Assembly: GCF_007164525.1 (NCBI RefSeq)
Contig: NZ_AP019791.1
Location: forward strand, 124,001 to 188,000
Source: Rubrobacter xylanophilus
GTDB taxonomy: Bacteria > Actinomycetota > Rubrobacteria > Rubrobacterales > Rubrobacteraceae
Reading direction: 5' to 3'
Length of the DNA: 64,000 nucleotides
Positions 1 to 64,000 of the stretch are shown one piece after another (within the stretch, counting starts at the first letter, position 1; every line of letters begins with the position of its first letter). Made by a program: the position numbers and the translations under genes. The notes below the pieces were generated by a model. That model had not been told where the DNA came from. It did no database searches and worked only from the letters and a program-made list of their open reading frames with translations.

Positions 1-1448
1 CCGCGCACGCTGCGGGAGGCCAGCGGTGGCCTGAAGTAGCCCACTTGCAGGATGCCGTGTCCGAGACCGAACGCCGCACCCTGCTCCAGGTTGTACTCCG
101 CGCGCCAGTCCTCGGGGGTACGCACCCTCTCGTAGAGCACCGAACCCCGGCCTATCCCGCAGCGCTTCTCCAGCAGTCCGTACACCCTCTCCCGGAAGCC
201 CGCCTCCTCCCTGCGCCAGTCCACCCTGCCCCCCAGGTGCGGCACCGGCACCAGCACCAGCAGCGAATCACCGCCCTCCGGAGCCATGCCGGGGTCGGTG
301 CGAGAGGGGGCGGCCACGTAGAAGGAGGGATCGTCGGGCAGCACCCGCCGGTGGAAGATGTCCTCGAAGTTCTCCCGGTAGCGCGCGGAGAGAAAGAAGT
401 TGTGGTGGAGCAGTCCCTCCGCCCGGGTGCCGAGCCCCAGGTAGAGCATGTAGGCCGAGGCGGTGTAGCGGAGGCGGTCGCGGGGCCGGAGCCGGAAGTC
501 CCCGTCGGCGGCACCGCCCAGGAGTTCACGGTGGGCGTACGGCAGGTCGGCGTTGACCAGCACCGCGTTGAACGGCAGATCCTCTCCCCCCACCCGGAGT
601 CCTTCCGCCCGGCCTTTGGCGACGAGTATCCGCTCCACCGGGGTGCGCAGGTGGATCCTGACCCCCAGCTCCCGGGCCAGGCCCACAACCGCCTCCACCA
701 GCGAGTACATCCCCCCGCGGGGGAACCACAGGCCGTCCTCCGCCAGCTCGGTGTAGGGGAGGAGCGCGTAGACCGCCGGGGCCTCGAACGGGGAGAGGCC
801 CAGGTACATAGTCTGCAGGCTGAAGGCCTGCCGGAGTCTCTCGGTACGGAAGTGGCGGGAGACCACTCGGTAGTAGTTGGCCAGAGCCCCCGTGCGGAGC
901 AGCAGCCGCAGGTTGCGTGGGGTGAAGAAATCCCGGGCCCGCTCGAAGTTTCGCTCCACGAACTCGCTGCGTCCCAGCCGGTACTTCAGGGCCGCGCTCT
1001 CCAGAAAGCGGTAGAAGCGCGGGGTGACGCCGGGCTCGATGCGCTCCAGCTCCCGCAGCAGCTCGGGCAGGGACCGGCGCATCGTCAGCGATTCGCCGTC
1101 GCCGAAGTGGATCCTGTAGTCCCCGTCGAGCGGGACGAGCTCCAGATGGTCCTCGAGCCTCCGCCCGGTGAAGCCGAAGAGCTCCCGGTAGACGTCGGTC
1201 ATGAGCAGCAGGGTCGGTCCGGTATCGAAGACGAAGCCCCCGCTCTCCAGCCGGCCCATCCTGCCGCCCGGAGCGGGGTTCTTCTCGAAGAGATGGACCT
1301 CGAAGCCCATCCTCTGGAGCCTGACGGCGGAGAAGAGCCCTCCGAGCCCGGCCCCCACCACGCCAACCCTCTTCTGCCCTCTCAGAGAGGTTTCCTCCGT
1401 TTCTTCCGGTGTATCCTTGGAGTATAGACGGGATGCTAGCAGGTGCAT
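1..1448 (-). CDS. phytoene desaturase family protein (CrtI-like), 3' end outside window
   Basis: FAD-dependent carotenoid desaturase/isomerase-type oxidoreductase, probably acting on a polyene at the membrane. The N-terminus has a dinucleotide-binding motif (VGVVGAGLGGL, about residues 28-38) followed by FEKN and the CrtI hallmark GGRMGR...FDTGPTLLLM. About 482 residues are visible, and the last visible segment (ILQVGYFRP) resembles the region shortly before the C-terminal FAD motif, so roughly 40 residues lie beyond base 1. The start is the ATG at 1446-1448; no good Shine-Dalgarno (SD) is visible and a later in-frame start cannot be excluded. It diverges from the RlmI-like gene across a gap of about 57 bp. 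Substrate (phytoene, diapophytoene or an oxygenated carotenoid) cannot be told from this sequence. Confidence 0.85.
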   Translation of the reverse strand, partial: MHLLASRLYSKDTPEETEETSLRGQKRVGVVGAGLGGLFSAVRLQRMGFEVHLFEKNPAPGGRMGRLESGGFVFDTGPTLLLMTDVYRELFGFTGRRLEDHLELVPLDGDYRIHFGDGESLTMRRSLPELLRELERIEPGVTPRFYRFLESAALKYRLGRSEFVERNFERARDFFTPRNLRLLLRTGALANYYRVVSRHFRTERLRQAFSLQTMYLGLSPFEAPAVYALLPYTELAEDGLWFPRGGMYSLVEAVVGLARELGVRIHLRTPVERILVAKGRAEGLRVGGEDLPFNAVLVNADLPYAHRELLGGAADGDFRLRPRDRLRYTASAYMLYLGLGTRAEGLLHHNFFLSARYRENFEDIFHRRVLPDDPSFYVAAPSRTDPGMAPEGGDSLLVLVPVPHLGGRVDWRREEAGFRERVYGLLEKRCGIGRGSVLYERVRTPEDWRAEYNLEQGAAFGLGHGILQVGYFRPPLASRSVR

Positions 1449-1505
1449 CCCGGTTTCCGGGTAAGGGGGTTTACTGAATCCTTGGGAGGGAAGGTTCCAG
1501 AGGCC

Positions 1506-2657
1506 GTGGTGAGCGGGCGCGGGGCGGCGCGCCTGCGGGCGGGACATCCCTGGGTGTACCGCTCCGACGTGCTCCGGGCCGGGGGCGAGGCCGGGGACGT
1601 CGTCCGGGTGGAGGACCGCCGGGGGCGCTTTCTGGGCTACGCCTTCTACAACCCGCGCAGCGAGATAACCCTGCGGGTGGCCGAGCGGCGCGAAGGGGTA
1701 AAGATCGGTGGGGAGTGGTTCTACGGGCGGCTGCGCGCCGCGCTGGAGTACCGGGCGGGCCTCGGGATGGACGGCGACGCCTGCCGGCTGCTCCACGCCG
1801 AGGCCGACGGGGTGCCGGGGCTGGTGGCCGACCGCTACGGAGACTACGTGGTGCTGCAGGTGGGCTCCGCGGCGGTGGAGCGGCGGCTGGAGATGGTGTC
1901 GGACGCTCTGGAGGAGCTCCTCTCGCCCGCCGGGGTGCTGCTCCGGGGAGATGCCGGTTCCCGCCGGCGGGAGGGCCTCCGGCGCACCGTCGCGGTGCTG
2001 CGCGGCAGGGTCCCGGAGACGGTGGTGGTGCGCGAGGGGCCGGTGCGCTACCGGGTGGCGCTGTGGCGGGGCCAGAAGACCGGGGCCTTCCTCGACCAGC
2101 GGGAGAACCGGCTGGCCGCCGGGCGCTACGCCCGCGGGCGGGTGCTCGACGTCTTCTCCTACACCGGTGGCTTCGCCCTGCATGCCGCCCGGCGGGCCGA
2201 GCACGTGGAGGCCGTGGACTCCAGCGGGGCCGCGCTCGAGGCCGCCCGGGAGAATGCCCGGCTCAACCGGCTCTCCAACCTCTCCTTCACCGAGGCGAAC
2301 GTCTTCGATCTGTTGCGCGCCCGCTCCGACGCCGGGGAGGTTTACGACGCGGTGATCCTGGACCCGCCCGCCTTTGCCCGCACTCGCCGCGACCTCCCGC
2401 GGGCTTCCCGAGCCTACAAGGAGATAAACCTGCGCGCGATGAAGCTCCTGGCCCCGGGCGGCATCCTGATCACCTGTTCCTGCTCCTACCACTTCTCGCG
2501 GGAGGCGATGGAGGAGATGCTCCGCTCGGCCGCCGCGGACGCCGGGCGGAGTCTGCGGGTGCGGGAGTGGCGGGGGCAGGCTCCCGACCATCCGGAGGTG
2601 CTCAACATACCCGAGACCCGCTATCTCAAGTGCGCCGTCCTCGAGCGGCTCGCCTGA
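1506..2657 (+). CDS. RlmI-family class I SAM-dependent rRNA methyltransferase
   Basis: Predicted 23S rRNA (cytosine-C5) methyltransferase of the RlmI/PUA-SAM family, 383 aa. An N-terminal PUA-like segment (RAGHPWVYRSDV) leads into a Rossmann methyltransferase: SAM motif I DVFSYTGGFALHAAR, the DPPAF motif, and a catalytic Cys region (ITCSCSYH). I chose the GTG at 1506 because family members start just before this PUA segment and AGAGG lies just upstream; GTG 1509 is equally possible. An in-frame ATG at 1443 would overlap the divergent desaturase start. The 3' end overlaps the convergent oxidoreductase by 37 bp. Confidence 0.85.
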   Translation: MVSGRGAARLRAGHPWVYRSDVLRAGGEAGDVVRVEDRRGRFLGYAFYNPRSEITLRVAERREGVKIGGEWFYGRLRAALEYRAGLGMDGDACRLLHAEADGVPGLVADRYGDYVVLQVGSAAVERRLEMVSDALEELLSPAGVLLRGDAGSRRREGLRRTVAVLRGRVPETVVVREGPVRYRVALWRGQKTGAFLDQRENRLAAGRYARGRVLDVFSYTGGFALHAARRAEHVEAVDSSGAALEAARENARLNRLSNLSFTEANVFDLLRARSDAGEVYDAVILDPPAFARTRRDLPRASRAYKEINLRAMKLLAPGGILITCSCSYHFSREAMEEMLRSAAADAGRSLRVREWRGQAPDHPEVLNIPETRYLKCAVLERLA

Positions 2658-4078
2658 GGCTGGCGGCCGTCCCCGGGCGGGATGTTCTGGTTGATCCGGA
2701 AGAGGTTCTCCGGATCGTAGCGGCGCTTTATGGCGGTGAGCCTCCGGTACTTCGCCTCGCCGAAGGCGCTCCTGACCCTCTCCATACCCTCGTCCCCGAT
2801 GAAGTTCAGGTAGACCCGCTCGTCCATCCAGGGCCGCATTGCGGTCTCGGTCTCCCGGGCCCATCCCACGTGGGGCTCCGGGTCCTCGGCCGGGTTGGGC
2901 CACATGGCGATGGCGTGGAAGTTGTATGCCGCCTCGCGGTTTCCTAAGGGGGTGGTCTCCTCCGGAGTGCGGGAGATGGCCCCGCCCATCGGGAGCAACA
3001 GGAGCTGGGAGAGCGGCGAGGTCGCCCGCCGGGCCTGCTCGACCAGGGCGTCCACGGCCGCGTCGGGCAGCTCGTTCAGGAAGCCCGCCTTCCAGTAGTT
3101 CTGCATGCCCGGGGGATTGCCCGCGTCCACCATGGACTGCAGGCCCGTATAGGGCATGGGCCGCAGCAGGTCCATGGCCGGTGGCGCCGCCTCCCTGAGC
3201 GGCCGCAGCTCCTCCTCGCCCCTCTCCGGGGGCCCGATGTAGCAGAGGACGAGCACCAGGATCCGGGTGCCCCGCACCGGCTCCGGGACGAAGGGCTCCG
3301 GCGGCGCGGTGATGAAGGCGCATCCGCCGCCCACCTCGTCCGGGGCGTCGGCCATGAAGTCGCGGTAGGCGCGCAGGACCGGCTCCGACCCCTCCACCGG
3401 GTAGGCCAGCATGCCGGCCAGGAGCGTCGGGCCGACCGGGTGCAGCCGGTACCCGAAGGCGGTGACCACGCCGAAGTTGCCGCCTCCGCCGCGCAGAGCC
3501 CAGAAGAGATCCGGGTTCTCCTCGGCGCTGGCCCGTACGGTCTCGCCGCCGGCGGTGACGACCTCGGCGTAGAGGAGGTTGTCCGCGGTGAAACCGAACA
3601 TGCGCTCCAGCCAGCCGCTCCCTCCGCCCAGGGTGAGGCCGGAGATGCCGGTGCTGGAGACGCGGCCGCCGGTGAGGGCGAGCCCGAAACGCTGGGTCTC
3701 CCGGTCCAGTTCGCCCCAGGTGAGCCCGGCCCCGGCCCGGACGGTCTGGGCCTCGGGATCCACACGCACGCCCTTCATGGGGGAGAGATCGGCGACCAGC
3801 CCGCCCTCGCAGGTGCCGTACCCCGGGACCGAGTGCCCGCCGCCGCGCACCGCCAGCGGAAGCCCGCTCTCCCGGGCGAAGGAGACCGCAAGCCTCACGT
3901 CCTCCTCCCCGATACAGCGGGCGATGGCCGCCGGACGGCGGTCGATCATGCCGTTGAAGACCCTGCGGGAGGCTTCGTATTCCCCGTCCCGGGGGAGGAT
4001 CAGGGACCCGCACAGGCTTTCCCGAAGCTTCCCGATCCCTCCTCTGTCCATACCCTCCCCGGTGCTGATGCCCGGCAT
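2621..4078 (-). CDS. FAD-linked oxidase, berberine-bridge (BBE) family
   Basis: Flavoprotein oxidase of the FAD_binding_4 / BBE type, 485 aa, probably cytoplasmic since no signal peptide is visible. The PCMH-type FAD domain carries RGGGHSVPGYG, whose His is the usual covalent flavin attachment site. The second-site Cys of bicovalent BBE enzymes is absent: the segment reads STGISGLTLGGGSGWL. A C-terminal BBE motif, RYDPENLFRINQNIPP, is present. The start is the ATG at 4076-4078, preceded by AAGGAGG six bases upstream. Substrate unknown; bacterial relatives act on sugars or secondary metabolites. Confidence 0.85.
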   Translation of the reverse strand: MPGISTGEGMDRGGIGKLRESLCGSLILPRDGEYEASRRVFNGMIDRRPAAIARCIGEEDVRLAVSFARESGLPLAVRGGGHSVPGYGTCEGGLVADLSPMKGVRVDPEAQTVRAGAGLTWGELDRETQRFGLALTGGRVSSTGISGLTLGGGSGWLERMFGFTADNLLYAEVVTAGGETVRASAEENPDLFWALRGGGGNFGVVTAFGYRLHPVGPTLLAGMLAYPVEGSEPVLRAYRDFMADAPDEVGGGCAFITAPPEPFVPEPVRGTRILVLVLCYIGPPERGEEELRPLREAAPPAMDLLRPMPYTGLQSMVDAGNPPGMQNYWKAGFLNELPDAAVDALVEQARRATSPLSQLLLLPMGGAISRTPEETTPLGNREAAYNFHAIAMWPNPAEDPEPHVGWARETETAMRPWMDERVYLNFIGDEGMERVRSAFGEAKYRRLTAIKRRYDPENLFRINQNIPPGDGRQPQASRSRTAHLR

Positions 4079-4170
4079 CGTCGGCCTCCTTCGTGCAGAA
4101 GCTGTTGCCGGACCAGTATGCAACCGGCCTTTCAAGAGTGATATAGCGCAAATGAACTATATTTCCCGGG

Positions 4171-6735
4171 CTACTCGTACTGGAGGGCCTCCACCGGGTC
4201 CTTGCGGGCCGCGGTGCGGGCGGGCAGCAGCCCGGCGAGGGTCCCGATGGCCAGCCCGCAGAGGAGGGCGGCGACCGCTGGGAGTTTCGGGTAGTAGAAG
4301 GAGACCTCGAAGCCTCCCGCGCCGGTTCCCCGGACGAAGAGGTAGCCCAGCAGCGAACCCACCGCCACCCCGAGGAGGCAGCCGATGAGGCTTATGATGA
4401 TGCCCTCCTCCACCACCAGCCGTCCCACCTGCAGCCTGCTGGCGCCGACGGCGCGCAGGATTCCTATCTCGCGGGTCCGCTCGAAGACGCTCATGGAGAG
4501 GGTGTTGACCACCCCAAAGGCCGAGACGGCGACCGAGACCCCCATGATGGCGTAGAAGAAGACGTACTGGCGGTCGAAGTCCCGCTCTATCTGCGCCTTC
4601 CACTCGGCGTTGGAGTAGAGGGTGAACTGGGGGTAGTCCCGCAGGATGGCGCGGACCCTTTGCTCCACCAGAGCCCGGTCCGCCCCGGGAGCGGTCTCGA
4701 TGGCCAGGAACTCGCCCTCCCGCTCTCCCAAATCCCGGGCCAGCGCCTCCCGGGAGAGGTAGACGCCGGAGCCCCCTCCGAGCACGTCGTTGGCGACGAT
4801 GCCTGCCACCTCGTACGCTCTGGGGCCGCGGGGCGTGGGGAGCCTCACCTCGTCTCCCACCCGCAGGCCGCGCGAGGCGGCCAGCTGGCGCCCTACCAGG
4901 GCTGCATCTTCCTCCAGCAGGCGGGAGAAGGCCTCCGGAGCTTCGGAGGCGTAGTTCACCCGGAAGATCTCCGGGTAGCTTGCGTCCAGCCCGAACACGA
5001 CGTACGTCTCATCGCCGCTGCGCAGGAAGGCCGAGGCTATGGCCGTGGTCTTCGCGACCCCCGGCACCTCCCGCACCCGCTCCGGCAACCGCTCGGAGAA
5101 GGCCGCGTCCGAGGTCTGGATCACCGGCTGTATGACGTAGTCGCTGCCCAGCGAGTCCTCCAGGTAGGCCCTGATGGAGCCGAGGACGCTCCCGCCGAGC
5201 GCCGCGAAGGCGATGACCAGCGAGATCCCGACCATCAGGGCCGAGGCGGTGAGGGCCGTGCGGACCCGGTTGCGGGCGGCGTTGGCTGCGGCCATCCGGC
5301 CCTCCACCCCGAAGAGCAGATGCAGCGCCGGGGAGAGGAGGAGGCAGAGCGGCCGGACGATGGCGGGAACGACCATCGAGACCCCGAGGAAGGCTCCGAT
5401 CACCGCGGCTATGCCCGAGGCGAAGGCGGCGCCGTCCGGGCTGGTGGAGAGGTTTCTGGCCAGATGGTAGGTCCAGGCCCCGCCGGCGGCGGCGAGGAGG
5501 AGTCCCGCCGGTGGGAGGAGCCGAACCAGGCGGCCCCCGCTCCGCTCCCGCGCTGCCTCTCCCCGGGAGCGCATCGCCTCCACGGGGCTCACCCGGCCGG
5601 CGCGCAGCGCCGGGTAGAGGGCGGCCAGCGCGGTGACGGCGACGCCCACCGCGAGCGCGGAGAGGAGGGCGAAGGGCGAGATCGAGAGGGTGGTGATCTC
5701 GAACGTGAAAGACCTTCCGAAGAGGTAGACGAGTCCCCAGGCCATGCCGTACCCGAGCAGCAGCCCGGCGAGGGAGCCGACCGCCCCCAGGACAAGGGCC
5801 TCCATGAGGACCGAGCGGGCGATCATCGCCCGGGTCGAGCCGAGCGCCCGGAGCATGCCGAGCTCCCGGGTCCGCTCGAGCACGGTCATCGAGAGGGCGT
5901 TGAAGACCAGGAAGGCCCCGACGAACAGCGCGGTCCCCGCGAAGAAGAGCAGGGAGATCCTGAAACCCTGCAGCTGGCTGGTTACCTGCTCGGTGCGGGT
6001 CTCGGAGCGCTCGACCCGCAGCCCGGCACCGAGCCTCCGGTCGAGCCGGTCGCGCAACAGGGCTGGAGGGACGCCCTCCGCCGCGTCCACGGCGACCCCG
6101 GAGATCCTGCCCGGCTCCCCGAAGGCCCGCTGGGTCCACCTGAGGGGTGCCATGCCGAAGGAGATCCCACCGAAGGAGCCGCCGGGAATCCTGAGCAGCC
6201 CGACCACCTCGGCGCGCCGCGGCCCGTCCGGAGTGCCGATGGTGACCTCCTCGCCGACCTTCGCTCCGATGCTCTCGGCCGAGGCGGCATCCAGCGTGAT
6301 CTCGGCCCCTCGCCGAGGGTATCTCCCGCTCTCCAGCTCGAACCCGGTGGCGAGCGCGGCCGAGGAGGGCTCGACCCCGAAGATGCGCATCCCTCGAACC
6401 TCCGGCAGTCCGTCCTCCCGGCGCCGGTCGAGGATCAGGGAGGAGGGCACCGAGAGGCGTGGTGCCGCCCGGCCCGTTCCGGGGGTCTCCCGGATCTCGC
6501 GCGTCGTCTCCTCCCCGAAGGTGCCGTTGCCTCCCGCGGCGGTCACCACCAGATCCGCGGCGCCGAAGGCCCGGGTGTACAGCTCCCTGAAGGTCGAGGA
6601 CATCGTGTCCGAGAGGGTTATGACCCCGAAGACGATCCCCACCCCTAGCACGATGCCGACGGCCGTGAGCAGGGTCCGCTGCGGGCGGGCGGCCAGGCTC
6701 CGCAGGCTCAGCCCGTTGAAGCTGCGGAGCCTCAA
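4171..6735 (-). CDS. ABC transporter permease, MacB/FtsX type with two FtsX domains
   Basis: Membrane component (854 aa) of a MacB/LolCDE-like ABC system. A first transmembrane helix (about 20-40) is followed by an extracytoplasmic MacB_PCD region (about 45-240), an FtsX block with three helices (about 260-385), a central pair of helices (about 410-470), a second extracytoplasmic region and a second FtsX block (about 740-850) ending in the typical TAARKDPVEAL. The paired FtsX motifs (ERTRELGMLRALG and ERTREIGILRAVG) identify it. It lies 1 bp after its ATPase gene and is certainly cotranscribed. Families like this move lipoproteins, peptides or drugs or do mechanotransmission; the substrate is unknown. 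Confidence 0.9.
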   Translation of the reverse strand: MRLRSFNGLSLRSLAARPQRTLLTAVGIVLGVGIVFGVITLSDTMSSTFRELYTRAFGAADLVVTAAGGNGTFGEETTREIRETPGTGRAAPRLSVPSSLILDRRREDGLPEVRGMRIFGVEPSSAALATGFELESGRYPRRGAEITLDAASAESIGAKVGEEVTIGTPDGPRRAEVVGLLRIPGGSFGGISFGMAPLRWTQRAFGEPGRISGVAVDAAEGVPPALLRDRLDRRLGAGLRVERSETRTEQVTSQLQGFRISLLFFAGTALFVGAFLVFNALSMTVLERTRELGMLRALGSTRAMIARSVLMEALVLGAVGSLAGLLLGYGMAWGLVYLFGRSFTFEITTLSISPFALLSALAVGVAVTALAALYPALRAGRVSPVEAMRSRGEAARERSGGRLVRLLPPAGLLLAAAGGAWTYHLARNLSTSPDGAAFASGIAAVIGAFLGVSMVVPAIVRPLCLLLSPALHLLFGVEGRMAAANAARNRVRTALTASALMVGISLVIAFAALGGSVLGSIRAYLEDSLGSDYVIQPVIQTSDAAFSERLPERVREVPGVAKTTAIASAFLRSGDETYVVFGLDASYPEIFRVNYASEAPEAFSRLLEEDAALVGRQLAASRGLRVGDEVRLPTPRGPRAYEVAGIVANDVLGGGSGVYLSREALARDLGEREGEFLAIETAPGADRALVEQRVRAILRDYPQFTLYSNAEWKAQIERDFDRQYVFFYAIMGVSVAVSAFGVVNTLSMSVFERTREIGILRAVGASRLQVGRLVVEEGIIISLIGCLLGVAVGSLLGYLFVRGTGAGGFEVSFYYPKLPAVAALLCGLAIGTLAGLLPARTAARKDPVEALQYE

Positions 6736-6736
6736 G

Positions 6737-7486
6737 CTAGCCCGCGGCCTCCAGCCTCTTTATCCGTTCCAGGATCGCCTCCGCCGCCAGGCCGCCGGCC
6801 TCGTCCACGACCCGGCCGTCGGAGAGGAACACCACCCGATCGGCGAAGGAGGCCGCCCGGGGGTCGTGGGTGACCATGATGATGGTCTGACCGTAGCGCG
6901 CGGCCGACTCGCGCAGCAGCTCCAGCACCCCCGTGCCGGCGCCGGAGTCCAGGTTGCCGGTGGGTTCGTCGGCGAGCACGATGTCCGGGCTGCGGAGCAG
7001 GGCCCTGGCTATGGCCACCCGCTGCTGCTCGCCGCCGGAGAGCGCCTCGGGCCGGTGGGCGCGGCGCTCGGAGAGCCCGACGAGCTCGAGCAGCTCCTTC
7101 AGCCGGTCGGCGTGGCGGGAGGGCCTCTCCCCGGCGATGAGGGCGGGCAGGAGGATGTTTTCCTCGGCGGTGAGGGTGGGGATGAGGTTGAAGAACTGGA
7201 AGACGAACCCGATCCGCTCCCGGCGCAGCAGGGTGAGCCGCCGGTCCGAGAGGCCGGAGAGGTCGACGCCGCCTACCGCCACCCGTCCGGAGGTGGGACG
7301 GTCCAGCCCACCGAGGAGGTGCAACAGCGTGCTCTTGCCCGAACCAGAAGGTCCCATGATGGCGGCGAACTCGCCGTTCGAGAAACTCAAAGAGACGCCT
7401 CTCAGGGCGCGCACCGCGGTGGGGCCCGAGCCGTAGACCTTCTCCAGGCTCAGGGTTCGTACCGCGGGGACACCTCCGTCGCGCAT
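6737..7486 (-). CDS. ABC transporter ATPase, MacB/LolD type
   Basis: ATPase partner of the downstream FtsX-type permease, 249 aa. Walker A GPSGSGKST, signature LSGGEQQRVAIARAL, Walker B VLADEPTGNLDSG and the switch His (VTHD) are all intact; the NLDS form after Walker B is typical of the MacB/LolD/FtsE group. I chose the ATG at 7484-7486 over the longer ORF because a TATACT box ends seven bases before it, implying a leaderless mRNA, and because ATPases of this group start about here. Confidence 0.92.
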   Translation of the reverse strand: MRDGGVPAVRTLSLEKVYGSGPTAVRALRGVSLSFSNGEFAAIMGPSGSGKSTLLHLLGGLDRPTSGRVAVGGVDLSGLSDRRLTLLRRERIGFVFQFFNLIPTLTAEENILLPALIAGERPSRHADRLKELLELVGLSERRAHRPEALSGGEQQRVAIARALLRSPDIVLADEPTGNLDSGAGTGVLELLRESAARYGQTIIMVTHDPRAASFADRVVFLSDGRVVDEAGGLAAEAILERIKRLEAAG

Positions 7487-7493
7487 GGGGCTG

Positions 7494-7499
7494 AGTATA
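7494..7499 (-). promoter_or_regulatory. -10 box for the ABC exporter operon (leaderless)
   Basis: On the minus strand TATACT is followed by seven bases and then the ATG of the ATPase gene. Transcription would begin at or next to the start codon, and no SD is present. No clear -35 is visible. Confidence 0.55.
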
Positions 7500-7543
7500 T
7501 CCGGCGGCGGAGGGTAGAGAGGGTGAGGCCCTTGACCGAAGGT

Positions 7544-7572
7544 TTGTAACATACCGGATGCGCTGCTAAACT
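7544..7572 (+). promoter_or_regulatory. promoter of the rpsF operon
   Basis: TTGTAA (7544-7549), a 17-bp spacer and TAAACT (7567-7572) match a sigma-A promoter. Transcription would start near 7579, giving a 5' leader of about 65 nt before rpsF. Confidence 0.5.
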
Positions 7573-7599
7573 ATCGCGGCCGACCGCGTAAAAGCCCCT

Positions 7600-7620
7600 G
7601 TTTCTCCGAAGAAGAGAAAC
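7600..7620 (+). promoter_or_regulatory. hairpin in the rpsF leader, candidate S6:S18 autoregulatory site
   Basis: GTTTCTC and GAGAAAC form a 7-bp stem around a CGAAGAA loop, and CCG spans the stem-loop border (7606-7608). Known rpsF leaders often carry a hairpin with an exposed CCG that mimics the S6:S18 site on 16S rRNA. The position between promoter and rpsF fits; the detailed consensus was not checked. Confidence 0.35.
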
Positions 7621-7643
7621 CGCGAAGACCAAAGGAGGCAGCC

Positions 7644-7997
7644 ATAACCGAGGACAGACAGATCTACGAGGTCATGCTCATCATCATCCCGGAGCTCGAC
7701 GAGGAGCAGGTGGAGAGCACCGTCTCCCGCTTCCGAACCATCATCGAGCGCACCGGGGGCGAGGTGCTGGGCGAGCCCAACCACTGGGGCAAGCGCAAGC
7801 TGGCCTACGAGATAGACCACCGCTCCGACGCCTACTACGTGGTGATGGAGTTCACCACCGGGGAGCGGACGCTCGTCGAGCTGAAGAGGATCCTGCGCGT
7901 CTCCGACGACGTGCTCCGGCACATGATCGTGAAGCTCCCTCCGGGCTACTCCCGGGAGGAGTCCGGGGAGCCGGAGACGGCAGAGGTAACGGGCTAG
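7644..7997 (+). CDS. rpsF: 30S ribosomal protein bS6, apparent ATA start
   Basis: Small-subunit ribosomal protein bS6, which pairs with S18 on the 16S central domain. The first ATG in frame (7674) would begin inside the first beta strand, because bS6 proteins start a few residues before the conserved YEV. Upstream in frame there is no ATG, GTG or TTG, but an ATA at 7644 lies five bases after a perfect AAAGGAGG (7631-7638) and yields ITEDRQIYEVMLIIIPELDE, a normal bS6 N-terminus. I therefore annotate the ATA start, giving 117 aa. The alternative is a sequencing difference from ATG or a truncated protein from 7674. It heads the operon with rpsR and rplI. Confidence 0.85.
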   Translation: MTEDRQIYEVMLIIIPELDEEQVESTVSRFRTIIERTGGEVLGEPNHWGKRKLAYEIDHRSDAYYVVMEFTTGERTLVELKRILRVSDDVLRHMIVKLPPGYSREESGEPETAEVTG

Positions 7998-8015
7998 CTT
8001 CGGGAGGTAGATGGT

Positions 8016-8261
8016 ATGGCCAAGAAGAAGGGGGGCGCGACGACGCGCTCCGGCAAGAAGAAGGTCTGCATATTCTGCAAGGAGAACGTCGAGTACGTCG
8101 ACTACAAGGACTACAACATGCTCCGCCGCTTCACCTCCGAGCGGGGCAAGATCCGGGCCCGCCGCGTCACGGGCCTCTGCCCGCAGCACCAGCGGGAGAC
8201 GGCCCGGGCGATAAAGCGCGCCCGCGAGATGGCGCTGCTTCCCTACATAGCCGGACGGTAG
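8016..8261 (+). CDS. rpsR: 30S ribosomal protein bS18, zinc-binding form
   Basis: Ribosomal protein bS18, 81 aa, partner of bS6. The core ([21 protein letters not shown]) is typical. Cys18-x2-Cys21 and Cys55-x2-His58 form a plausible zinc site, so this is a C+ version rather than a zinc-independent paralogue. The start has GGGAGG eight bases upstream. Only 18 bases separate it from rpsF; the ssb gene that usually sits here in actinobacteria is missing. Confidence 0.95.
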
Positions 8262-8277
8262 GAGAGGAGCACTCATC

Positions 8278-8727
8278 ATGCAGGTGATACTCACCCAGGA
8301 CGTGGAGAAGGTCGGCCGCAGGGGCGACATCGTGGACGTGAGCCGCGGCTACGTCCGGAACTACCTGGTCCCCCGGGGACTAGCCGAGGTCGCCACGCAG
8401 GCCAAGCTGGAGGAGGCCCGCCGCCGAATGGAGGAGGCCGCCGAGCGGGAGCGCCGCCTGGCCGAGCGGGCCGAGGAGATCGCCGAGACGCTGAACAAGA
8501 GCGTGATCACGATCGAGGCCCGCACCGGCGAAGACGAGCGGCTCTTCGGCTCGGTGACCGCGGCGAACATCGCCGAGGCCATCGAGAAGGCCCGCGGCAT
8601 CCACCTGGACCGCCGCAAGATCCGGCTCGAAGAGCCCATAAAGTCCCTCGGTACACACCAGGTGCCGGTCCAGGTCCACGGCGAGATCGAGGCCAGCGTC
8701 AAGGTCATCGTGGTCCCGAAGCTGTAG
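8278..8727 (+). CDS. rplI: 50S ribosomal protein bL9
   Basis: Large-subunit protein bL9, 149 aa. The N-terminal rRNA-binding domain has the family signature GDIVDVSRGYVRNYLVPRGLA, followed by a long charged central helix (about 45-75) and a C-terminal domain containing ERLFGSVT and HQVPVQVH. The length is standard. It starts 16 bases after rpsR with GAGGAG upstream and is followed by a terminator before dnaB. Confidence 0.96.
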   Translation: MQVILTQDVEKVGRRGDIVDVSRGYVRNYLVPRGLAEVATQAKLEEARRRMEEAAERERRLAERAEEIAETLNKSVITIEARTGEDERLFGSVTAANIAEAIEKARGIHLDRRKIRLEEPIKSLGTHQVPVQVHGEIEASVKVIVVPKL

Positions 8728-8748
8728 CTGAAGTACAGGTCGATACAC

Positions 8749-8765
8749 ACCCTGTACTACAGGGT
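8749..8765. repeat. 17-bp palindrome after rplI
   Basis: ACCCTGTA and TACAGGGT flank one central base, a perfect inverted repeat just before the rplI terminator. It could be the first stem of a double terminator or an operator for the dnaB side. Confidence 0.5.
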
Positions 8766-8766
8766 G

Positions 8767-8797
8767 AAGGACCTCGTCTTGTAACGGGGTCCTTTTT
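8767..8797 (+). terminator. rho-independent terminator of rpsF-rpsR-rplI
   Basis: An 11-bp stem (AAGGACCTCGT with ACGGGGTCCTT, one wobble pair) closes a 6-base loop and runs into a short T stretch ending at 8797. It lies between rplI and dnaB. Confidence 0.7.
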
Positions 8798-8818
8798 CGT
8801 TCATCCTTTGTAGGGGTT

Positions 8819-10204
8819 ATGGAGCGGCGGGGAAAGATCCGGCGGGTACCTGCGGGCGGCGAGGCTGCCCGGGTACCGCCGCACGATCTGGACGCCGAGC
8901 GGGCGGTGATCGGGGCGATGCTGGTCTCCGAGGCGGCGGTTGCGGCGGTCGCCGAGCGGCTTACGCCGGAGGACTTCTATTCGGAGACCCACCGGGTCAT
9001 CTACGCGGCGATGATGCGGCTGTACGCGCGCGGGGAGCCCATAGACCAGCTCACGCTGGCCAACGAGCTGCAGAAGGTCGGCGACTTCGACAAGGTCGGG
9101 GGTCGGGCGTACATCTTCCAGATCGTGGAGAGCGTGCCGACGGCCTCCAACGCCTCCCGCTACGCGGAGATAGTACGGGGCAAGGCGCTGCTGCGGGCAC
9201 TCATAGACGTGGGGAGCCGCATAACCGAGGATGCGTTCCGGGAGCCCGACGACGTGAGCGGGGCGCTGGATGCGGCCGAGCAGCTCATCTACGGCATCTC
9301 CAACCGGTCGCTCAGGGAGCACCTCTCGCCCGTCTCCGAGCTTGCGCCGGGGGCTCTCGAGATGATCCAGCAGCTCTACGAGGCCGAGGGGGAGGTGACC
9401 GGGGTCGAGACGGGGTTCGAGGACCTCGACCGGCTCACCACCGGCTTCCACAAGAGCGACCTGATAATCCTCGCCGCCAGGCCCGCGATGGGGAAGACGG
9501 CCTTCGCCCTCAACGCCATCTGGCACGCGGCCGGGGTGAGGGGGCTTCCGGTGGCCATCTTCTCGCTCGAGATGAGCAAGGAGCAGCTGGTGCAGCGGCT
9601 CATCTCGCAGACCACCCGCATCCCCACCCAGGCCTTGAGGAGCGGGAACGTCAAGGCCGAGGACTGGCCCCGGCTGGTGCGTGGGGTGGCCGAGGTCTCC
9701 AAGGCCCCCATCTGGATAGACGATACCGCCGGGATCACGCTCATGGAGATGCGGGCGAAGGTCCGGCGCCTCTCTAGCCAGCTGAAGGCGCGGGGTGAGA
9801 CCCCGCTCTCGCTGGTGGTCGTGGACTATTTGCAGCTGATGGTCGGGCAGAGCGGGCGGGCCGAGAGCCGCCAGCAGGAGGTCTCGGAGATCAGCCGGGG
9901 TCTGAAGGTGCTGGCGCGCGACCTCGACGTGCCCGTGCTCGCCATCGCCCAGCTCAGCCGCGCCGTGGAGCAGCGCCACGACAAGCGCCCCCTGCTCTCG
10001 GACCTGCGCGACTCGGGCGCCATCGAGCAGGACGCGGACATGGTGATGTTCCTCTACCGCGACGAGTACTACAACCCCGACTCCGACGACAAGGGGATCG
10101 CCGAGGTCATCGTGGGCAAGCACCGCAACGGCCCCACCGGCAAGGTGCAGCTCGCCTGGCTCGAGCAGTACACCAAGTTCGCCTCCCTGGCCCGCGGCGT
10201 CTAG
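8819..10204 (+). CDS. dnaB: replicative DNA helicase DnaB
   Basis: Hexameric 5'-3' replicative helicase that unwinds the fork and recruits primase, 461 aa. The N-terminal primase-interaction domain begins at PPHDLDAERAVIGAML. The RecA-like motor has Walker A ARPAMGKT, Walker B VVVDYLQLM, and the motif LSRAVEQRHDKRPLLSDLRDSGAIEQDAD. No intein interrupts the Walker motif, a common insertion site in other bacteria. It ends in a TAG that shares CTAG with the stop of convergent fabI. Confidence 0.96.
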   Translation: MERRGKIRRVPAGGEAARVPPHDLDAERAVIGAMLVSEAAVAAVAERLTPEDFYSETHRVIYAAMMRLYARGEPIDQLTLANELQKVGDFDKVGGRAYIFQIVESVPTASNASRYAEIVRGKALLRALIDVGSRITEDAFREPDDVSGALDAAEQLIYGISNRSLREHLSPVSELAPGALEMIQQLYEAEGEVTGVETGFEDLDRLTTGFHKSDLIILAARPAMGKTAFALNAIWHAAGVRGLPVAIFSLEMSKEQLVQRLISQTTRIPTQALRSGNVKAEDWPRLVRGVAEVSKAPIWIDDTAGITLMEMRAKVRRLSSQLKARGETPLSLVVVDYLQLMVGQSGRAESRQQEVSEISRGLKVLARDLDVPVLAIAQLSRAVEQRHDKRPLLSDLRDSGAIEQDADMVMFLYRDEYYNPDSDDKGIAEVIVGKHRNGPTGKVQLAWLEQYTKFASLARGV

Positions 10205-10980
10205 CGGATCGGGGCTCCCATCGCGTGGTAGCCGCCGTCGACGTGGATGATCTCACCGGTCGTCGCCGGCCACCAATCGGAGAGCAGGCTCACGACCGCC
10301 CGGCCCACCGGCTCGGGGTCGGTGGTGCTCCAGCCTAAAGGGGCCTGGCGCTCCCACTCGCCCTCTATGCGCTCGAAGCCCGAGATGCCCTTGGCCGCTA
10401 GCGTCCTTATGGGGCCGGCGGAGATCAGGTTGACCCGGATCCCCCGGCTCCCCAGGTCGCGAGCCAGGTAGCGGGCGGTGGACTCCAGCGCCGCCTTGGC
10501 CACCCCCATCCAGTCGTAGGAGGGCCAGGCCACCCGGGCGTCGAAGTCCAGCCCCACCACCGAGGAGCCGGGACCCATTAGGTCCTGCAGCCCGGCGGCG
10601 AGGGCCTTGAGCGAGTAGGCGGAGGTCTGCAGCGCGGTGGCCACCGAGGGCCAGCCTGTCTTCATGAAGTTGCCCCCGAGGGCGTCCTCCGGGGCGAAAG
10701 CGATGGCGTGCACCACCCCGTCGAGGCTCCCCCAGCGATCTCCGAGGTCCGCCGCCACGGCCTCTATGTCCTCGGGCCGGTTGGCGTCCAGCTCCAGCAC
10801 CGGCGGCTCGGGGTCGAGCCGCCTCGCCGTGCGGCGGGTGAGGTTCATCGCCTTGCCGAAGCTGGAGAGCGCGAGCTCTGCTCCCTGCTCCTGGGCCAGA
10901 TGCGCCACCGCGTACGCTATGGAGCGCCGGTCCAGCACCCCGGTCACCAGCACCTTCTTGCCTTCGAGGATCCCGCCCAT
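10201..10980 (-). CDS. fabI: enoyl-[acyl-carrier-protein] reductase, InhA-like FabI
   Basis: Short-chain dehydrogenase that performs the last reduction of fatty-acid elongation, 259 aa. It has the divergent FabI N-terminus (KKVLVTGVLDRRSIAYAVA), the active-site pattern Tyr-x6-Lys in YDWMGVAK, and AGPIRTLAAKGI. The stretch VVGLDFDARVAWPSYDWM is closer to mycobacterial InhA than to proteobacterial FabI, so NADH is the likely cofactor. The start is the ATG at 10978-10980 with GGAGGG just upstream; a longer in-frame ORF begins 57 bases earlier without an SD. Confidence 0.93.
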   Translation of the reverse strand: MGGILEGKKVLVTGVLDRRSIAYAVAHLAQEQGAELALSSFGKAMNLTRRTARRLDPEPPVLELDANRPEDIEAVAADLGDRWGSLDGVVHAIAFAPEDALGGNFMKTGWPSVATALQTSAYSLKALAAGLQDLMGPGSSVVGLDFDARVAWPSYDWMGVAKAALESTARYLARDLGSRGIRVNLISAGPIRTLAAKGISGFERIEGEWERQAPLGWSTTDPEPVGRAVVSLLSDWWPATTGEIIHVDGGYHAMGAPIR

Positions 10981-11089
10981 GCTCCCTCCAGAATTTGCTA
11001 TCCGCTTTTCTTGTTCGCATCGGCTTACAACCGGCAACAGTCTAGGCGATGGCCCGCCCGCGGGCCAGAGTAGGCCGCCGAGCGGAGAG

Positions 11090-13099
11090 CTACTCCGCGG
11101 CCGTGGTCTCCATCGGCGTCGCCGTGGTCTCCTCCCGCAGCGAGATCATGTGTTGCTCGTACATCGCGCGCACGTAGGCCTCCCAGAAGAGCAGTTCGTT
11201 GCGCAGGCGGTCGATCCTCTCCTCCCGCTGCCGCCCGATGACGTTGTTCTTCTCCAGCGGGTCCTCGGAGAGGTCGAAGTACTCCTGCTCGCGGTGCCCG
11301 AAGTGGTAGATGTACTTCTCGTCTCCGTCGATCAGGGCCAGACAGCGGTTCTCGACCCAGCAGCTCACCTTCAGCGGCTTGGGCTCCAGCGGGTCGAGCA
11401 GCGACCTCCCGCGGTACTCGCCGCCCTCGATCCTGTAGCCCAGCAGATCGACGACCGTCGGGAGCACCACGAGGTTCTGAACCGGGGTCTCCACCACCTC
11501 GCCGCCCTCGAAGCGCCGCGGGTCGTGGAAGAGGAGGGGGATCTTGATCCCCTCGTTGTAGATGGTGTTGTCGTGCTGGTAGAGGCCGTGCTCCCCGAAG
11601 CCCTCCCCGTGGTCGGCCATCACCACGAAGATGGTCTCGTCGTAGAGCCCCAGCTCCCTGTACTGCCGGAAGAGCTTCTCCAGAAAGGCGTCCTGGTAGT
11701 GGACGGTGTTCTGGTACTTGTTCACCAGCTCCTTATCGGAGAACTTTTCGGTCTCGAAGTCCGGGGGGACGTTGTAGTCGTGGTGGCTGGTGACCGTGAG
11801 GTAGGTGGCCATGAACGGCCCGTCGCCGTTCTCCTTCAGCCAGCGGCGGCTGGGCTCGAGCATGATGTCGTCCTCGTAGCCGAAGTAGTTGACTTGGTCG
11901 TAGCCCTCGGTGTCCATGCTCTCCAGGGGGTAGAACTCCTCGTAGCCGAAGTTCTCGACCAGCGCCCGCCGCCGCTCGAAGTTCTCCGTGGCCGACTGGA
12001 AGAAGACGGTACGGTAGCCCTGCTCCTTGAGGAGGTCCGGCAGGCAGCGCGCCGGGATGGCGTCGGGCTCCGACTCCGTCATCTTGGTGTCCAGCGGCGG
12101 CTCGACCCCGCAGTGAGCCGCGACCATGGACTTGGAGGTGTGGGGGACAACCGCGTAGGCGTTCTGGGCCATCAGGCTGTCTTTCGCCAGCTCGTCCAGA
12201 AACGGGGTGGTCTCGAGCTCGGGGTTGTAGGGGGTGGCGGAGCGCGCCCTCACGGACTCCAGGAACACCAGCACCACGTTGCGCTTCTGGGCGCGCGGGG
12301 TGGCCACCAGGCGGGTGTCGGTGGGCAGGTCCTCCACGGAGACGCTGGAGACCACCAGAGGCTCCTCTATGCGCGCGGTGGCCACCTCGTTCAGGACCAT
12401 GTTCACGATGGCGTCCCGGGCGAAATAGTTGCCCACCCCGGTGGCGCTCGGGAGGGTGGAGACGAGCACGAAGGCGCCCGCCGCGAAGCAGGTGGCGAGC
12501 GCCGTTCTGAGAGCTCCCCTCTCCGCGGGAGCACCTTCCGTCCACACCGGGACGTGCCAGTCGCCGCTTGCGAGCCGGGTGATCATGGCGGGCCCCGCTA
12601 TGCTGTAGAAGAGCACCGCGGAGAGGAGCGCCCAGTGCAGCCCCGTCACCTCGGAGGCTATGACCCCCTGTATCTCCTCGAAGGAAGTGAGGGTGAGGAT
12701 TATCAGGCTGTAGTCCAGCGTGGAGCCCGTGGTCTTGTAGTAGAAGTGGGCCGCGGTGGTGAGCACCGGGAGCAGGAGACAGGAGAGGTGGAAGAGCGCC
12801 AGCAGCGCCGTTCTGCCAAGCCTGCCGCGCACGATGGCGAAGAGCCCTATCCAGAGCGCCGCGTAACCCAGGTTGAAGAACACGTCCGAGCGCAGCTGGT
12901 CCGCGAAACCCAGGGGCCCCGGGATGTTCAGCTGGGTCGTTATCCGGACCACCTTGAGCGCCACGTTGTACAGAAAGAGCGGCGCAAGGAGGCTGAGCAG
13001 GTACACCCAGTCTTCGAATGTCAGAAGCCCTCTCAGGCGAGAGGCCATCTCCCTGAGGACGTTCCGTGTCATGGGGACGAAGTTTAACAAAATTTTCAT
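11090..13099 (-). CDS. LtaS-like membrane sulfatase / phosphoglycerol transferase
   Basis: Membrane protein (669 aa) with about five N-terminal transmembrane helices (about 30-225) and an extracytoplasmic alkaline-phosphatase/sulfatase-fold domain (about 270-620). Metal and nucleophile motifs of the lipoteichoic-acid synthase family can be matched: Glu in VFLES, Thr in PHTSKS, and Asp-His in ADHGEGFGEH. Relatives move glycerol-phosphate from phosphatidylglycerol onto cell-envelope polymers, and others add phosphoethanolamine or cleave sulfates, so the exact substrate is open. The start has no clear SD; a second Met at 13072 is an alternative. Confidence 0.85.
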   Translation of the reverse strand: MKILLNFVPMTRNVLREMASRLRGLLTFEDWVYLLSLLAPLFLYNVALKVVRITTQLNIPGPLGFADQLRSDVFFNLGYAALWIGLFAIVRGRLGRTALLALFHLSCLLLPVLTTAAHFYYKTTGSTLDYSLIILTLTSFEEIQGVIASEVTGLHWALLSAVLFYSIAGPAMITRLASGDWHVPVWTEGAPAERGALRTALATCFAAGAFVLVSTLPSATGVGNYFARDAIVNMVLNEVATARIEEPLVVSSVSVEDLPTDTRLVATPRAQKRNVVLVFLESVRARSATPYNPELETTPFLDELAKDSLMAQNAYAVVPHTSKSMVAAHCGVEPPLDTKMTESEPDAIPARCLPDLLKEQGYRTVFFQSATENFERRRALVENFGYEEFYPLESMDTEGYDQVNYFGYEDDIMLEPSRRWLKENGDGPFMATYLTVTSHHDYNVPPDFETEKFSDKELVNKYQNTVHYQDAFLEKLFRQYRELGLYDETIFVVMADHGEGFGEHGLYQHDNTIYNEGIKIPLLFHDPRRFEGGEVVETPVQNLVVLPTVVDLLGYRIEGGEYRGRSLLDPLEPKPLKVSCWVENRCLALIDGDEKYIYHFGHREQEYFDLSEDPLEKNNVIGRQREERIDRLRNELLFWEAYVRAMYEQHMISLREETTATPMETTAAE

Positions 13100-13156
13100 A
13101 AAGTCCGGATGCTTCTTAATCTATCATCGTTGGGTAGCGTACGGGCGGAGGACGGC

Positions 13157-13696
13157 ATGGAGGTCTTGAGGGAGGCTGCGGCGTTTCTGGCGGGGCTTTC
13201 GCCGCGGGAGCGGGAGAGCTTCTTCCGCTTCTCGGGCGTGGAGCTTCCGGACGATCCGGCGGGGGCGGAGCGTCGGCTCGCGGAGACCCCCGTGGAGCCG
13301 GTGGCGCTGCTCGCGACCGCCGCGGCGCGGGCCGCGGGGGAAGCCCCGGACCTCGCCCGCAGGCTGGGGGAGGCTGCGCTTCGGTTCGCCCGCAGCCGGG
13401 AGGAGCGCCAGCTCGCCCACGTGTGCCTCGCCCAGGTGCATTTTCGGCTGCGCCGTGATCCGGAGGAGCTCGCTGCCTTCGAGCGGCATTGCGGGGAGGC
13501 CGTAAGGCTCGGACACGCCGGGAGCTTCTGCTACGAGCGGCTCGCCGCGCTCTACGAGTACGAGGGGCGCTACGGGGAGGCCGTGCGGGTGTGCGAGCGG
13601 GCGGTGGAGGTGCTCGGGAGGGCGGGGGACGAGCCCTCGGCCCGGCGCTTTCGGGCGAGGCTCGACCGCCTGCGCAGAAAAGCCGCCGGAGGCTGA
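13157..13696 (+). CDS. small helical, TPR-like protein
   Basis: A 179-aa, Arg/Glu/Ala-rich protein predicted to be almost all helical. The C-terminal half (about 85-165) has two TPR-like pairs, recognisable by ...AHVCLAQVHFRL and YERLAALYEYEGRYGEAVRVCERAVEVLG. No signal peptide or membrane segment. The start is the ATG at 13157, with GGAGG five bases upstream; the upstream extension to 13109 lacks an SD. It diverges from the LtaS-like gene and precedes acs. Function not recognised; TPR pairs suggest protein binding. Confidence 0.7.
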   Translation: MEVLREAAAFLAGLSPRERESFFRFSGVELPDDPAGAERRLAETPVEPVALLATAAARAAGEAPDLARRLGEAALRFARSREERQLAHVCLAQVHFRLRRDPEELAAFERHCGEAVRLGHAGSFCYERLAALYEYEGRYGEAVRVCERAVEVLGRAGDEPSARRFRARLDRLRRKAAGG

Positions 13697-13794
13697 TTAA
13701 TCGCTGGCGAAAAGGGTAACGTATATCTAGAATCGGCCATGCGGGGAGCAGGGTCTCCCTGCGAGGCGTCGCAAGGTGTAGCAAGGAGGAGTCT

Positions 13795-15729
13795 ATGACC
13801 GAAGAGAAGTCTACCGTCCGCACCTACGACCCGCCGGAAGACTTCGCCGCCCGGGCCAACGTCAGGGACCGGAGCATCTACGAAGAGGCCGCGAAGGACT
13901 TCGAGGGCTTCTGGGCCGGGCGGGCCCGGAAGCTGCACTGGTTCAGGGAGTGGGACGAGGTTCTTCGCTGGGATCCGCCCGAGGCGCAGTGGTTCGTCGG
14001 CGGCAAGATCAACGCCTCCTACAACTGCCTCGACTACCAGATAGAGCAGGGCCGCGGGGACAAGCGGGCCATAGTCTGGGAGGGGGACGAGCCCGGCGAG
14101 AACCGCACCCTCACCTACTCCGAGCTCAAGGCGGAGGTGGAGAAGTTCGCCAACGTCCTCAAGAGCCTCGGCGTCCGCAAGGGGGACGCGGTCTCCATCT
14201 ATTTGCCCATGATCCCCGAGCTGCCCATCGCCATGCTCGCCTGCGCCCGCATCGGGGCGCCGCATTCGGTGGTCTTCGGGGCGTTCAGCGCCCAGAGCCT
14301 CAGGGACAGGATCAACGACTGCGAGGCGAAGGTGCTGGTGACCGCGGACTCCGGACCACGCGGCGGCAAGCGGACGCCGCTGAAGGCCAACGCCGACGAG
14401 GCGCTCCAGGACGCCCCCTCCATCGAGAAGGTGGTCGTGGTCCGGCGCACCGGGGACGCGGTGAACATGGTCGAGGGCCGCGACCTGTGGTGGCACGAGC
14501 TCATGGAGAAGGCTGAGCCCGAGTGTCCGGCCGAGGAGATGGACTCCGAGGACATCCTGTACATCCTCTATTCTTCGGGGTCCACTGGCAAGCCCAAGGG
14601 TATCGTGCACACCACCGGTGGCTATCTGACCCACGTCAACACCACCACCGAGTGGGTCTTCGACCTCAAGGAGGACGACGTCTACTGGTGCACGGCGGAT
14701 ATCGGGTGGGTCACCGGCCACTCCTACATCGTCTACGGTCCACTCTCCAACGGTGCCACCGCGCTCATGTTCGAGGGGACGCCGGCCTACCCGGCGAACG
14801 ACCGCTGGTGGGACATCATCGAGCGGCATGGGGTCACCATCCTCTACACCGCTCCGACGGCGATACGGTCGTTCATGAAGCAGGGCACCGGGCCCATCGA
14901 GAAGCACGACCTCTCCAGCCTGCGGCTTCTGGGTTCCGTCGGGGAGCCCATAAACCCGCGGGCGTGGGAGTGGTACCACGAGCACGTCGGCGGGGGACGC
15001 TGCCCGGTGGTCGACACCTGGTGGCAGACGGAGACCGGGGGGATCATGATCTCGCCGCTGCCCGGGATCACGCGCACCAAGCCCGGGAGCGCCACCTTCC
15101 CGCTGCCGGGCATCTTCGCGGGAATCTACGACGAGGAGGGCAACGAGATCGAGGGCCCCGGCGTGGGGAACCTGGTCATCAAGCGACCCTGGCCGGGGAT
15201 GCTCCGCACCCTCTACAAGGACCCCGAGCGCTTCCGGGAGACCTACTGGCAGAAGTACGGCGACGTGTACTTCTCCGGTGACGGGGCCCGGCGCGACGAG
15301 GACGGCTACTTCTGGGTGACCGGCCGGGTCGACGACGTGATAAACGTCAGCGGGCACCGGATCTCCACGGCCGAGGTCGAGAGCGCGCTGGTCGCCCACC
15401 CGGCGGTCGCCGAGGCGGCGGTGATCGGTCGCTACGACGAGGACACGGGACAGGCGATCGTGGCCTACGTGATCCTCGAGGGCGACCGCAAGGGCAGCGA
15501 CGAGCTGGCCCAGGAGCTTCGGCAGCAGGTGAGGAGGGTCATCGGGGCGCACGCGAGACCGCAGGAGATCGTCTTCACCCCCGATCTTCCGAAGACGCGC
15601 AGCGGCAAGATCATGCGCCGCATCCTGCGCAGCCTCTCGGAGGGCCGGGACGACCTGGGCGACACGACCACGCTGGCCGACCCGAGCGTGGTGGACAGCC
15701 TGAAGGAGCAGGTCTCGGCGAGCAGATAG
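13795..15729 (+). CDS. acs: acetyl-CoA synthetase (AMP-forming)
   Basis: Cytoplasmic enzyme converting acetate, ATP and CoA to acetyl-CoA through acetyl-AMP, 644 aa, the usual length. ANL-superfamily motifs are complete: P-loop [41 protein letters not shown], and the C-terminal [11 protein letters not shown] whose Lys is the adenylation catalyst and the acetylation target in relatives. AAGGAGG lies five bases before the ATG. A monocistronic unit closed by a strong hairpin. Confidence 0.96.
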
Positions 15730-15744
15730 ACTCCCTGCTCACCG

Positions 15745-15778
15745 GAGAGGGCCCGGGGGAATTCCCCCGGGCCCTCTC
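15745..15778. terminator. bidirectional terminator between acs and the LysM gene
   Basis: A perfect 17-bp inverted repeat centred on GAATTC separates two convergent genes. It has no T-tract on either side, so it would work as a GC-rich, tract-less hairpin. Confidence 0.65.
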
Positions 15779-16105
15779 TCACCCTTCCGGAAGCCGCAGG
15801 GGCTCTCCGGGCCGGATCCCGTAGCCCCTGAGGCCGTTCTCCTCCCGGATCTTTTCCACCACGATCCGAGGGTCGGTGTGCGGCGGGTAGCGCTCTGCGG
15901 CGATCGACCACAGGGTGTCGCCGGGGCGGACGACGTAGTATTCCGTCTCCGGCTCCGCACCGGCATGGGCTGCCAGGTAGAGTCCGCAGGCCGCGGCGGC
16001 CAGGAGGGCCGCGAGGCGCCTCCTGCGGTAGCGGTGCCGGATCCTTCTCTTCCCGCTCGTCACTCCTGGAGGATACGGGGCGAAGGCCGCTTTCCCAACG
16101 GGCAT
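15779..16105 (-). CDS. LysM-domain protein with one membrane anchor
   Basis: A 108-aa protein: a basic N-terminus (KRRIRHRYRRRR), one hydrophobic segment (about 32-48) and a C-terminal LysM domain (YYVVRPGDTLWSIAAERY...NGL...IRPGEPLRLP). LysM binds the GlcNAc-MurNAc backbone, so it should sit outside the membrane on peptidoglycan. Size and layout resemble YneA-type division inhibitors, but no lexA is adjacent, so that role is not supported. The ATG start has GGAAGG nine bases upstream; a GTG about 14 codons later is possible. Confidence 0.75.
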   Translation of the reverse strand: MPVGKAAFAPYPPGVTSGKRRIRHRYRRRRLAALLAAAACGLYLAAHAGAEPETEYYVVRPGDTLWSIAAERYPPHTDPRIVVEKIREENGLRGYGIRPGEPLRLPEG

Positions 16106-16118
16106 CTCCAGAAACCTT

Positions 16119-16142
16119 CCGGCGTATACCGGCGTATATACG
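16119..16142. promoter_or_regulatory. tandem repeat and palindrome between divergent LysM and zinc-peptidase genes
   Basis: CCGGCGTATA occurs twice in direct succession (16119-16128, 16129-16138), and the second copy runs into the perfect palindrome CGTATATACG (16133-16142). It is in the shared promoter region and looks like an operator. The regulator is unknown. Confidence 0.4.
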
Positions 16143-16147
16143 TGTAG

Positions 16148-16153
16148 TAGAAT
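16148..16153 (+). promoter_or_regulatory. -10 box for the zinc-peptidase gene
   Basis: TAGAAT lies 34 bases before the GTG start. No convincing -35 was seen. Confidence 0.35.
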
Positions 16154-16187
16154 TGAGCGTAGTGTCCGGGCTTTGCAGGAGGAAGAA

Positions 16188-16859
16188 GTGGGATTCGGCG
16201 GCTACCTTCTCATAATGATAATCGGGGCTCTCATCTCCGGGGCTGCGGCTCTGTGGGTGAGAAGCTCCTACGCCAGATGGTCCAAGCAGCCCAGCTCCAG
16301 CGGGCTCACTGGGGCGGAGGTCGCCCGCATGATCCTCGACCGCAACGGGCTCACCCACGTGAGGGTAGAGCCGGTACCGGGGACCCTCACCGACCACTAC
16401 GACCCCCGGGCGAAGGCGGTGAGGCTCTCTGAGGGCAACTTCAGGGGCAGCTCGGTTGCGGCGGTGAGCGTTGCGGCGCACGAGTGCGGGCACGCCATCC
16501 AGGATGCCAGCGGGTACGTACCGATGCGGCTGAGGGCGGGGATCTTCCCGCTGGTGATGTTCAGCAGCCAGGTGTGGCCGATGGCATTCTTGCTTGGGAT
16601 CATAGGGCTTGGGCAGTTCTGGATCCAGCTTGCTGTGGTGATGTTTTTGGCGGTGCTCTTGTTTCACGTGGTGACCCTGCCGGTGGAGATAGACGCCTCC
16701 CGGCGGGCCTACGGGATACTCGGGCGCTATGGGGTGCTCTCGGCTGTGGAGACGGGGGGCAGCCGGCGGGTGCTGACGGCTGCGGCCTTCACCTACATAG
16801 CCGCGGCCCTCACCGCTGTGCTGATGTTCCTCTACCTGCTGATGGCCAGCCGCGAGTAG
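16188..16859 (+). CDS. membrane zinc metallopeptidase, YugP family
   Basis: Integral membrane protein, 223 aa. An N-terminal helix (about 5-25) is followed by a catalytic segment with the zinc motif AAHECGHAIQ (HExxH form), then about three further helices. The pattern KAVRLSEGNF...SVAAVSVAAHECGHA is characteristic of the neutral zinc metallopeptidase family that includes Bacillus YugP; its substrates are unknown. I chose GTG 16188 because AGGAGG lies five bases upstream; an in-frame TTG at 16173 precedes that SD. Confidence 0.85.
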   Translation: MGFGGYLLIMIIGALISGAAALWVRSSYARWSKQPSSSGLTGAEVARMILDRNGLTHVRVEPVPGTLTDHYDPRAKAVRLSEGNFRGSSVAAVSVAAHECGHAIQDASGYVPMRLRAGIFPLVMFSSQVWPMAFLLGIIGLGQFWIQLAVVMFLAVLLFHVVTLPVEIDASRRAYGILGRYGVLSAVETGGSRRVLTAAAFTYIAAALTAVLMFLYLLMASRE

Positions 16860-16887
16860 GGCACAGAGAGAGAAGCAACGCAAGCCA

Positions 16888-16920
16888 GAAGAGGGCGGGC
16901 ACCCGGTGCCCGCCCTCTTC
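16888..16920. terminator. hairpin after the zinc-peptidase gene
   Basis: Perfect 16-bp arms (16888-16903 and 16905-16920) around a one-base centre, rich in GC and without a T-tract. Confidence 0.6.
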
Positions 16921-16955
16921 GCCTGTCCCCTCGGGCGGCGGGAGCGCGGGGGTTG

Positions 16956-16961
16956 TAGAAT
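16956..16961 (+). promoter_or_regulatory. -10 box just before the 16972 gene
   Basis: TAGAAT is followed by ten bases and then the ATG, giving an mRNA with almost no leader. Confidence 0.4.
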
Positions 16962-16971
16962 TACCGGGCGT

Positions 16972-17595
16972 ATGGAAGAGGTTCCCCGCATAAGCCGCAG
17001 GCGCCGGAGGCTCCGGTCCCTAGACGAGCCGCATCCCTGGGAGCCGCGACACATGAAGCTCGCGGGGGTCCGGCTCGCCGAGACCGTGGGTGGGGATCCC
17101 GCCGGCCGGCGCAACGTCGCCCTCGGAGTGGTCCAGCACCTGTGGCGCTCTCCGGTGCCCTTCGTGGGGTTCTATCCGCCGGAGGGCGTCCGGGTGACGG
17201 AGCGCCGGATCTACACCCCGGCACCTCCCAGGCTCATCGACGACACGGACTACCTCGCCGGGGTCGAGGCGCACAAGAGATCCTTCGCCCGGGATCTCGC
17301 GGACGGCATGATCCCCTCTGGCTTCCTGCCGGGCTACTTCCAGATTCCCACCGACGAGGGATGGCGCATGGTTCTGGACCTCGTGGAGAAGAAGCTGCGC
17401 ATGGACGACCCCTGGGGGGTCTCCACCGAGAGAAAGCTCGCCGGGGACCTCGCGCCCTTCGTGTGGTCCTACCGCAACAGCGGCTTCTGCGTCATCACCG
17501 TCTACGACAAGGATATCGGGGCGTTGCGCGACGATCTTTTGTTCGTCGCCAAGCGCGAGGGCCTCGAGTTGAGATGGAGCAGAAGGGTAGCCTGA
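16972..17595 (+). CDS. conserved-looking protein of unknown function
   Basis: A soluble 207-aa protein that I do not recognise. It starts with a very basic stretch (SRRRRRLRS) and then a mixed globular sequence rich in aromatic and acidic residues (PFVGFYPPEGVRV, MIPSGFLPGYFQIP, FVWSYRNSGFCVITVYDKD). Codon use is typical of the window. The ATG at 16972 is preferred over an ATG at 16906 because the latter lies inside the terminator hairpin and a -10 box sits between them. It ends 19 bases before the Crp/Fnr gene, so the two may be cotranscribed. Confidence 0.65.
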   Translation: MEEVPRISRRRRRLRSLDEPHPWEPRHMKLAGVRLAETVGGDPAGRRNVALGVVQHLWRSPVPFVGFYPPEGVRVTERRIYTPAPPRLIDDTDYLAGVEAHKRSFARDLADGMIPSGFLPGYFQIPTDEGWRMVLDLVEKKLRMDDPWGVSTERKLAGDLAPFVWSYRNSGFCVITVYDKDIGALRDDLLFVAKREGLELRWSRRVA

Positions 17596-17614
17596 CGGAG
17601 AGGACGGTAGCGGC

Positions 17615-18319
17615 ATGCCGAGGCACGATACCGGCGGGTTCGCCGCCTCCAGCCCGCCGGAAGGGTTTGACCTGAAGGACTTCGAGGAGGCCGGGCTGAG
17701 GGTCGTGGAGCGCCGTTTCGCGCCCAAGGATCTCATCTTCGCTCCCGGGGACCCGGACGACCAGCTCTACTTTCTGCTCTCCGGGGTCGTGAGGCTCTAC
17801 AAGATCTACGGCGACTACAAGGAGGCCACAACGGCCCTGCTGAAGGATCGCGGAATCTTCGGCAAGCTCAGCCTGGTCGAGGGTCGCTGGCAGGACGTCT
17901 TCGCCGAAGCCGTCACCGAGGCCCGGGTCGCGGCCATCCAGAAGGCGGCCATCGAGCAGGTCGTGAAGACCAAGCCGGATTTCGCCCTCAAGCTCTTCTC
18001 TTCGCTCTCCGAGCGGCTGCGGCAGTCCGACGAGGTCATAGAGAGCCTGCTGCACCGGGAGGTCTCGGCTCGCCTCTCCACGCTGCTCTTGAACCTCGGA
18101 GAGCGCTTCGGCAGGGAGGAGAACGGCCGGGTGGTTATCCAGGTCAGGATGACGCACCAGGACCTGGCGAACATGATCGCCTCAACCCGGGAGGCGGTCT
18201 CGAAGGTGATGAGCGAGTTTCAGCGCGAGGGTTTCATCGAGACGCGCAACCGGAGGATCGTCCTCCTCGACACCGAAGCACTGGCGGAGCGGGCCGCCGG
18301 GCCGACCGGGCTGGTCTAG
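17615..18319 (+). CDS. Crp/Fnr family transcriptional regulator
   Basis: DNA-binding regulator of 234 aa with an N-terminal cyclic-nucleotide-binding-type beta barrel (about 25-140; FAPGDPDDQLYFLLSGVVRLYK) and a C-terminal winged helix (about 165-220; MTHQDLANMIASTREAVSKV), whose recognition helix TREAVSKVMSEF is typical of Crp. No Fnr-type cysteine cluster is present. The effector is unknown. Its stop codon shares CTAG with the convergent HD-GYP gene. Confidence 0.9.
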   Translation: MPRHDTGGFAASSPPEGFDLKDFEEAGLRVVERRFAPKDLIFAPGDPDDQLYFLLSGVVRLYKIYGDYKEATTALLKDRGIFGKLSLVEGRWQDVFAEAVTEARVAAIQKAAIEQVVKTKPDFALKLFSSLSERLRQSDEVIESLLHREVSARLSTLLLNLGERFGREENGRVVIQVRMTHQDLANMIASTREAVSKVMSEFQREGFIETRNRRIVLLDTEALAERAAGPTGLV

Positions 18320-19674
18320 CCCGCCTTCTCGTCCCTCCGAACCTCCGAGGGTTCGGGGAATGCGAAGCGATCGTCGGAGGCGGTGGCGTAGTTCCCGTCC
18401 TCTCTGTCCAGCACCCGCAGCAGCACCTTCACCACCTCGGGATCAAGGCCCTTCCCCGCCTCACTGGTGAGCCGGAAGCGTGCCTCCTGAGCCGGGAGGG
18501 CGGGGCTGTGCGGGCCGTCGAGGACCATCTCCGCATAGAGACCCGTCGCGGCGAGTATCCGGGCCTCCACCGGAAGCCACTCTCCCCGGATACGGTCCGG
18601 ATACCCCGAGCCGTCCACGCGCTCGTGGTGCCAGCGCACCCACTTCGCCGCCTCTTCGAGGCCCGGGATGCCGGAGATGAGGCGCTCCCCGTGCATCGGG
18701 TGCTGCTCCAGCTGCATCTTGCCGAGCGAGTTGAGCTTCCCGGGCGGGCTGAGGAGCACCTCGTCGGGGATGCCCGCGAGGCCCACGTTCTGCAGGAGGG
18801 CCGCGGTCTTGAGCGCCTGCACCTTCTCCTGCTCCAGCCCGAACTCCCGCGCCACGTCCTCCGTGTAGACCGCGGCCGCGGCCGCGTGTCGGTGGGTGTA
18901 GCCGTCCCTGAGCCCCACCGTCTCTATGAGGCGCGCGGCGAAGACCGCGTTCGCCTCGCGCAGCCCCCGATTCTCCTCCCGCAACTCCTCGCTCTCGCGC
19001 TGGCGCTCGTGGATCATGTGCAGCGTCATCAGCGCGGCGAACGCCCCTGAGAACAGCACGAGGGCCGTCGCCGGACCGAAGACGGCAACCGCATACGCCA
19101 CCCCGGCGGCGGTTATGACGGCCGCAATGTCCGAGGGAATGAGCGGTAGCATCGATTCACGCAGGGTATGCACGACGGGGGTTCCGTACTTGATGCGAGC
19201 GAGTAGTGAGTTGATGAGAGCATCCAGGGAGTAATACGCAGCACCCGCCGCGAAGATGCCGTACGCCAGCTCCGGTCCCGGCTTCGCGTCCATGACGGAC
19301 GAAGCCCCCGAGAGCCACAGCGCGAGGCCTGCCGCCACAAGTATGATGATATACGTAGCCGCTTCATAAAGCATCCGCAGGCGATCCCTGTAGAGGACGG
19401 CGGGGGCGGCCACCAGCAGGGCCCAGACGGGACCTGCGACGGCCAGAGCGGCGAGCGTAGCTACATCCCCGACCTCCACCTCGTTCCTGCCGAAGCTGAG
19501 CCTGAAACGCCGGGAAACGGCGCACATGATGGAGAGGACCGCGCTCATCCCGAGCGCGAACCAGCTGAAGCGCACGCCGAACAGGTAGATCCAACCCCCG
19601 AGCAGCGCAAACGCCAGCCCCGAGAGGCCGAAAATATAGAGCCGGGCGGCGTCAACCCGCAGCGAACCAGGCAT
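18316..19674 (-). CDS. membrane protein with a degenerate HD-GYP domain
   Basis: A 452-aa protein: about six or seven transmembrane helices (about 10-220), a coiled-coil linker (HERQRESEELREENRGLREA) and a C-terminal HD-GYP-type domain (about 245-440). HD-GYP enzymes hydrolyse c-di-GMP at a metal centre. The hallmark HHERVDGSGYPD, a conserved His (HRHAAAAA) and HPMHGE remain, but the HD pair of the usual LLHDIGKIGIP reads LLQNVGLAGIP, and the later metal-ligand Asp (normally ADVFDAL) reads ATGLYAEM. It is probably a non-catalytic sensor. ATG 19674 has GAGGGG seven bases upstream; TTG 19689 is the alternative. Three nine-codon ORFs lie upstream on the same strand. Confidence 0.8.
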   Translation of the reverse strand: MPGSLRVDAARLYIFGLSGLAFALLGGWIYLFGVRFSWFALGMSAVLSIMCAVSRRFRLSFGRNEVEVGDVATLAALAVAGPVWALLVAAPAVLYRDRLRMLYEAATYIIILVAAGLALWLSGASSVMDAKPGPELAYGIFAAGAAYYSLDALINSLLARIKYGTPVVHTLRESMLPLIPSDIAAVITAAGVAYAVAVFGPATALVLFSGAFAALMTLHMIHERQRESEELREENRGLREANAVFAARLIETVGLRDGYTHRHAAAAAVYTEDVAREFGLEQEKVQALKTAALLQNVGLAGIPDEVLLSPPGKLNSLGKMQLEQHPMHGERLISGIPGLEEAAKWVRWHHERVDGSGYPDRIRGEWLPVEARILAATGLYAEMVLDGPHSPALPAQEARFRLTSEAGKGLDPEVVKVLLRVLDREDGNYATASDDRFAFPEPSEVRRDEKAG

Positions 19675-19733
19675 CAAAAGACCCCTCAATCCTCCCTTTC
19701 GAGATATCGGGTAACCATCGTTTCGACCGACTC

Positions 19734-19762
19734 ATTCTAGAGCACGGCGAAAGCGATGTACA
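19734..19762 (-). promoter_or_regulatory. possible promoter of the HD-GYP-like gene
   Basis: On the minus strand TGTACA and TAGAAT are separated by 17 bases, about 60 nt before the start. It lies downstream of the nine-codon ORF array, so the gene could be expressed separately from the array or together with it. Confidence 0.35.
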
Positions 19763-19831
19763 GAGGGAGAACCCGGTTATCGGTTATCGAGTTGTGCTTT
19801 CCACCACCGGCTCAATCGAGTGGTGTGTCTC

Positions 19832-19861
19832 CTACCAAATGTGGCTCTTGCCCTCGCGCAC
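19832..19861 (-). CDS. nine-codon ORF, copy 1 (MREGKSHIW)
   Basis: Mini-gene starting with GTG and reading V(M)-R-E-G-K-S-H-I-W-stop (TAG). A strong AAAGGAGGTGA element places GGAGG eight bases before the start. It is the copy nearest the HD-GYP-like gene (158 nt away, same strand). Compared with copies 2 and 3, the seven core codons EGKSHIW differ only at synonymous third positions, which suggests that the peptide is what is conserved. Function unknown: leader peptide, signalling peptide or modified-peptide precursor are options. Confidence 0.6.
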   Translation of the reverse strand: MREGKSHIW

Positions 19862-19923
19862 CTTTCTCACCTCCTTTCAGTGAGTTAATGAATTTGCTCT
19901 GTTTGTCTTGCTCGTGTTTTCTC

Positions 19924-19953
19924 TTACCAGATGTGGCTCTTGCCCTCGCGCAT
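19924..19953 (-). CDS. nine-codon ORF, copy 2 (MREGKSHIW)
   Basis: ATG start, peptide MREGKSHIW, stop TAA. GGAGG lies eight bases upstream of the ATG in the same GGAGGTGA context as copy 1. It differs from copy 1 in start codon (ATG for GTG), Ile codon (ATC for ATT) and stop codon (TAA for TAG), so the encoded peptide is identical. Confidence 0.6.
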   Translation of the reverse strand: MREGKSHIW

Positions 19954-20007
19954 CCTTCTCACCTCCTCTTATTAGGTCGGCGTTTATCTTGTCTGCTGCG
20001 TCCTCTC

Positions 20008-20037
20008 CTACCAAATATGGCTCTTGCCCTCGGTCAT
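20008..20037 (-). CDS. nine-codon ORF, copy 3 (MTEGKSHIW)
   Basis: ATG start, peptide MTEGKSHIW, stop TAG. GGAGGTGA is again upstream, with a longer spacing (12 bases). It differs in residue 2 (Thr for Arg) and uses CAT for His. It is the first copy a transcript from the 20,164 promoter would meet. Confidence 0.58.
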   Translation of the reverse strand: MTEGKSHIW

Positions 20038-20086
20038 GGCGGGTGTTCACCTCCTCTCGGCGTTCGGGAGCGGGGCATGGGAAGGC

Positions 20087-20106
20087 GCGGGCAGAGAAAA
20101 GCCCGC
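20087..20106. repeat. hairpin upstream of the nine-codon ORF array
   Basis: GCGGGC and GCCCGC form a 6-bp stem with an 8-base loop, located between the putative array promoter and the first ORF. No T-tract follows. Confidence 0.35.
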
Positions 20107-20163
20107 TGTGAAGGCGTTGAGATCTCTCCATCTTCCGGCCCCTCTCAGGTTGCTACAGCGGGT

Positions 20164-20192
20164 ATTATCTCTGCAAAGCGCGCAAAACTAAA
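20164..20192 (-). promoter_or_regulatory. possible promoter of the nine-codon ORF array
   Basis: On the minus strand TTTAGT and GATAAT are separated by 17 bases. The predicted start is about 120 nt before copy 3. Confidence 0.4.
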
Positions 20193-20225
20193 GGGAGGTG
20201 GCCCCGGTTACGGGGGTTCGTTCGT

Positions 20226-20231
20226 TAAAAT
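20226..20231 (+). promoter_or_regulatory. -10 box of the GT39-like gene (leaderless)
   Basis: TAAAAT is followed by six bases and then the GTG start codon, the same layout as at mfd. Confidence 0.5.
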
Positions 20232-20237
20232 GCCCCG

Positions 20238-21938
20238 GTGAGCGGAGGCAAAGCCGGCATAGCGCGCAAAACGAACTTCTTGTTCGCCGCGTACCTGGGC
20301 GTGCTCCTCGTGGTGGGGCTCCTCACGGTGGGGCGCATGGGGATCACGTGGGACGAGCCGAACTACTTCACCTCTTCCTATTCTTATTTTTCCTGGTTTC
20401 TGCACGCAGCCCAGAATCCCTCCGACTGGTGGTCTGCGATCGACCGCTACTGGGAGCAGAGCCACGAGGCGCCGCCCTTCTTCAAGCTGTGGGCCGGGCT
20501 CTTCGCCGCCGCCGGGGCGCTGCTGTTCGGGACGGATGATCTCGGGTTGCTCGGCAACTTCTACCGGATGGGCTCCTACGCGCTGTTTTTGCTGGCGGTC
20601 TGGGGGGCCTTCCGCTTTGTGCGGCGGGAGTTCGGGGAGGTGGCCGCCTGGGGCACCGCTCTCTCCATGCCGCTCATCCCGGTGCTCTTCGGCTTCGCCC
20701 GGCTGGGACAGCTGGACGGGCCTGCGGCCGCGATGTACCTGCTGGCCGCGATCGGGCTCTTTCGGGCGATGGAGGGGAGCTGGCCGACGCCGCTTGCGGG
20801 AGGCCTTCTGGGGCTGGCCTTCGCCACCAAGCTGACGGTCTTCCCCGTTACGGGGGCCGCGGTGCTGTGGGTGGCTCTCTACCGGCGGGAGGCGGCGCTG
20901 CGGCTGGCGGGATGTTTCGCCGTCGGGGCGGGGGTCTTCTTTGCGCTCTGGCCCTGGCTCTGGCGGGATCCTCTCGCCAGAACCTGGGAGTTTTTGACGT
21001 GGGCCGGGGGGCTGCAGGAGGAGCGGTTCACCTACTACCTGGGTGAGTGGTGGGCGGGGGCTCCCTGGCACTACCCGCTCGCCTGCCTGGTCGTGCTGGT
21101 CCCGGTGGTGGTGGCGCTGGCCGGGGTTGTCGGGGCGGTGGTTCTACTGCGGGATGCTTCTTCGCCGGCCGCCGGTTGGATCCTGCTCAACCTGGCCCTC
21201 GTGCTGGCGGTGGCCGGATCGGGGCTCGTCCCGGTCTACGGCGGGCCCCGGCAGTTCCTCGCCGCCTTTCCCCTGTGGGCCGTCTGCGCCGGGGTGGGGC
21301 TCGGGTGGCTTGCGGGGAGGCTGCGTTCTTTTGGGGTAGCGGCGCTGTTCGCCGCTTACGTCGTGCTCGCGCTTCCCGGGATACTCTGGACCGGTGTGCA
21401 GAACTCGCTCGAGTACTACGGGGAGGCCGTCGGCCTCATACCGGGAGCGCGGGCTTTGGGCTTCGAGACGACATACATGGCCGACACCTATCGGTACGCC
21501 GTGCGCTGGCTCAACCGCAACGCCCCGGAGGGAGCGACCGTCTACGTACAGGCCGGGACCTATCCGGTCGCCGAGAGCTACCGGCGCGCGGGCGAGCTGC
21601 GCCGGGACCTGCGCCCGGCCTACCTGGCCCCGATAGCCGTGGAGAGGTACGTCTACGACCGTAAGGTCAGGGAGGGATCCTACTTCGTCTTCCTTCCGCG
21701 CCAGTCCATCTATACCAACCAGCTGCTGGCCCTGCGGAGAAAGGAGCCGCTCTACGCCTACGAGAAGGGAGGCGTCCCGCTCGTCATGGTCTATGCCGGC
21801 GACGCCGTGCGTGAGACCCTCGGCGTCCGGGGCTCGCCCAGGCCCCGCGACCCGGGGCCCGCCAACGCCCTCGTCGCCGGCGGGGGGGCGCTCGCGCTGA
21901 TCGCCTTTCTCGCCGGTGCCACGCGGCGCCGGAGGTAG
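20238..21938 (+). CDS. multi-pass GT-C glycosyltransferase, GT39/ArnT-like
   Basis: Polytopic membrane protein of 566 aa with about eleven hydrophobic helices. The first extracytoplasmic loop holds GITWDEPNYF, the acidic Asp-Glu motif typical of the catalytic loop in PMT/ArnT-type polyprenyl-phosphate-sugar transferases, and the C-terminal part has a soluble segment (about 400-530). It probably transfers a sugar from a lipid carrier to an extracytoplasmic acceptor; donor and acceptor are unknown. The GTG start with a -10 box six bases upstream indicates a leaderless mRNA. Confidence 0.8.
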   Translation: MSGGKAGIARKTNFLFAAYLGVLLVVGLLTVGRMGITWDEPNYFTSSYSYFSWFLHAAQNPSDWWSAIDRYWEQSHEAPPFFKLWAGLFAAAGALLFGTDDLGLLGNFYRMGSYALFLLAVWGAFRFVRREFGEVAAWGTALSMPLIPVLFGFARLGQLDGPAAAMYLLAAIGLFRAMEGSWPTPLAGGLLGLAFATKLTVFPVTGAAVLWVALYRREAALRLAGCFAVGAGVFFALWPWLWRDPLARTWEFLTWAGGLQEERFTYYLGEWWAGAPWHYPLACLVVLVPVVVALAGVVGAVVLLRDASSPAAGWILLNLALVLAVAGSGLVPVYGGPRQFLAAFPLWAVCAGVGLGWLAGRLRSFGVAALFAAYVVLALPGILWTGVQNSLEYYGEAVGLIPGARALGFETTYMADTYRYAVRWLNRNAPEGATVYVQAGTYPVAESYRRAGELRRDLRPAYLAPIAVERYVYDRKVREGSYFVFLPRQSIYTNQLLALRRKEPLYAYEKGGVPLVMVYAGDAVRETLGVRGSPRPRDPGPANALVAGGGALALIAFLAGATRRRR

Positions 21939-22007
21939 TCTCGGTGCGGGACCGAGGATATCATGGGGGTGTGCGCCTGCGGAGGAAACCTTTCCCCTCT
22001 GGGAGCG

Positions 22008-22013
22008 TATATC
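22008..22013 (+). promoter_or_regulatory. -10 box of the ECF sigma operon
   Basis: TATATC lies five to eight bases before the GTG/ATG start pair, implying a leaderless or nearly leaderless mRNA. Confidence 0.4.
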
Positions 22014-22021
22014 ATTTGGTG

Positions 22022-22627
22022 ATGGAGTACGCATCCACCACGGCACTCGGCGGTTGGCGGGCGAGGCTCAAGGGCCTCACTGCCCGGCGTGAGGGGCTCG
22101 ATGACAGAGAGCTCGTCGAGCGGACCCTCGCGGGGGACATGCGCTCCTACGAGGAGCTCGTGCGCCGCTACGAGCGGCTCGTGGCGAGCCTGCTCTACCC
22201 CTACGCCCGGCGGGAGATCTCGGTGGAAGACCTCGTGCAGGAGACCTTCCTGCGCGCCTACGACCGGCTGGAGACCTTCAACCCCGACTACCGCTTCAAG
22301 ACCTGGCTTCTCGCGATAGCCAACAACCTCGGGGTGGACACGCTGCGGCGGCGGAGGGAGGTCGTGGAGTTCAACCACGAGATCCACGCCGGGGAGACCG
22401 GGGGGCCGGAGGCCGCCGCGCTGAGCGCAGAGCGGTCCGAGAGTCTCCGAGAGGCGGTGCTCTCTCTTCCCGAGCAGTACAGCGTACCCCTCATGCTGCG
22501 TTACAACGAGGAGATGAGCTACGCCGAGATAGCCGAGGTCATGGGGCTCAGCGTCCCGGCGGTCAAGAGCCGCCTCTTCAGGGCCAGGAACATGCTCGCC
22601 GGGAGGCTGGAGGGGGAGGCGGGATGA
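22022..22627 (+). CDS. ECF-type RNA polymerase sigma factor
   Basis: Extracytoplasmic-function sigma factor, 201 aa. Sigma region 2 (about 45-110) includes YARREISVEDLVQETFLRAYDRL and FKTWLLAIANNLGVD; region 4 (about 140-195) includes LPEQYSVPLMLRY and SYAEIAEVMGLSVPAVKSRLFRAR. The ATG at 22022 is chosen because a -10 box lies just upstream; the ORF could extend to 21944. It is followed by an anti-sigma gene with a 4-bp overlap, so both products should be made in ratio. Confidence 0.92.
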   Translation: MEYASTTALGGWRARLKGLTARREGLDDRELVERTLAGDMRSYEELVRRYERLVASLLYPYARREISVEDLVQETFLRAYDRLETFNPDYRFKTWLLAIANNLGVDTLRRRREVVEFNHEIHAGETGGPEAAALSAERSESLREAVLSLPEQYSVPLMLRYNEEMSYAEIAEVMGLSVPAVKSRLFRARNMLAGRLEGEAG

Positions 22628-23124
22628 GCGGCTCCCCGGGTGGTTGTGACCCCCGGCTGGTCTTCGAGCTCGCCGACGGCGCGCTGGAGCCGGGACGCCG
22701 CCGGCGGGCGCTCGCGCACCTGGACTCCTGCCCCGGCTGCCGGTCCCTGTACGAGCGCGAGCGGCGGCTGAGCGAGCGGCTGCGGCGGACGCCGCCACCC
22801 GCCGCGGGCTCGGTGTGCCGGGAGGTGGTCATGGAGCTTTCGACCCGCCCGACCGGGGTTCGCCTGGTGTGGGTCGTGCTCTGTCTCGGGCTGCTCCTCG
22901 TCGACGGGGTGGCGCTGGTGGCCGCCGGGATGAACCCCCTGCTCTTCGCCTCCGACCTTCTGGGCGTCTTCTGGGCGGTGGCTTCGGGGCTCGCGACCGC
23001 GGGTAGGGTATTGCTGGAGGCTATCGGGGTCATCCTCCTTATAGCGCTCGCCGCGGGGACGCTGGCCGATCTTCTGGTGGCCGTGGTCGTGATCTCGGCC
23101 CGCCGCAGGGCCCGACAGGCATGA
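22624..23124 (+). CDS. anti-sigma factor with zinc-binding ZAS domain
   Basis: A 166-aa membrane protein predicted to hold the upstream sigma factor inactive. The N-terminus carries the ZAS signature His-x3-Cys-x2-Cys in AHLDSCPGCRSLYERER. Two hydrophobic regions follow (about 78-100 and 120-155). It overlaps the sigma gene by ATGA and the next gene by ATGA. Confidence 0.85.
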   Translation: MSGSPGGCDPRLVFELADGALEPGRRRRALAHLDSCPGCRSLYERERRLSERLRRTPPPAAGSVCREVVMELSTRPTGVRLVWVVLCLGLLLVDGVALVAAGMNPLLFASDLLGVFWAVASGLATAGRVLLEAIGVILLIALAAGTLADLLVAVVVISARRRARQA

Positions 23125-24170
23125 GCTCCTCCCCGCGGCCGGCGCTAGCCGTGCTCGGCGCGCTGCTATCTGTGATGCTCCATCTGCTCCTCTTCCCCTC
23201 AAACGCCCGCGCCGACGAACGGCACGCCGTGGGAGACGTGGTGGTGGGGCCTGGAGAGGTCTCACCGGGGGTGAGCAACGTGGTCGGCGACGTGGAGGTG
23301 CTCGGGGCCGTAAGGGGCGACGTCAAATCGGTGGCCGGCGACGTCATGGTCTACGGGCCGGTGGCCGGGGACGTGAAGGCCAGCTTCGGCAGCGTGGACG
23401 TCCGGGCCCCGGTCGGCGGAGACGTCGAGGCTGGCTTCGGCGACGTCTACATCGACTCGCGGGTGGCCGGGGACGTGGACGTCGAGCGGGGAAACGTCGA
23501 GCTCGGTCCCCGAGCCCGGATAGGGGGAACCCTGCAGCCGGGGAGCGGCAGGATCTTCTCGCACCCCGACGCCTACGTGGCTGGAGGAACGGTGGCGGGC
23601 ATGGTTCCCGAAGGAGACGAACCCCCTGGGGCCTTCGGCTTTTTGGGGGTCACGGGCTGGCTCTTCGGCGCGCTGCTCTTCGTTGCCTGCAGCGCGCTGG
23701 CCGCCGTGCTGGTTCCGCGGCCGCTGGCCGCCGCCGCCCGCGGGATTGGTGAGGCGCCGGTCTGGTCCCTCGCCATCGGGATAGGTTCCGTGCCGGTGGC
23801 CGTAGTCCTGGCCGTTGTGTTGCTCGTCTCGGGGGTCGGCATCCCGGTGCTCCTGCTCTTCGCCCCAGCCTACCTGTTCCTGGTGTTCTTCGGTGGGCTC
23901 GCGGCCGCCTTCTTCATCGGCAGGCGGCTGGTCATGGCGACGGGACGCTACGAGGCGGGCAACGCGTTCGCCGCGGTGGTCGGAGCACTCCTCGTCTCCG
24001 GTGCTTTCCTCGTCCCCTACGGGCACGTCGTCGCCTACGCGCTCGCCCTGCTGGGGACCGGGGGAGCGCTGCTCGCGCTCTTCTCCCGCCTGCGCTCGCG
24101 CCCGGGATACCGCCACTCCTCCTACGAAGCCTACGTGCGGGAGCGGCGCGGCGGACCGGGGGCTCGCTAG
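23121..24170 (+). CDS. bactofilin-like repeat protein with membrane domain
   Basis: A 349-aa protein with a signal-like N-terminal helix (about 8-30), a beta-helical repeat region (about 38-160) and four or five transmembrane helices (about 172-330). The repeat has a period of about 14 to 18 residues with the core G-D-V (VVGDVEVLGAVRGDVKSVAGDV...VAGDVKASFGSVDV), as in polymer-forming cytoskeletal (bactofilin) domains. The signal peptide suggests that the repeat domain faces outside, unlike cytosolic bactofilins. It is the third gene of the sigma/anti-sigma operon (4-bp overlap), so it may be an envelope target or sensor of that regulon. Confidence 0.75.
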   Translation: MSSSPRPALAVLGALLSVMLHLLLFPSNARADERHAVGDVVVGPGEVSPGVSNVVGDVEVLGAVRGDVKSVAGDVMVYGPVAGDVKASFGSVDVRAPVGGDVEAGFGDVYIDSRVAGDVDVERGNVELGPRARIGGTLQPGSGRIFSHPDAYVAGGTVAGMVPEGDEPPGAFGFLGVTGWLFGALLFVACSALAAVLVPRPLAAAARGIGEAPVWSLAIGIGSVPVAVVLAVVLLVSGVGIPVLLLFAPAYLFLVFFGGLAAAFFIGRRLVMATGRYEAGNAFAAVVGALLVSGAFLVPYGHVVAYALALLGTGGALLALFSRLRSRPGYRHSSYEAYVRERRGGPGAR

Positions 24171-24203
24171 CTGAGGGGCTCGATCACCGGTCCGTAAGCC
24201 ATC

Positions 24204-24234
24204 TTGTGCATCAGATCGGTTTTACGGTTACAAT
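24204..24234 (+). promoter_or_regulatory. possible promoter of the leader RNA and oligopeptide operon
   Basis: TTGTGC and TACAAT are separated by 19 bases. The predicted start, near 24241, coincides with the first base of the long helix of the leader RNA. Confidence 0.4.
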
Positions 24235-24240
24235 CTGCGC

Positions 24241-24393
24241 GTCGGAGATAGGGTGAATCTCCCAGAGACTAAGGCCGGACAGAGCTTTGGTTTGCCGTGT
24301 ATAGAGAGAACCGCAGGGGATGTTGAGCGGCCGCGGGGATTCCCGCGAGCCGGCCCTATCCGCGGAGCCAGGAGGCTCCGCCGGATCTCCGAC
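24241..24393 (+). ncRNA. structured leader RNA, riboswitch-like, family unknown
   Basis: About 153 nt closed by a perfect 9-bp helix (24241-24249 with 24385-24393). Inside are an AGGG/CCCT helix (24250-24253 with 24354-24357), a hairpin CGCGGG-GATT-CCCGCG around 24332-24348 and a perfect 8-bp hairpin GCGGAGCC-AGGA-GGCTCCGC (24362-24381). The 5' strand GGAGAT (24244-24249) can instead pair locally with ATCTCC at 24257-24262, which excludes the long closing helix. Such competing pairings are typical of riboswitches and attenuators. I could not match it to TPP, FMN, cobalamin, glycine, SAM, c-di-GMP or c-di-AMP consensus. It lies 41 nt before the next ORF. Confidence 0.5.
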
Positions 24394-24434
24394 CCGGCAA
24401 GGTAGACCCGTATCGAGACGAAAGGGGTGTATGC

Positions 24435-24620
24435 ATGGCCAGATCTGCGATGTTGGTTGGTGGGCGCAGGCCCGCCGGTGCCTTTGACCTCACGCGGCGG
24501 GACTTCCTCAAGCTAGGTGGCGGCGGCCTGGTAGGGGCTGCGCTGCTGAGCGCCTCCGAATCCGACCGCGTCGATCGGGTGGTTATCGAGTTCCCTGTGG
24601 GCTGCGCCGCCCAGCGGTAG
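24435..24620 (+). CDS. 61-aa Tat-signal ORF, probably a truncated lipoprotein gene
   Basis: The ORF has an SD-like AAGGGG seven bases upstream and encodes a clear twin-arginine signal (LTRRDFLKLGGGGLVGAALL) followed by only about 20 residues and a stop. The signal is closely similar to that of the oligopeptide-binding protein starting 160 bases downstream (VSRRDFLRLSGAGLAGAALL). It has no lipobox cysteine after the signal. It may be the relic of a duplicated binding-protein gene, or a short leader ORF controlled by the RNA just upstream. Confidence 0.5.
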   Translation: MARSAMLVGGRRPAGAFDLTRRDFLKLGGGGLVGAALLSASESDRVDRVVIEFPVGCAAQR

Positions 24621-24656
24621 GGCCGCCGTTGCGTCCCGGCGTCTCATGTTTCATAC

Positions 24657-24676
24657 TTGTTATCGGGAGATAGCAA
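24657..24676 (+). repeat. 8-bp hairpin between the Tat ORF and the binding-protein gene
   Basis: TTGTTATC and GATAGCAA pair (one wobble) around a GGGA loop. No T-tract follows. With the -10-like TATACT at 24708-24713 it lies in the region that would control the binding-protein gene. Confidence 0.4.
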
Positions 24677-24707
24677 CTTGTCGCCACTGTTGCGCCAGGT
24701 GCTGGTG

Positions 24708-24713
24708 TATACT
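24708..24713 (+). promoter_or_regulatory. possible -10 box of the binding-protein gene
   Basis: TATACT lies 67 bases before the ATG. No good -35 was found. Confidence 0.35.
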
Positions 24714-24780
24714 TGCTCGTTTAGATGCAAGAGATGTGGTTTTGACCGGCGCGGTGGCGGCGTGAGAAAGAGAGGAGAAG

Positions 24781-26418
24781 ATGGGCAAAGAGAGGACTCA
24801 AGCAAGGGTAGTGCTAGCGGGGGTCTCCCGCAGGGATTTTCTGCGGCTAAGCGGCGCCGGGCTCGCCGGCGCCGCTCTTCTCGGCGTGGCCGGCTGCGGC
24901 GGTGAGCAGGGCGGCGGCCAGCAGGGTGGCGGTGGTGGCGGCGGTGGTGGTGGGCGGAACGAGCTCATCGTCGGTCTGGATCAGGAGCCGGCCATCCTGA
25001 ACGGCTTCATCGTGGGCGGGGATCTCGTGGCCACCTCCAACGTGACCCGGCCCATCATGGAGAGCGTTCTGCAGATAATGCCCGATCTCTCGTACGCGCC
25101 GAAGCTCGCCGACGGGGAGCCGCAGGTGGTCAGCGAGGATCCGCTCGTCGTGGAGTTCAAGCTGAAGGACGGGATCACGTGGTCCGACGGGGAGCCGCTG
25201 ACGGTCGAGGACTTCGTCTTCACCTACGAGACCGTCATGAACGACCGGTGGCAGATCATCACCCGTGAGATCTGGGACAACATAGACCGCATCGAGACCC
25301 CGGACGAGCTGACGGCCAGAATTATCTTCAAGGAGCCCGACGCCCGCTGGCGAGACGTTCTGGCCGCCGACGTGCTTCCGAAGCACGTTCTGCAGGGTGA
25401 GAACTTCAACAAGTACTTCAACGACAGGATCGTGGGCAGTGGCCCCTACGTCTTCGAGGAGTGGCGCAAGGGGCAGAGCCTCACGGTGGTGGCCAACGAG
25501 AACTACTGGGGTGATCCCCCGGCGATAAAAAAGATCACCTTCCGCTTCATCCCGGACACCAACTCGCTGAAGGCCGCCCTGCGCTCGGGCGAGGTGCAGT
25601 TCATAAACCCGCCGCCGGACATCGGGCTGATCGAGGAGCTCCGCGGCTACGACGGGGTTACGGTGCAGACCAAGTTCGGCACGGTCTGGGAGCATCTGGC
25701 CTTCAACGTGGAGAAGGTGGACAACCTCAATATCCGGCGGGCGATCGCCTACGCCGTGAACCGCCGCCAGCTGATAGAGGAGATCCTGCAGGGCGAAGCC
25801 CGGCCGCTGCAGAGCGTGCTGGTTCCCGAGCAGGATCCCTTCTACACCCCGGCCTGGGAGCGCTACTCCTTCGACCCGGATCAGGCGCGCCAGCTCGTGG
25901 AGCAGGCGCGGGGTGAGGGAGCCTCCACGGAGATAGAGTACTCCACCACCTCCGGCAACGCCCTCAGGGAGACCGCCCAGCAGGTCATCCAGCAGCAGAT
26001 GGAGCAGGTGGGGATAACCCTCAGGATCAACAACTCCTCCGCCGAGACGTTCTTCGGCGAGCGCACCCCCGAGGGAGACTTCGAGCTGGGCGAGTGGGCG
26101 TGGAGCGCCAGCCCCGACCCCTCCATCACCACGCTCTTCGCTGCGAACCAGGTGCCGCCGGACGGCCAGAACTACTACCGCTACCGCAACCAGGAGGTCA
26201 CCCGGCTGCTGGAGCAGGCCGACGTAACCGTCGATCAGCAGGAGCGGGCGCGGCTCACCCGCCAGGCCCAGGAGCTCATGGCCGAGGACGTGCCGCTGGT
26301 CCCGCTCTACCAGCGGCCCGAGATCTACGCCTACGCCGACAACCTCGAAGGTCCGGAGGTCAACCCGACCCTGGCCACCGCCTTCTGGAACGTCGGAGAG
26401 TGGCGCTTCACCGGGTAG
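24781..26418 (+). CDS. oligopeptide/dipeptide ABC transporter substrate-binding lipoprotein
   Basis: Extracellular solute-binding protein family 5 (DppA/OppA), 545 aa. The N-terminus is a Tat signal (SRRDFLRLSGAGLAGAALL) ending in a lipobox (GVAGC), so it should be folded before export and lipid-anchored. A glycine/glutamine-rich linker (about 40-60, including a run of ten Gly) separates the anchor from the binding domain, which has the usual ITWSDGEPLTVEDFVF motif. It heads the operon with two permeases and two ATPases. Substrate is probably a peptide; nickel, sugars or other ligands are known for relatives. Confidence 0.9.
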   Translation: MGKERTQARVVLAGVSRRDFLRLSGAGLAGAALLGVAGCGGEQGGGQQGGGGGGGGGGRNELIVGLDQEPAILNGFIVGGDLVATSNVTRPIMESVLQIMPDLSYAPKLADGEPQVVSEDPLVVEFKLKDGITWSDGEPLTVEDFVFTYETVMNDRWQIITREIWDNIDRIETPDELTARIIFKEPDARWRDVLAADVLPKHVLQGENFNKYFNDRIVGSGPYVFEEWRKGQSLTVVANENYWGDPPAIKKITFRFIPDTNSLKAALRSGEVQFINPPPDIGLIEELRGYDGVTVQTKFGTVWEHLAFNVEKVDNLNIRRAIAYAVNRRQLIEEILQGEARPLQSVLVPEQDPFYTPAWERYSFDPDQARQLVEQARGEGASTEIEYSTTSGNALRETAQQVIQQQMEQVGITLRINNSSAETFFGERTPEGDFELGEWAWSASPDPSITTLFAANQVPPDGQNYYRYRNQEVTRLLEQADVTVDQQERARLTRQAQELMAEDVPLVPLYQRPEIYAYADNLEGPEVNPTLATAFWNVGEWRFTG

Positions 26419-26433
26419 TTGCGTCTTCTCTCT

Positions 26434-26463
26434 GCCGCAGGGCGCCAAAAGGCGCCCTGCGGC
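26434..26463 (+). terminator. intra-operon hairpin after the binding-protein gene
   Basis: A perfect 13-bp stem (26434-26446 with 26451-26463) with an AAAA loop and no T-tract. Between a binding-protein gene and its permeases such a hairpin usually stabilises the upstream mRNA and lowers downstream expression. Confidence 0.65.
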
Positions 26464-26534
26464 CCGTGGCTTCGGGAGGGTGGATCGAATAATATCCGGT
26501 TCGTCGTAACGGTACTACGGAGGGTTTTCGGGGC

Positions 26535-27497
26535 TTGCTAGCCTACACCGTTCGCAGGTTTCTCTTCAGCGTCGCGGTCCTCTTTCTGGCCAGCGTGACC
26601 ATCTTCGTGCTGGTCAACCTTGGCTACGACCCGCTCGCCGATCTCCGGCAGAACCCCCGGATCAGCGGGGAGGACATCCAGCGGATCGCCGCCATCTACG
26701 GGCTCGACCGGCCGCTGCACGAGCGGTACGTCATCTGGATCACCGACTTCGTCCGGGGGGACTTCGGCTACAGCGTGAACAACCAGAGCCCCGTCGCCGA
26801 GGTGATAGGGCCGCGGGTGTGGCCGACAGTTTTGCTCATGGGTACCTCGCTCATCTTCACCGTGATCGTCGCGGTGCCCTTCGGGATCTACTCGGCGATA
26901 AAGAAGTACAGCACGCTGGACAACGTCGGCACCTTCCTCTCGTTCGTCGGCTACAGCATGCCGAGCTTCTGGCTGGGGCTCATCCTGCAGCTTCTGCTCG
27001 GGGTCTACCTCACCGCCTGGGCGGGGACCCGGATCTTCTACACCTCCGGGATGAGCAGCGGCGAGGGCGGGCTGGTGGATCTGCTGCAGCACCTCACCCT
27101 TCCGGTCCTCACCCTCTCGGCCATCAGCATCGCGGCCTACAGCCGCTTCCAGCGCAGCGCCATGCTCGAGGTGCTCAGCGCCGACTACCTGCGCACCGCC
27201 CGGGCGAAGGGCCTGAGCCGGCGGCGCGTCTACCTCAAGCACGCCCTCAGGAACGCCCTCATCCCCATCGTAACCCTCATCGCGCTGGACATGGGCGCTT
27301 TGCTCGGCGGGGCGATCATCACCGAGACCGTCTTCGCGTGGCCGGGCTTGGGGTTCCTGCTCGCCGACGCGCTCTACAAGGGGGACTACAACGTGGCCCA
27401 GGCGCTCCTGATGATCTCTGCGATCCTCATCGTGTTCTTCAACTTCGTCGCGGACATCGCCTACAGCCTCGTGGACCCCAGGATCAGCTACAGCTAG
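26535..27497 (+). CDS. peptide ABC transporter permease, DppB-like
   Basis: First membrane subunit of the oligopeptide transporter, 320 aa with six helices. It has the DppB N-terminus (YTVRRFLFSVAVLFLASVTIFVLVNL), a large first extracytoplasmic loop, and the EAA motif DYLRTARAKGLSRRRVYLKHALRNALIP that docks on the ATPase. The TTG start has GGAGGG ten bases upstream. Confidence 0.93.
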   Translation: MLAYTVRRFLFSVAVLFLASVTIFVLVNLGYDPLADLRQNPRISGEDIQRIAAIYGLDRPLHERYVIWITDFVRGDFGYSVNNQSPVAEVIGPRVWPTVLLMGTSLIFTVIVAVPFGIYSAIKKYSTLDNVGTFLSFVGYSMPSFWLGLILQLLLGVYLTAWAGTRIFYTSGMSSGEGGLVDLLQHLTLPVLTLSAISIAAYSRFQRSAMLEVLSADYLRTARAKGLSRRRVYLKHALRNALIPIVTLIALDMGALLGGAIITETVFAWPGLGFLLADALYKGDYNVAQALLMISAILIVFFNFVADIAYSLVDPRISYS

Positions 27498-27515
27498 CCG
27501 GAGGAGAGAAGAGCT

Positions 27516-28448
27516 TTGGTCGAGCACGAAAGACAGGTGGCCACCGGGGCCGGACAGGCCCAGGTCGCGGAGCCCGCCGTCTCCGAGGAATACGGGAGGG
27601 TCGAGGGCAGGACCCAGCGGCAGATCTTTTGGCGCCGGTTCAAGCGCCACCGGCTGGCGCTCGTGGGGGGCGTCGTGTTGCTCTTTCTCTACGCGGCCGC
27701 GATCCTTGCTCCCTGGATAGCCCCCTACGGCTACGACGAGATAGACGTGACCGCCCTCAACCAGCCGCCCAGCCTCGAGCACCCCATGGGCACCGACCGT
27801 CTCGGGCGCGACGAGCTGACCCGGGTGCTCTACGGCGGGCGGGTCTCGCTCATGGTGGGTCTGTCCGTCGGGGTCTTCTCGACCGCCATCGGGGCGGTCG
27901 TCGGGATAGTCTCCGGCTACTACGGCCGGTTCGTCGACTCGGCCCTCATGGGGTTCACCGACTACATGCTCGTGCTGCCCTTCCTGCCCCTGCTGCTGGT
28001 GCTCGGCAGCCTCTTCCAGTTCACCCCGGTCACCATAACCTTCGCCCTCGTGGTGCTGCTGTGGATGGACCTCGCGCGGCTGGTGCGAGGACAGGTCCTC
28101 TCGCTGCGCAACCAGGAGTTCGTGCTGGCGGCCCGGGCCATCGGGGTCTCCGACCTCAGGATCATGTTCCGCCACATCCTGCCCAACGTTGTGGGGGTGT
28201 TGGTGGTCAAGGCCACGCTGGCGGTGGCGCTGGCCATCCTGCTGGAGAGCGCCATCTCCTATCTGGGCTTCGGCATCCAGCCGCCGACGCCCTCATGGGG
28301 TAACATGCTCACCGACGCCCGGGCCACGATGACCACCCAGTGGTGGCTCACCGTGTTCCCCGGTCTGATGATAGTTATAACCGCGTTGTGCGTGAACTTT
28401 TTGGGCGACGGCCTCCGCGACGCCCTGGACCCGAAGGCGGTGGAGTGA
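27516..28448 (+). CDS. peptide ABC transporter permease, DppC-like
   Basis: Second membrane subunit, 310 aa. A hydrophilic N-terminus with [15 protein letters not shown], six helices, the loop motif [24 protein letters not shown] typical of DppC/OppC, and the EAA motif [24 protein letters not shown]. It starts with TTG after a GGAGGAGA SD and ends one base before the next gene. Confidence 0.93.
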
Positions 28449-28449
28449 T

Positions 28450-29469
28450 ATGGCGATGCTGGAGGTGAACAACCTGAAGACCCACTTCCACACCGCCGAC
28501 GGCGTGGTGAAGGCGGTGGACGGGGTCTCCTTCAGCCTGGAGCCGGGGGAGACCCTGGGGATAGTGGGCGAGTCGGGCAGCGGAAAGAGCGTGACCGCGC
28601 TCTCCATCATGCAGCTCAACCCGCAGCCACCCTGCGAGTACCCGGAGGGGGAGATCCTCTTCGAGGGCAGAGACCTGCTCGGCGCCCCCGAGAAGGAGAT
28701 GCAGAAGATCCGGGGCAACGACATCGCGATGATCTTCCAGGACCCGATGACCTCGCTCAACCCGGTCTTCACCGTGGGCGACCAGATAGCCGAGGCCATC
28801 CGCATCCACCAGAAGGTCTCCAAGAGGGAGGCCCGCGAGCGGACCGTGCAGGTGCTGCGGGACGTGGGGATCGCCAACCCCGAGCAGCGGGCCCGCGAGT
28901 ACCCGCACCAGTTCTCCGGCGGCATGCGCCAGCGGGCGATGATCGCCATGGGGCTCGCCTGCAACCCCAAGGTGCTCATCGCCGACGAGCCCACCACCGC
29001 GCTGGACGTGACCATCCAGGCCCAGATCCTGGAGCTGATGGTGGATCTGCAGGAGAAGTACGGGACGGCGATCATCATGATCACCCACGACCTCGGGGTG
29101 GTCGCCCAGATGGCGGACAAGGTGATGGTGATGTACGCCGGGCGCTCGGTGGAGCAGGGGCCGACCGACCCGATCTTCTACGACCCGCTGATGCCCTACA
29201 CCTGGGCGCTTCTGCGCTCCATACCCCGCCTGGACACCGCGGGTGAGGTCCGGCTGCTCCCCATAAAGGGCCAGCCGCCGAGCCTGATCTTCCTGCCCGA
29301 AGGCTGCAACTTCAACCCGCGCTGCCCCTTCGCCAAGGACGAGTGCCGCCGCATCGACCCGGCGCTCGAAGAGAAGCGCCCGGGGCACTCGGCCGCCTGC
29401 ATCCTCTCCCGCGAGGAGGTCGAGGAGAAGAAGCACCTGGTCGACGAGGAGCTGGGGGTGGAGCGATGA
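28450..29469 (+). CDS. peptide ABC transporter ATPase, DppD-like
   Basis: First ATPase subunit, 339 aa. Walker [11 protein letters not shown], signature [16 protein letters not shown], Walker [13 protein letters not shown] and switch ITHDLGVV are intact. The C-terminal oligopeptide-transporter extension contains the cysteine-rich motif [15 protein letters not shown] that binds an Fe-S cluster in some homologues. It overlaps the next ATPase gene by four bases. Confidence 0.93.
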
Positions 29470-30503
29470 CGTCCGGCGACAACCTGCTGGAGGTCCGCAA
29501 CCTCAAGATGCACTTCCCCATCCGGGCGGGGGTGCTCAAGCGGACCGTGGGACACGTGAAGGCGGTGGACGGGGTCGACCTCGCGGTGCGCCCCGGCGAG
29601 ACGCTCGGGCTGGTCGGCGAGTCGGGGTGTGGTAAGAGCACCCTGGCCCGCTGCATCCTGCGGCTGCTCGAGCCCACCGAGGGCGAGGTCGTCTTCGAGG
29701 GCCGCGACATCCTGAAGCTCTCCCGCAAGGAGATGCTCCGGGTGCGGCGGGACATGCAGATCATCTTCCAGGACCCCTACGCCTCGCTGAACCCCCGTAT
29801 GACGGTCGGCAACATCATCGCCGAACCGCTGAGGACCCACCGGGTGGAGGGAGACATCAAGCGGCGGGTGCAGGAGCTCCTGGAGATAGTTGGCCTCTCG
29901 CCGGAGCACTACAACCGCTACCCGCACGAGTTCTCCGGCGGCCAGCGGCAGAGGATCGGGGTGGCCCGCGCCCTCGCCCTGAAGCCGAAGCTGGTGATCT
30001 GCGACGAGCCGGTCTCCGCCCTGGACGTCTCCATCCAGGCCCAGATAGTGAACCTCCTGCAGGATCTGCAGAAGGAGTTCGGCCTCACATACATCTTCAT
30101 CGCCCACGACCTCTCGGTCGTGAAGCACATCTCCGACCGCGTGGCGGTCATGTACCTGGGCCGGGTGGTGGAGATCGCCGACCGCAAGACCCTCTACGAG
30201 CGGCCGCGCCACCCCTACACCACGGCGCTACTCTCGGCGATACCCATCCCCGACCCGGAGAAGGAGCGCGAGCGGCAGCGCATAGTGCTCGAAGGCGACG
30301 TCCCCTCCCCGGCGAACCCGCCTCCGGGATGTACCTTCCACACCCGCTGCCCGCGGGCCCAGCCCTACTGCTCGGAGCACGTCCCCACCCTGGACACCCA
30401 GGTGGAGAACGGCCACCGGACCGCCTGCTTCTTCCCCGTGATGGAGGGGCAGCCCATCGAGCGGCCCGCCGCGAGCACCCCGTACCGGACCGACGGGAGG
30501 TAG
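29466..30503 (+). CDS. peptide ABC transporter ATPase, DppF-like
   Basis: Second ATPase subunit, 345 aa. Walker [10 protein letters not shown], signature [16 protein letters not shown], Walker [13 protein letters not shown], and the C-terminal [15 protein letters not shown] motif. The ATG overlaps the stop of the previous gene (ATGA), which fixes the start against a longer in-frame ORF. It is the last gene of the transporter operon. Confidence 0.93.
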
Positions 30504-30526
30504 GACGGCCCCTTAGCGCCGCCTAG

Positions 30527-30532
30527 TACAAT
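30527..30532 (+). promoter_or_regulatory. -10 box of the S41 peptidase gene
   Basis: TACAAT is followed by ten bases and then the ATG, giving a leader of only a few bases. Confidence 0.4.
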
Positions 30533-30542
30533 ACGGGCGGCA

Positions 30543-31787
30543 ATGTGGAAGACGAGCTCCACCCGGAAGAAGCGGGGCCCCCTGATCAGGGCGCTCCTCC
30601 TGGCGGCCCTGCTCGTGGCCGTGGCCTTCGGGGCCTACGAGTACGGCAAATCCCAGAGCCCCGCCGGTCTCTCCGGCCCGGACCAGAGGAGCCTCAGGCT
30701 CTACGCTGAAGCGCTGGACGCCGTCCGCGACGGCTACGTGGACCGGGAGGCCATAGACCCCAAAAAGCAGACCTACGCCGCCATAGAGGGGATGCTCAAC
30801 TCGCTGGGCGACGATGGGCACACCCGCTTTCTGACCCCCGAAGAGCGCAGGGAGAACCAGCAGGGGCTCTCCGGCAACTACGTCGGGATAGGGGTGCAGC
30901 TGCAGGATCGGGAAGGCCGGGTGGTCGTCATCGCTCCAATAGAGGGCTCTCCGGCCGACCGGGCCGGGATAGAGACCGGGGACGTGCTGGTCGCGGTGAA
31001 CGGCCGCAGCGTGAGCGGCCAGGAGCTCGACCGCATCGCCGACCGGGTCAGGGGGCCGGAGGGTACGCGGGTGAAGATAACGGTGCTGCGTGACGGGGAG
31101 GAGAAGACCTTCTACCTGGAGCGGGCGGAGATTGAATCCCCGGCGGTCTCCTGGGCGATGGTGCCAGGAACCGAAGTCGCCCACGTCCGCCTCGCTTCGT
31201 TCTCCGACGACAGCGCCCGGGAGCTGCGGGCTGCTCTTGAGGAGGCGCGGCTGGACGGAGCGCGGGGCTTCGTCCTCGACCTGCGAAACAACCCGGGCGG
31301 CAGGCTGGAGCAGGCGGTGGAGATGGCGGGGTTCTTCCTGGAGCCCGGAAGCGTCGTCTACATCCGCCGGGACGCCTCCGGGGAGCGGAAGGCGGTGCGG
31401 GCCGACGGCGAGGCGGAGCTCTCGGAGGTGCCGCTCGCCGTGCTGGTGAACGGCGGCTCGGCCTCCAGCGCCGAGATCCTGGCCGGTGCGCTGCGGGACA
31501 ACGGGCGTGCCAGGGTCATCGGGCAGAGGACCTTCGGCACCGGTACGGTACTCTCCGAGTTCGTGCTGAGCGACGGTTCGGCGATCCTGCTGGGGGTAGC
31601 CGAGTGGCTCACACCGGACGGGGACTTCATCCGGAACACCGGCATAACGCCGGACATCCGGGTGGAGCTCGAGAAGGGGGAGGAGCCGCTCTCTCCCTCG
31701 CAGACCGAGCGTCTCTCCCGGGAGGAGATCTCCCGCCGCGACCCGCAGCTCTGGCGCGCGGTGCGCGAACTGGATGGCGGGGTGTAG
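30543..31787 (+). CDS. S41-family carboxy-terminal processing peptidase lacking the usual Lys
   Basis: Membrane-anchored CtpA/Prc-type protein, 414 aa: one N-terminal helix (about 14-32), a PDZ domain (about 110-190; GNYVGIGVQL...IEGSPADRAGIETGDVLVAVNG) and the S41 peptidase domain. The nucleophile is placed at Ser308 in GGSASSAE. The general-base Lys expected 25 residues later (TFGKG) is Thr333 here (TFGTGTV). Either another base is used, as this variant appears to define a subfamily, or the protein is inactive. Relatives trim C-termini of envelope proteins. Confidence 0.85.
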   Translation: MWKTSSTRKKRGPLIRALLLAALLVAVAFGAYEYGKSQSPAGLSGPDQRSLRLYAEALDAVRDGYVDREAIDPKKQTYAAIEGMLNSLGDDGHTRFLTPEERRENQQGLSGNYVGIGVQLQDREGRVVVIAPIEGSPADRAGIETGDVLVAVNGRSVSGQELDRIADRVRGPEGTRVKITVLRDGEEKTFYLERAEIESPAVSWAMVPGTEVAHVRLASFSDDSARELRAALEEARLDGARGFVLDLRNNPGGRLEQAVEMAGFFLEPGSVVYIRRDASGERKAVRADGEAELSEVPLAVLVNGGSASSAEILAGALRDNGRARVIGQRTFGTGTVLSEFVLSDGSAILLGVAEWLTPDGDFIRNTGITPDIRVELEKGEEPLSPSQTERLSREEISRRDPQLWRAVRELDGGV

Positions 31788-31850
31788 GGAACCCGGGTTG
31801 CGGGTAAGTTTCTGCCACCGCTCTCTGACGAAGCTGGAGGCTTTTGAGAG

Positions 31851-32312
31851 GTGGATCCTGGCAAGAGAGCCGCCCGCGGGGGGTTTGCGGGGTTCGTCGC
31901 GACGCTGGCCCTCTCGGGGCTTCGCTGGGGGTTGGGCCGGGTCGGGCTGGTGCACGAGACGGCGCCGGAGCAGGTGGTCCGGCGTCTGGAGGAGCTGGGA
32001 CTTCTCGAGGGCTGGCCGCCCCCGGCGCGGCGCGCGCTCGTCGTCCTTGCCCACCTCGCTTACGGGACGGGACTGGGAGCCTCTATGGGAATCCTTCGGC
32101 GGCTGCGCGGGGGTTCCGCCGAAGAGGCCTCCGTCGGGATTGCGCTGGGCGTCCTCTCTTGGGGCGCGGGATGGGCTAGCTGGCTGCCGCTCGCAGGGGT
32201 ACACCTCCCACCCTGGAGACAGCGCACCCCCAAGGTACTGCTTCCGCTGCTGGACCACGCCTTCTTCGGCGCGGTGTGGGGGCTGTTGTACCGGATACTC
32301 AGAGGGGTTTAA
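31851..32312 (+). CDS. small membrane protein of unknown function
   Basis: A 153-aa protein with about four hydrophobic segments (about 10-26, 62-85, 92-112, 130-150) and a short soluble loop (about 30-58). The layout resembles small YagU/DUF1440-like membrane proteins, but I am not certain. The GTG start has GGAGG ten bases upstream. The gene sits alone between the S41 peptidase and the tiny membrane protein next to rpoD. Confidence 0.6.
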   Translation: MDPGKRAARGGFAGFVATLALSGLRWGLGRVGLVHETAPEQVVRRLEELGLLEGWPPPARRALVVLAHLAYGTGLGASMGILRRLRGGSAEEASVGIALGVLSWGAGWASWLPLAGVHLPPWRQRTPKVLLPLLDHAFFGAVWGLLYRILRGV

Positions 32313-32382
32313 CCGCGGGGGCTGCGGGTAGGAGTACTCAAAGAGTTTCCGCGGATCCGCGAAGAGGAGGATCTTTTACAGG

Positions 32383-32562
32383 ATGTCTTTCGCCATAGCG
32401 TCGCTCATAGTGCTCGTCATAGTGGCTCTGATCCTGATCCCCATCCTGGTCCGGGTCTTGGGTGAGGCGGCGAGGAGAAACCCCAACCGCCCCGGCGGGG
32501 AGGGCAGGAGCGAACCCGACGAGGAGGCCCAGCGGCGGCACTCCGGACCCAGCCGGGGCTAG
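32383..32562 (+). CDS. 59-aa single-span membrane protein
   Basis: Short ORF reading [20 protein letters not shown], one membrane helix (about residues 3-26), then a charged tail ([20 protein letters not shown]). AGGAGG lies 12 bases before the ATG and a weaker CAGG directly before it. The stop shares CTAG with the convergent sigma-factor gene, a pattern repeated elsewhere in this window, which supports it as a real gene. Function unknown. Confidence 0.55.
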
Positions 32563-33653
32563 TCCAGAAGGTCGCGCAGGCTCGCGGCGTGCGGGCTGCT
32601 CTTTATCTTGGCGAGGGCGGTGAGCTGTATCTGGCGGATGCGCTCGCGCGTCACGTCGAAGCGCTCGCCCACCTCCTCCAGCGTCTTGGGCTGACCTCCT
32701 GTGAGCCCGAAACGGTACTCCAGCACCATTCGCTCCCGCTCCGGGAGCCCGTTTAGGGCCTCGCGCATCCTGGCCTTGAGCAGCGAGGACTTCGCCAGGT
32801 CGTGCGGGCTCTCGGACTCCTCGTCCGCTATGAAATCCCCGAGCTCCGAGGAGTGGTCCTCGCCGACCGGGGTCTCCAGGGAGATCGAACGCCGGCTTAC
32901 CTGCCGGATCCTCTCCACCTCCTCGACGTCGACCTCCATCTCCCGGGCGACCTCCTCGTCTGTGGGGTCGCGGTTCAGCTCGGCGGCCAGCGTCCGCTGC
33001 ACCCGGTAGTACTTGTTGATCTTCTCCACCATGTGCACCGGAACGCGGATGGTCCTGCCCTTGTCCGCTATGGCCCGGGTGACGGCCTGCCTGATCCACC
33101 AGGTGGCGTAGGTGGAGAACTTGTAGCCCTTGCGGTAGTCGAACTTCTCGACGGCCCGCATCAGGCCGATGTTGCCCTCCTGGATGAGGTCGAGCAGCGA
33201 GACGCCCCGCCCGGCGTACTTCTTGGCGATGGAGACCACCAGCCGCAGGTTGGCCCGGGTGAGATGGGCCTTGGCCCTCTGGTCGCCGCGCTCGATGCGC
33301 TTTGCGAGGTAGACTTCCTGGGCCTTGGAGAGGAGGGGGGTCTTGCCGATCTCGTCCAGATACATCTGGACCGCGTCTCCTGTGTAGCGGCTCTTGAGAT
33401 CCCCCTCCAGAACCTCTTCCACTACCTGGGTGTCCTCGTCCTCCTCGACCCTCTCGGAGAGGAAACCCGAGTCCACGATCTCAACCCCCTGCTCGCGCAG
33501 CAGACCGTAGACCTGCTGTATCTCCTCGGTGGAGAGGTCCACCTCCTGCAAAAGGTCCAGCACCTCGCCGGACTCCAGAACCCCGGCCTCCTGTCCGGCT
33601 TCAAAGAGTTCCCGTACCTCTTCTATCTCTCTCAGGTCTCTTTGAGGCTGCAA
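32559..33653 (-). CDS. rpoD: principal-type RNA polymerase sigma factor (RpoD/SigA)
   Basis: Group 1 or 2 sigma-70 factor. Region 1.2 ([20 protein letters not shown]), region 2 ([46 protein letters not shown]), region 3 and region 4 ([18 protein letters not shown]) are all complete. The N-terminus is uncertain because a promoter lies inside the longest ORF. TTG 33653 follows GAGGGAG and gives 364 aa; TTG 33686 is the alternative. It should direct most housekeeping transcription, including the TANNNT -10 boxes seen throughout this window. Confidence 0.9.
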
Positions 33654-33706
33654 GGCTCCCTCTTTGGCAAAGGCTCCCGGGTGCAACTGTTCTGTAGCCT
33701 GGGCGT

Positions 33707-33734
33707 AATATATCTTAAAAGGCCGGAGAATCAA
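33707..33734 (-). promoter_or_regulatory. promoter of the rpoD gene
   Basis: On the minus strand TTGATT and TATATT are separated by 16 bases. The predicted start is 45 to 50 nt before the TTG at 33653. Confidence 0.55.
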
Positions 33735-33740
33735 TCGGGA

Positions 33741-33759
33741 GGGTGCCCTCGGGGCGCCC
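33741..33759 (+). repeat. 8-bp hairpin before the DUF697-like gene
   Basis: GGGTGCCC and GGGCGCCC (one wobble) enclose a 3-base loop and are followed by TTTCTT, a terminator-like element in the leader of the next gene. It may attenuate or insulate from the divergent rpoD promoter. Confidence 0.4.
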
Positions 33760-33781
33760 TTTCTTGGAGAAAGGGGAGGCA

Positions 33782-34531
33782 TTGCTGAACCTGAGGAACC
33801 TCTACAGGGTGTTTCGGGAGTCACGCAAGGAGGCCCGCCGCTCGGCGACGCTCGCGGTGGTCGGCGAGGGGGCGCGGGTGGAGGAGCTGGCCTCCCTGCT
33901 CGGCGCCCAGCGTACGATGCGGGGGGCGGAGGTGATCCTCACGGTCTCCGGCGGGGACTCGGCGGCGCTCTCGGGCAAGGGGGTCGAGCACCCCGGCGAG
34001 GTCCCGCTCCCCCCACCCGGCACGGGGGCCGGGGAGCTGGCCGTACGGGTGGTGAGGGCGCTCGACGAGGACTACCTGGTGCCGCTGGCCCGGGGATACC
34101 CGGCCTTCCGTCGGGCGGCCTGTGAGGAGATCGTCCGCAAGAACGCCCGGCAGAACGCCGTTATCGGGGCGCTGCCCATCCCCGGCGCGGATATGCCGGT
34201 GATGACGGCGAATCAGGCGAGGATGGTCCTGAACATCGCCGCCGCCTACGGCGAGGATCTCACCCTGGACCGCGCCCGCGAGCTCCTCGGGGTGCTCGCC
34301 GCCGGCTTCGGCCTGCGCGCCCTGGCCCGGCAGGTGATGAAGCTCGTCCCGTTCGGCGGGTGGGCCGCCGCAGCCGCCGTGGGCTACGCGGGCACCCTCG
34401 CGATGGGCCGGGCCACCGTCCTTTACTTCGAGCGCGGGGGTCAGAAGGTGGGCGAGAGGGAGCTGGCCGAGATAAGAAGCCGCGCCGCCGAGGAGGCGAA
34501 GGAGTTCGTCGCCCGCTTCCGGGGCCGCTGA
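33782..34531 (+). CDS. DUF697-like protein
   Basis: A 249-aa protein. The N-terminal half (about 15-110) is a compact alpha/beta region with no P-loop, and the C-terminal half (about 120-235) has two hydrophobic helices ([42 protein letters not shown]), as in DUF697 / YcjF domains often fused to GTPases. No GTPase domain is present here. TTG 33782 is chosen because GGGGAGG lies three to nine bases upstream. Function unknown; possibly membrane associated. Confidence 0.65.
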
Positions 34532-34568
34532 GGGTCCACATCCCCGCCGCGCCGGAGGAACCCGCTCC

Positions 34569-35042
34569 TCAGACCCCGCCCTCCCGTAACCTGGCGGTCT
34601 GCTCCCTGAGTACCGGGACCGCTCTGGTGAAGAAGTCCAGGATGAGCACGAGCTCCTCGTCGGTGTAGGCGGAGTACAGCTCCTCCGACGCCCGGCGCAC
34701 CGCGTCGAACATGGGGGAGATCTCCCGCCCCCCGCTCAGGCTCACGATCACGCGCCGCCGGTCTTCCCGGTCCCGCTCGCGCCGCGCGTATCCGGCGCCC
34801 TCCAGACGATCCACGACCCCCGTGATCGCCCCGGGTGTGAGCCCGGTGACCTCCGCGAGCTGCCCGACGGTCATGGACCCCCTCTGGCTGAGGAGGTTCA
34901 GGCACTGCAGGTCGGTGGCGTTGATCCCCAGCCTCCCGGCCATCGCCTGGCTGAACATCACCGCCTGCGCGTTGAACTCCCGCGCCCTCCGGTCCAGCTC
35001 GGCTATGAGCCCGGTACGCCTCTCGGTCTGGTCGCTCATCAT
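34569..35042 (-). CDS. MarR family transcriptional regulator
   Basis: A 157-aa winged-helix repressor. The DNA-binding core runs from about 45 to 115 (MTVGQLAEVTGLTPGAITGVVDRLEGAGYARRERDREDRRRVIVSL), flanked by dimerisation helices. It diverges from the LuxR-type gene, and an inverted repeat overlaps both promoters, so autoregulation is likely. Tandem ATG codons at 35042 and 35039 make the start uncertain by one residue. The ligand is unknown; MarR proteins usually sense phenolics, drugs or oxidants. Confidence 0.9.
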   Translation of the reverse strand: MMSDQTERRTGLIAELDRRAREFNAQAVMFSQAMAGRLGINATDLQCLNLLSQRGSMTVGQLAEVTGLTPGAITGVVDRLEGAGYARRERDREDRRRVIVSLSGGREISPMFDAVRRASEELYSAYTDEELVLILDFFTRAVPVLREQTARLREGGV

Positions 35043-35053
35043 ATCCCATTCCT

Positions 35054-35075
35054 TTTAGCCGCTAAATATATTAGC
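35054..35075. promoter_or_regulatory. operator with three TTAGC half-sites between marR and luxR-type genes
   Basis: TTTAGC-C-GCTAAA is a perfect inverted repeat at 35054-35066, and TTAGC recurs at 35071-35075, so that GCTAA and TTAGC form a second, overlapping pair. A -10-like TATATT (35067-35072, + strand) lies inside, so binding would block transcription. Confidence 0.55.
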
Positions 35076-35128
35076 ACATGAAACGTTTCGGTCGCGGCTG
35101 CGTAGGAGCAAGGGTATGGGAGGTGGTT

Positions 35129-35905
35129 ATGAGGCGAGCGATGGCGGACGGGGAGGTGGATCCGTTGGAGGAGCGCGTGGAGGAGGCTCTCGGGCGGTTG
35201 GAGGACGGTGGTGAGGGCCGGTCTCTCGCGGGGAGGGGCCAGGGCCCCGGACGGCCGGTGGCCGGGCGGGAGGCCAGGTCGTGGGTCACCTGGCAGTTTG
35301 CGCTGTACCTGTTCGTGCTGGGCGTGGTCTGCATGAACCTGGCCCCGCTCACGGGTCTCTGGTGGATAGTGCCGGTGTTGGGGATGGCCGTGCCGATCGC
35401 GCTCGCCGCGCTCGACGGGTGGCGGCCCGGGTCGAGGAGGCGGGGCGAGAGAAGATCCATGGAACGAGAGCTCCTGAACGCCCTCGGCCGGCACGGCGAG
35501 CTCACCCCCGCCGCGGCCGCTATGCGTACCTCGCTCACCGTGGACGAGGCGTCGGGGCTGCTCGAGGAGCTCGCCGGCAAGGGCCATCTGCGGCCGCGGG
35601 CGGAGGACGGCGTCATGTACTACGCTCTGCGACAGCATGACCGTCCGCCGGAGGAGGCGCCTGCCTCCTTGCGGGTGCGGTCCGGGGACGGCTCGCCGCC
35701 GCGGCTCGAGGAGCCTCTGAGCGAGCGGGAGCTCGAGGTGTTGAGCCACGTCGCCTCGGGGAGGACGAACTCCGAGATCGCGCGCAAGCTCTTCGTCTCC
35801 GTGGGCACCGTGAAGAGCCACACGGGCAACATCTACCGCAAGCTGGGGGCGCGCAACCGCGCCGAGGCCATCGCCCGCGCCCGCGAGCTCGGGCTGCTGT
35901 CGTAG
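35129..35905 (+). CDS. membrane-associated LuxR-type regulator with an extra winged helix
   Basis: A 258-aa protein with unusual order: an acidic N-terminus, two transmembrane helices (about 52-70 and 76-93), a winged-helix-like domain (about 112-170; [22 protein letters not shown]) and a C-terminal LuxR/GerE helix-turn-helix (about 198-258; [25 protein letters not shown]...[14 protein letters not shown]). There is no receiver domain. ATG 35129 has GGGAGG five bases upstream; a longer start at 35078 would be leaderless. It probably responds to membrane state or to a partner. Confidence 0.75.
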
Positions 35906-36215
35906 TCTTCCGCCTCCGCGCCTTCCGGGGTGCGGCGTTCGCATTCCCGAAAATCCCCTGCTCCGATGGTATACGCATCCTGCACCCGTGCGGGATGCGT
36001 AGGTCTTTCCTCTCCTGAGGACTCCCGTCAGGGATCCGGGGCTGGGTCTCTCTTCGTACGCGCCCTTCATCGGGCGCTCCTTCCCGGGACGCTTTCCTCT
36101 CCGGCGGAGAGGGCCGAATGAACCGCCGAACCCGACCTTCGTCCGATGCCTCTGCGACCGGTTCAGCCGTACTTTTGCGGCGTAAGCGCGGTCGAGCAAA
36201 AGGAGGCAACAGGAG
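35906..36215 (+). other. hairpin-rich 310-base region upstream of the cupin gene
   Basis: No ORF is supported here. Besides the strong hairpin at 35972-36001 there are smaller stems: CCTGA/TCAGG near 36017-36035, GCGCCC/GGGCGC near 36061-36078 and CTCTCC/GGAGAG near 36096-36110. The last 30 bases hold the AAAGGAGG SD of the cupin gene. It may be a long structured 5' leader. Confidence 0.45.
35972..36001. terminator. 14-bp hairpin after the LuxR-type gene
   Basis: Arms 35972-35985 and 35988-36001 pair along their whole length with one T-G wobble and a two-base centre. It lacks a T-tract and lies 67 bases after the stop. Confidence 0.5.
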
Positions 36216-36791
36216 ATGATTCGCGCGGGAGAGACCATAGAGAACCCGGTGACCGGCGAGAGGGTGACGTTCCTTAAGACGTCCGCCGAGACGGACGGGG
36301 AGCTCGTCCTGATCGAGACCACCGTCGCCCCGGACGGCTCCGTCGCGGCCGAGCACCTCCACCCCTACCAGTGCGAGCGGTTCGAGATCCTCGAGGGCGA
36401 AGTCGAGTTCAAGGTGGGCGGGAGGCTCCTCACGGCCGGACCCGGAGACGTGGTGGTGGTCGAGCCCGGCACCGCCCACCGCTTCCGCAACGCCGGGGAG
36501 GAAGAGGTCCGGTTCAGGTGCGAGGTGCGTCCGGCTCTCACCTTCGAGAGCTTCCTCGTGACGATGTTCGGCCTCGCCGCCGACGGCAAGACCGGTAAGG
36601 GAGGGTTGCCCAACCCCTTTCACCTGGCGGTGATCATGGCCGAGCACTTCGACCTGGTCCGCCTTCCCCACGTGCCCGCCTGGGTGCAGCGGGCCGGGCT
36701 CGCCCTGGGGGCGCCGGTGGGGAGGCTACTCGGCTACGAGCCCTTCTACCTCCCGCGGAGAGGACCGGAGCGGCAGGATCTGGCCGCTTAG
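36216..36791 (+). CDS. cupin-domain protein
   Basis: A 191-aa protein with a single cupin barrel (about 5-110). Metal-type motifs are visible: HLHPYQCERFEILEGEVEFKVGG (motif 1) and PGTAHRFRN (motif 2). A C-terminal extension (about 120-190) includes an amphipathic or membrane-binding stretch (FHLAVIMAEHFDLVRLPHVP). AAAGGAGG lies upstream of the ATG. Substrate not predictable. It is followed by a Rieske protein and a small membrane protein on the same strand. Confidence 0.8.
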   Translation: MIRAGETIENPVTGERVTFLKTSAETDGELVLIETTVAPDGSVAAEHLHPYQCERFEILEGEVEFKVGGRLLTAGPGDVVVVEPGTAHRFRNAGEEEVRFRCEVRPALTFESFLVTMFGLAADGKTGKGGLPNPFHLAVIMAEHFDLVRLPHVPAWVQRAGLALGAPVGRLLGYEPFYLPRRGPERQDLAA

Positions 36792-36872
36792 GCCGGAGCG
36801 GCGACGGAGACGCCCGGCCGCCGGAGAGCCGTGCCGGCGGCCGGGCCGACGATGGAACGGAGGTCATCCGAG

Positions 36873-37322
36873 ATGAACGGCGAGAAGAGCACCGACCGTA
36901 CAAAGCGCACCTCCCGGAGGGAGTTCCTCGGCCTGGGGGCCGCCTGCGGGCTCGCGGCCGCCGGGGCGCCGCTCCTCCTCTCCTCGTGCGGCCAGGAGCT
37001 GCCGGAGGTCGGCAGGGGGCAGGAGATCGCCCGGGTCGCGGAGCTCGAACCGAACTCCGCCTACGCCTTCGCCGATGCCACGACCGGCGGGCCCGGCGTG
37101 CTCGTCCGGCTGAAAAACGGCGACTTCGTGGCCTACTCGGCGGAGTGCACCCACCAGGGGTGCACCGTGTCCTACAGAGACAAGGGTTACCTGGCCTGCC
37201 CCTGCCACGGCTCCGTCTTCGACCCGGCGGAGGGCGGAGAGGTCGTCTCCGGACCAGCCGAAGAGCCCCTGCCGCGGCTGCGGATCGAGGTCAGGGACGG
37301 CCGCGTCTTCCGGGCCTCATGA
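36873..37322 (+). CDS. Tat-exported Rieske iron-sulfur lipoprotein
   Basis: A 149-aa protein with a Tat signal (SRREFLGLGAACGLAAAGAPLLL) and a lipobox (LLSSC), followed by a small Rieske domain with both ligand pairs, CTHQGC and CPCHGSVF. It should carry a 2Fe-2S cluster outside the membrane. ATG 36873 has GGAGG nine bases upstream; an ATG at 36852 is in frame but without an SD. The next gene overlaps its stop and encodes a membrane protein, a plausible redox partner. Confidence 0.88.
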   Translation: MNGEKSTDRTKRTSRREFLGLGAACGLAAAGAPLLLSSCGQELPEVGRGQEIARVAELEPNSAYAFADATTGGPGVLVRLKNGDFVAYSAECTHQGCTVSYRDKGYLACPCHGSVFDPAEGGEVVSGPAEEPLPRLRIEVRDGRVFRAS

Positions 37323-37741
37323 TGGGAGGCGGATCGAACGTGCGGGGTGTCGGGACGCCGGCCCGCGTCCGGTGGGCGCGGGCCGGCTACGCGCTCCTCG
37401 CCGCGGCGTTTCTCGCCTGCGTCGTCGTGCAGGTCTTTCTCGCCGGTTTCGGGGTCTTCGTCGCGGCGGAGGGCTGGGCCTGGCACGCCGGCTTCGTGCA
37501 CGTCTTCGAGTGGCTGCTCCCGCTCATGCTCTTTGCGGCCCTTCTCGGGCGGCTGCCGCGCGGGCTCAAGCTGGCGCCGGTCGGGACGTTCGTCCTCGTC
37601 GGCCTACAGTACACCACCGCCAACCTCGGTTCGGGCTTCGTGGCGGCGCTCCACCCGGTGATAGCGCTCCTGATCTTCCTGGCCGCCCTGGCGACGGCCC
37701 GCGGGGCCTGGCGAGCCCTCTCGCGGGGCGAACCAATATAA
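37319..37741 (+). CDS. small four-helix membrane protein (DUF6220-like)
   Basis: A 140-aa protein with four predicted helices (about 20-42, 52-70, 80-100, 108-128) and conserved His residues near membrane edges (WAWHAGFVHVFEW; ALHPV). The pattern resembles the DUF6220 group, and histidines in such positions could bind haem. The start ATG overlaps the Rieske stop codon (ATGA), pointing to coupled translation; GTG 37340 with GGGAGG upstream is an alternative. Confidence 0.65.
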   Translation: MMGGGSNVRGVGTPARVRWARAGYALLAAAFLACVVVQVFLAGFGVFVAAEGWAWHAGFVHVFEWLLPLMLFAALLGRLPRGLKLAPVGTFVLVGLQYTTANLGSGFVAALHPVIALLIFLAALATARGAWRALSRGEPI

Positions 37742-37742
37742 T
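37737..37742 (+). promoter_or_regulatory. consensus -10 box of the phospholipase-D-type gene (leaderless)
   Basis: A perfect TATAAT overlaps the stop codon of the preceding gene and ends seven bases before the GTG start. Confidence 0.6.
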
Positions 37743-37749
37743 CGTCTGC

Positions 37750-39030
37750 GTGTCCTCGATCGTGCGGCGCGCCGTCTCGAAGAAGCGGATGATCCTCTCC
37801 CGCCTGCGGAGGCTGGGGATCCGGCTCGCCCTCGCCTTCGCCGCGGTGCAGGCCGCGCTCGTGGGAGGGCTGGTGGCGATGGCCGAGTTCAGGAAGCGCC
37901 GCCGGGAGCCGAGGGATGGGTTTCCGTGGGAGGATCTCCCGGAGGTGGAGCTTGAGGACGGTGATTGCACCCTCAAGCTCCACCCCTACGGCGTGCCGCT
38001 CTACGAGGACATGTTGCGCGAGATAGAGGGGGCCCGGGAGCGCATCCTGCTCGAGACCTTCATCTGGAAGGGCGATGAGGTCGGGCGGCGCTTCGTGGAG
38101 GCTCTGGCCCGCAGGGCTCGGGAAGGGGTGGAGGTGTACGTGATCTTCGACGGCTTCGCCAACCTCGTCGTCCCGGCCGACTTCAAGCGCTTTCCGAAGG
38201 AGATCCACACCCTCCACTTCCGTCCGTTCGACGACCCGGCGAGAGCCCTCGACCCGCGGGGCATCTTCCGGGATCACCGCAAGATACTCGCCGTGGACGG
38301 CCGGGTGGCCTTCATCGGGGGGTACAACATAGGCTCGCTCTACGAGCGGAGCTGGCGGGACACCCACCTGCGTGTCCGGGGCAGCGAGGTGCGCGAGGTC
38401 GAGAACGCCTTCATAGACTTCTGGAACGCCCACCGCACCCCGGAGCTGCCGTCCATAGAGCCCAAGGGCGAGCGGGCCTGGAACGCCCACCTCGTGCTGC
38501 ACCGCAACGACCCGTACCTCAGGATCTTCCCCATCCGGGGGATGTACCTGGAGGCCATAGACCGGGCCACCAGGCGCATCTACCTCACCCACGCCTACTT
38601 CGTCCCCGACCGGGCGATGCGCGCCGGGCTGGTCGAGGCCGCCAAAAGGGGCGTGGACGTGCAGGTACTGCTGCCCGAGCAGTCCAACCACGTCACCGCC
38701 GACTGGCTCTCGCGCCGGCACTTCCACGAGCTGCTCTCGGCGGGCGTCAGGATCTTCCGCTACAAGCACATCATGATCCACTCCAAGACCGCCACCATCG
38801 ACGGGGTATGGTCCACGGTGGGGACGGCGAACATCGACCGCTTCAGCCTGCTGGGAAACTATGAGATCAACCTGGAGATCTACTCGCGGCGCTTCGCCGC
38901 CCAGATGGAGCGTATGTTCGAGCTAGACAAGACCAACGCCGAGGAGCTGACGCTCGAGGAGTGGGGGCGGCGGCCGTTGGCCGCCAAGCTGGCCGAGCGG
39001 GCGCTTGCCACCCTGAGCCCGCTGGTCTAG
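37750..39030 (+). CDS. cardiolipin synthase / phospholipase D-like protein
   Basis: A 426-aa protein with an N-terminal helix (about 17-38) and two phospholipase D (HKD) half-domains: HRKILAVDGRVAFIGGYN (about 175) and HSKTATIDGVWSTVGTANID (about 340). Two HKD motifs form one active site, as in ClsA-type cardiolipin synthases that join phosphatidylglycerol molecules. The GTG start at 37750 is fixed by the TATAAT just before it; the ORF is open far upstream but only out of the reach of this promoter. Confidence 0.85.
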   Translation: MSSIVRRAVSKKRMILSRLRRLGIRLALAFAAVQAALVGGLVAMAEFRKRRREPRDGFPWEDLPEVELEDGDCTLKLHPYGVPLYEDMLREIEGARERILLETFIWKGDEVGRRFVEALARRAREGVEVYVIFDGFANLVVPADFKRFPKEIHTLHFRPFDDPARALDPRGIFRDHRKILAVDGRVAFIGGYNIGSLYERSWRDTHLRVRGSEVREVENAFIDFWNAHRTPELPSIEPKGERAWNAHLVLHRNDPYLRIFPIRGMYLEAIDRATRRIYLTHAYFVPDRAMRAGLVEAAKRGVDVQVLLPEQSNHVTADWLSRRHFHELLSAGVRIFRYKHIMIHSKTATIDGVWSTVGTANIDRFSLLGNYEINLEIYSRRFAAQMERMFELDKTNAEELTLEEWGRRPLAAKLAERALATLSPLV

Positions 39031-39039
39031 GGCTACCGC

Positions 39040-39045
39040 TATAAT
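39040..39045 (+). promoter_or_regulatory. -10 box upstream of recJ
   Basis: Perfect TATAAT just after the cardiolipin synthase stop codon, giving a leader of about 53 nt before recJ. Confidence 0.5.
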
Positions 39046-39104
39046 TGCCGGAAAGTTGCTTCGCTGAGGCTCTACCCTGAGGACGAAGAGGGGAGGACCG
39101 TCTT

Positions 39105-40763
39105 CTGGCCCGCTGGCGGCTGATGGAACCGGACGGGGACCTCGTGGCCCGGCTCGTCCGGGCTGCGGGGGTGGACGAGCTGTGCGCCCGGGTGCTGGCG
39201 AACCGCGGGGTGCTGCCGGAGAACGCCGCGGGCTTTCTCCGCCCGAATCTGGGCTCCGTCTCTCCCCCCGAGGAGGACCCGTGGCGCGTCGCCGCCCGGC
39301 GCATCCGGGAGGCCATCCGGCGGGGCGAGAGGATCGGGATCTTCGGCGACTACGACACCGACGGGATCACCTCCGCCGCCGTGCTCTACCTGGCACTCTC
39401 GCGCTACACGCAAGACCTCTGCGTCCGGCTGCCGGTGCGCCAGGTGGGCTACGGCCTGCTCGAGCCCTACGTCCGCGACCTGTTCGCCGACGGCGTCCGG
39501 CTGCTCGTCACCGCCGACTGCGGCGTCTCCAACCGTAGCGAGGTCGAGCTTGCCGCCTCGCTGGGGATGGACGTGATCGTCACCGACCACCACATCCCCC
39601 CGCAAGATCTGCCCGAGGCAGCGGTGGCGGTGCTCGATCCGAAGGTCTGGGACCCGGAGGACCCGCTCGCCGGGGTCGGGGTGGCCTGGAAGCTCGCCTG
39701 GGCGGTGGCCCGCGAGCTCGAAGGCTCCGAAGCCCGCCGGTGGCTGGGGGAGCTTCTGGATTTGGTCTCCGTGGGGACCGTGGTGGACATCGCCCCTCTG
39801 GTCGGAGACAACCGGGTGCTGACCTCGACCGGCCTCAGGTACCTCAACCAGACCCTCTCCGGCCGCAGGGCCCGACCGGGGCTGGAGGCGCTGGTACGGG
39901 TCGCCGGGCTGCGCAACGGAGTGGACGAGGAGGATCTCGGCTGGAGGATAGGGCCGCGGATCAACTCCATCGGCCGCCTGAAGGACCCGGGCCCGGCGCT
40001 GGAGCTCTTGCTCACCTCCGACCGACGCGAGGCGCTGCGGATAGCCTCCCTTCTCAACCAGCTCAACGCCGAGCGCCAGCGCAGGACCGAACGGGCGACC
40101 GCCCGGGCCCTTCTGGAGGTAGATCCCGAGCAGGACTTCAAGGTGGTGGTGACCGACGAGATCGGGGGGCTCGCCGGCCTCATAGCCGGGCGGGTGGCCT
40201 CCGCCACGGGCCGCCCCGCCGCGGTGCTCGGGCGGCGGGCCGACGGCTCCTACGGCGGCTCGGCCCGGGCCGGGGAGACGGAGGTGGACCTCTACGGAGC
40301 GCTGCTGGAGGCCCGGGACCTGCTGGGCGAGTGGGGCGGGCACCGGAAGGCTGCCGGGCTGACCGTCACCCCGGGTAACCTGGAGGCGTTCACCGAGAGG
40401 GTCAACGCGGCCGTCCGCCGGCAGCGTGCGGCGGACCCGGAGGTCTTCGAGCCCGCCGTGGAGGTGGACGCCGAGGTGGCGCTGGAGATGGTGAACGACG
40501 GCCTCCTGGAGTGGCACGAGCGGCTGGCGCCTTTCGGGAGCGGCAACTACCGGCCGGTCTTCGCGGCCGGAGGGCTCAGGATCGAGCGCTCGCGTCAGCT
40601 CTGGGAGGGAATGAACCTGCTGACCCTGAGGGGTGGGCTGCGGGCGAGGCTGGCCTGCGACCCGGAGGGTCTCCCCGAAGGCTCCTTCGACGCGGTCTTC
40701 ACCGTGTATCGCAGCCGGTACACGGGGGTGGCGGAGATGGAGATCGTGGACTGGAGAAGATGA
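39105..40763 (+). CDS. recJ: single-stranded-DNA exonuclease RecJ, apparent CTG start
   Basis: 5'-3' exonuclease of recombination and base-excision repair, 552 aa from the proposed start. DHH-phosphoesterase motifs are present: GDYDTDGITSAAVLY, ADCGVSN and VTDHHIPP, then the DHHA1 motif GGHRKAAGLTV. RecJ proteins usually begin with a short W-containing strand (here ARWRLMEPD). The first ATG, at 39123, follows that segment and has no SD, whereas CTG 39105 lies eight bases after GGGGAGG. I therefore mark the CTG as the start; from ATG 39123 the protein would be 546 aa. Confidence 0.9.
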   Translation: MARWRLMEPDGDLVARLVRAAGVDELCARVLANRGVLPENAAGFLRPNLGSVSPPEEDPWRVAARRIREAIRRGERIGIFGDYDTDGITSAAVLYLALSRYTQDLCVRLPVRQVGYGLLEPYVRDLFADGVRLLVTADCGVSNRSEVELAASLGMDVIVTDHHIPPQDLPEAAVAVLDPKVWDPEDPLAGVGVAWKLAWAVARELEGSEARRWLGELLDLVSVGTVVDIAPLVGDNRVLTSTGLRYLNQTLSGRRARPGLEALVRVAGLRNGVDEEDLGWRIGPRINSIGRLKDPGPALELLLTSDRREALRIASLLNQLNAERQRRTERATARALLEVDPEQDFKVVVTDEIGGLAGLIAGRVASATGRPAAVLGRRADGSYGGSARAGETEVDLYGALLEARDLLGEWGGHRKAAGLTVTPGNLEAFTERVNAAVRRQRAADPEVFEPAVEVDAEVALEMVNDGLLEWHERLAPFGSGNYRPVFAAGGLRIERSRQLWEGMNLLTLRGGLRARLACDPEGLPEGSFDAVFTVYRSRYTGVAEMEIVDWRR

Positions 40764-41719
40764 ACGCGATCGGCGTGGACGTGGGGGGGACCAAGATCGC
40801 CGCGGGCGTCGTCACCCCAGAAGGCAGGATACTCCGGGAGGTGCGCTATCCCTCCTCCGGGCCACCGGAGGTGCTCCTGGAGAACATCGTCCGGGCCATC
40901 AGGGAGGTCGGGCGGGGCGTGGACGGGGTCGCAGCCGTCTGCCTGGCGGTGCCCGGTCTGCTCGTCTCCGCCGAGGACAGGGTGGCCTTCTCGCCCAACC
41001 TGCGCACCATCGAGAACATCCCGCTCCGGAAGGCGCTCGAACCCGAGATAGGACTGCCGCTCACCATAGAGAACGACGCCAACGCCGCGGCGTGGGGCGA
41101 GTTCCGGTTCGGGGCGGGCAGCGAGGTGGACCACCTCCTCTGCGTCACGCTGGGCACCGGGGTCGGGGGAGGGGTGATCTCGCACGGCGTCCTGCTGCGC
41201 GGGGCCCAGGGCGCGGGCGGCGAGCTGGGGCACGTGACGGTCCACGCCACCGGTCCCCGTTGCGCCTGCGGCAACCGGGGGTGCCTGGAGGCGATGTGCT
41301 CCGGGACGGCCATAGCCCGCTACGCCCGGGTGGTCGCGGCGAAGCGGCCGGAGTCGGCATTGGGGCGGCTCGCCGTACGGCGCAGGATAATCGGGGAGGA
41401 CGTCACCGAGCTGGCCCGCCGGGGCGACCGGGCGGCGCTCTCGGTGCTGGAGGAGGCCGGGACGTGGCTCGGCATCGGGCTCGCCGGGTTCGTCAACGTC
41501 TTCAACCCGGAGGTGGTGGCCGTGGGCGGGGCAGTCTCCGTGGCCGGCGAGTTGCTCCTGGCCCCCGCCCGCCGGGAGATAGCCCTGCGGGCGCGACCCC
41601 CCTCGCGGGACCTGGTCCGGGTGAAGGTGGCCACTCTGGGCCCCGAGTCGGGGGTGCTGGGGGCCGCGGCCCTGGCCCGCGACCCGGAGAGCGGGGAGTA
41701 CGTCTTCGGCGGCGGGTAG
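40760..41719 (+). CDS. ROK-family glucokinase / sugar kinase
   Basis: A 319-aa kinase. The ATP-binding motif GVDVGGTKIAAGVV is at the N-terminus, the sugar-binding region has ENDANAAAWGE, and the ROK zinc motif is CACGNRGCLE. It most likely phosphorylates glucose; NagC-type DNA binding is excluded because there is no HTH domain. The ATG overlaps the recJ stop (ATGA). Confidence 0.9.
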   Translation: MNAIGVDVGGTKIAAGVVTPEGRILREVRYPSSGPPEVLLENIVRAIREVGRGVDGVAAVCLAVPGLLVSAEDRVAFSPNLRTIENIPLRKALEPEIGLPLTIENDANAAAWGEFRFGAGSEVDHLLCVTLGTGVGGGVISHGVLLRGAQGAGGELGHVTVHATGPRCACGNRGCLEAMCSGTAIARYARVVAAKRPESALGRLAVRRRIIGEDVTELARRGDRAALSVLEEAGTWLGIGLAGFVNVFNPEVVAVGGAVSVAGELLLAPARREIALRARPPSRDLVRVKVATLGPESGVLGAAALARDPESGEYVFGGG

Positions 41720-41726
41720 GGGCGGC

Positions 41727-42527
41727 ATGCCGCTCTCGGTCGTCCCCACCCCCATAGGCAACCTGGAGGACATCACGCTGCGCGCGCTGCGGGTCCTGCG
41801 CGAGGCGGACCTCGTCGCCTGCGAGGACACCCGGCGCACCGGCCGCCTGCTCGCCCACCACGGGATAGAGGCGCGTCTCGTCGCCTACCACGAGCACAAC
41901 GAGCGGCGGATGGCCCCGCTCCTCGCGGAGCGGGCCGCCTCGGAGAGGGTCGCGCTGGTCTCCGACGCGGGGATGCCGCTGGTCTCGGATCCGGGGTACC
42001 GCCTGATCCGGGCGTGCATCGAGCGGGGGGTGCCGGTGGAGGTGCTGCCCGGCCCCTCGGCGCTCGTGACCGCGCTCGTGGCCTCGGGTCTCCCGGCCGA
42101 CACGGTGGTCTTCTGCGGGTTCGTCCCCCGCGGGGGGCGCGAGCGCGCCGGGCTCCTCCGGAGGATCGGCCGGGAGGAGGCCACCTTCGTCCTCTTCGAG
42201 TCCCCGCGGCGGCTTCAGGGCCTTCTGGCGGAGCTCCCCCCGGAGACGCCGGTCGCGGTCTGCCGGGAGATGACCAAGCTGCACGAGGAGGTCTTCCGCG
42301 GGGCTGCGGGCGAGGCGGCCCGGCGTTTCTCCGGCGGGGTCAAGGGGGAGGTGGTGCTCGTGGTCCGGGGCGGGGGTGCTCCCGGAGAGGTCGGGCTCGA
42401 GGAGGCGGTGGCGCTCGCCCGGGGCTACCTGGAAGAGGGGCTCTCCCCCTCGCGGGCCGCGGCGCGGGCGGCACGGGAGACCGGCAGGAGCCGGCGGGAG
42501 ATCTACGACCGCCTCGCGGCGGGCTGA
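41727..42527 (+). CDS. rsmI: 16S rRNA (cytidine-1402-2'-O)-methyltransferase
   Basis: Tetrapyrrole-methylase-fold enzyme that methylates C1402 of 16S rRNA in the decoding centre, 266 aa. The N-terminal signature PTPIGNLEDITLRALRVL and VACEDTRRTGRLL, the SDAGMPLVSDPGYRL motif and GPSALVTALV are all typical. It follows the ROK gene by 7 bases. Confidence 0.95.
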   Translation: MPLSVVPTPIGNLEDITLRALRVLREADLVACEDTRRTGRLLAHHGIEARLVAYHEHNERRMAPLLAERAASERVALVSDAGMPLVSDPGYRLIRACIERGVPVEVLPGPSALVTALVASGLPADTVVFCGFVPRGGRERAGLLRRIGREEATFVLFESPRRLQGLLAELPPETPVAVCREMTKLHEEVFRGAAGEAARRFSGGVKGEVVLVVRGGGAPGEVGLEEAVALARGYLEEGLSPSRAAARAARETGRSRREIYDRLAAG

Positions 42528-42538
42528 GGTCGGGCCGG

Positions 42539-42544
42539 TATAAT
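42539..42544 (+). promoter_or_regulatory. consensus -10 box upstream of tatD
   Basis: A perfect TATAAT lies 13 bases before the ATG, so the mRNA would have a leader of about 7 nt. Confidence 0.5.
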
Positions 42545-42557
42545 CTCTCCCTGCCAT

Positions 42558-43316
42558 ATGCTCGTCGATTCGCACACCCACCTGCTGATGCTGGACGTGC
42601 CGCCGGAGGAGGCGGTGCGGGAGGCGGCCGAGGCCGGCGTCGGGGCCCTGGTCAACATCGGCACCGGCGTGGAGGACTCGCGGGAGGGGGCCAGGCTCGC
42701 CTCCCGGATGCCGAACGTCTACTCGGCCGCGGGCATCCACCCGCACAACGCCGGGGAGCACTCCACGGCTGCGCTGGAGACCCTGGCCGAGCTGGCCGCC
42801 GGGCCGGAGGTCGTGGCCCTCGGGGAGGTCGGGCTGGACTACTACAGGGACCGCTGGCCGCGGGAGGTCCAGCGGACGCTCTTCGAAGAGGTCGTCTCGC
42901 TGGCCGACAGTTTGCGGATGCCGCTCGTGATCCACTCGCGGGAGGCCTTCGACGACACCATGGACGTGCTCAAAGCGGCGCGGGGGCCGGTCGTGCTGCA
43001 CTGCTTCGAGGGCGGGGAGCACGAGATCCGGGAGGCCTCCGAGCGGGGCTACTATCTCGGGCTCGCCGGGAACGTCACCTACAAGAACAGCGAGACGGCC
43101 CGCCACCTGCACCTCATAGATCCCGAGCGGCTGCTGGTGGAGACGGACGCCCCCTACCTGAGTCCCCAGCCGGTGCGCGGCAGGCCCAACGCCCCGAAGA
43201 ACGTGATCCACACCGCCCGGTTCGTCGCCGGGCGGCTGGGCGTGAGGGAGGAGGAACTCGCCGCGCTCACCGCCCGCAACGCCCGCGACGTCTTCCGGCT
43301 GCCGCTCGAGCTGTGA
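42558..43316 (+). CDS. TatD-family metal-dependent hydrolase
   Basis: A 252-aa TIM-barrel hydrolase with the metal ligands of the family: [26 protein letters not shown] and ETDAPYL. TatD proteins are 3'-5' exonucleases or D-aminoacyl-tRNA deacylase-like enzymes; the exact role here is not known. The position between rsmI and rsmA is usual for actinobacteria, but the resuscitation-promoting factor gene often found in this stretch is absent. Confidence 0.92.
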
Positions 43317-44101
43317 ACCTTCCCGCATCCGGCCGCCCTGCCCGGCCCAAGAAGCGCCTGGGACAGCACTTCCTGAAGGACCCGAACACCGCCCGGATCG
43401 TCGCCGCCGGCGTGGGCGGGGAGGACGTGGTGCTGGAGGTGGGCCCCGGTCGCGGCTTCCTGACCGCCTTTCTGGCCGAGCGGGCGAGGCTCGTGCACGC
43501 CGTGGAGATCGACCCGGACGTGCTGCCGGAGCTGCGCCGGGCGGTGGAGGGGCACGGCGGCGTCATCATCCACGAGGCCGACGCCCTCCGCTTCGACTAC
43601 GCCGCGCTCTCCCCCTTGCCCAACAGGCTCGCTGCCAACCTCCCGTACAACATCGCCTCGCCGCTCGTGCTGCGGCTGCTCGAGGAGGTCCCCTCCCTGG
43701 AGCGGATGCGCTTCATGGTGCAGCTGGAGGTGGCCCAGCGGATGACGGCCCGGCCCGGGAGCAAGGACTACGGGGCCTACACCGTACTGGTGCGGCTCCT
43801 CTCCCGACCGGAGATCGTCCACCGCGTCTCCCCGCGGGTCTTCGACCCGCCCCCCCGGGTTCGCTCGGCGGTGGTGGAGCTGGAGCGGCGGGGAGATGCT
43901 CCGGAGGACTATTCGGGGGTGAAGGAGCTGGTGGTCTCGGCCTTCCGGAGCCGCCGCAAGCGGCTTCCGAACAACCTGCCGCCCACGCTGCGGGGACGGG
44001 CCGAGGAGGCCCTCGCCGCGCTGGGCCGCGGCCCGGACACCCGGGCGGAGGAGCTCTCCCCGGAGGATTTCACCGCTCTCCACCGGAGGCTCTCGGCTTG
44101 A
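43313..44101 (+). CDS. rsmA: 16S rRNA dimethyladenosine transferase
   Basis: KsgA-type methyltransferase that dimethylates A1518 and A1519 near the 3' end of 16S rRNA, 262 aa. N-terminal KKRLGQHFL is the family signature, motif I is [11 protein letters not shown], and the catalytic motif is [11 protein letters not shown]. The GTG start overlaps the tatD stop (GTGA), and the stop overlaps the ispE start (TTGA). Confidence 0.95.
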
Positions 44102-44976
44102 GCGGCTCGCTCCGGATGAGGGCTTTCGCCAAGGTCAACTACGCCCTGGAGGTGCTGGGGATTAGGGAGGACGGATACCACGAGATCCGCACGGTGCTCC
44201 AGAGCATCTCGCTCTCCGACGTGGTGGAGATCTCCGGGCCCGCGGAGAGCTTCGACCTCTCCGTGGAGCCGGAGGGGGCCGCGGGTCCCACGCGGGAGAA
44301 CACGGTCTTCCGCGCCTGGCGCCTGCTGGCTGAGGAGACGGGAGCCCCGCCGGTGCGGGTCACCCTGCGCAAGGGCATCCCCGCCGGGTCGGGTCTCGGC
44401 GGGGGATCGGCGGACGCGGCGGCGCTGCTGCGGGGGGCAAACGAGCTCTTCGGACTCGGGCTCGGGGAGGGAGAGCTTGCGGCTCTCGCGCTCCGGGTGG
44501 GGGCCGACGTGCCCTTCTGCCTCAGCGGGGGAACCGCGCTCGGGGAGGGGGTGGGGGAGCGTCTCTTCTCCCTGCCCCCGCCGCCGGAGCACCTGCTCGT
44601 CGTCGCCATGCCCCCGCGCGGGGCCTCGACGGTGGAGATCTACCGGGCGTACGACGGCGCCCTCGGGGTCTCCGCTCCGGGTGGCTGGACGGAGCGGGTC
44701 GTGCGGGCGCTCGGGAGCGGGGACGTCGGGGCGCTCGGGGAGGCCGTGGGGAACGACCTTGCCCCGGTCACGGCGAGGCTGGTTCCGGGGGTCGGGGAGC
44801 TGCTGGGCGCTCTCCGAAGGGCGGGGGCGTGGGGAGTCTGCATGAGCGGGACCGGGAGTGCCGTCTACGGGCTCTTCCGGGAAGAGAGGGCCGCCCGGGA
44901 GGCCGCGCGTCGCCTGGAAGGGAGCGTGTGGGTGCGGATCTGCCGCCCGGTGGGGTACGGGCTCGCGAGCGCCTGA
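44098..44976 (+). CDS. ispE: 4-diphosphocytidyl-2-C-methyl-D-erythritol kinase
   Basis: GHMP kinase of the non-mevalonate isoprenoid pathway, 292 aa. N-terminal [15 protein letters not shown]...DGYHEI and the ATP-binding [17 protein letters not shown] are diagnostic; the C-terminal [12 protein letters not shown] is also conserved. TTG 44098 has GGAGG eight bases upstream and overlaps the rsmA stop, so it is preferred to ATG 44116. Confidence 0.93.
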
Positions 44977-45002
44977 CAAGCCGACGGGACAGCCAGTATA
45001 AT
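44973..45002 (+). promoter_or_regulatory. strong promoter of tRNA-Gln
   Basis: CTGACA (44973-44978), an 18-bp spacer and TATAAT (44997-45002). It is one of the best sigma-A promoters in the window, overlapping the ispE stop codon, and it would also serve glmU. Confidence 0.65.
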
Positions 45003-45021
45003 CGCGGCGCGGACGTGGTGT

Positions 45022-45092
45022 TGGGGCGTAGCCAAGCGGCAAGGCACCGGGTTTTGGTCCCGGGATCGCAGGTTCGAATCCTGCCGCCCCAG
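45022..45092 (+). tRNA. tRNA-Gln(TTG)
   Basis: A complete cloverleaf: acceptor stem TGGGGCG with CGCCCCA, D arm, anticodon stem CCGGG/CCCGG with a 7-base loop and anticodon TTG (45054-45056), four-base variable loop, T stem GCAGG/CCTGC with the loop TTCGAAT, and discriminator G. CCA is not encoded (CCT follows). It lies between ispE and glmU. Confidence 0.95.
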
Positions 45093-45139
45093 CCTGCGGG
45101 GCCGTCCCGCGGAGACCGGCAACAGACCTAAGGAGTCCT

Positions 45140-46546
45140 ATGTCCCAGGCAGGATCCGCATCGCCGCTCTTCGCCGTGGTGCTCGCGGCGGGCAAAGGGA
45201 CCCGGATGAAGTCCAACCGGGCGAAGGTTCTGCACACCCTGTGCGGGGTGCCGATGGTCAACTACGTGATAGGGGCGATCCGGCCGCTGGTCCCGGAGAG
45301 GCTGCTCGTGGTGGTCGGGCACCAGGCGGAGCAGGTGCGGGCGGTGCTCCCGGAGGACGCCGAGCCGGTGCTGCAGCCCGAGCAGCGGGGCACGGGGGAC
45401 GCGGTGCGGGTGGCCCTCGGGGCAATACCCGAGGAGGAGGGGGTGCTGCTGGTCGTAAACGGGGACGGTCCCCTGATCTCCGACCGGACCCTCGGGGAGC
45501 TGCTCGAGAGGCACCGGTCGGCGGGGGTGGGCGCGACGGTGCTGGTGGCCGAGCTACCCGACCCCTCGGGGCTCGGGAGGGTCACCGAGGACGCCGGGGT
45601 GGTCCGGATCACCGAGGAGCGGGACGCCACCGAGGCGGAGCGCCGCAACCGGCTGTGCAACCTCGGGCTGTACGCCTTTGAGCTGCCCGAGCTGCGCCGG
45701 GCGATAGAGGAGATCTCTTCGGACAACGGCCAGGGCGAGCTCTACCTCACGGACGTGCTGGAGATCATCGGGCTCCGGAGCCGGGCGGTGACCTACCGCC
45801 TCAAGGACCTGGAGGAGGCCAACCTGGTCAACGACCGCTCCCAGCTGGCCCGGGCCGAGGAGATCCTGCGGCGGCGCATCCTGGACGCCCACATGAAGGA
45901 GGGGGTGACCGTCCGGGACCCGGTGAGCACCCACATCGAGGCCTCGGTGGAGATCGGGCGCGACACGGTGATCCTGCCGGGCACCTTCCTGCGCGGGAGG
46001 ACCAGGATCGGCTCCGACTGCGTCATCGGGCCCTCCACCGACCTCGTCGACACGGTGGTCGAGGACGGCGCGGTGGTAGAGCACTCGGTGGGGAGGGGGG
46101 CCAGGATCGGAGCGGGTGCGACCGTCGGGCCCTACGCGTACCTGCGCCCGGGGACGGTGCTCGAGGAGGGCTCCAAGGTGGGAGCGTTCTGCGAGGTGAA
46201 GAACACCCGGGTGGGAGCCAGGAGCAAGGTTCCCCACCTCTCCTACGTGGGCGACGCCGAGATCGGGGAGGATGCCAACCTCGGCGCGGGCACCATAACC
46301 GCCAACTACGACGGCGCCAGCAAACACCGGACGGTCATAGAGGACGGGGCCTTCACCGGGGTGAACACCAACCTTATCGCCCCTGTTACAATAGGTCGGG
46401 GAGCGTACCTGGGCGCCGGGAGCGTGGTCAACAAGGACATTCCGCCGGGCAAGCTGGCCGTGGGGGCTCCTGCGCGGGTGATCCGGGACGCTCCCGGGGC
46501 GCGGTCTGGAGAGGCGGAGCGGCCACGAGCGAACACGGAGGGCTAG
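45140..46546 (+). CDS. glmU: bifunctional UDP-GlcNAc pyrophosphorylase / GlcN-1-P acetyltransferase
   Basis: Makes UDP-GlcNAc for peptidoglycan, 468 aa. The N-terminal nucleotidyltransferase has LAAGKGTRMKSNRAKVLH and the C-terminal left-handed beta helix carries hexapeptide repeats and the acetyl-CoA site (GAGTITANYDG; NTNLIAPV). AAGGAG lies four bases before the ATG. It starts the glmU-prs-rplY-pth block. Confidence 0.96.
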   Translation: MSQAGSASPLFAVVLAAGKGTRMKSNRAKVLHTLCGVPMVNYVIGAIRPLVPERLLVVVGHQAEQVRAVLPEDAEPVLQPEQRGTGDAVRVALGAIPEEEGVLLVVNGDGPLISDRTLGELLERHRSAGVGATVLVAELPDPSGLGRVTEDAGVVRITEERDATEAERRNRLCNLGLYAFELPELRRAIEEISSDNGQGELYLTDVLEIIGLRSRAVTYRLKDLEEANLVNDRSQLARAEEILRRRILDAHMKEGVTVRDPVSTHIEASVEIGRDTVILPGTFLRGRTRIGSDCVIGPSTDLVDTVVEDGAVVEHSVGRGARIGAGATVGPYAYLRPGTVLEEGSKVGAFCEVKNTRVGARSKVPHLSYVGDAEIGEDANLGAGTITANYDGASKHRTVIEDGAFTGVNTNLIAPVTIGRGAYLGAGSVVNKDIPPGKLAVGAPARVIRDAPGARSGEAERPRANTEG

Positions 46547-46554
46547 AAGAGGAT

Positions 46555-47550
46555 ATGCGGCAAAACGGGTATCTGTCGCAGGTGGCCGAGAGGCGCCTGA
46601 TGCTGTTCTCCGGCGGGGGCTATCCGGAGCTGGCCGAGCGGATAGCCGATCGGCTGGACCTCGAGCTGGGGAGCGTGGAGCTCGTCCAGTTCTCCAACGG
46701 CGAGGTCTACGCCCGGTATCTGGAGAGCGTCCGGGGCGCGGACGTGTTCATCGTGCAGTCGCTGTGCGATCCGGTGAACAAGAACCTCATGGAGCTTCTG
46801 GTGATGGTGGACGCGGCCAAGCGGGCCTCCGCGGAGAGCATCGTGGCGGTCATCCCCTGGTACGCCTACTCGCGCCAGGACCGCAAGACCAAGCCGCGCG
46901 AGCCGATCACGGCCCGGCTGGTGGCCGAGATGCTCAAGGTCGCGGGGGCCGACAGGATAATGACGATGGATCTGCACGTCGGGCAGATCGAGGGCTTCTT
47001 CAGCTTCCCGGTGGACCACCTGACGGCGATGCACACCTTCGTGGATCACTTCGTGGACGAGGGCTTCCAGAACGCCCCGGATGCGGTGGTGGTGGCGCCG
47101 GACACCGGAGAGGTGAAGATGGCCAAGCGCCTGGCCGACCACCTGGGGCTGCCGTGGGCTATAGTCAACAAGATCCGGCGGGGCCCCGGCGAGTCCGAGG
47201 TCACCCACGTGATCGGGGAGGTTGCCGGCCGGCGGGCCATCCTCATCGACGACATCATCGACGGCGGCGGGACGATGGTGGGGGCGACGGAGGCGCTGCT
47301 GAGCGAGGGGGCGACGGAGGTCTACGCGGCGGCGACCCACGCGGTCTTCTCCGGCCGGGCCTACGAGCGGATAGAGGAGTCCCCGATCCGGGAGGTGGCG
47401 GTGACCGACACGCTTCCCTTGAAGCCCGACAAGCCCAGGTCTAAGATACGCACGCTCACGATCGCGCCGATCCTTGCGAGCACTATACGCAACGTCTTCA
47501 CCGACGAGTCGGTGAGCGCGGTGTTCATGGGCGAGAACCAGCTCTTCTAG
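46555..47550 (+). CDS. prs: ribose-phosphate pyrophosphokinase
   Basis: Makes PRPP from ribose-5-phosphate and ATP, 331 aa. It contains SNGEVYARYLESVRGADVFIVQS, the catalytic flexible-loop and His region (RQDRKTKPREPI), and the PRPP-binding motif ILIDDIIDGGGTM. Position right after glmU is conserved in actinobacteria and links nucleotide and cell-wall precursor supply. Confidence 0.96.
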   Translation: MRQNGYLSQVAERRLMLFSGGGYPELAERIADRLDLELGSVELVQFSNGEVYARYLESVRGADVFIVQSLCDPVNKNLMELLVMVDAAKRASAESIVAVIPWYAYSRQDRKTKPREPITARLVAEMLKVAGADRIMTMDLHVGQIEGFFSFPVDHLTAMHTFVDHFVDEGFQNAPDAVVVAPDTGEVKMAKRLADHLGLPWAIVNKIRRGPGESEVTHVIGEVAGRRAILIDDIIDGGGTMVGATEALLSEGATEVYAAATHAVFSGRAYERIEESPIREVAVTDTLPLKPDKPRSKIRTLTIAPILASTIRNVFTDESVSAVFMGENQLF

Positions 47551-47611
47551 CGTTTTTCGGCGCAGAGAGAGAAAAGTGTAAGAGGGCTACGCACTGCAGA
47601 GGAGTGTTGGA

Positions 47612-48286
47612 ATGGCGGAGAACATAGCATTGGAGGCCAGGGTACGCCAGGGGCGCGGCAAGGGCGAGGCCCGGCGGCTCAGGGCGTCGGGGATGATACC
47701 GGCCGTCCTCTACGGCGCCGGCGGCGGGGAGAGTGCCTCGCTGGCGGTGCCGGCGAAGGTCGTGGACCACACCCTGCAACACTACGGGGACAATGCCCTC
47801 TACGACCTGGAGCTGGACGGCGAGAGGAAAACGGCCCGGGTGGTGGACGTCCAGCGTGACCCGCTCACCGGGCGGCTCTTGCACGTGGATTTCACCCCGG
47901 TGGACATGAAGGAGAGGATAGAGGTGACCGTTCCGCTCGCGCTGGTCGGCGAGCCGGCGGGGGTGAAGGAGGGTGGCGTCCTGCAGCAGGTGGCCTACGA
48001 GGTGCAGGTGGAGGCGCTGCCCGGCGAGATCCCGCAGGAGATAGAGGTGGACGTCTCCGGGCTCGGCATGCAGGAGAACCTCACCCTCGGTGACGTCCGG
48101 CTGCCCGAGGGGATCAGGCTGGTCTCGGATCCGGAGGAGGTGGTGGCGACCGTTACGCCGCCGACCCAGATCTCCGAGGAGGAGCTGGAGGCCGCCGGCG
48201 TGGTGGAGGAGGAGGCCGCCCCCGAGGCCGCCGAGACCGAGGCTGCAGAGGAAGAGGAGGCCGGAGACGGCGAGGAGGAGAGCTAG
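47612..48286 (+). CDS. rplY: 50S ribosomal protein bL25, long (CTC) form
   Basis: 5S-rRNA-binding protein bL25 of the two-domain CTC/TL5 type, 224 aa. The N-terminal domain has EARVRQGRGKGEARRLRASGMIPAVLYG, and the C-terminal domain ends in a long acidic tail (EEEAAPEAAETEAAEEEEA). The ATG is well placed, and the gene lies between prs and pth. Confidence 0.94.
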   Translation: MAENIALEARVRQGRGKGEARRLRASGMIPAVLYGAGGGESASLAVPAKVVDHTLQHYGDNALYDLELDGERKTARVVDVQRDPLTGRLLHVDFTPVDMKERIEVTVPLALVGEPAGVKEGGVLQQVAYEVQVEALPGEIPQEIEVDVSGLGMQENLTLGDVRLPEGIRLVSDPEEVVATVTPPTQISEEELEAAGVVEEEAAPEAAETEAAEEEEAGDGEEES

Positions 48287-48289
48287 ACC

Positions 48290-48874
48290 ATCGGCGGGCT
48301 GCTGCGCCGCGCTTCGAGACGCGACGAGGGGACCCCGAAGGGGGTCCCCGTCGTCGTGGGGCTCGGAAACCCCGGACGCCGCTACGCCCTCACCCGCCAC
48401 AACGCGGGTCACATGGTCGTCGAGGAGCTCGCCCGCCGACACGGCGGTCGGTGGCGGCGGGCGAGGAGGGCCGAGTCGGCCGGCGTGAGGTTGGGGGGCG
48501 GAGAGGCGGTGTTGCTCAAGCCCGCCACGTTCATGAACGAGTCCGGCGAGGCCCTCTCCGGTTACCGGGCCGAGGACCTCGTCGTGGTCCACGACGACCT
48601 GGACCTCCCGGCGGGGACGGTGCGGGTGAAGGTCGGCGGAGGCGCCGGGGGGCACAACGGGCTGCGCTCGGTGATCTCGCGGGTTGGCAACGGCTTCGTC
48701 CGGGTGCGGGTGGGAATAGGCCGCCCGCCCGAGGGAGCGAGCGTCACGGACTACGTTCTGGGAAGGATGGACCGGGTGGTGCGGGAGGCCATCCCCCGGG
48801 CGGCCGACGCGGTGGAGGCCGTCCTGGAAGAGGGCCCGGAGGCCGCTATGAACCGGTTCAACGCCCGGGTTTAG
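48290..48874 (+). CDS. pth: peptidyl-tRNA hydrolase, start uncertain (ATC proposed)
   Basis: Releases peptides from drop-off peptidyl-tRNA. Catalytic residues are in place: GLGNPG, TRHNAG (His), HDDLDLP (Asp) and GGAGGHNGLRS (Asn). The first canonical start in frame, GTG 48356, would cut off the first beta strand (VPVVVGLGNPG) and has no SD. Upstream, in frame and without stops, ATC 48290 lies 7 to 11 bases after the AGGAGGAG of the rplY end, yielding 194 aa. CTG 48299 or 48302 are also possible. The stop overlaps the convergent GntR gene as TTAG. Confidence 0.9.
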   Translation: MGGLLRRASRRDEGTPKGVPVVVGLGNPGRRYALTRHNAGHMVVEELARRHGGRWRRARRAESAGVRLGGGEAVLLKPATFMNESGEALSGYRAEDLVVVHDDLDLPAGTVRVKVGGGAGGHNGLRSVISRVGNGFVRVRVGIGRPPEGASVTDYVLGRMDRVVREAIPRAADAVEAVLEEGPEAAMNRFNARV

Positions 48875-49830
48875 CCCTCCCGTCGGGGAAGTTCCCTGAG
48901 CAGGCGTCCGAGCATCTCGATACCCCCCTTGTCCAGGGTGCGGTCCTCCTCGATGATCTCAACCCCCTCCGGCACACCGAACTCCTCCCGCAGCCGGCGC
49001 GCGGTCTGGCTGGAGCAGACCACGGCCCGGACCTCCAGCAGGAGCGCGCGAACCGCACGGGGCTCCTCCACGGAGACCTCCCTGAAGTCCAGATGGTCCA
49101 GCCCGGCTCCCTCCAGCGACCGGCCGAGGTTCTCCATGCAGGTGCGCGAGCCGCCCACGACGCCCACCGGCGTCCCGGCAGGGAGCGCCGTGAGCCGCTG
49201 CAGGCTCTCGATGGTGGCCTCGGCGAGCAGCGCCGCCGTCTCCATCCCGTACGGCGCGGTGAGCTCCTCCACCTCGTGCACGTGGAAGAAGGTGGTGACC
49301 GCGAGCCGCCAGGGCAACCCCTCCGGCCCGCCGTCCGCGAGGCGTTCGGCGAGATCCTCCAGCAACACGCGCTCGACCTCGACCGGGAGCTGCTCCTCCA
49401 GTTCGCCGGCGAACTGGAGGACTTCCTCGCGGGTGCACTCCACGAAGAGCACCGGCACCTTCTCCCGCGGCCCGGTGCCCGCCCGGGCCAAAAGCGCCCG
49501 TGCCAGCTCCTCTACGCTCACCCCCTGCGCGGCGGCCACGTCGAGTACTCGCTCGAGAACCCGCTGGAGCCTGAAGTCCGCCTCTCCCACCGGAGGCTCC
49601 ACCACGTAGACCCCGCTGCCCCGCCGGCTCTCCACGAACCCCTCGCGCTCGAGATCCGCCATCACCCGGGCCACCGTGTTGCGGTTCACCCTCAAAAACC
49701 CCGCCAGCGCCCGGATGCTCGGCAGCCGCTCCCCCGGCCGAAAACGACCCGAGAGGATCAGATGCTTTATCTGCTCCTCGAGCTGTACGTGCACCGGAAC
49801 GTGGCACTTGCTGTCTACCCTTATCTCCAT
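48871..49830 (-). CDS. GntR-family regulator with a large unclassified C-terminal domain
   Basis: A 319-aa protein with an N-terminal GntR winged helix (about 8-76; PVHVQLEEQIKHLILSGRFRPGERLPSIRALAGFLRVNRNTVARVM). The remaining 240 residues are not FCD, UTRA or aminotransferase; they look like an alpha/beta fold (PVLFVECTREE; GVVGGSRTCMENL; AVVCSSQTARRL) that could bind a small ligand. It diverges from a GNAT-like gene, and the shared promoter has several repeats, so autoregulation is likely. The ATG at 49830 has no SD and lies three bases from the TAGGACAAT repeat. Confidence 0.85.
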   Translation of the reverse strand: MEIRVDSKCHVPVHVQLEEQIKHLILSGRFRPGERLPSIRALAGFLRVNRNTVARVMADLEREGFVESRRGSGVYVVEPPVGEADFRLQRVLERVLDVAAAQGVSVEELARALLARAGTGPREKVPVLFVECTREEVLQFAGELEEQLPVEVERVLLEDLAERLADGGPEGLPWRLAVTTFFHVHEVEELTAPYGMETAALLAEATIESLQRLTALPAGTPVGVVGGSRTCMENLGRSLEGAGLDHLDFREVSVEEPRAVRALLLEVRAVVCSSQTARRLREEFGVPEGVEIIEEDRTLDKGGIEMLGRLLRELPRREG

Positions 49831-49831
49831 G

Positions 49832-49895
49832 ATTGTCCTATTGTCCTAGGCAACACAGGCAATTATAATTGTCACAGTCATATAGAACAATTATA
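49832..49895. promoter_or_regulatory. operator cluster between the GntR and GNAT-like genes
   Basis: ATTGTCCTA occurs twice in tandem (49832-49840 and 49840-49848), followed by the perfect palindrome CAATTATAATTG (49860-49871) and a further CAATTATA at 49888-49895. On the minus strand the palindrome contains TATAAT, a possible -10 box of the regulator gene, so binding would control both directions. Confidence 0.55.
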
Positions 49896-49916
49896 GCGCT
49901 TGAGGAGGGTGGCGGG

Positions 49917-50480
49917 ATGTTCTCCGGGTTTGGGGGCTATGATCTTTTTCGGGAGCGGCACGGGGAGCTTTTGCGGGAGGCGGAGCTCTGGCGGCTCGGG
50001 AGGGAGGCACGTTGGAGCCTCTCCTGGGGGGAAGCCGTTCGGGTCCGTTGGGGGATGGAGGAGGATGTTGGGCGGGTCGCCGGGCTTCTGGAGCTCGACG
50101 GGGCGCCCCGGTGGGTGGCCTTCGAGGAGCGGTTCATCGTCGCCGAGCGGGAGGGGGAGCTGGTCGGAGTTCTCGTCTACCGCACCGAGCCCAAGCGGAT
50201 GCGGCTGGGGCTGCTCGTGGCTGATCCGTGGGTCGGGGAGGAACGGGTCGCTATTGCGCTCTACCGCGGTGCGGCGGAGCTTGCCCGGGAGCTCGGGGTG
50301 AGGGAGGTTCTGGCCCGTGGCCGTGCCCGGCACCTCGTCCGCTCGGGCTATCGTCCGGTTCTCGGGGGCTGGTGGTTCGACCCCTTCGCGGATCTCCGGA
50401 GGGCGGAGGGGCGGACGGGGAGGATGCGCGCTTTGTGGGGATCTCTCGCCGCGCACTTCTTCAGGACCTTCCGGCGTTAG
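49917..50480 (+). CDS. GNAT-like acetyltransferase of unknown substrate
   Basis: A 187-aa protein resembling the GNAT fold: FIVAEREGELVGVLVYRTEPKRMRLGLLVADP corresponds to strands 2-4 and LYRGAAELARELGVREVLARG plus SGYRPVLGGWWF to the rest. The acetyl-CoA P-loop motif is not clean, so this is a tentative family call. ATG 49917 has GAGGAGGG about 7 bases upstream. It diverges from the GntR regulator, its likely controller. Confidence 0.6.
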   Translation: MFSGFGGYDLFRERHGELLREAELWRLGREARWSLSWGEAVRVRWGMEEDVGRVAGLLELDGAPRWVAFEERFIVAEREGELVGVLVYRTEPKRMRLGLLVADPWVGEERVAIALYRGAAELARELGVREVLARGRARHLVRSGYRPVLGGWWFDPFADLRRAEGRTGRMRALWGSLAAHFFRTFRR

Positions 50481-50523
50481 ACCCCTTCCCGGGATGAAAC
50501 CCCGAGCCCTCCGGGTGTGTTGT

Positions 50524-51093
50524 ATGGTTGTGAACGGTGGGAGACATGACGGACGGGCGGAGGGCTGCGGCCTTGCGGTGCGGATCGCCGACGGGGATCC
50601 ACGCGCGGTCCGGGAGCTCGTCGAGCGCCACTACGGAGAGCTCTACCGCTACGCGTTCGCCATGCTGCGTCACCGGGCGGCCTCCGAGGACGCGGTGCAA
50701 GATGCCTTTGTCCGGGCGCTGGAGGCCCTCGGGAAGTACCCGGAGGGGCGCATCCGCGCCATGGCGCTGCGGCCGTGGCTCTACAGGATCACCCTCAACG
50801 TCGTGCGCAACCGGCTGCGTGTTCGCGGCCGGGAGACCTCCCTCGACGGAGTACACCCCGGGAGCGAGCTGCCGGAGGATCCCGAGGGCGTGATGGACGT
50901 GCTCGCGGCGCTGCATGGTCTTCCCGAGCGGCAGCGGGTTGCCGTGACCCTGCGGTATCTGCAGGATCTGCCGTATGCCGGAATCTCCGCGGCCACCGGC
51001 TGGCCGGAGGGCACCGCGAAGACGCTGGTGCACCGCGGGCTCCTCCGCCTGCGGGCGGCGCTGAACGAAGAGAGAGGAGGAAGAGAGCCGTGA
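50524..51093 (+). CDS. ECF-type sigma factor linked to an OGT-Ada protein
   Basis: An ECF sigma factor of about 189 aa. Region 2 includes ERHYGELYRYAFAMLRHRAASEDAVQDAFVRALEAL and region 4 includes LPERQRVAVTLRYLQDLPYAGISAATGWPEGTAKTLVHR. The start is uncertain (ATG 50524 is in frame near the region-2 start, with a longer open frame upstream). The stop overlaps the next gene as GTGA, so the two products are coupled. Confidence 0.85.
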   Translation: MVVNGGRHDGRAEGCGLAVRIADGDPRAVRELVERHYGELYRYAFAMLRHRAASEDAVQDAFVRALEALGKYPEGRIRAMALRPWLYRITLNVVRNRLRVRGRETSLDGVHPGSELPEDPEGVMDVLAALHGLPERQRVAVTLRYLQDLPYAGISAATGWPEGTAKTLVHRGLLRLRAALNEERGGREP

Positions 51094-51854
51094 CGGAGGC
51101 GGTCGGCTTTGAGCTGCGCGAGGCGGGGAGGGGCATCTCGCCGGGGAGGGATCTCGATTCCCTCGTCGAGCGGGTGCTGGAGGCGGGGGCGGACGTCTTT
51201 TTCCGGATCGACTCGCCGCTCGGTCCGGTCTTCGTGGCCGTCGGAAGCCGCGGGGTGACCCGCGTCGACCGGGCCGGGAGCGAGGAGGAGTTCTGCCGCC
51301 GCTACCGCGAGCGCTTCGGGCGGTTGCTCGCGCCCGCCGGGAAGCGGGATCTGGACCTGGCCGAGCGGCTCGCCGCGGCGCTCGCCGGTCGGCGGGTGGA
51401 GGTGCCGCTGGACCTGGAGCGGATGACCCCCTTCCAGCGGCGGGTCATGAGCGTGGTCCGGGGGATCCCGCGGGGCGAGGTGCGTCCCTACGGCTGGGTC
51501 GCCCGGGAGGCGGGGAGCCCCGGTGCCTCCCGCGCCGTGGGCAACGTGATGGCCAGAAATCCGGTGCCGCTGCTGGTTCCCTGCCACCGGGTGGTGCGCA
51601 ACGACGGTACCCCCGGCAACTACGGCTTCTCTCCGCGGGAGAAAGTCCGGCTGCTGCGGGAGGAGGGGGTCCCGCTGGAGGAGCTCTCCGGCTCCCCCTA
51701 CACCGCCACCCCGAACACCGGCGTCTTCTGCCACACGACCTGCCGCCACGCCCGCAGGATACGCCCCGAGAACCGCCTCGCCTTCCGCAGCCCCGCCGAC
51801 GCCCTGAGGGCCGGTTTCAGACCCTGCCGGGTGTGCCGGCCCGCGGCGGTATGA
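51090..51854 (+). CDS. O6-alkylguanine-DNA alkyltransferase fused to an Ada-type zinc domain (permuted order)
   Basis: A 254-aa fusion. The N-terminal part (about 35-200) is an O6-alkylguanine-DNA alkyltransferase: FRIDSPLGPVFVAVGSRGVTRVDR, MTPFQRRVMSVVRGIPRGEVRPYGWVA, and the suicide Cys165 in VPCHRVV. The C-terminal part (about 205-252) matches the metal-binding domain of Ada, with Cys214-x3-Cys218 and Cys246-x2-Cys249 (TGVFCHTTC...GFRPCRVC). In E. coli Ada this zinc domain is at the N-terminus, so the order is reversed. The GTG start overlaps the ECF sigma stop. A role in alkylation-controlled sigma activity is inferred. Confidence 0.85.
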   Translation: MTEAVGFELREAGRGISPGRDLDSLVERVLEAGADVFFRIDSPLGPVFVAVGSRGVTRVDRAGSEEEFCRRYRERFGRLLAPAGKRDLDLAERLAAALAGRRVEVPLDLERMTPFQRRVMSVVRGIPRGEVRPYGWVAREAGSPGASRAVGNVMARNPVPLLVPCHRVVRNDGTPGNYGFSPREKVRLLREEGVPLEELSGSPYTATPNTGVFCHTTCRHARRIRPENRLAFRSPADALRAGFRPCRVCRPAAV

Positions 51855-52747
51855 TGAACGCCAGAGACCTGGGCGCGCTCCTGCTGCTGGGGGCACTGTG
51901 GGGCGGCTCGTTCTCCTTTATCCGGGTGGCGACGCCCGCCCTGGGCCCCTTTCTCCTGATGGAGCTGCGGGTGCTTCTGGCCACCGCGGTGCTCGCCGCG
52001 GGCGTGCTCCTGGTCGCGGACCCGGGGAGCGGCCTGCTGCGCCGGTGGCGCGGCTTCCTCGTCCTGGGCACCCTGAACGCCGCCATCCCCTTCACCCTCA
52101 TCGCCGCCTCCGAGATGCGCCTGACCGCCTCCCTCGCGGCGATCCTCAACTCCACCACCCCGCTCTTCGGGGCCCTGGTGGCGGCGGTCTGGATGGGCGA
52201 GCGCCTGGGAAGGGGCGCGGTGGCGGGCCTCTTTCTGGGGGTGGCCGGGGTGGCGGCGCTTGTCGGCTGGAGCCCGCTGCCCACCGACGCCGGGGTGCTG
52301 CTGGCGGTCGCCGCCTCGCTCGTCGCCGCGCTCTTCTACGGCATCGGCAGCGTCTACGCCAAACTGCACTTCTCCGGTTTTTCGGCGCCCGCCATGGCCG
52401 TGGGCCAGCTGGGCGGCGCCTCCGCCGTGCTCCTCCTCCCGGCCGCCGCGACCCTCCCCTCCACGCCTCCGGGTAGGGCCGTGGTCCTCTCCGTCCTGGC
52501 CCTCGCCCTCCTCTCCACCGCCGCGGCCTACCTGCTCTACTTCCGACTGCTCGCCAGCGTCGGCCCCACCCGCACCCTTACCGTGACCTTCCTGGTCCCC
52601 GCCTTCGGGTTGCTCTTCGGAGCCGTCTTTCTGGACGAGAGCCTCGGCCCGGGTTCGCTCCTCGGCCTCGTCCTCATCCTTATGAGCCTCGCGCTCGTCA
52701 CCGGGATCCTGCCGCCCGGCCGCAAAAGAAAGAACCTCAAACCGTAG
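51851..52747 (+). CDS. DMT-superfamily (EamA) transporter
   Basis: A 298-aa protein with ten predicted helices in two EamA repeats: LLGALWGGSFSFIRVA...ELRVLLA starts the first and LLAVAASLVAALFYGIGSVYAK the second. This family exports amino acids, metabolites or drugs; the substrate is not predictable. The ATG overlaps the stop of the alkyltransferase gene (ATGA), so it probably belongs to the same operon. Confidence 0.85.
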   Translation: MMNARDLGALLLLGALWGGSFSFIRVATPALGPFLLMELRVLLATAVLAAGVLLVADPGSGLLRRWRGFLVLGTLNAAIPFTLIAASEMRLTASLAAILNSTTPLFGALVAAVWMGERLGRGAVAGLFLGVAGVAALVGWSPLPTDAGVLLAVAASLVAALFYGIGSVYAKLHFSGFSAPAMAVGQLGGASAVLLLPAAATLPSTPPGRAVVLSVLALALLSTAAAYLLYFRLLASVGPTRTLTVTFLVPAFGLLFGAVFLDESLGPGSLLGLVLILMSLALVTGILPPGRKRKNLKP

Positions 52748-52759
52748 ACTCGGGAAGCG

Positions 52760-52770
52760 CTTACTGTAAG
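52760..52770. promoter_or_regulatory. palindrome CTTACTGTAAG upstream of the amine oxidase gene
   Basis: A perfect inverted repeat with a one-base centre, ten bases before the ATG. It contains TTAC-N-GTAA, which also occurs in the HxlR/DoxX promoter at 57667-57675. Confidence 0.45.
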
Positions 52771-52779
52771 AATACAGGC

Positions 52780-54162
52780 ATGCAGGATTATACGGGTGTG
52801 AGCTACTGGCTGGAGACGGCGGGGGACGATCTACGGCCGCGTCCGGCGCTGGAGGGGGACTGTGAGGCGGACGTCGCGGTGCTTGGGGCGGGGTACACCG
52901 GGCTCTGGACGGCGTACTATCTACTGCGGCGGGACCCCGGGCTCCGGGTGGTGTTGGTGGAGAGGGAGATCTCCGGCTTCGGTGCTTCGGGTCGCAACGG
53001 GGCGTGGTGTTCCCCTTCGATGTCGGTGACGGCGCCGGAGCTCGTCCGGCGCTACGGCCGGGAGGCGGCCTCCCGGATGCTGCGGGCGGTGCGGGATTCC
53101 ATCGACGAGATCCGGCGGGTGGCCCGGGAGGAGAACCTGGACATCGGGTTTCGCAAGGGCGGCGTCCTGCGGGTCGCCCGGGGGCGGCACGAGCTGCCCG
53201 CCCTCCGGGCCTCCCACGAGGGGCTTGCGGGGCTCGGGCTCGGCGACGGCTGTCGGCTGCTCTCCGCCGGGGAGCTGGAGGAGCGGGTGCGGGTCGCCGG
53301 GGCCGAGGGCGCCTTCTTCGACCCGCAGGGCGCCGTGATCCACCCGGGACGCCTCGTGCGCGGGCTCGCCCGGCTCGTGGAGCGGCGGGGGGGCGTCATC
53401 TACGAGCGGACCGGGGTCCGGGATCTCCGGCCCGGAAAGCGGCCGGTGCTCGTGACGGACCGGGGGGAGGTGCGCGCCCGGGCCATCGTGCTCGCCGGGG
53501 AGGCCTATCTGGCGCGGCTGCGCAGGACGCACCGGCAGGTGCTCCCCATCTACTCGCTCATCGTCCTCACCGAGCCGCTCTCGCCGGAGCTTTGGGAGGA
53601 GATCGGCTGGGAGAACCACGAGTGCCTCTCCTCCTTCCGTCTCTCGGTGGACTACCTCTCGCGCACGCAGGACGGGAGGATCCTCTTCGGGGGCCGGGGG
53701 GCTCCCTACCACTTCGGCTCCGCCATCCGGGACGAGTACGACCGCGACGAGGCCACCCATGCCATGCTCCGCCGCAGCCTCACGGAGTGGTTCCCGGCGC
53801 TGCGCGGGGTGCGATTCACTCACGCCTGGGGCGGTCCCATAGGGGTCAAGCGCGACTGGATGCCCACCGCCGCCTACGACCCCGCAGGCGGTGTGGCGGC
53901 CGCCTACGGGTACGCGGGACAGGGCGTGGCGGTCAGCAACCTGGCGGGCAGGATCCTCGCCGCCCTCATCACCGGCGAGGATTCGGAGCTGCTCGACCTG
54001 CCGATGGTCAACCACCGCTCGCGCGACTGGGAGCCCGAGCCGCTGCGGTGGCTCGCCGTCCGGTACATCCAGCACGCCCTCGCCCGGCTGGACGAGAAGG
54101 GTCGGCGGACCGGGCGTCCCCCCACGGGCCGGAGCCTCGCCGAGCGGCTCTCGCGGCACTGA
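52780..54162 (+). CDS. FAD-dependent amine/amino-acid oxidoreductase (DAO family, PuuB-like)
   Basis: A 460-aa cytoplasmic flavoprotein. The N-terminal Rossmann motif is VAVLGAGYTGLWTAYYLL, followed by FGASGRNGAW, as in gamma-glutamylputrescine oxidases and related enzymes. The C-terminal flavin contact is YGYAGQGVAVSNLAG. It probably oxidises an amine or gamma-glutamyl-amine to an aldehyde; an aldehyde dehydrogenase gene follows 36 bases later. Exact substrate unknown. Confidence 0.85.
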   Translation: MQDYTGVSYWLETAGDDLRPRPALEGDCEADVAVLGAGYTGLWTAYYLLRRDPGLRVVLVEREISGFGASGRNGAWCSPSMSVTAPELVRRYGREAASRMLRAVRDSIDEIRRVAREENLDIGFRKGGVLRVARGRHELPALRASHEGLAGLGLGDGCRLLSAGELEERVRVAGAEGAFFDPQGAVIHPGRLVRGLARLVERRGGVIYERTGVRDLRPGKRPVLVTDRGEVRARAIVLAGEAYLARLRRTHRQVLPIYSLIVLTEPLSPELWEEIGWENHECLSSFRLSVDYLSRTQDGRILFGGRGAPYHFGSAIRDEYDRDEATHAMLRRSLTEWFPALRGVRFTHAWGGPIGVKRDWMPTAAYDPAGGVAAAYGYAGQGVAVSNLAGRILAALITGEDSELLDLPMVNHRSRDWEPEPLRWLAVRYIQHALARLDEKGRRTGRPPTGRSLAERLSRH

Positions 54163-54198
54163 CGCGGCGGTAGAGAGAAGGGAAAGGAGGAGGTCTTC

Positions 54199-55653
54199 TT
54201 GGCAGGGGTGCTCGAGAACTTCATCGACGGTGAGTGGGTGGAGGCCCGCGGAGAACGAGTGCGGGAGATCCTCTCGCCCGTCACGGGCGAGAAGCTCGCG
54301 GAGGTGCCCGACGCCTCCGCCGGGGACGTCTCCCGCGCCGCCCGCGCCGCCCGGGAGGCCCAGCCGCGGTGGGCCGCGCTCTCAGCCTGGGAGCGGGCGG
54401 AGGTCTGCCACGCCATCGCCGGCCTCCTGGAGGAGCGCAAGGAGGAGCTCGCGCGCCAGCTCTCGCTGGAGCAGGGCAAGCCCTACCGCGCCGAGGCCAT
54501 CCCGGACATCGAGGAGACGGCGGAGAACTTCCGGGTGGCCGCGGAGGATATAAAGCGGCTCGAGACCGCCGTCATCCCCTCGCAGGACCCGAACAAGCGG
54601 ATCCTCACCTTCCGCGAGCCGAACGGGGTCTACGCCTGCATCACCCCCTGGAACTTCCCCACGGTAATCCCCTCAGAGCTCATCGCCCCGGCCATCGCCG
54701 CCGGCAACACCGTGGTAGCCAAGCCCTCGGAGTGGACGCCCATCTCCATGGCCAACCTCGTGCGGGTGATGGCCGACGCCGGGCTGCCCGAGGGGGTGGT
54801 GAACCTGATCTACGGGGCGGGGGAGGTCGGCGAGCGGCTCGTGACCAGCCCGGACGTCGACTGCATAGCCTTCGTGGGCTCCCACCGGACGGCTGAGAAG
54901 ATAGTCCGGGCCGCCGGGCTCCGGCGCACCCTCATCGAGGCCAGCGGCAACGGGCCGGTGATCGTGTGCGCCGACGCCGACCTGCGGCGGGCGGCGAAGG
55001 GCGCGGTCTTCGGCGGCTTCTACTGCTCGGGGCAGGTCTGCTGCGCCACCGAGCGGGTGCTGGTGGACCGGAGCGTGCACGAGGACTTCCTGCAGGCCGT
55101 GGTGGAGGAGGCCCGCTCCTGGAAGCTCGGCGACCCCTTCGAGGAGGACACCCTCGTCGGGCCGATGAACAACGAGCCGACCGCCGCGAAGATGGACCGC
55201 CACCTGGCGGACGCCGTGGCGAAGGGCGCGAACGTGGTCCTCGGCGGGAGCCGGGAGGAGGGCCGCCCCACCAGCCTCTACTACCGGCCCACCGTGGTGG
55301 ACGGCGTGGGGACCGACACCCTCATCAACCGCGACGAGACCTTCGGGCCCATCGTGCCCCTCATCCCCGTCTCCGGCGACGAGGAGGCGCTCGCGGTGGC
55401 CAACGACTCGCACCTGGGACTGCAGGCCGCGGTCTACACCTCCAGCCTCAAGCGGGCTTTCGGATACCTGCGCAACCTGCGGGTGGGGAACGTCGTTATA
55501 AACGACTCCACCGACTACTGGGAGGCCCTGGAGCCCTTCGGCGGGGCCGCGGGCACCCGCACCGGTTGGGGGAGGGTCGGCGGCCGCTACAGCCTGCTGG
55601 AGATGACGGACCTGAAGACGGTGGTCCTGGACTTCGGTTCCCTGGAGGGCTAG
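54199..55653 (+). CDS. NAD(P)-dependent aldehyde dehydrogenase
   Basis: A 484-aa aldehyde dehydrogenase. It has the cofactor region PWNFPTVIPSELIAPAIAAGNTVVAKPSEWTP, the catalytic Glu in LIEASGNGPVIV and the active-site Cys in YCSGQVCCATERV. With the preceding oxidase it would turn an amine into an acid. The TTG start follows AAAGGAGGAGG. The stop shares CTAG with the convergent Asp-box gene. Confidence 0.9.
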   Translation: MAGVLENFIDGEWVEARGERVREILSPVTGEKLAEVPDASAGDVSRAARAAREAQPRWAALSAWERAEVCHAIAGLLEERKEELARQLSLEQGKPYRAEAIPDIEETAENFRVAAEDIKRLETAVIPSQDPNKRILTFREPNGVYACITPWNFPTVIPSELIAPAIAAGNTVVAKPSEWTPISMANLVRVMADAGLPEGVVNLIYGAGEVGERLVTSPDVDCIAFVGSHRTAEKIVRAAGLRRTLIEASGNGPVIVCADADLRRAAKGAVFGGFYCSGQVCCATERVLVDRSVHEDFLQAVVEEARSWKLGDPFEEDTLVGPMNNEPTAAKMDRHLADAVAKGANVVLGGSREEGRPTSLYYRPTVVDGVGTDTLINRDETFGPIVPLIPVSGDEEALAVANDSHLGLQAAVYTSSLKRAFGYLRNLRVGNVVINDSTDYWEALEPFGGAAGTRTGWGRVGGRYSLLEMTDLKTVVLDFGSLEG

Positions 55654-56609
55654 AACCCCTCCGGCAGGGCCACGAGCGCCGCCACCCCTCCGGGGACGGT
55701 CGCCACCTCCCGCAGGCCACCGCCTCCCAGCCGGCAGACCCTCCCGTCGCCGAAGCCGGCGTACAGGACGCCCGGCTCGTCGGGGGCCGTGGCCAGGGCG
55801 TAGGGGAAGGCGTCGAGATCCCCCACCAGCGCCTCCCATCTTCTTCCGTCCCGCCGGACGTAGATCGCCGCTCCCGAATCTCCCTGCCCGTGCGCCCGCC
55901 CGGGCCCGCTGGTGGCGGAGACGTAGGCGCGTCCGGGGTCCCCGGGATCTACGGCCAGCCCCCAGGCGTAGCGGTGCCGGAGACCCTCGTTGCGGACCTC
56001 CCAGCTCTCGCCGGAGTCCCGGCTCTCGGCGAACCCCCCGCCGCCCGCCTCGTAGACGAGGCCGGGCTCCGCCGGGTGGACGGCCAGCGCGTGGCAGTCG
56101 GCGATCGCCCCGGGACGCTGGTCCTGCCAGGATGCCCCGCCGTCCGGGCTGCGGACCACCCCGCCGAGCTCTATCCCGACCAGGAGGAGGCCTGCGTCCG
56201 CGGGGCTCGGCGCTATGGCCCGCACGTGAGAGGTCCAGGGCCGGGGCGGGAAGCTCCACGTCGGAGCCGAGGGCAGCCGCCGCAGGCCCTCGAGCTCCCG
56301 CCAGCTCTCCCCGCCGTCGCGGCTCGCGAAGATGGCGCTCGGCTCGGTCCCGGCGTAGAGCGTCCGATCCCTCGGGGAGATCGCGAGCGCCGTGACCCGC
56401 CGGTGCGGGAGCGCCGCGGCCCGCTCCCAGCCGCGGCCGCCGTCGGAGCTCCTGAAGACGCCCTCTTCGTGCGTGCCGGTGTAGACGAGCCAGGGATCCT
56501 CCGGATCCACCGCGAGGCAGCCCGCGCCCATGCCTTCCAGCGAGAGCTCGATCCCGCCGCCGCGGATTGCGGCGAAGGCCCCGGCCCCGGCGGCGTAGAG
56601 CACGGCCAC
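55650..56609 (-). CDS. beta-propeller protein with Asp-box (BNR) repeats
   Basis: A 319-aa protein with about seven repeats. Four clear Asp boxes (S-x-D-x-G-x-x-W) are visible: SSDGGRGWE, SRDGGESWR, SPDGGASWQ and SRDSGESWE, plus a degenerate RRDGRRWE. The architecture is that of sialidase/photosystem-stability-factor propellers, without sialidase catalytic residues that I can identify. No signal peptide. The GTG start lies one base after the end of the upstream HAD gene, so both are likely cotranscribed. Confidence 0.8.
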   Translation of the reverse strand: MAVLYAAGAGAFAAIRGGGIELSLEGMGAGCLAVDPEDPWLVYTGTHEEGVFRSSDGGRGWERAAALPHRRVTALAISPRDRTLYAGTEPSAIFASRDGGESWRELEGLRRLPSAPTWSFPPRPWTSHVRAIAPSPADAGLLLVGIELGGVVRSPDGGASWQDQRPGAIADCHALAVHPAEPGLVYEAGGGGFAESRDSGESWEVRNEGLRHRYAWGLAVDPGDPGRAYVSATSGPGRAHGQGDSGAAIYVRRDGRRWEALVGDLDAFPYALATAPDEPGVLYAGFGDGRVCRLGGGGLREVATVPGGVAALVALPEGF

Positions 56610-56610
56610 C

Positions 56611-57294
56611 TCACCGCTCCCCGAGGACGAGCCGTGGGGTCAGTTCTTCCAGTGAGCCCGCCACGGCGTCCGCGGCTCGCAGCGCCTCCTCTTTCGGGGG
56701 AAACTCCCGGTTGGGGATGGAGATCACCCGCATCCCGGCGCTCTTCGCCGCGAGGATGCCGTTCGTCGAGTCCTCCACGGCGGCGCAGCGGCCCGGCTCT
56801 ACCCCGAGCCTGCGGGCGGCCTCCAGGTAGACGTCCGGGGCGGGCTTGCCCCGCCGCACCTCCTCCGAAGAGACGGTGGCCCGGAAGTGCCGGTCGAGCC
56901 CGGAGAGCCTCAAGACCCGGTCTATGACCGGCCGGTTGGACGAGGAGGCCAGCCCGAGGGGCCAGCGCTCCGCCAGACGCCCGACGGCCTCCCGGGCCCC
57001 GGGCATGAGCGGGAGATGCTTCTCGTAGAGCCCGAGCAGCCGCTCGACCACGGCCTCGGAGATCTCCTCCGGCGGCAGCGGCACCCCGATGACTTCGTGC
57101 ATGTAACGCGACCACTCGAGGGAGCTCATGCCCATCATCGCCTCCGTGGCCCCCGCGTGCCACCGGCCGCCGGTCTCCTTGGCCACCTCGCGCCGGGCGG
57201 CGTCCCACAGCTGCTCCGAATCCACCAGGACGCCGTCCATGTCGAAGACGACGGCCTCTATCCCGCCGCGGCCCGCCGCTCGGTCCCTATCCAC
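56611..57294 (-). CDS. HAD-superfamily phosphatase / phosphoglucomutase-like
   Basis: A beta-phosphoglucomutase-type HAD hydrolase. Motif I VVFDMDGVLVDSE holds the nucleophile Asp, motif II is ASSSN, the conserved Lys is in RRGKPAPDVYLEAA, and motif IV is VEDSTNGI. The nearest ATG (57240) lies within motif I and would remove the nucleophile, so the start must be upstream. I chose GTG 57294 (227 aa), which overlaps the HxlR gene by 37 bases. An ATA at 57261 that overlaps the HxlR stop (ATAG) is the alternative (216 aa). Confidence 0.8.
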   Translation of the reverse strand: MDRDRAAGRGGIEAVVFDMDGVLVDSEQLWDAARREVAKETGGRWHAGATEAMMGMSSLEWSRYMHEVIGVPLPPEEISEAVVERLLGLYEKHLPLMPGAREAVGRLAERWPLGLASSSNRPVIDRVLRLSGLDRHFRATVSSEEVRRGKPAPDVYLEAARRLGVEPGRCAAVEDSTNGILAAKSAGMRVISIPNREFPPKEEALRAADAVAGSLEELTPRLVLGER

Positions 57295-57608
57295 TCGTCC
57301 GCCCACCGGGCCAGCGCCTCGACCACCTCGTTGAGCGCCCGACCCTTCTCCGTGAGCCGGTACTCGATCCTCACGGGCTTCTCCGGGATCACCACCCGCT
57401 CCACGATGCCCTCGGCCTCCAGCTCGCGCAGCCGCTCCGAGAGCATCCGGCTGGAGAGGTTGGGTACCACGTCCCTTATCTCCCCGAACCGGGTCGCCCC
57501 CCGCAGCATCGCCCGCAGGATCGCCCCGCTCCACCGGCGTCCGATGATCTCCACCGCCCGCTGGTACCGCGGACAGAAGGCCTCCGTGTACTCCACCTCT
57601 TCAGACAT
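57258..57608 (-). CDS. HxlR-family winged-helix regulator
   Basis: A 116-aa MarR-like regulator. The N-terminal Cys12 in EAFCPRY, conserved in HxlR proteins that sense electrophiles or quinones, is present. The winged helix covers RWSGAILRAMLRGATRFGEIRDVVPNLSSRMLSERLRELEAEGIVER. It diverges from a DoxX gene, and TTAC-N-GTAA plus TACTATAGTA palindromes lie between. The ATG has a -10 box six bases upstream, so the mRNA is probably leaderless. Confidence 0.9.
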   Translation of the reverse strand: MSEEVEYTEAFCPRYQRAVEIIGRRWSGAILRAMLRGATRFGEIRDVVPNLSSRMLSERLRELEAEGIVERVVIPEKPVRIEYRLTEKGRALNEVVEALARWADEWIGTERRAAAG

Positions 57609-57614
57609 GCCCCT

Positions 57615-57620
57615 ATTCTA
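57615..57620 (-). promoter_or_regulatory. -10 box of the HxlR gene (leaderless)
   Basis: On the minus strand TAGAAT is followed by six bases and then the ATG. Confidence 0.5.
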
Positions 57621-57634
57621 ACACCCACCACCCT

Positions 57635-57663
57635 TTGACATAATCTTATTACTATAGTATATC
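57635..57663 (+). promoter_or_regulatory. promoter of the DoxX gene
   Basis: A perfect TTGACA (57635-57640), a 17-bp spacer and TATATC (57658-57663), giving a leader of about 40 nt with a strong SD. Confidence 0.6.
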
Positions 57664-57679
57664 CAATTACCGTAAGTAA
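57650..57679. promoter_or_regulatory. operator region of the HxlR/DoxX pair
   Basis: TACTATAGTA (57650-57659) is a perfect palindrome overlapping the DoxX promoter, and TTAC-C-GTAA (57667-57675) with a further GTAA at 57676 lies at the start of transcription. HxlR proteins bind similar AT-rich inverted repeats. Confidence 0.5.
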
Positions 57680-57708
57680 CTCAGTATTAGACGGAGGAGG
57701 GAGATGAG

Positions 57709-58116
57709 ATGGTAGATCTTGCGTTGCTGGTATTGCGGCTGGTTCTGGGTGTGATCTTCGTGGCACATGGGGCGCAGAAGCTCTTCGGGAGCTTTGGTGG
57801 TCCGGGGCTCAAGGGGACGGCCGGCTTCTTCGAGCAGTTGGGGATAAGGCCGCCGTATCCGATGGCGGTCGTGGTGGGCGTCGTCGAGTTCTTCGGCGGG
57901 ATTCTGGCGGCGCTGGGTTTCCTCACGCCGGTTGCGGCGGTGGGTTTGATTCTGGTCATGATCGTGGCCATACTCACCGTCCATCTGCGCAACGGCTTCT
58001 TCGCCCAGAACGGGGGCTACGAGTTCAACCTGGCGCTCATCGGCATCGCGCTCGCGCTCCTGCTCTCGGGGGCCGGTTCCTACAGCCTCGACGCCGCGTT
58101 CGGGCTCTTCTGGTAG
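57709..58116 (+). CDS. DoxX-family membrane protein
   Basis: A 135-aa protein with four transmembrane helices and the DoxX motif GVIFVAHGAQKLFGSFGG. Members such as MhqP/CatD are induced by quinones and related stress and are often controlled by MarR or HxlR regulators, as the divergent HxlR gene suggests here. AGGAGGG lies about seven bases before the ATG. Confidence 0.88.
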   Translation: MVDLALLVLRLVLGVIFVAHGAQKLFGSFGGPGLKGTAGFFEQLGIRPPYPMAVVVGVVEFFGGILAALGFLTPVAAVGLILVMIVAILTVHLRNGFFAQNGGYEFNLALIGIALALLLSGAGSYSLDAAFGLFW

Positions 58117-58154
58117 GCCGCGGGCTTTTCGGGGGCGCTGATCGTTCGCGCCCC

Positions 58155-58568
58155 CTATCCTTTCGGGTACAGCAGGATCTGGGTGCAGCGGAACAGGGCT
58201 ATCCTGCGGCCCGAGTCGGGGTCGGCGACCGTCGCGTCCCAGACCTGGGTGGTCCTGCCGCCGTGCACCAGCACGGCGGTGCACTCGATCTCGCCCTCCC
58301 GCTTCGTGCCGATGAAGTTCGTCTTGAGCTCCGCCGTCGTGAACCCCTCCGCTCCCTCCGGCAGGCTCACGAAACAGCCGTAGCCGCAGGCGGTATCCGC
58401 CAGGGCGACCACCGTCGCGGCGTGCAGGTAGCCGTTCGGGGCCATGAGCTCCCGACGCAGTTCCACCCGGGCCCGGATGCGGCCCGGCTCCGCCTCCACG
58501 AAGCGCAGTCCCAGGAGCCCCGGCAGCGTGCCTTCGCCCCGGCGGTTCAACTCTTCCAGAAGCGACAT
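58155..58568 (-). CDS. PaaI-type hotdog-fold thioesterase
   Basis: A 137-aa hotdog protein. NGYLHAATVVALADTACGYG and TAELKTNFIGTKREGEI are the typical PaaI/YdiI active-site and strand motifs. It should hydrolyse an acyl- or aryl-acyl-CoA. The start is set at ATG 58568, because upstream sequence shows no family similarity. Confidence 0.85.
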   Translation of the reverse strand: MSLLEELNRRGEGTLPGLLGLRFVEAEPGRIRARVELRRELMAPNGYLHAATVVALADTACGYGCFVSLPEGAEGFTTAELKTNFIGTKREGEIECTAVLVHGGRTTQVWDATVADPDSGRRIALFRCTQILLYPKG

Positions 58569-58676
58569 CTCCACCCCCGTGTAATGTGCGGGCTTCCTTC
58601 TCCGGCAGGAGAACATGGTAGGACATCGGGGCGGGCTCCGGTGAAGGTTTCCGCTTGGAAGGGACCGGAGTCGGGG

Positions 58677-58682
58677 TAAAAT
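58677..58682 (+). promoter_or_regulatory. -10 box of mfd (leaderless)
   Basis: TAAAAT is followed by six bases and then the GTG start codon. Confidence 0.5.
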
Positions 58683-58688
58683 CCGCGG

Positions 58689-61600
58689 GTGTCCGGCGGC
58701 ATAGGTTCCCGAGGAAAGACGATCATCAAGGCCCCGCGGCGGCTGCGGGCCTACCTTGCGGCGACAAGCGACCGGCCGGTCCTCCTTCTCGCCTCCACCG
58801 AGGAGGAGGCCGCCCGCTACGCCCGCGACGCCGCCTGCTTCACCGGCGAGGCGGTTGTACACCTGCCTTCGCGGGGGGTTCCCTACGGGGACGTCTTCTC
58901 ACCCGAGGTGAGGAGGGTCGGCGCCCGGCAGCGGGCGCTGCACGCCCTCGGCTCGGCGCGGGTGGTCACGGCCGGACCGCTCGCCCTCATGGAGAAGACC
59001 CCGCTCTACGAGCCGCTGGAGCTCGCCGGCGGGGTGGAGCTCGACATGGACGAGGTGCTCCGGCGGCTGGCTGGGCTCGGCTACGAGCGGGTGGAGAGGG
59101 TCTTCCGCCCCGGGGAGTTCGCGGTGCGGGGCGGCATCCTGGACCTCTTCCCCAGCACCCGTCGCTCGCCGGTGCGCGTCGAGTGGTGGGGGGACGAGGT
59201 GGAGAGCGTACGGGCCGTCTCGCTCGCCACCCGGCGGGCGGTCAAGGAGCTCGCCGCCGTCACCGTCTACGCCGCGCGGGAGGGGGATCTCGTGGAGCTC
59301 GCCGCCGGGGAGGAGGGATTGTCCGAGGAGGCGCGGCGCGGGGTCCGGGTGCCGGGGCTCGACCGGCTGTTGCTGAACCTCGATCCCGTCGAGCCTGCGG
59401 CTTTGCTTCCGGAGGGGATGGAGGTGTGGGCCGAGGAGCCCCGGGAGCAGATCGCCGGAGGGCTGGAGGGGCTCGTCGAGGAACTCTACGGGGAGCTGCC
59501 CGCGGCCGAACTCCGTTTCTCCTCCGGGGAGGAGGGGGAAGTCGTCCTCTCCGCGCCGCCGCTGGCCCCCTTCGCCGAGACCCCCCGGGAGGCGGCCCGG
59601 CGGCTCGGCGCCCTCGCCGAGGACGGGATGGCCGTGTTCATCGCCTGCGGTTCCGGCAGCCAGGTCAGGCGCACCGTCTACGCCCTCGGCCAGATCGGGC
59701 GCGAGGTCTCCGCGGTGGAGCACGCCCGGCCCGGTCTGTCGCCGGGGCTCTACGCCGTTCCCGGCGAGGTGGAGGAGGGTTTCTCCTACCCCGAGGGAGG
59801 CATCGCCGTCGTGCGGCAGGACGCTGTGCTCGGCAGGCGGCGCGAGCGGCGCCGGAGGACCGGTCGGCCGCTCACCTCCTTCGCCGACCTCAAGCCCGGC
59901 GACCTCGTGGTCCACACGGTGCAGGGCATCGGGCGCTTCGAGGGGCTCGTCTCCAGGGAAGTGCTCGGGGTGACCCGGGACTACATGCAGGTCACCTATC
60001 GCGGCGGGGACACCCTGCTCGTGCCCTACGAGCAGATGGAGCTGCTGCACAAGTACGTGGGGGACGGAACACGGCTCGACCGGCTCGGGGGGGAGAGCTG
60101 GGCCCGGGTCACCGATCGGGTTCGGCGGCGGGTCAGGATGCTCGCCGGGGAGCTGCTCCGGCTGCACGCCGAGCGCGCGCGGGCGAGGGGCTTCGCCTTC
60201 CCGCCCGACGGAGAGTGGGAGCGGGAGCTGGAGGAGAGCTTCCCCCACCAGGAGACCCCGGATCAGGCGGCGGCCATCGCCGCGGTCAAGGAGGACATGC
60301 AGCGGCCGCACCCCATGGACCGCCTGGTGTGCGGGGACGTGGGCTTCGGGAAGACCGAGGTCGCCGTCAGGGCCGCCTTCAAGGCCGCGCTCGCCGGCAA
60401 GCAGACCCTCATGCTCGCCCCCACCACCATCCTCGTCCAGCAGCACTACCGGACCTTCCGCCGGCGACTGGGGCCCTTCGCGGTGCGGGTTGAGAGCCTC
60501 TCCCGGTTCACCACCGCGGCGGAGCGGAGAAGGATCCTGCGGGATCTCGCGGCGGGCGAGGTGGACATCCTTATCGGCACGCACGCCCTGCTCGGGGCGG
60601 AGGTGCGGCCGAAGGACCTGGGGCTCCTCATCGTGGACGAGGAGCAGCGCTTCGGGGTGCGGCACAAGGAGCGCATAAAGCAGCTCAAGAGCAGCGTGGA
60701 CGTGCTCACGCTCACCGCCACGCCCATCCCGCGGACCATGCAGATGGGGCTCTCCGGGCTCCGGGACATCAGCGTCATCGAGACCCCTCCGGCGGGCAGG
60801 CGCAGCATCCTCACCCACGTCGGGCCCTACGACGAGGATCTCGTGCGGCGGGCGATAGAGCGGGAGGTGGCGCGCGGGGGGCAGGTTTTCTTCGTGCACA
60901 ACCGGGTCGAGACGATAGAGGAGGTCGCCGGGCGGTTGCGGAGCGTCGTTCCCGGCGTGCGCTTCGCGGTGGCCCACGGCCAGATGCCCGAGCGGGTGCT
61001 CGAGGGGGTCATGCAGCGCTTTCTGGATGGGGAGGCCGACGTGCTGGTGACCACCACCATCGTTGAGAGCGGCCTGGACATCGCCACGGCCAACACCCTC
61101 ATCGTGGAGCGGGCGGACACCATGGGCCTCGCCCAGCTCTACCAGCTCCGGGGCAGGATCGGGCGCTCCACCGAGCAGGCCTACGCCTACCTCTTCGCCC
61201 CGCTGGGGGCGACGCCGGAGGCTCAGCGGCGGCTTGAGGCCCTCCTGGACTTCACGGAGCTCGGCAGCGGCTTCGCGGTGGCCATGCGGGATCTGGAGAT
61301 CCGGGGCGCCGGGAACCTGCTCGGCGCCGAGCAGTCGGGGCACATAGCGGCGGTGGGCTTCGAGATGTACCTGCGGCTGCTGGAGGAAGCGGTGGCGCTG
61401 GAGCGGGGGGAGGAGCCCGGACGCGGGGAGGAGCGGCCGGTGATCGTGGAGGTGCCGCTCGACGCCTACCTGCCCCCGGAGTACGTCTCGGACGAGATAG
61501 AGCGGGTGGATCTCTACCGGCGGGCCTCGGCGGCGGGCTCGCTGGCGGAGGTCGAGGACCTGGCGGAGGAACTGGAGGAGCGCTTCGGCCCCCTCCCGGA

Positions 61601-61856
61601 GCCGGCCCGGAACCTGCTCGGCCTGACGCGGCTGAAGATCCTGGGCCGCCGGGCGGGGGCGAGCTCGGTGGGGTACCGCTCCGGGGGGCTGACGGTCTAC
61701 GGGGTTACCCCTTCGGAGGCGGACCTCGCCGCGCTGCGGCGGGCCACGGGGGGCGTGGTGAGCGGTCGCGAGGGGCGGGTGAGCGTCCGGGGCTCCGCGC
61801 TGGGGGCGCTGGAGCTCTCCGAGCGGGTGCTGCGCGTCCTCGCGGGGGAGGAGTAG
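58689..61856 (+). CDS. mfd: transcription-repair coupling factor
   Basis: SF2 translocase that removes stalled RNA polymerase and recruits UvrA, 1055 aa. N-terminal UvrB-homology region (about 1-350), RNA-polymerase-interacting domain (about 395-470; LKPGDLVVHTVQGIGRFEGL), then the RecG-like motor with Walker A GDVGFGKTEVAVRAAF, DEEQRFG and VESGLDIATANTLIV, and a C-terminal TRCF domain. It is somewhat shorter than the usual 1150-1200 aa. A -10 box six bases before the GTG indicates a leaderless mRNA. Confidence 0.95.
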   Translation: MSGGIGSRGKTIIKAPRRLRAYLAATSDRPVLLLASTEEEAARYARDAACFTGEAVVHLPSRGVPYGDVFSPEVRRVGARQRALHALGSARVVTAGPLALMEKTPLYEPLELAGGVELDMDEVLRRLAGLGYERVERVFRPGEFAVRGGILDLFPSTRRSPVRVEWWGDEVESVRAVSLATRRAVKELAAVTVYAAREGDLVELAAGEEGLSEEARRGVRVPGLDRLLLNLDPVEPAALLPEGMEVWAEEPREQIAGGLEGLVEELYGELPAAELRFSSGEEGEVVLSAPPLAPFAETPREAARRLGALAEDGMAVFIACGSGSQVRRTVYALGQIGREVSAVEHARPGLSPGLYAVPGEVEEGFSYPEGGIAVVRQDAVLGRRRERRRRTGRPLTSFADLKPGDLVVHTVQGIGRFEGLVSREVLGVTRDYMQVTYRGGDTLLVPYEQMELLHKYVGDGTRLDRLGGESWARVTDRVRRRVRMLAGELLRLHAERARARGFAFPPDGEWERELEESFPHQETPDQAAAIAAVKEDMQRPHPMDRLVCGDVGFGKTEVAVRAAFKAALAGKQTLMLAPTTILVQQHYRTFRRRLGPFAVRVESLSRFTTAAERRRILRDLAAGEVDILIGTHALLGAEVRPKDLGLLIVDEEQRFGVRHKERIKQLKSSVDVLTLTATPIPRTMQMGLSGLRDISVIETPPAGRRSILTHVGPYDEDLVRRAIEREVARGGQVFFVHNRVETIEEVAGRLRSVVPGVRFAVAHGQMPERVLEGVMQRFLDGEADVLVTTTIVESGLDIATANTLIVERADTMGLAQLYQLRGRIGRSTEQAYAYLFAPLGATPEAQRRLEALLDFTELGSGFAVAMRDLEIRGAGNLLGAEQSGHIAAVGFEMYLRLLEEAVALERGEEPGRGEERPVIVEVPLDAYLPPEYVSDEIERVDLYRRASAAGSLAEVEDLAEELEERFGPLPEPARNLLGLTRLKILGRRAGASSVGYRSGGLTVYGVTPSEADLAALRRATGGVVSGREGRVSVRGSALGALELSERVLRVLAGEE

Positions 61857-61859
61857 GAG

Positions 61860-62372
61860 ATGGAGCGGGTGCTGGTGAGCGCCTGCCTGCTCGGCTGCCG
61901 GGTGCGCTACAGCGGCTCCGACGCCCGTCTCAAAGACGCCGTGCTGGAGCGCTGGGTGCGCGAGGGGCGTGTCGTGGTCCTGTGCCCCGAGGTCGCCGGG
62001 GGGCTTCCCGTGCCGCGGCCTCCGGCGGAGATCCGGGGCGGGGACGGGCACGCGGTGCTGGACGGTACGGCGCGGGTCGTCGACCGTCGCGGGCGCGACG
62101 TGACCGCTTCCTTCGTGGAGGGGGCGCGCCTGGCGCTCGGGGCCGTCCGGGAGTCCGGGGTGCGGGTGGCCGTTCTCAAGCAGAAGAGCCCCTCCTGCGG
62201 GAGCCGCCGCATCTACGACGGCGGCTTCGGGGGGAGGCTGCGGGAGGGGGCCGGGGTGACGGCGGCGCTTCTGGAGAGGAGCGGCGTGAGGGTCTTCGGG
62301 GAGGACGAGGTGGCGGAGGCCGACCGGTATCTGCGCGGGCTCGAGCGGGGCGGGGAGGGGGGAATGCTATAA
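61860..62372 (+). CDS. DUF523 protein (YbbK-like)
   Basis: A 170-aa protein of the DUF523 family. The family motifs are visible: VSACLLGCRVRYSG, LCPEVAGGLPVPRPPAEI and LKQKSPSCGSRRIY. The conserved cysteines suggest metal or Fe-S binding; the biochemical role is unknown. It starts three bases after mfd with a GGAGGAG SD, so the two are coupled. Confidence 0.88.
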   Translation: MERVLVSACLLGCRVRYSGSDARLKDAVLERWVREGRVVVLCPEVAGGLPVPRPPAEIRGGDGHAVLDGTARVVDRRGRDVTASFVEGARLALGAVRESGVRVAVLKQKSPSCGSRRIYDGGFGGRLREGAGVTAALLERSGVRVFGEDEVAEADRYLRGLERGGEGGML

Positions 62373-62373
62373 T
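62368..62373 (+). promoter_or_regulatory. -10 box upstream of the PpiC-type gene
   Basis: A perfect TATAAT overlaps the stop codon of the DUF523 gene, about 44 nt before the start of the next gene. Confidence 0.5.
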
Positions 62374-62416
62374 CCGCCCCGGTTTTCAAGTTCCCTGAAG
62401 GCGAGTTTCCCGGGGT

Positions 62417-63448
62417 ATGGAGAGAGTGTCCGCCAGAAGAGCGTTCCAGATCGCAGTTCTGATGGCCGCCGTGTTCCTGCTCGCGGCCTGCGAGGCCGCC
62501 CGACCCGAGGCCAACCTGCCCTCCGGGGCGCAGAAGGTGGCCGTCTTCGAGGGGGGAGAGGTCACCCAGGGGCAGGTACAGGAGCAGCTGGAGCTTTTGG
62601 GCCAGCAGTCCGGACTCGGCGAGATCACGCCGGACTCCCCGCAGTACCAGAGCGCCATCGCCCAGATCATGCCCCGTCTCGTGACCCAGGAGATCGCGCA
62701 GGCCTACGCGCGGGAGCACGGCATCACCGTCACCGAGCGGGATGTGGAGCGGGAGATCGAGCGGATAAAGGACCAGCTCGTCCGGCAGGCCCGGTCGCAG
62801 GGGCAGGACCTCGAGCGGGAGGAGGCCTTCCGGCAGGCGCTCGAGCAGGCCGGAATAACCGAGGCCCAGTTGCGGGAGCAGATCCGGGAGCAGCTGCCGG
62901 TCCAGGAGGTGCAGGAGCGGGTCGCTGGCGACGTCCGGCCCACCGAGCGGCAGGTCCGCGACTACTACGAGGAGAACAAGGACACCCAGTTCACCAACCC
63001 CGCCCAGCGGTGCGTGCGGCACATCCTCTTCAACCCCGACCAGCGGGAGAGGGCCGAGGAGGTAAAGCGCCGGCTCGAGGAGGGCGCGGACTTCGCCGAG
63101 CTGGCCCGGGAGTACTCCCAGGACCCCGGCAGCAGGGATGACGGCGGCGACCTGGGATGCATCGGCCGGGGTGAGACCGTCCCCAACTTCGAGGAGGCCG
63201 CCTTCGGGGCCGAGGAGGGGGAGATCGTGGGGCCCGTGAAGACCCAGTTCGGGTATCACATCATAAGGGTCTACGACGTGCGCGAGGAGAGCACCGATCC
63301 GCTCTCGGAGGTGGAGGATCGCATCCGGGAGCAGCTCTCGGCGACCCGGCAGGCCGAGGAGTTCCAGCGGTGGGTCGAGCGGCAGGAGGAGCGGCGGAAC
63401 ATAAGGTACCTGCCGGGATACGACCCCAATCCCTCCTCGGGGGAGTAA
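62417..63448 (+). CDS. lipoprotein with PpiC-type peptidyl-prolyl isomerase domain (PrsA/SurA-like)
   Basis: A 343-aa extracytoplasmic folding factor. Signal peptide with lipobox LLAAC (Cys at about 26), a SurA-type N-terminal chaperone region rich in helices (about 35-190), then a parvulin domain (about 195-290; VRHILFNPDQRERAEEV...FAELAREYSQDPGSRDDGGDLG...VGPVKTQFGYHIIRV). It should help fold exported proteins at the membrane surface. It lies between DUF523 and eno. Confidence 0.92.
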   Translation: MERVSARRAFQIAVLMAAVFLLAACEAARPEANLPSGAQKVAVFEGGEVTQGQVQEQLELLGQQSGLGEITPDSPQYQSAIAQIMPRLVTQEIAQAYAREHGITVTERDVEREIERIKDQLVRQARSQGQDLEREEAFRQALEQAGITEAQLREQIREQLPVQEVQERVAGDVRPTERQVRDYYEENKDTQFTNPAQRCVRHILFNPDQRERAEEVKRRLEEGADFAELAREYSQDPGSRDDGGDLGCIGRGETVPNFEEAAFGAEEGEIVGPVKTQFGYHIIRVYDVREESTDPLSEVEDRIREQLSATRQAEEFQRWVERQEERRNIRYLPGYDPNPSSGE

Positions 63449-63478
63449 GGCCGGGCGTAGAGAGGATCTTTTGTCGAC

Positions 63479-63512
63479 GGCGCGACGCCACCCCGCGGGG
63501 TGGCGTCGCGCC
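63479..63512. terminator. hairpin between the PpiC-type gene and eno
   Basis: A perfect 17-bp inverted repeat (63479-63495 with 63496-63512) of extreme GC content, with no T-tract. Confidence 0.6.
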
Positions 63513-63540
63513 GGGTCGGGGCGTAGAGTTAGGGGTGTGA

Positions 63541-64000
<460 letters not shown>

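Follow-up and report, generated by a model that had tools for sequence, protein, structure and literature searches.

Among the described systems closest to the locus presented here, ComQXPA and agr have a peptide gene beside the gene of a membrane receptor, and signal and sensory domain covary while the output domain is conserved. In ComX-ComP, high variability of the signal and of the N-terminal membrane domain of the receptor contrasts with a conserved cytoplasmic domain (PMC4008528). RRNPP systems (Rap-Phr, PlcR-PapR, Rgg-SHP, AimR-AimP) likewise have very short, variable linear peptides beside a receptor gene, but differ from the locus presented here in that their peptides are released from propeptides that are secreted or exported by PptAB, and in that their receptors are cytosolic TPR proteins (PMC10075063). 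Genes of 5–7 codons with their own start are known from microcin C (mccA) and the biarylitides (bytA), and tiny ORFs bearing a Shine-Dalgarno (SD) sequence lie upstream of a gene in the TrpL, TnaC, and ErmCL leaders. The locus that we describe here resembles each of these systems in the other respects just named.

Mini-genes, promoters, and sensor gene in the window

The first-pass annotation of the window (the whole 64,000-nucleotide stretch of Rubrobacter xylanophilus DNA that was analysed) had marked three SD-bearing nine-codon genes encoding M(R/T)EGKSHIW on the minus strand, and these are present with start codons at 19861, 19953, and 20037. Mini-ORF 1 (20008..20037, ATG...TAG, MTEGKSHIW) is recognized from its in-frame SD-ATG-W-TAG layout and from homologous arrays, and is followed on the same strand by mini-ORF 2 (19924..19953, ATG...TAA, MREGKSHIW) and mini-ORF 3 (19832..19861, GTG...TAG, MREGKSHIW). 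Each consists of a start codon, eight further sense codons, and a stop, and each is preceded by the SD sequence GGAGGTGA on the minus strand, at 20047..20054, 19959..19966, and 19867..19874, respectively. A repeat finder grouped the three 48-nt units of the window into one direct-repeat family. Neither the EGKSHIW core nor a second tandem SD...TGGTAR array was found elsewhere in the complete 3.02 Mb source genome. The GAGA noted after each stop in the first-pass annotation is present in the copies of the window and absent from related arrays; therefore, we rejected it as a family feature and consider it incidental.

A putative promoter of the array, P1 (20164..20192, minus strand, TTTAGT-17-GATAAT), is a weak match, and a second, sigma-70-like promoter, P2 (19734..19762, minus strand, TGTACA-17-TAGAAT), lies downstream of the array and upstream of the sensor gene. 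Across loci, both P1-like matches (Wilcoxon p 2e-5) and P2-like matches at a similar position (Wilcoxon p 1e-7, nearly all loci) exceeded those in shuffled sequences. Given that P2 lies between array and gene, the array looks like a separate small transcript. No intrinsic terminator was found at the window locus, and very stable hairpins occur between array and gene at several loci. Long inverted repeats (e.g., TGTACAGAGCCT...AGGCTCTGTACA) span the sensor-gene promoter at L181, L057, L019, and L182, and could represent an operator or a terminator of the array transcript. In the window, an inverted repeat (CCCGCTG...CAGCGGG, then CTTTT; 20102-20162, minus strand) lies between P1 and mini-ORF 1 and is a possible attenuator or leader hairpin.

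The sensor gene (18316..19674, minus strand) encodes a 452-aa protein with an ECF S-component-like membrane domain (residues ~1-225; 19000..19674, minus strand), which is the part covarying with the peptide, and a degenerate HD-GYP domain (residues ~245-430; 18385..18942, minus strand). The N-terminal 225 residues matched RibU in a profile search (E 1.7e-4), a predicted model of moderate confidence (pLDDT 82.7, pTM 0.50) gave ThiT/RibU fold matches, and some relatives matched 5TM-5TMR_LYT (3.4e-6) or MASE9 (6e-4), which together suggest a ligand-binding type of domain, S-component-like in sequence and in modelled fold. The protein carries an HD_5 domain, and no kinase domain was found in it. 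Its HD motif reads QN and the final metal-ligand Asp is lost, while HHER-DGxGYP is kept. In almost all array-linked proteins the HD pair reads QN, QD, MD, or HN and the final ligand Asp is lost, so that, unlike in active HD-GYP phosphodiesterases, HD motif and metal ligands are not intact and c-di-GMP hydrolysis is unlikely. DvhD (PDB 9rbz), which aligns with this domain and has the HD-GYP fold with similarly altered metal-ligand motifs, was solved with c-di-GMP bound, making a binding role plausible by analogy for the array-linked proteins; in contrast to these, DvhD carries a PAS domain, and no peptide array was seen with it.

Recurrence and selection in Rubrobacteria

The array family was found via relatives of the sensor gene and not via the exact EGKSHIW core. 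Arrays of other tiny ORFs lie upstream of nearly all of these relatives, and 40 Rubrobacteria genomes yielded 36 loci with 85 mini-ORFs (1–5 per locus, 5–11 codons, mostly with a strong SD), a tally composed of 34 loci with 78 ORFs, L206 (two ORFs), L213 (three ORFs), and two copies that had been overlooked, one in L057 and the other in L021. Examples are MSEGKIHAW (four copies), MPKSNAW, MRFGSRRAW, and MFCRKGW (two copies each), MGRKAW (three), MSEGKARFW (three), MARKSW (two), MTDRWRTW, and MPRIASW (five). All of the arrays lie directly upstream of one membrane-protein family (ECF S-component-like domain plus degenerate HD-GYP), and none was found beside any other gene in the genomes scanned. 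The link that the first-pass annotation drew between the array and a neighbouring membrane protein whose HD-GYP domain is defunct is borne out by the comparison of loci. The mini-gene arrays recur as a family; EGKSHIW itself, on which that annotation had focused, is local to the window locus, and none of the 396 further genomes examined from the phylum has it.

Within the 600 nt that precede sensor genes with an array, a TGGTAR ending an in-frame mini-ORF occurred 70 times on the same strand by an automatic rule, plus twice on reading (L021 and L057), compared to two TGGTAR on the opposite strand, and the arrays are far beyond chance. Generic single-copy SD...TGGTAR matches are mostly due to chance, and therefore tandem and frame criteria were used. 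A tandem scan of a 397-genome sample of the phylum (~360 outside Rubrobacteria) gave only chance-like matches outside the sensor-linked family, those outside Rubrobacteria being judged by eye on the first 80 bases of each, and HD-GYP genes sampled from other phyla were without arrays. Two apparent orphan arrays at contig ends were rejected as orphans, given that the start of the same sensor protein follows each. Frame-broken copies are rare (copy 1 of L010, and L058, in which a decayed copy has TGG changed to CGG). With arrays recurring and such copies rare, neither of the outcomes that the first-pass annotation had named as refuting was observed.

Eight sensor relatives, in two or three sub-lineages, lack an array, and two further sensors without a visible array are at contig ends. 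Sensor paralogues without array include L071 (G000:C1:304151-305407), L027, L069, L061, L062, L067, and L068; most of them retain the canonical HDIG motif, a transporter-like gene lies immediately upstream, and they may either have lost their peptide partner or reflect an ancestral condition. At L189/L065 (G041:C4:809064-810373), two overlapping ORFs stand in place of a single sensor gene and the five MPRIASW-type mini-ORFs upstream are intact, reflecting either recent inactivation or an assembly error.

Every one of the 85 mini-ORFs ends in Trp-stop (TAG 44, TAA 40, TGA 1). Across the family, only a C-terminal [K/R/N/H]-x-W ahead of TAR is shared: the residue two before Trp is R, K, N, or H in nearly all mini-ORFs, and the residue before Trp is usually small. 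Between adjacent copies, pN/pS was 0.24 (74 changes at 185 silent sites and 56 at 589 replacement sites), and identity across codon 2 to the pre-Trp codon was 0.82, while the 30 nt after each stop had an identity of 0.38 between copies within arrays, compared to 0.38 in shuffled sequence. Given that the spacers are random while the ORFs are 82% identical, the copies are old, with only the ORFs conserved, and we rejected recent tandem duplication as the cause of the identical peptides. Peptides differed by a mean distance of 0.12 inside an array, compared to 0.81 for different arrays in one genome, which speaks against both a general ribosomal motif and recent duplication. Taken together, these sequence comparisons strongly support translation of the mini-ORFs and also the selection at the peptide level that the first-pass annotation had supposed from silent differences among three copies, and we conclude that the mini-ORFs are real genes with the peptide as their product.

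Stop codon usage is itself unusual, with TGA in 1 of 85 mini-ORFs compared to 28 of 86 neighbouring genes and 20 of 40 sensor genes (Fisher p ~1e-8, with 82 ORFs counted); this might reflect RF1-dependent termination or an avoidance of UGGUGA. The distance from start to start remains close to 85 nt (median 85 nt) despite the random spacer sequence. There are two double-length gaps between copies, of which the one in L057 hides the overlooked copy. Short ORFs can undergo reiterative translation (PMC6495379), and the strong SDs together with ORF lengths near the range described for it would fit a high peptide output.

Joint exchange of arrays and membrane domains

In genomes with two or three arrays, the arrays differ while the copies within each agree, suggesting that arrays are each paired with a sensor of their own. 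Peptide distance correlated with membrane-domain distance after correction for the HD domain (partial r 0.22; 4/3000 permutations), although partial Mantel tests can err on the optimistic side and the membrane domain in any case evolves faster; no correlation was seen with the HD domain once the membrane domain was removed. Many forks of the sensor tree, from which row L206 (a wrongly chosen ORF, a transporter) was left out, are open, and we therefore relied on pairwise and allelic comparisons.

Genomes G077 and G099 are ~91-92% identical apart from a swapped tract at one shared locus (L014/L053). There, flanks and HD half are 91-97% identical in DNA and the HD domains 97-98% identical, whereas a tract of ~0.8 kb, which begins at the first mini-ORF and runs through the membrane domain to its end, has ~45-60% identity, the membrane domains share 50% protein identity, and the peptides are different. 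The first mini-ORF of L053 appears to be a junction, with a start like that of L014 and an end that agrees with the HRACW of its own array. At another locus of the same two genomes, the peptide core is the same and the membrane domains are 91% identical. An independent second swap separates L213 from L025 (HD 95%, membrane 48%, MTFGQRHGW versus MKWRTKCW), and the window locus shows a milder split relative to a congener (membrane 66%, HD 86-87%). Where peptides match closely (L018/L054/L055 and L016/L017), there is no such split between membrane and HD identity. Array and membrane half have thus been exchanged jointly between related genomes. However, the array adjoins the 5' half of the gene, and a single recombination tract could include both even if they were not functionally coupled. 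At position 1 of G110:C66, a draft contig ends exactly at the array of the locus at which G077 and G099 have different alleles, which gives the impression that variants occur together at this point.

A candidate peptide-ligand system and its alternatives

On balance, we favour the view that array and adjacent gene form a two-part peptide-ligand/receptor unit, with leaderless mini-genes encoding the finished ligand, and consider it probable, if by no means secure. The peptide is most likely a ligand of the neighbouring sensor, a pairing suggested by coevolution, and among the three options raised in the first-pass annotation, a signal for that membrane protein is the best fit, given that the peptide covaries with the membrane domain. 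The array would be its own transcription unit, in which each mini-gene, with its near-perfect SD, would give a finished peptide of 5–11 residues without signal sequence or propeptide, and tandem copies would raise the peptide dose. The free C-terminal [K/R/N/H]-x-Trp may serve as a general recognition element, with the preceding residues providing specificity. The ligand would be sensed by the S-component-like membrane domain, which could pass the signal through a long helix to the catalytically degenerate HD-GYP domain; for the latter, binding of c-di-GMP or of a partner protein is more probable than c-di-GMP hydrolysis. Pherotype-like specificity groups would then arise as lineages exchange array and membrane half together. 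Peptide and sensor might meet outside the cell after export or inside it. S-component pockets open outward, which favours a peptide acting outside, but the peptides have no signal sequence and there is no constant exporter. Observations that count against the ligand model include the near-absence of TGA (1/85), which a pure ligand model leaves unexplained, the eight sensor relatives without arrays, and the lack of a dedicated exporter, protease, or modifying enzyme among the constant neighbours. The broader proposal of a new class of cell-cell or self signalling, in which leaderless mini-genes provide a Trp-ended pheromone for an ECF S-type receptor with a dead HD-GYP output and specificity groups arise by cassette swaps, we regard as evenly balanced.

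Another of the first-pass options, regulatory leader peptides, would have translation or Trp-stop pausing in the mini-ORFs control the downstream sensor gene in cis, as an attenuator or by termination arrest. The position of the arrays upstream of a gene, the strong hairpins after several of them, and the combination of conserved C-terminal residues near the peptidyl-transfer centre with near-exclusive TAG or TAA, which could fit RF1-dependent arrest, agree with this reading. However, it is weakened by the conserved promoter between array and gene at nearly all loci and by the covariation with the sensor membrane half, which it does not predict. In addition, arrays read by the same ribosomes in one genome have different peptides, yet the copies within each agree, and a lone Trp codon would sense Trp poorly. 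We therefore consider cis-acting leaders unlikely. An untranslated repeat, in which the SD-to-TGGTAR unit would be a DNA or RNA element bound by a protein, could account for the regular start-to-start spacing and the nearly constant TGGTAR, but reading frames of 5–11 codons connect start codon and Trp-stop, differences between copies are mostly silent, the TGGTAR layout is strand- and frame-specific, and there is no Rfam match, so that this reading is hardly credible.

Polymorphic matched pairs and multi-copy tiny precursors are also known from toxin/immunity or bacteriocin-like systems, and microcin C provides a directly encoded 7-residue peptide (PMC6495379). Here, a peptide, perhaps modified, would hit other cells, and the membrane protein would be the matching immunity; the architecture of the partner (sensor domain, long helix, HD-GYP) is instead that of signal transduction, no constant modification or export gene accompanies the arrays, and we judge such a pair to be rather improbable. 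No gene other than the sensor gene accompanies the arrays consistently, and no dedicated exporter, protease, or modifying enzyme, including P450, was found in such a position. This also bears on the remaining first-pass option, precursors of a very small modified peptide (RiPP) with maturation enzymes encoded elsewhere, for which no candidate enzyme emerged. Five-residue precursors are known in the biarylitides (MxYxH; PMC8708641) and an aromatic C-terminus could be cross-linked, but no P450 or other maturase is among the constant neighbours and only Trp is constant, whereas cross-linked cores keep the linked residues. RiPP precursors therefore seem very unlikely.

If the ligand/receptor reading is true, bacteria encode a finished peptide signal in genes of 5–11 codons, without the precursor and processing machinery that standard searches assume. 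Actinomycetota would have a polymorphic peptide-communication system, HD-GYP-type sensors would have a natural peptide ligand, and a class of real genes would have been missed by gene finders; propeptide searches such as RRNPP_detector begin at 10 residues. Thanks to the allelic swaps, specificity is open to immediate testing.

The first-pass annotation knew no described family with the EGKSHIW peptide, and indeed no known family fits, nor did we find a published description of Trp-ended mini-gene arrays in the open-licence literature. Leaders such as TrpL, TnaC, and ErmCL usually have one copy and a conserved sensing or arrest motif, whereas the arrays have many copies, locus-specific peptides, and an intervening promoter. 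Unlike the arrays, mccA and bytA are single genes in their clusters, with a dedicated enzyme (MccB; P450 BytO) and no receptor pairing: microcin C has an adjacent MccB adenylyltransferase and a C-terminal Asn, and biarylitides have an adjacent P450 and an MxYxH-type core, while the arrays have neither of these biarylitide features, end in Trp throughout, and have the sensor gene as sole constant neighbour. RRNPP propeptides are 10-100 aa long with a secretion signal and act on cytosolic TPR receptors of 250-500 aa; mini-ORFs of 5–11 residues have no room for a signal sequence, and their partner is an integral membrane protein with an HD domain. The array/sensor system thus lacks the defining features of ComQXPA, agr, and RRNPP, and we file it under none of them. 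Variants of ComQXPA and agr form separate communication groups, and the array/sensor swaps show the pattern of such specificity groups. Those systems, however, use one propeptide, a processing enzyme (ComQ, AgrB), and a histidine kinase with response regulator, mainly in Bacillota, whereas the arrays would provide finished peptides from tandem mini-genes, with no processing gene, to a candidate receptor composed of an ECF S-like domain and a degenerate HD-GYP domain in Actinomycetota.
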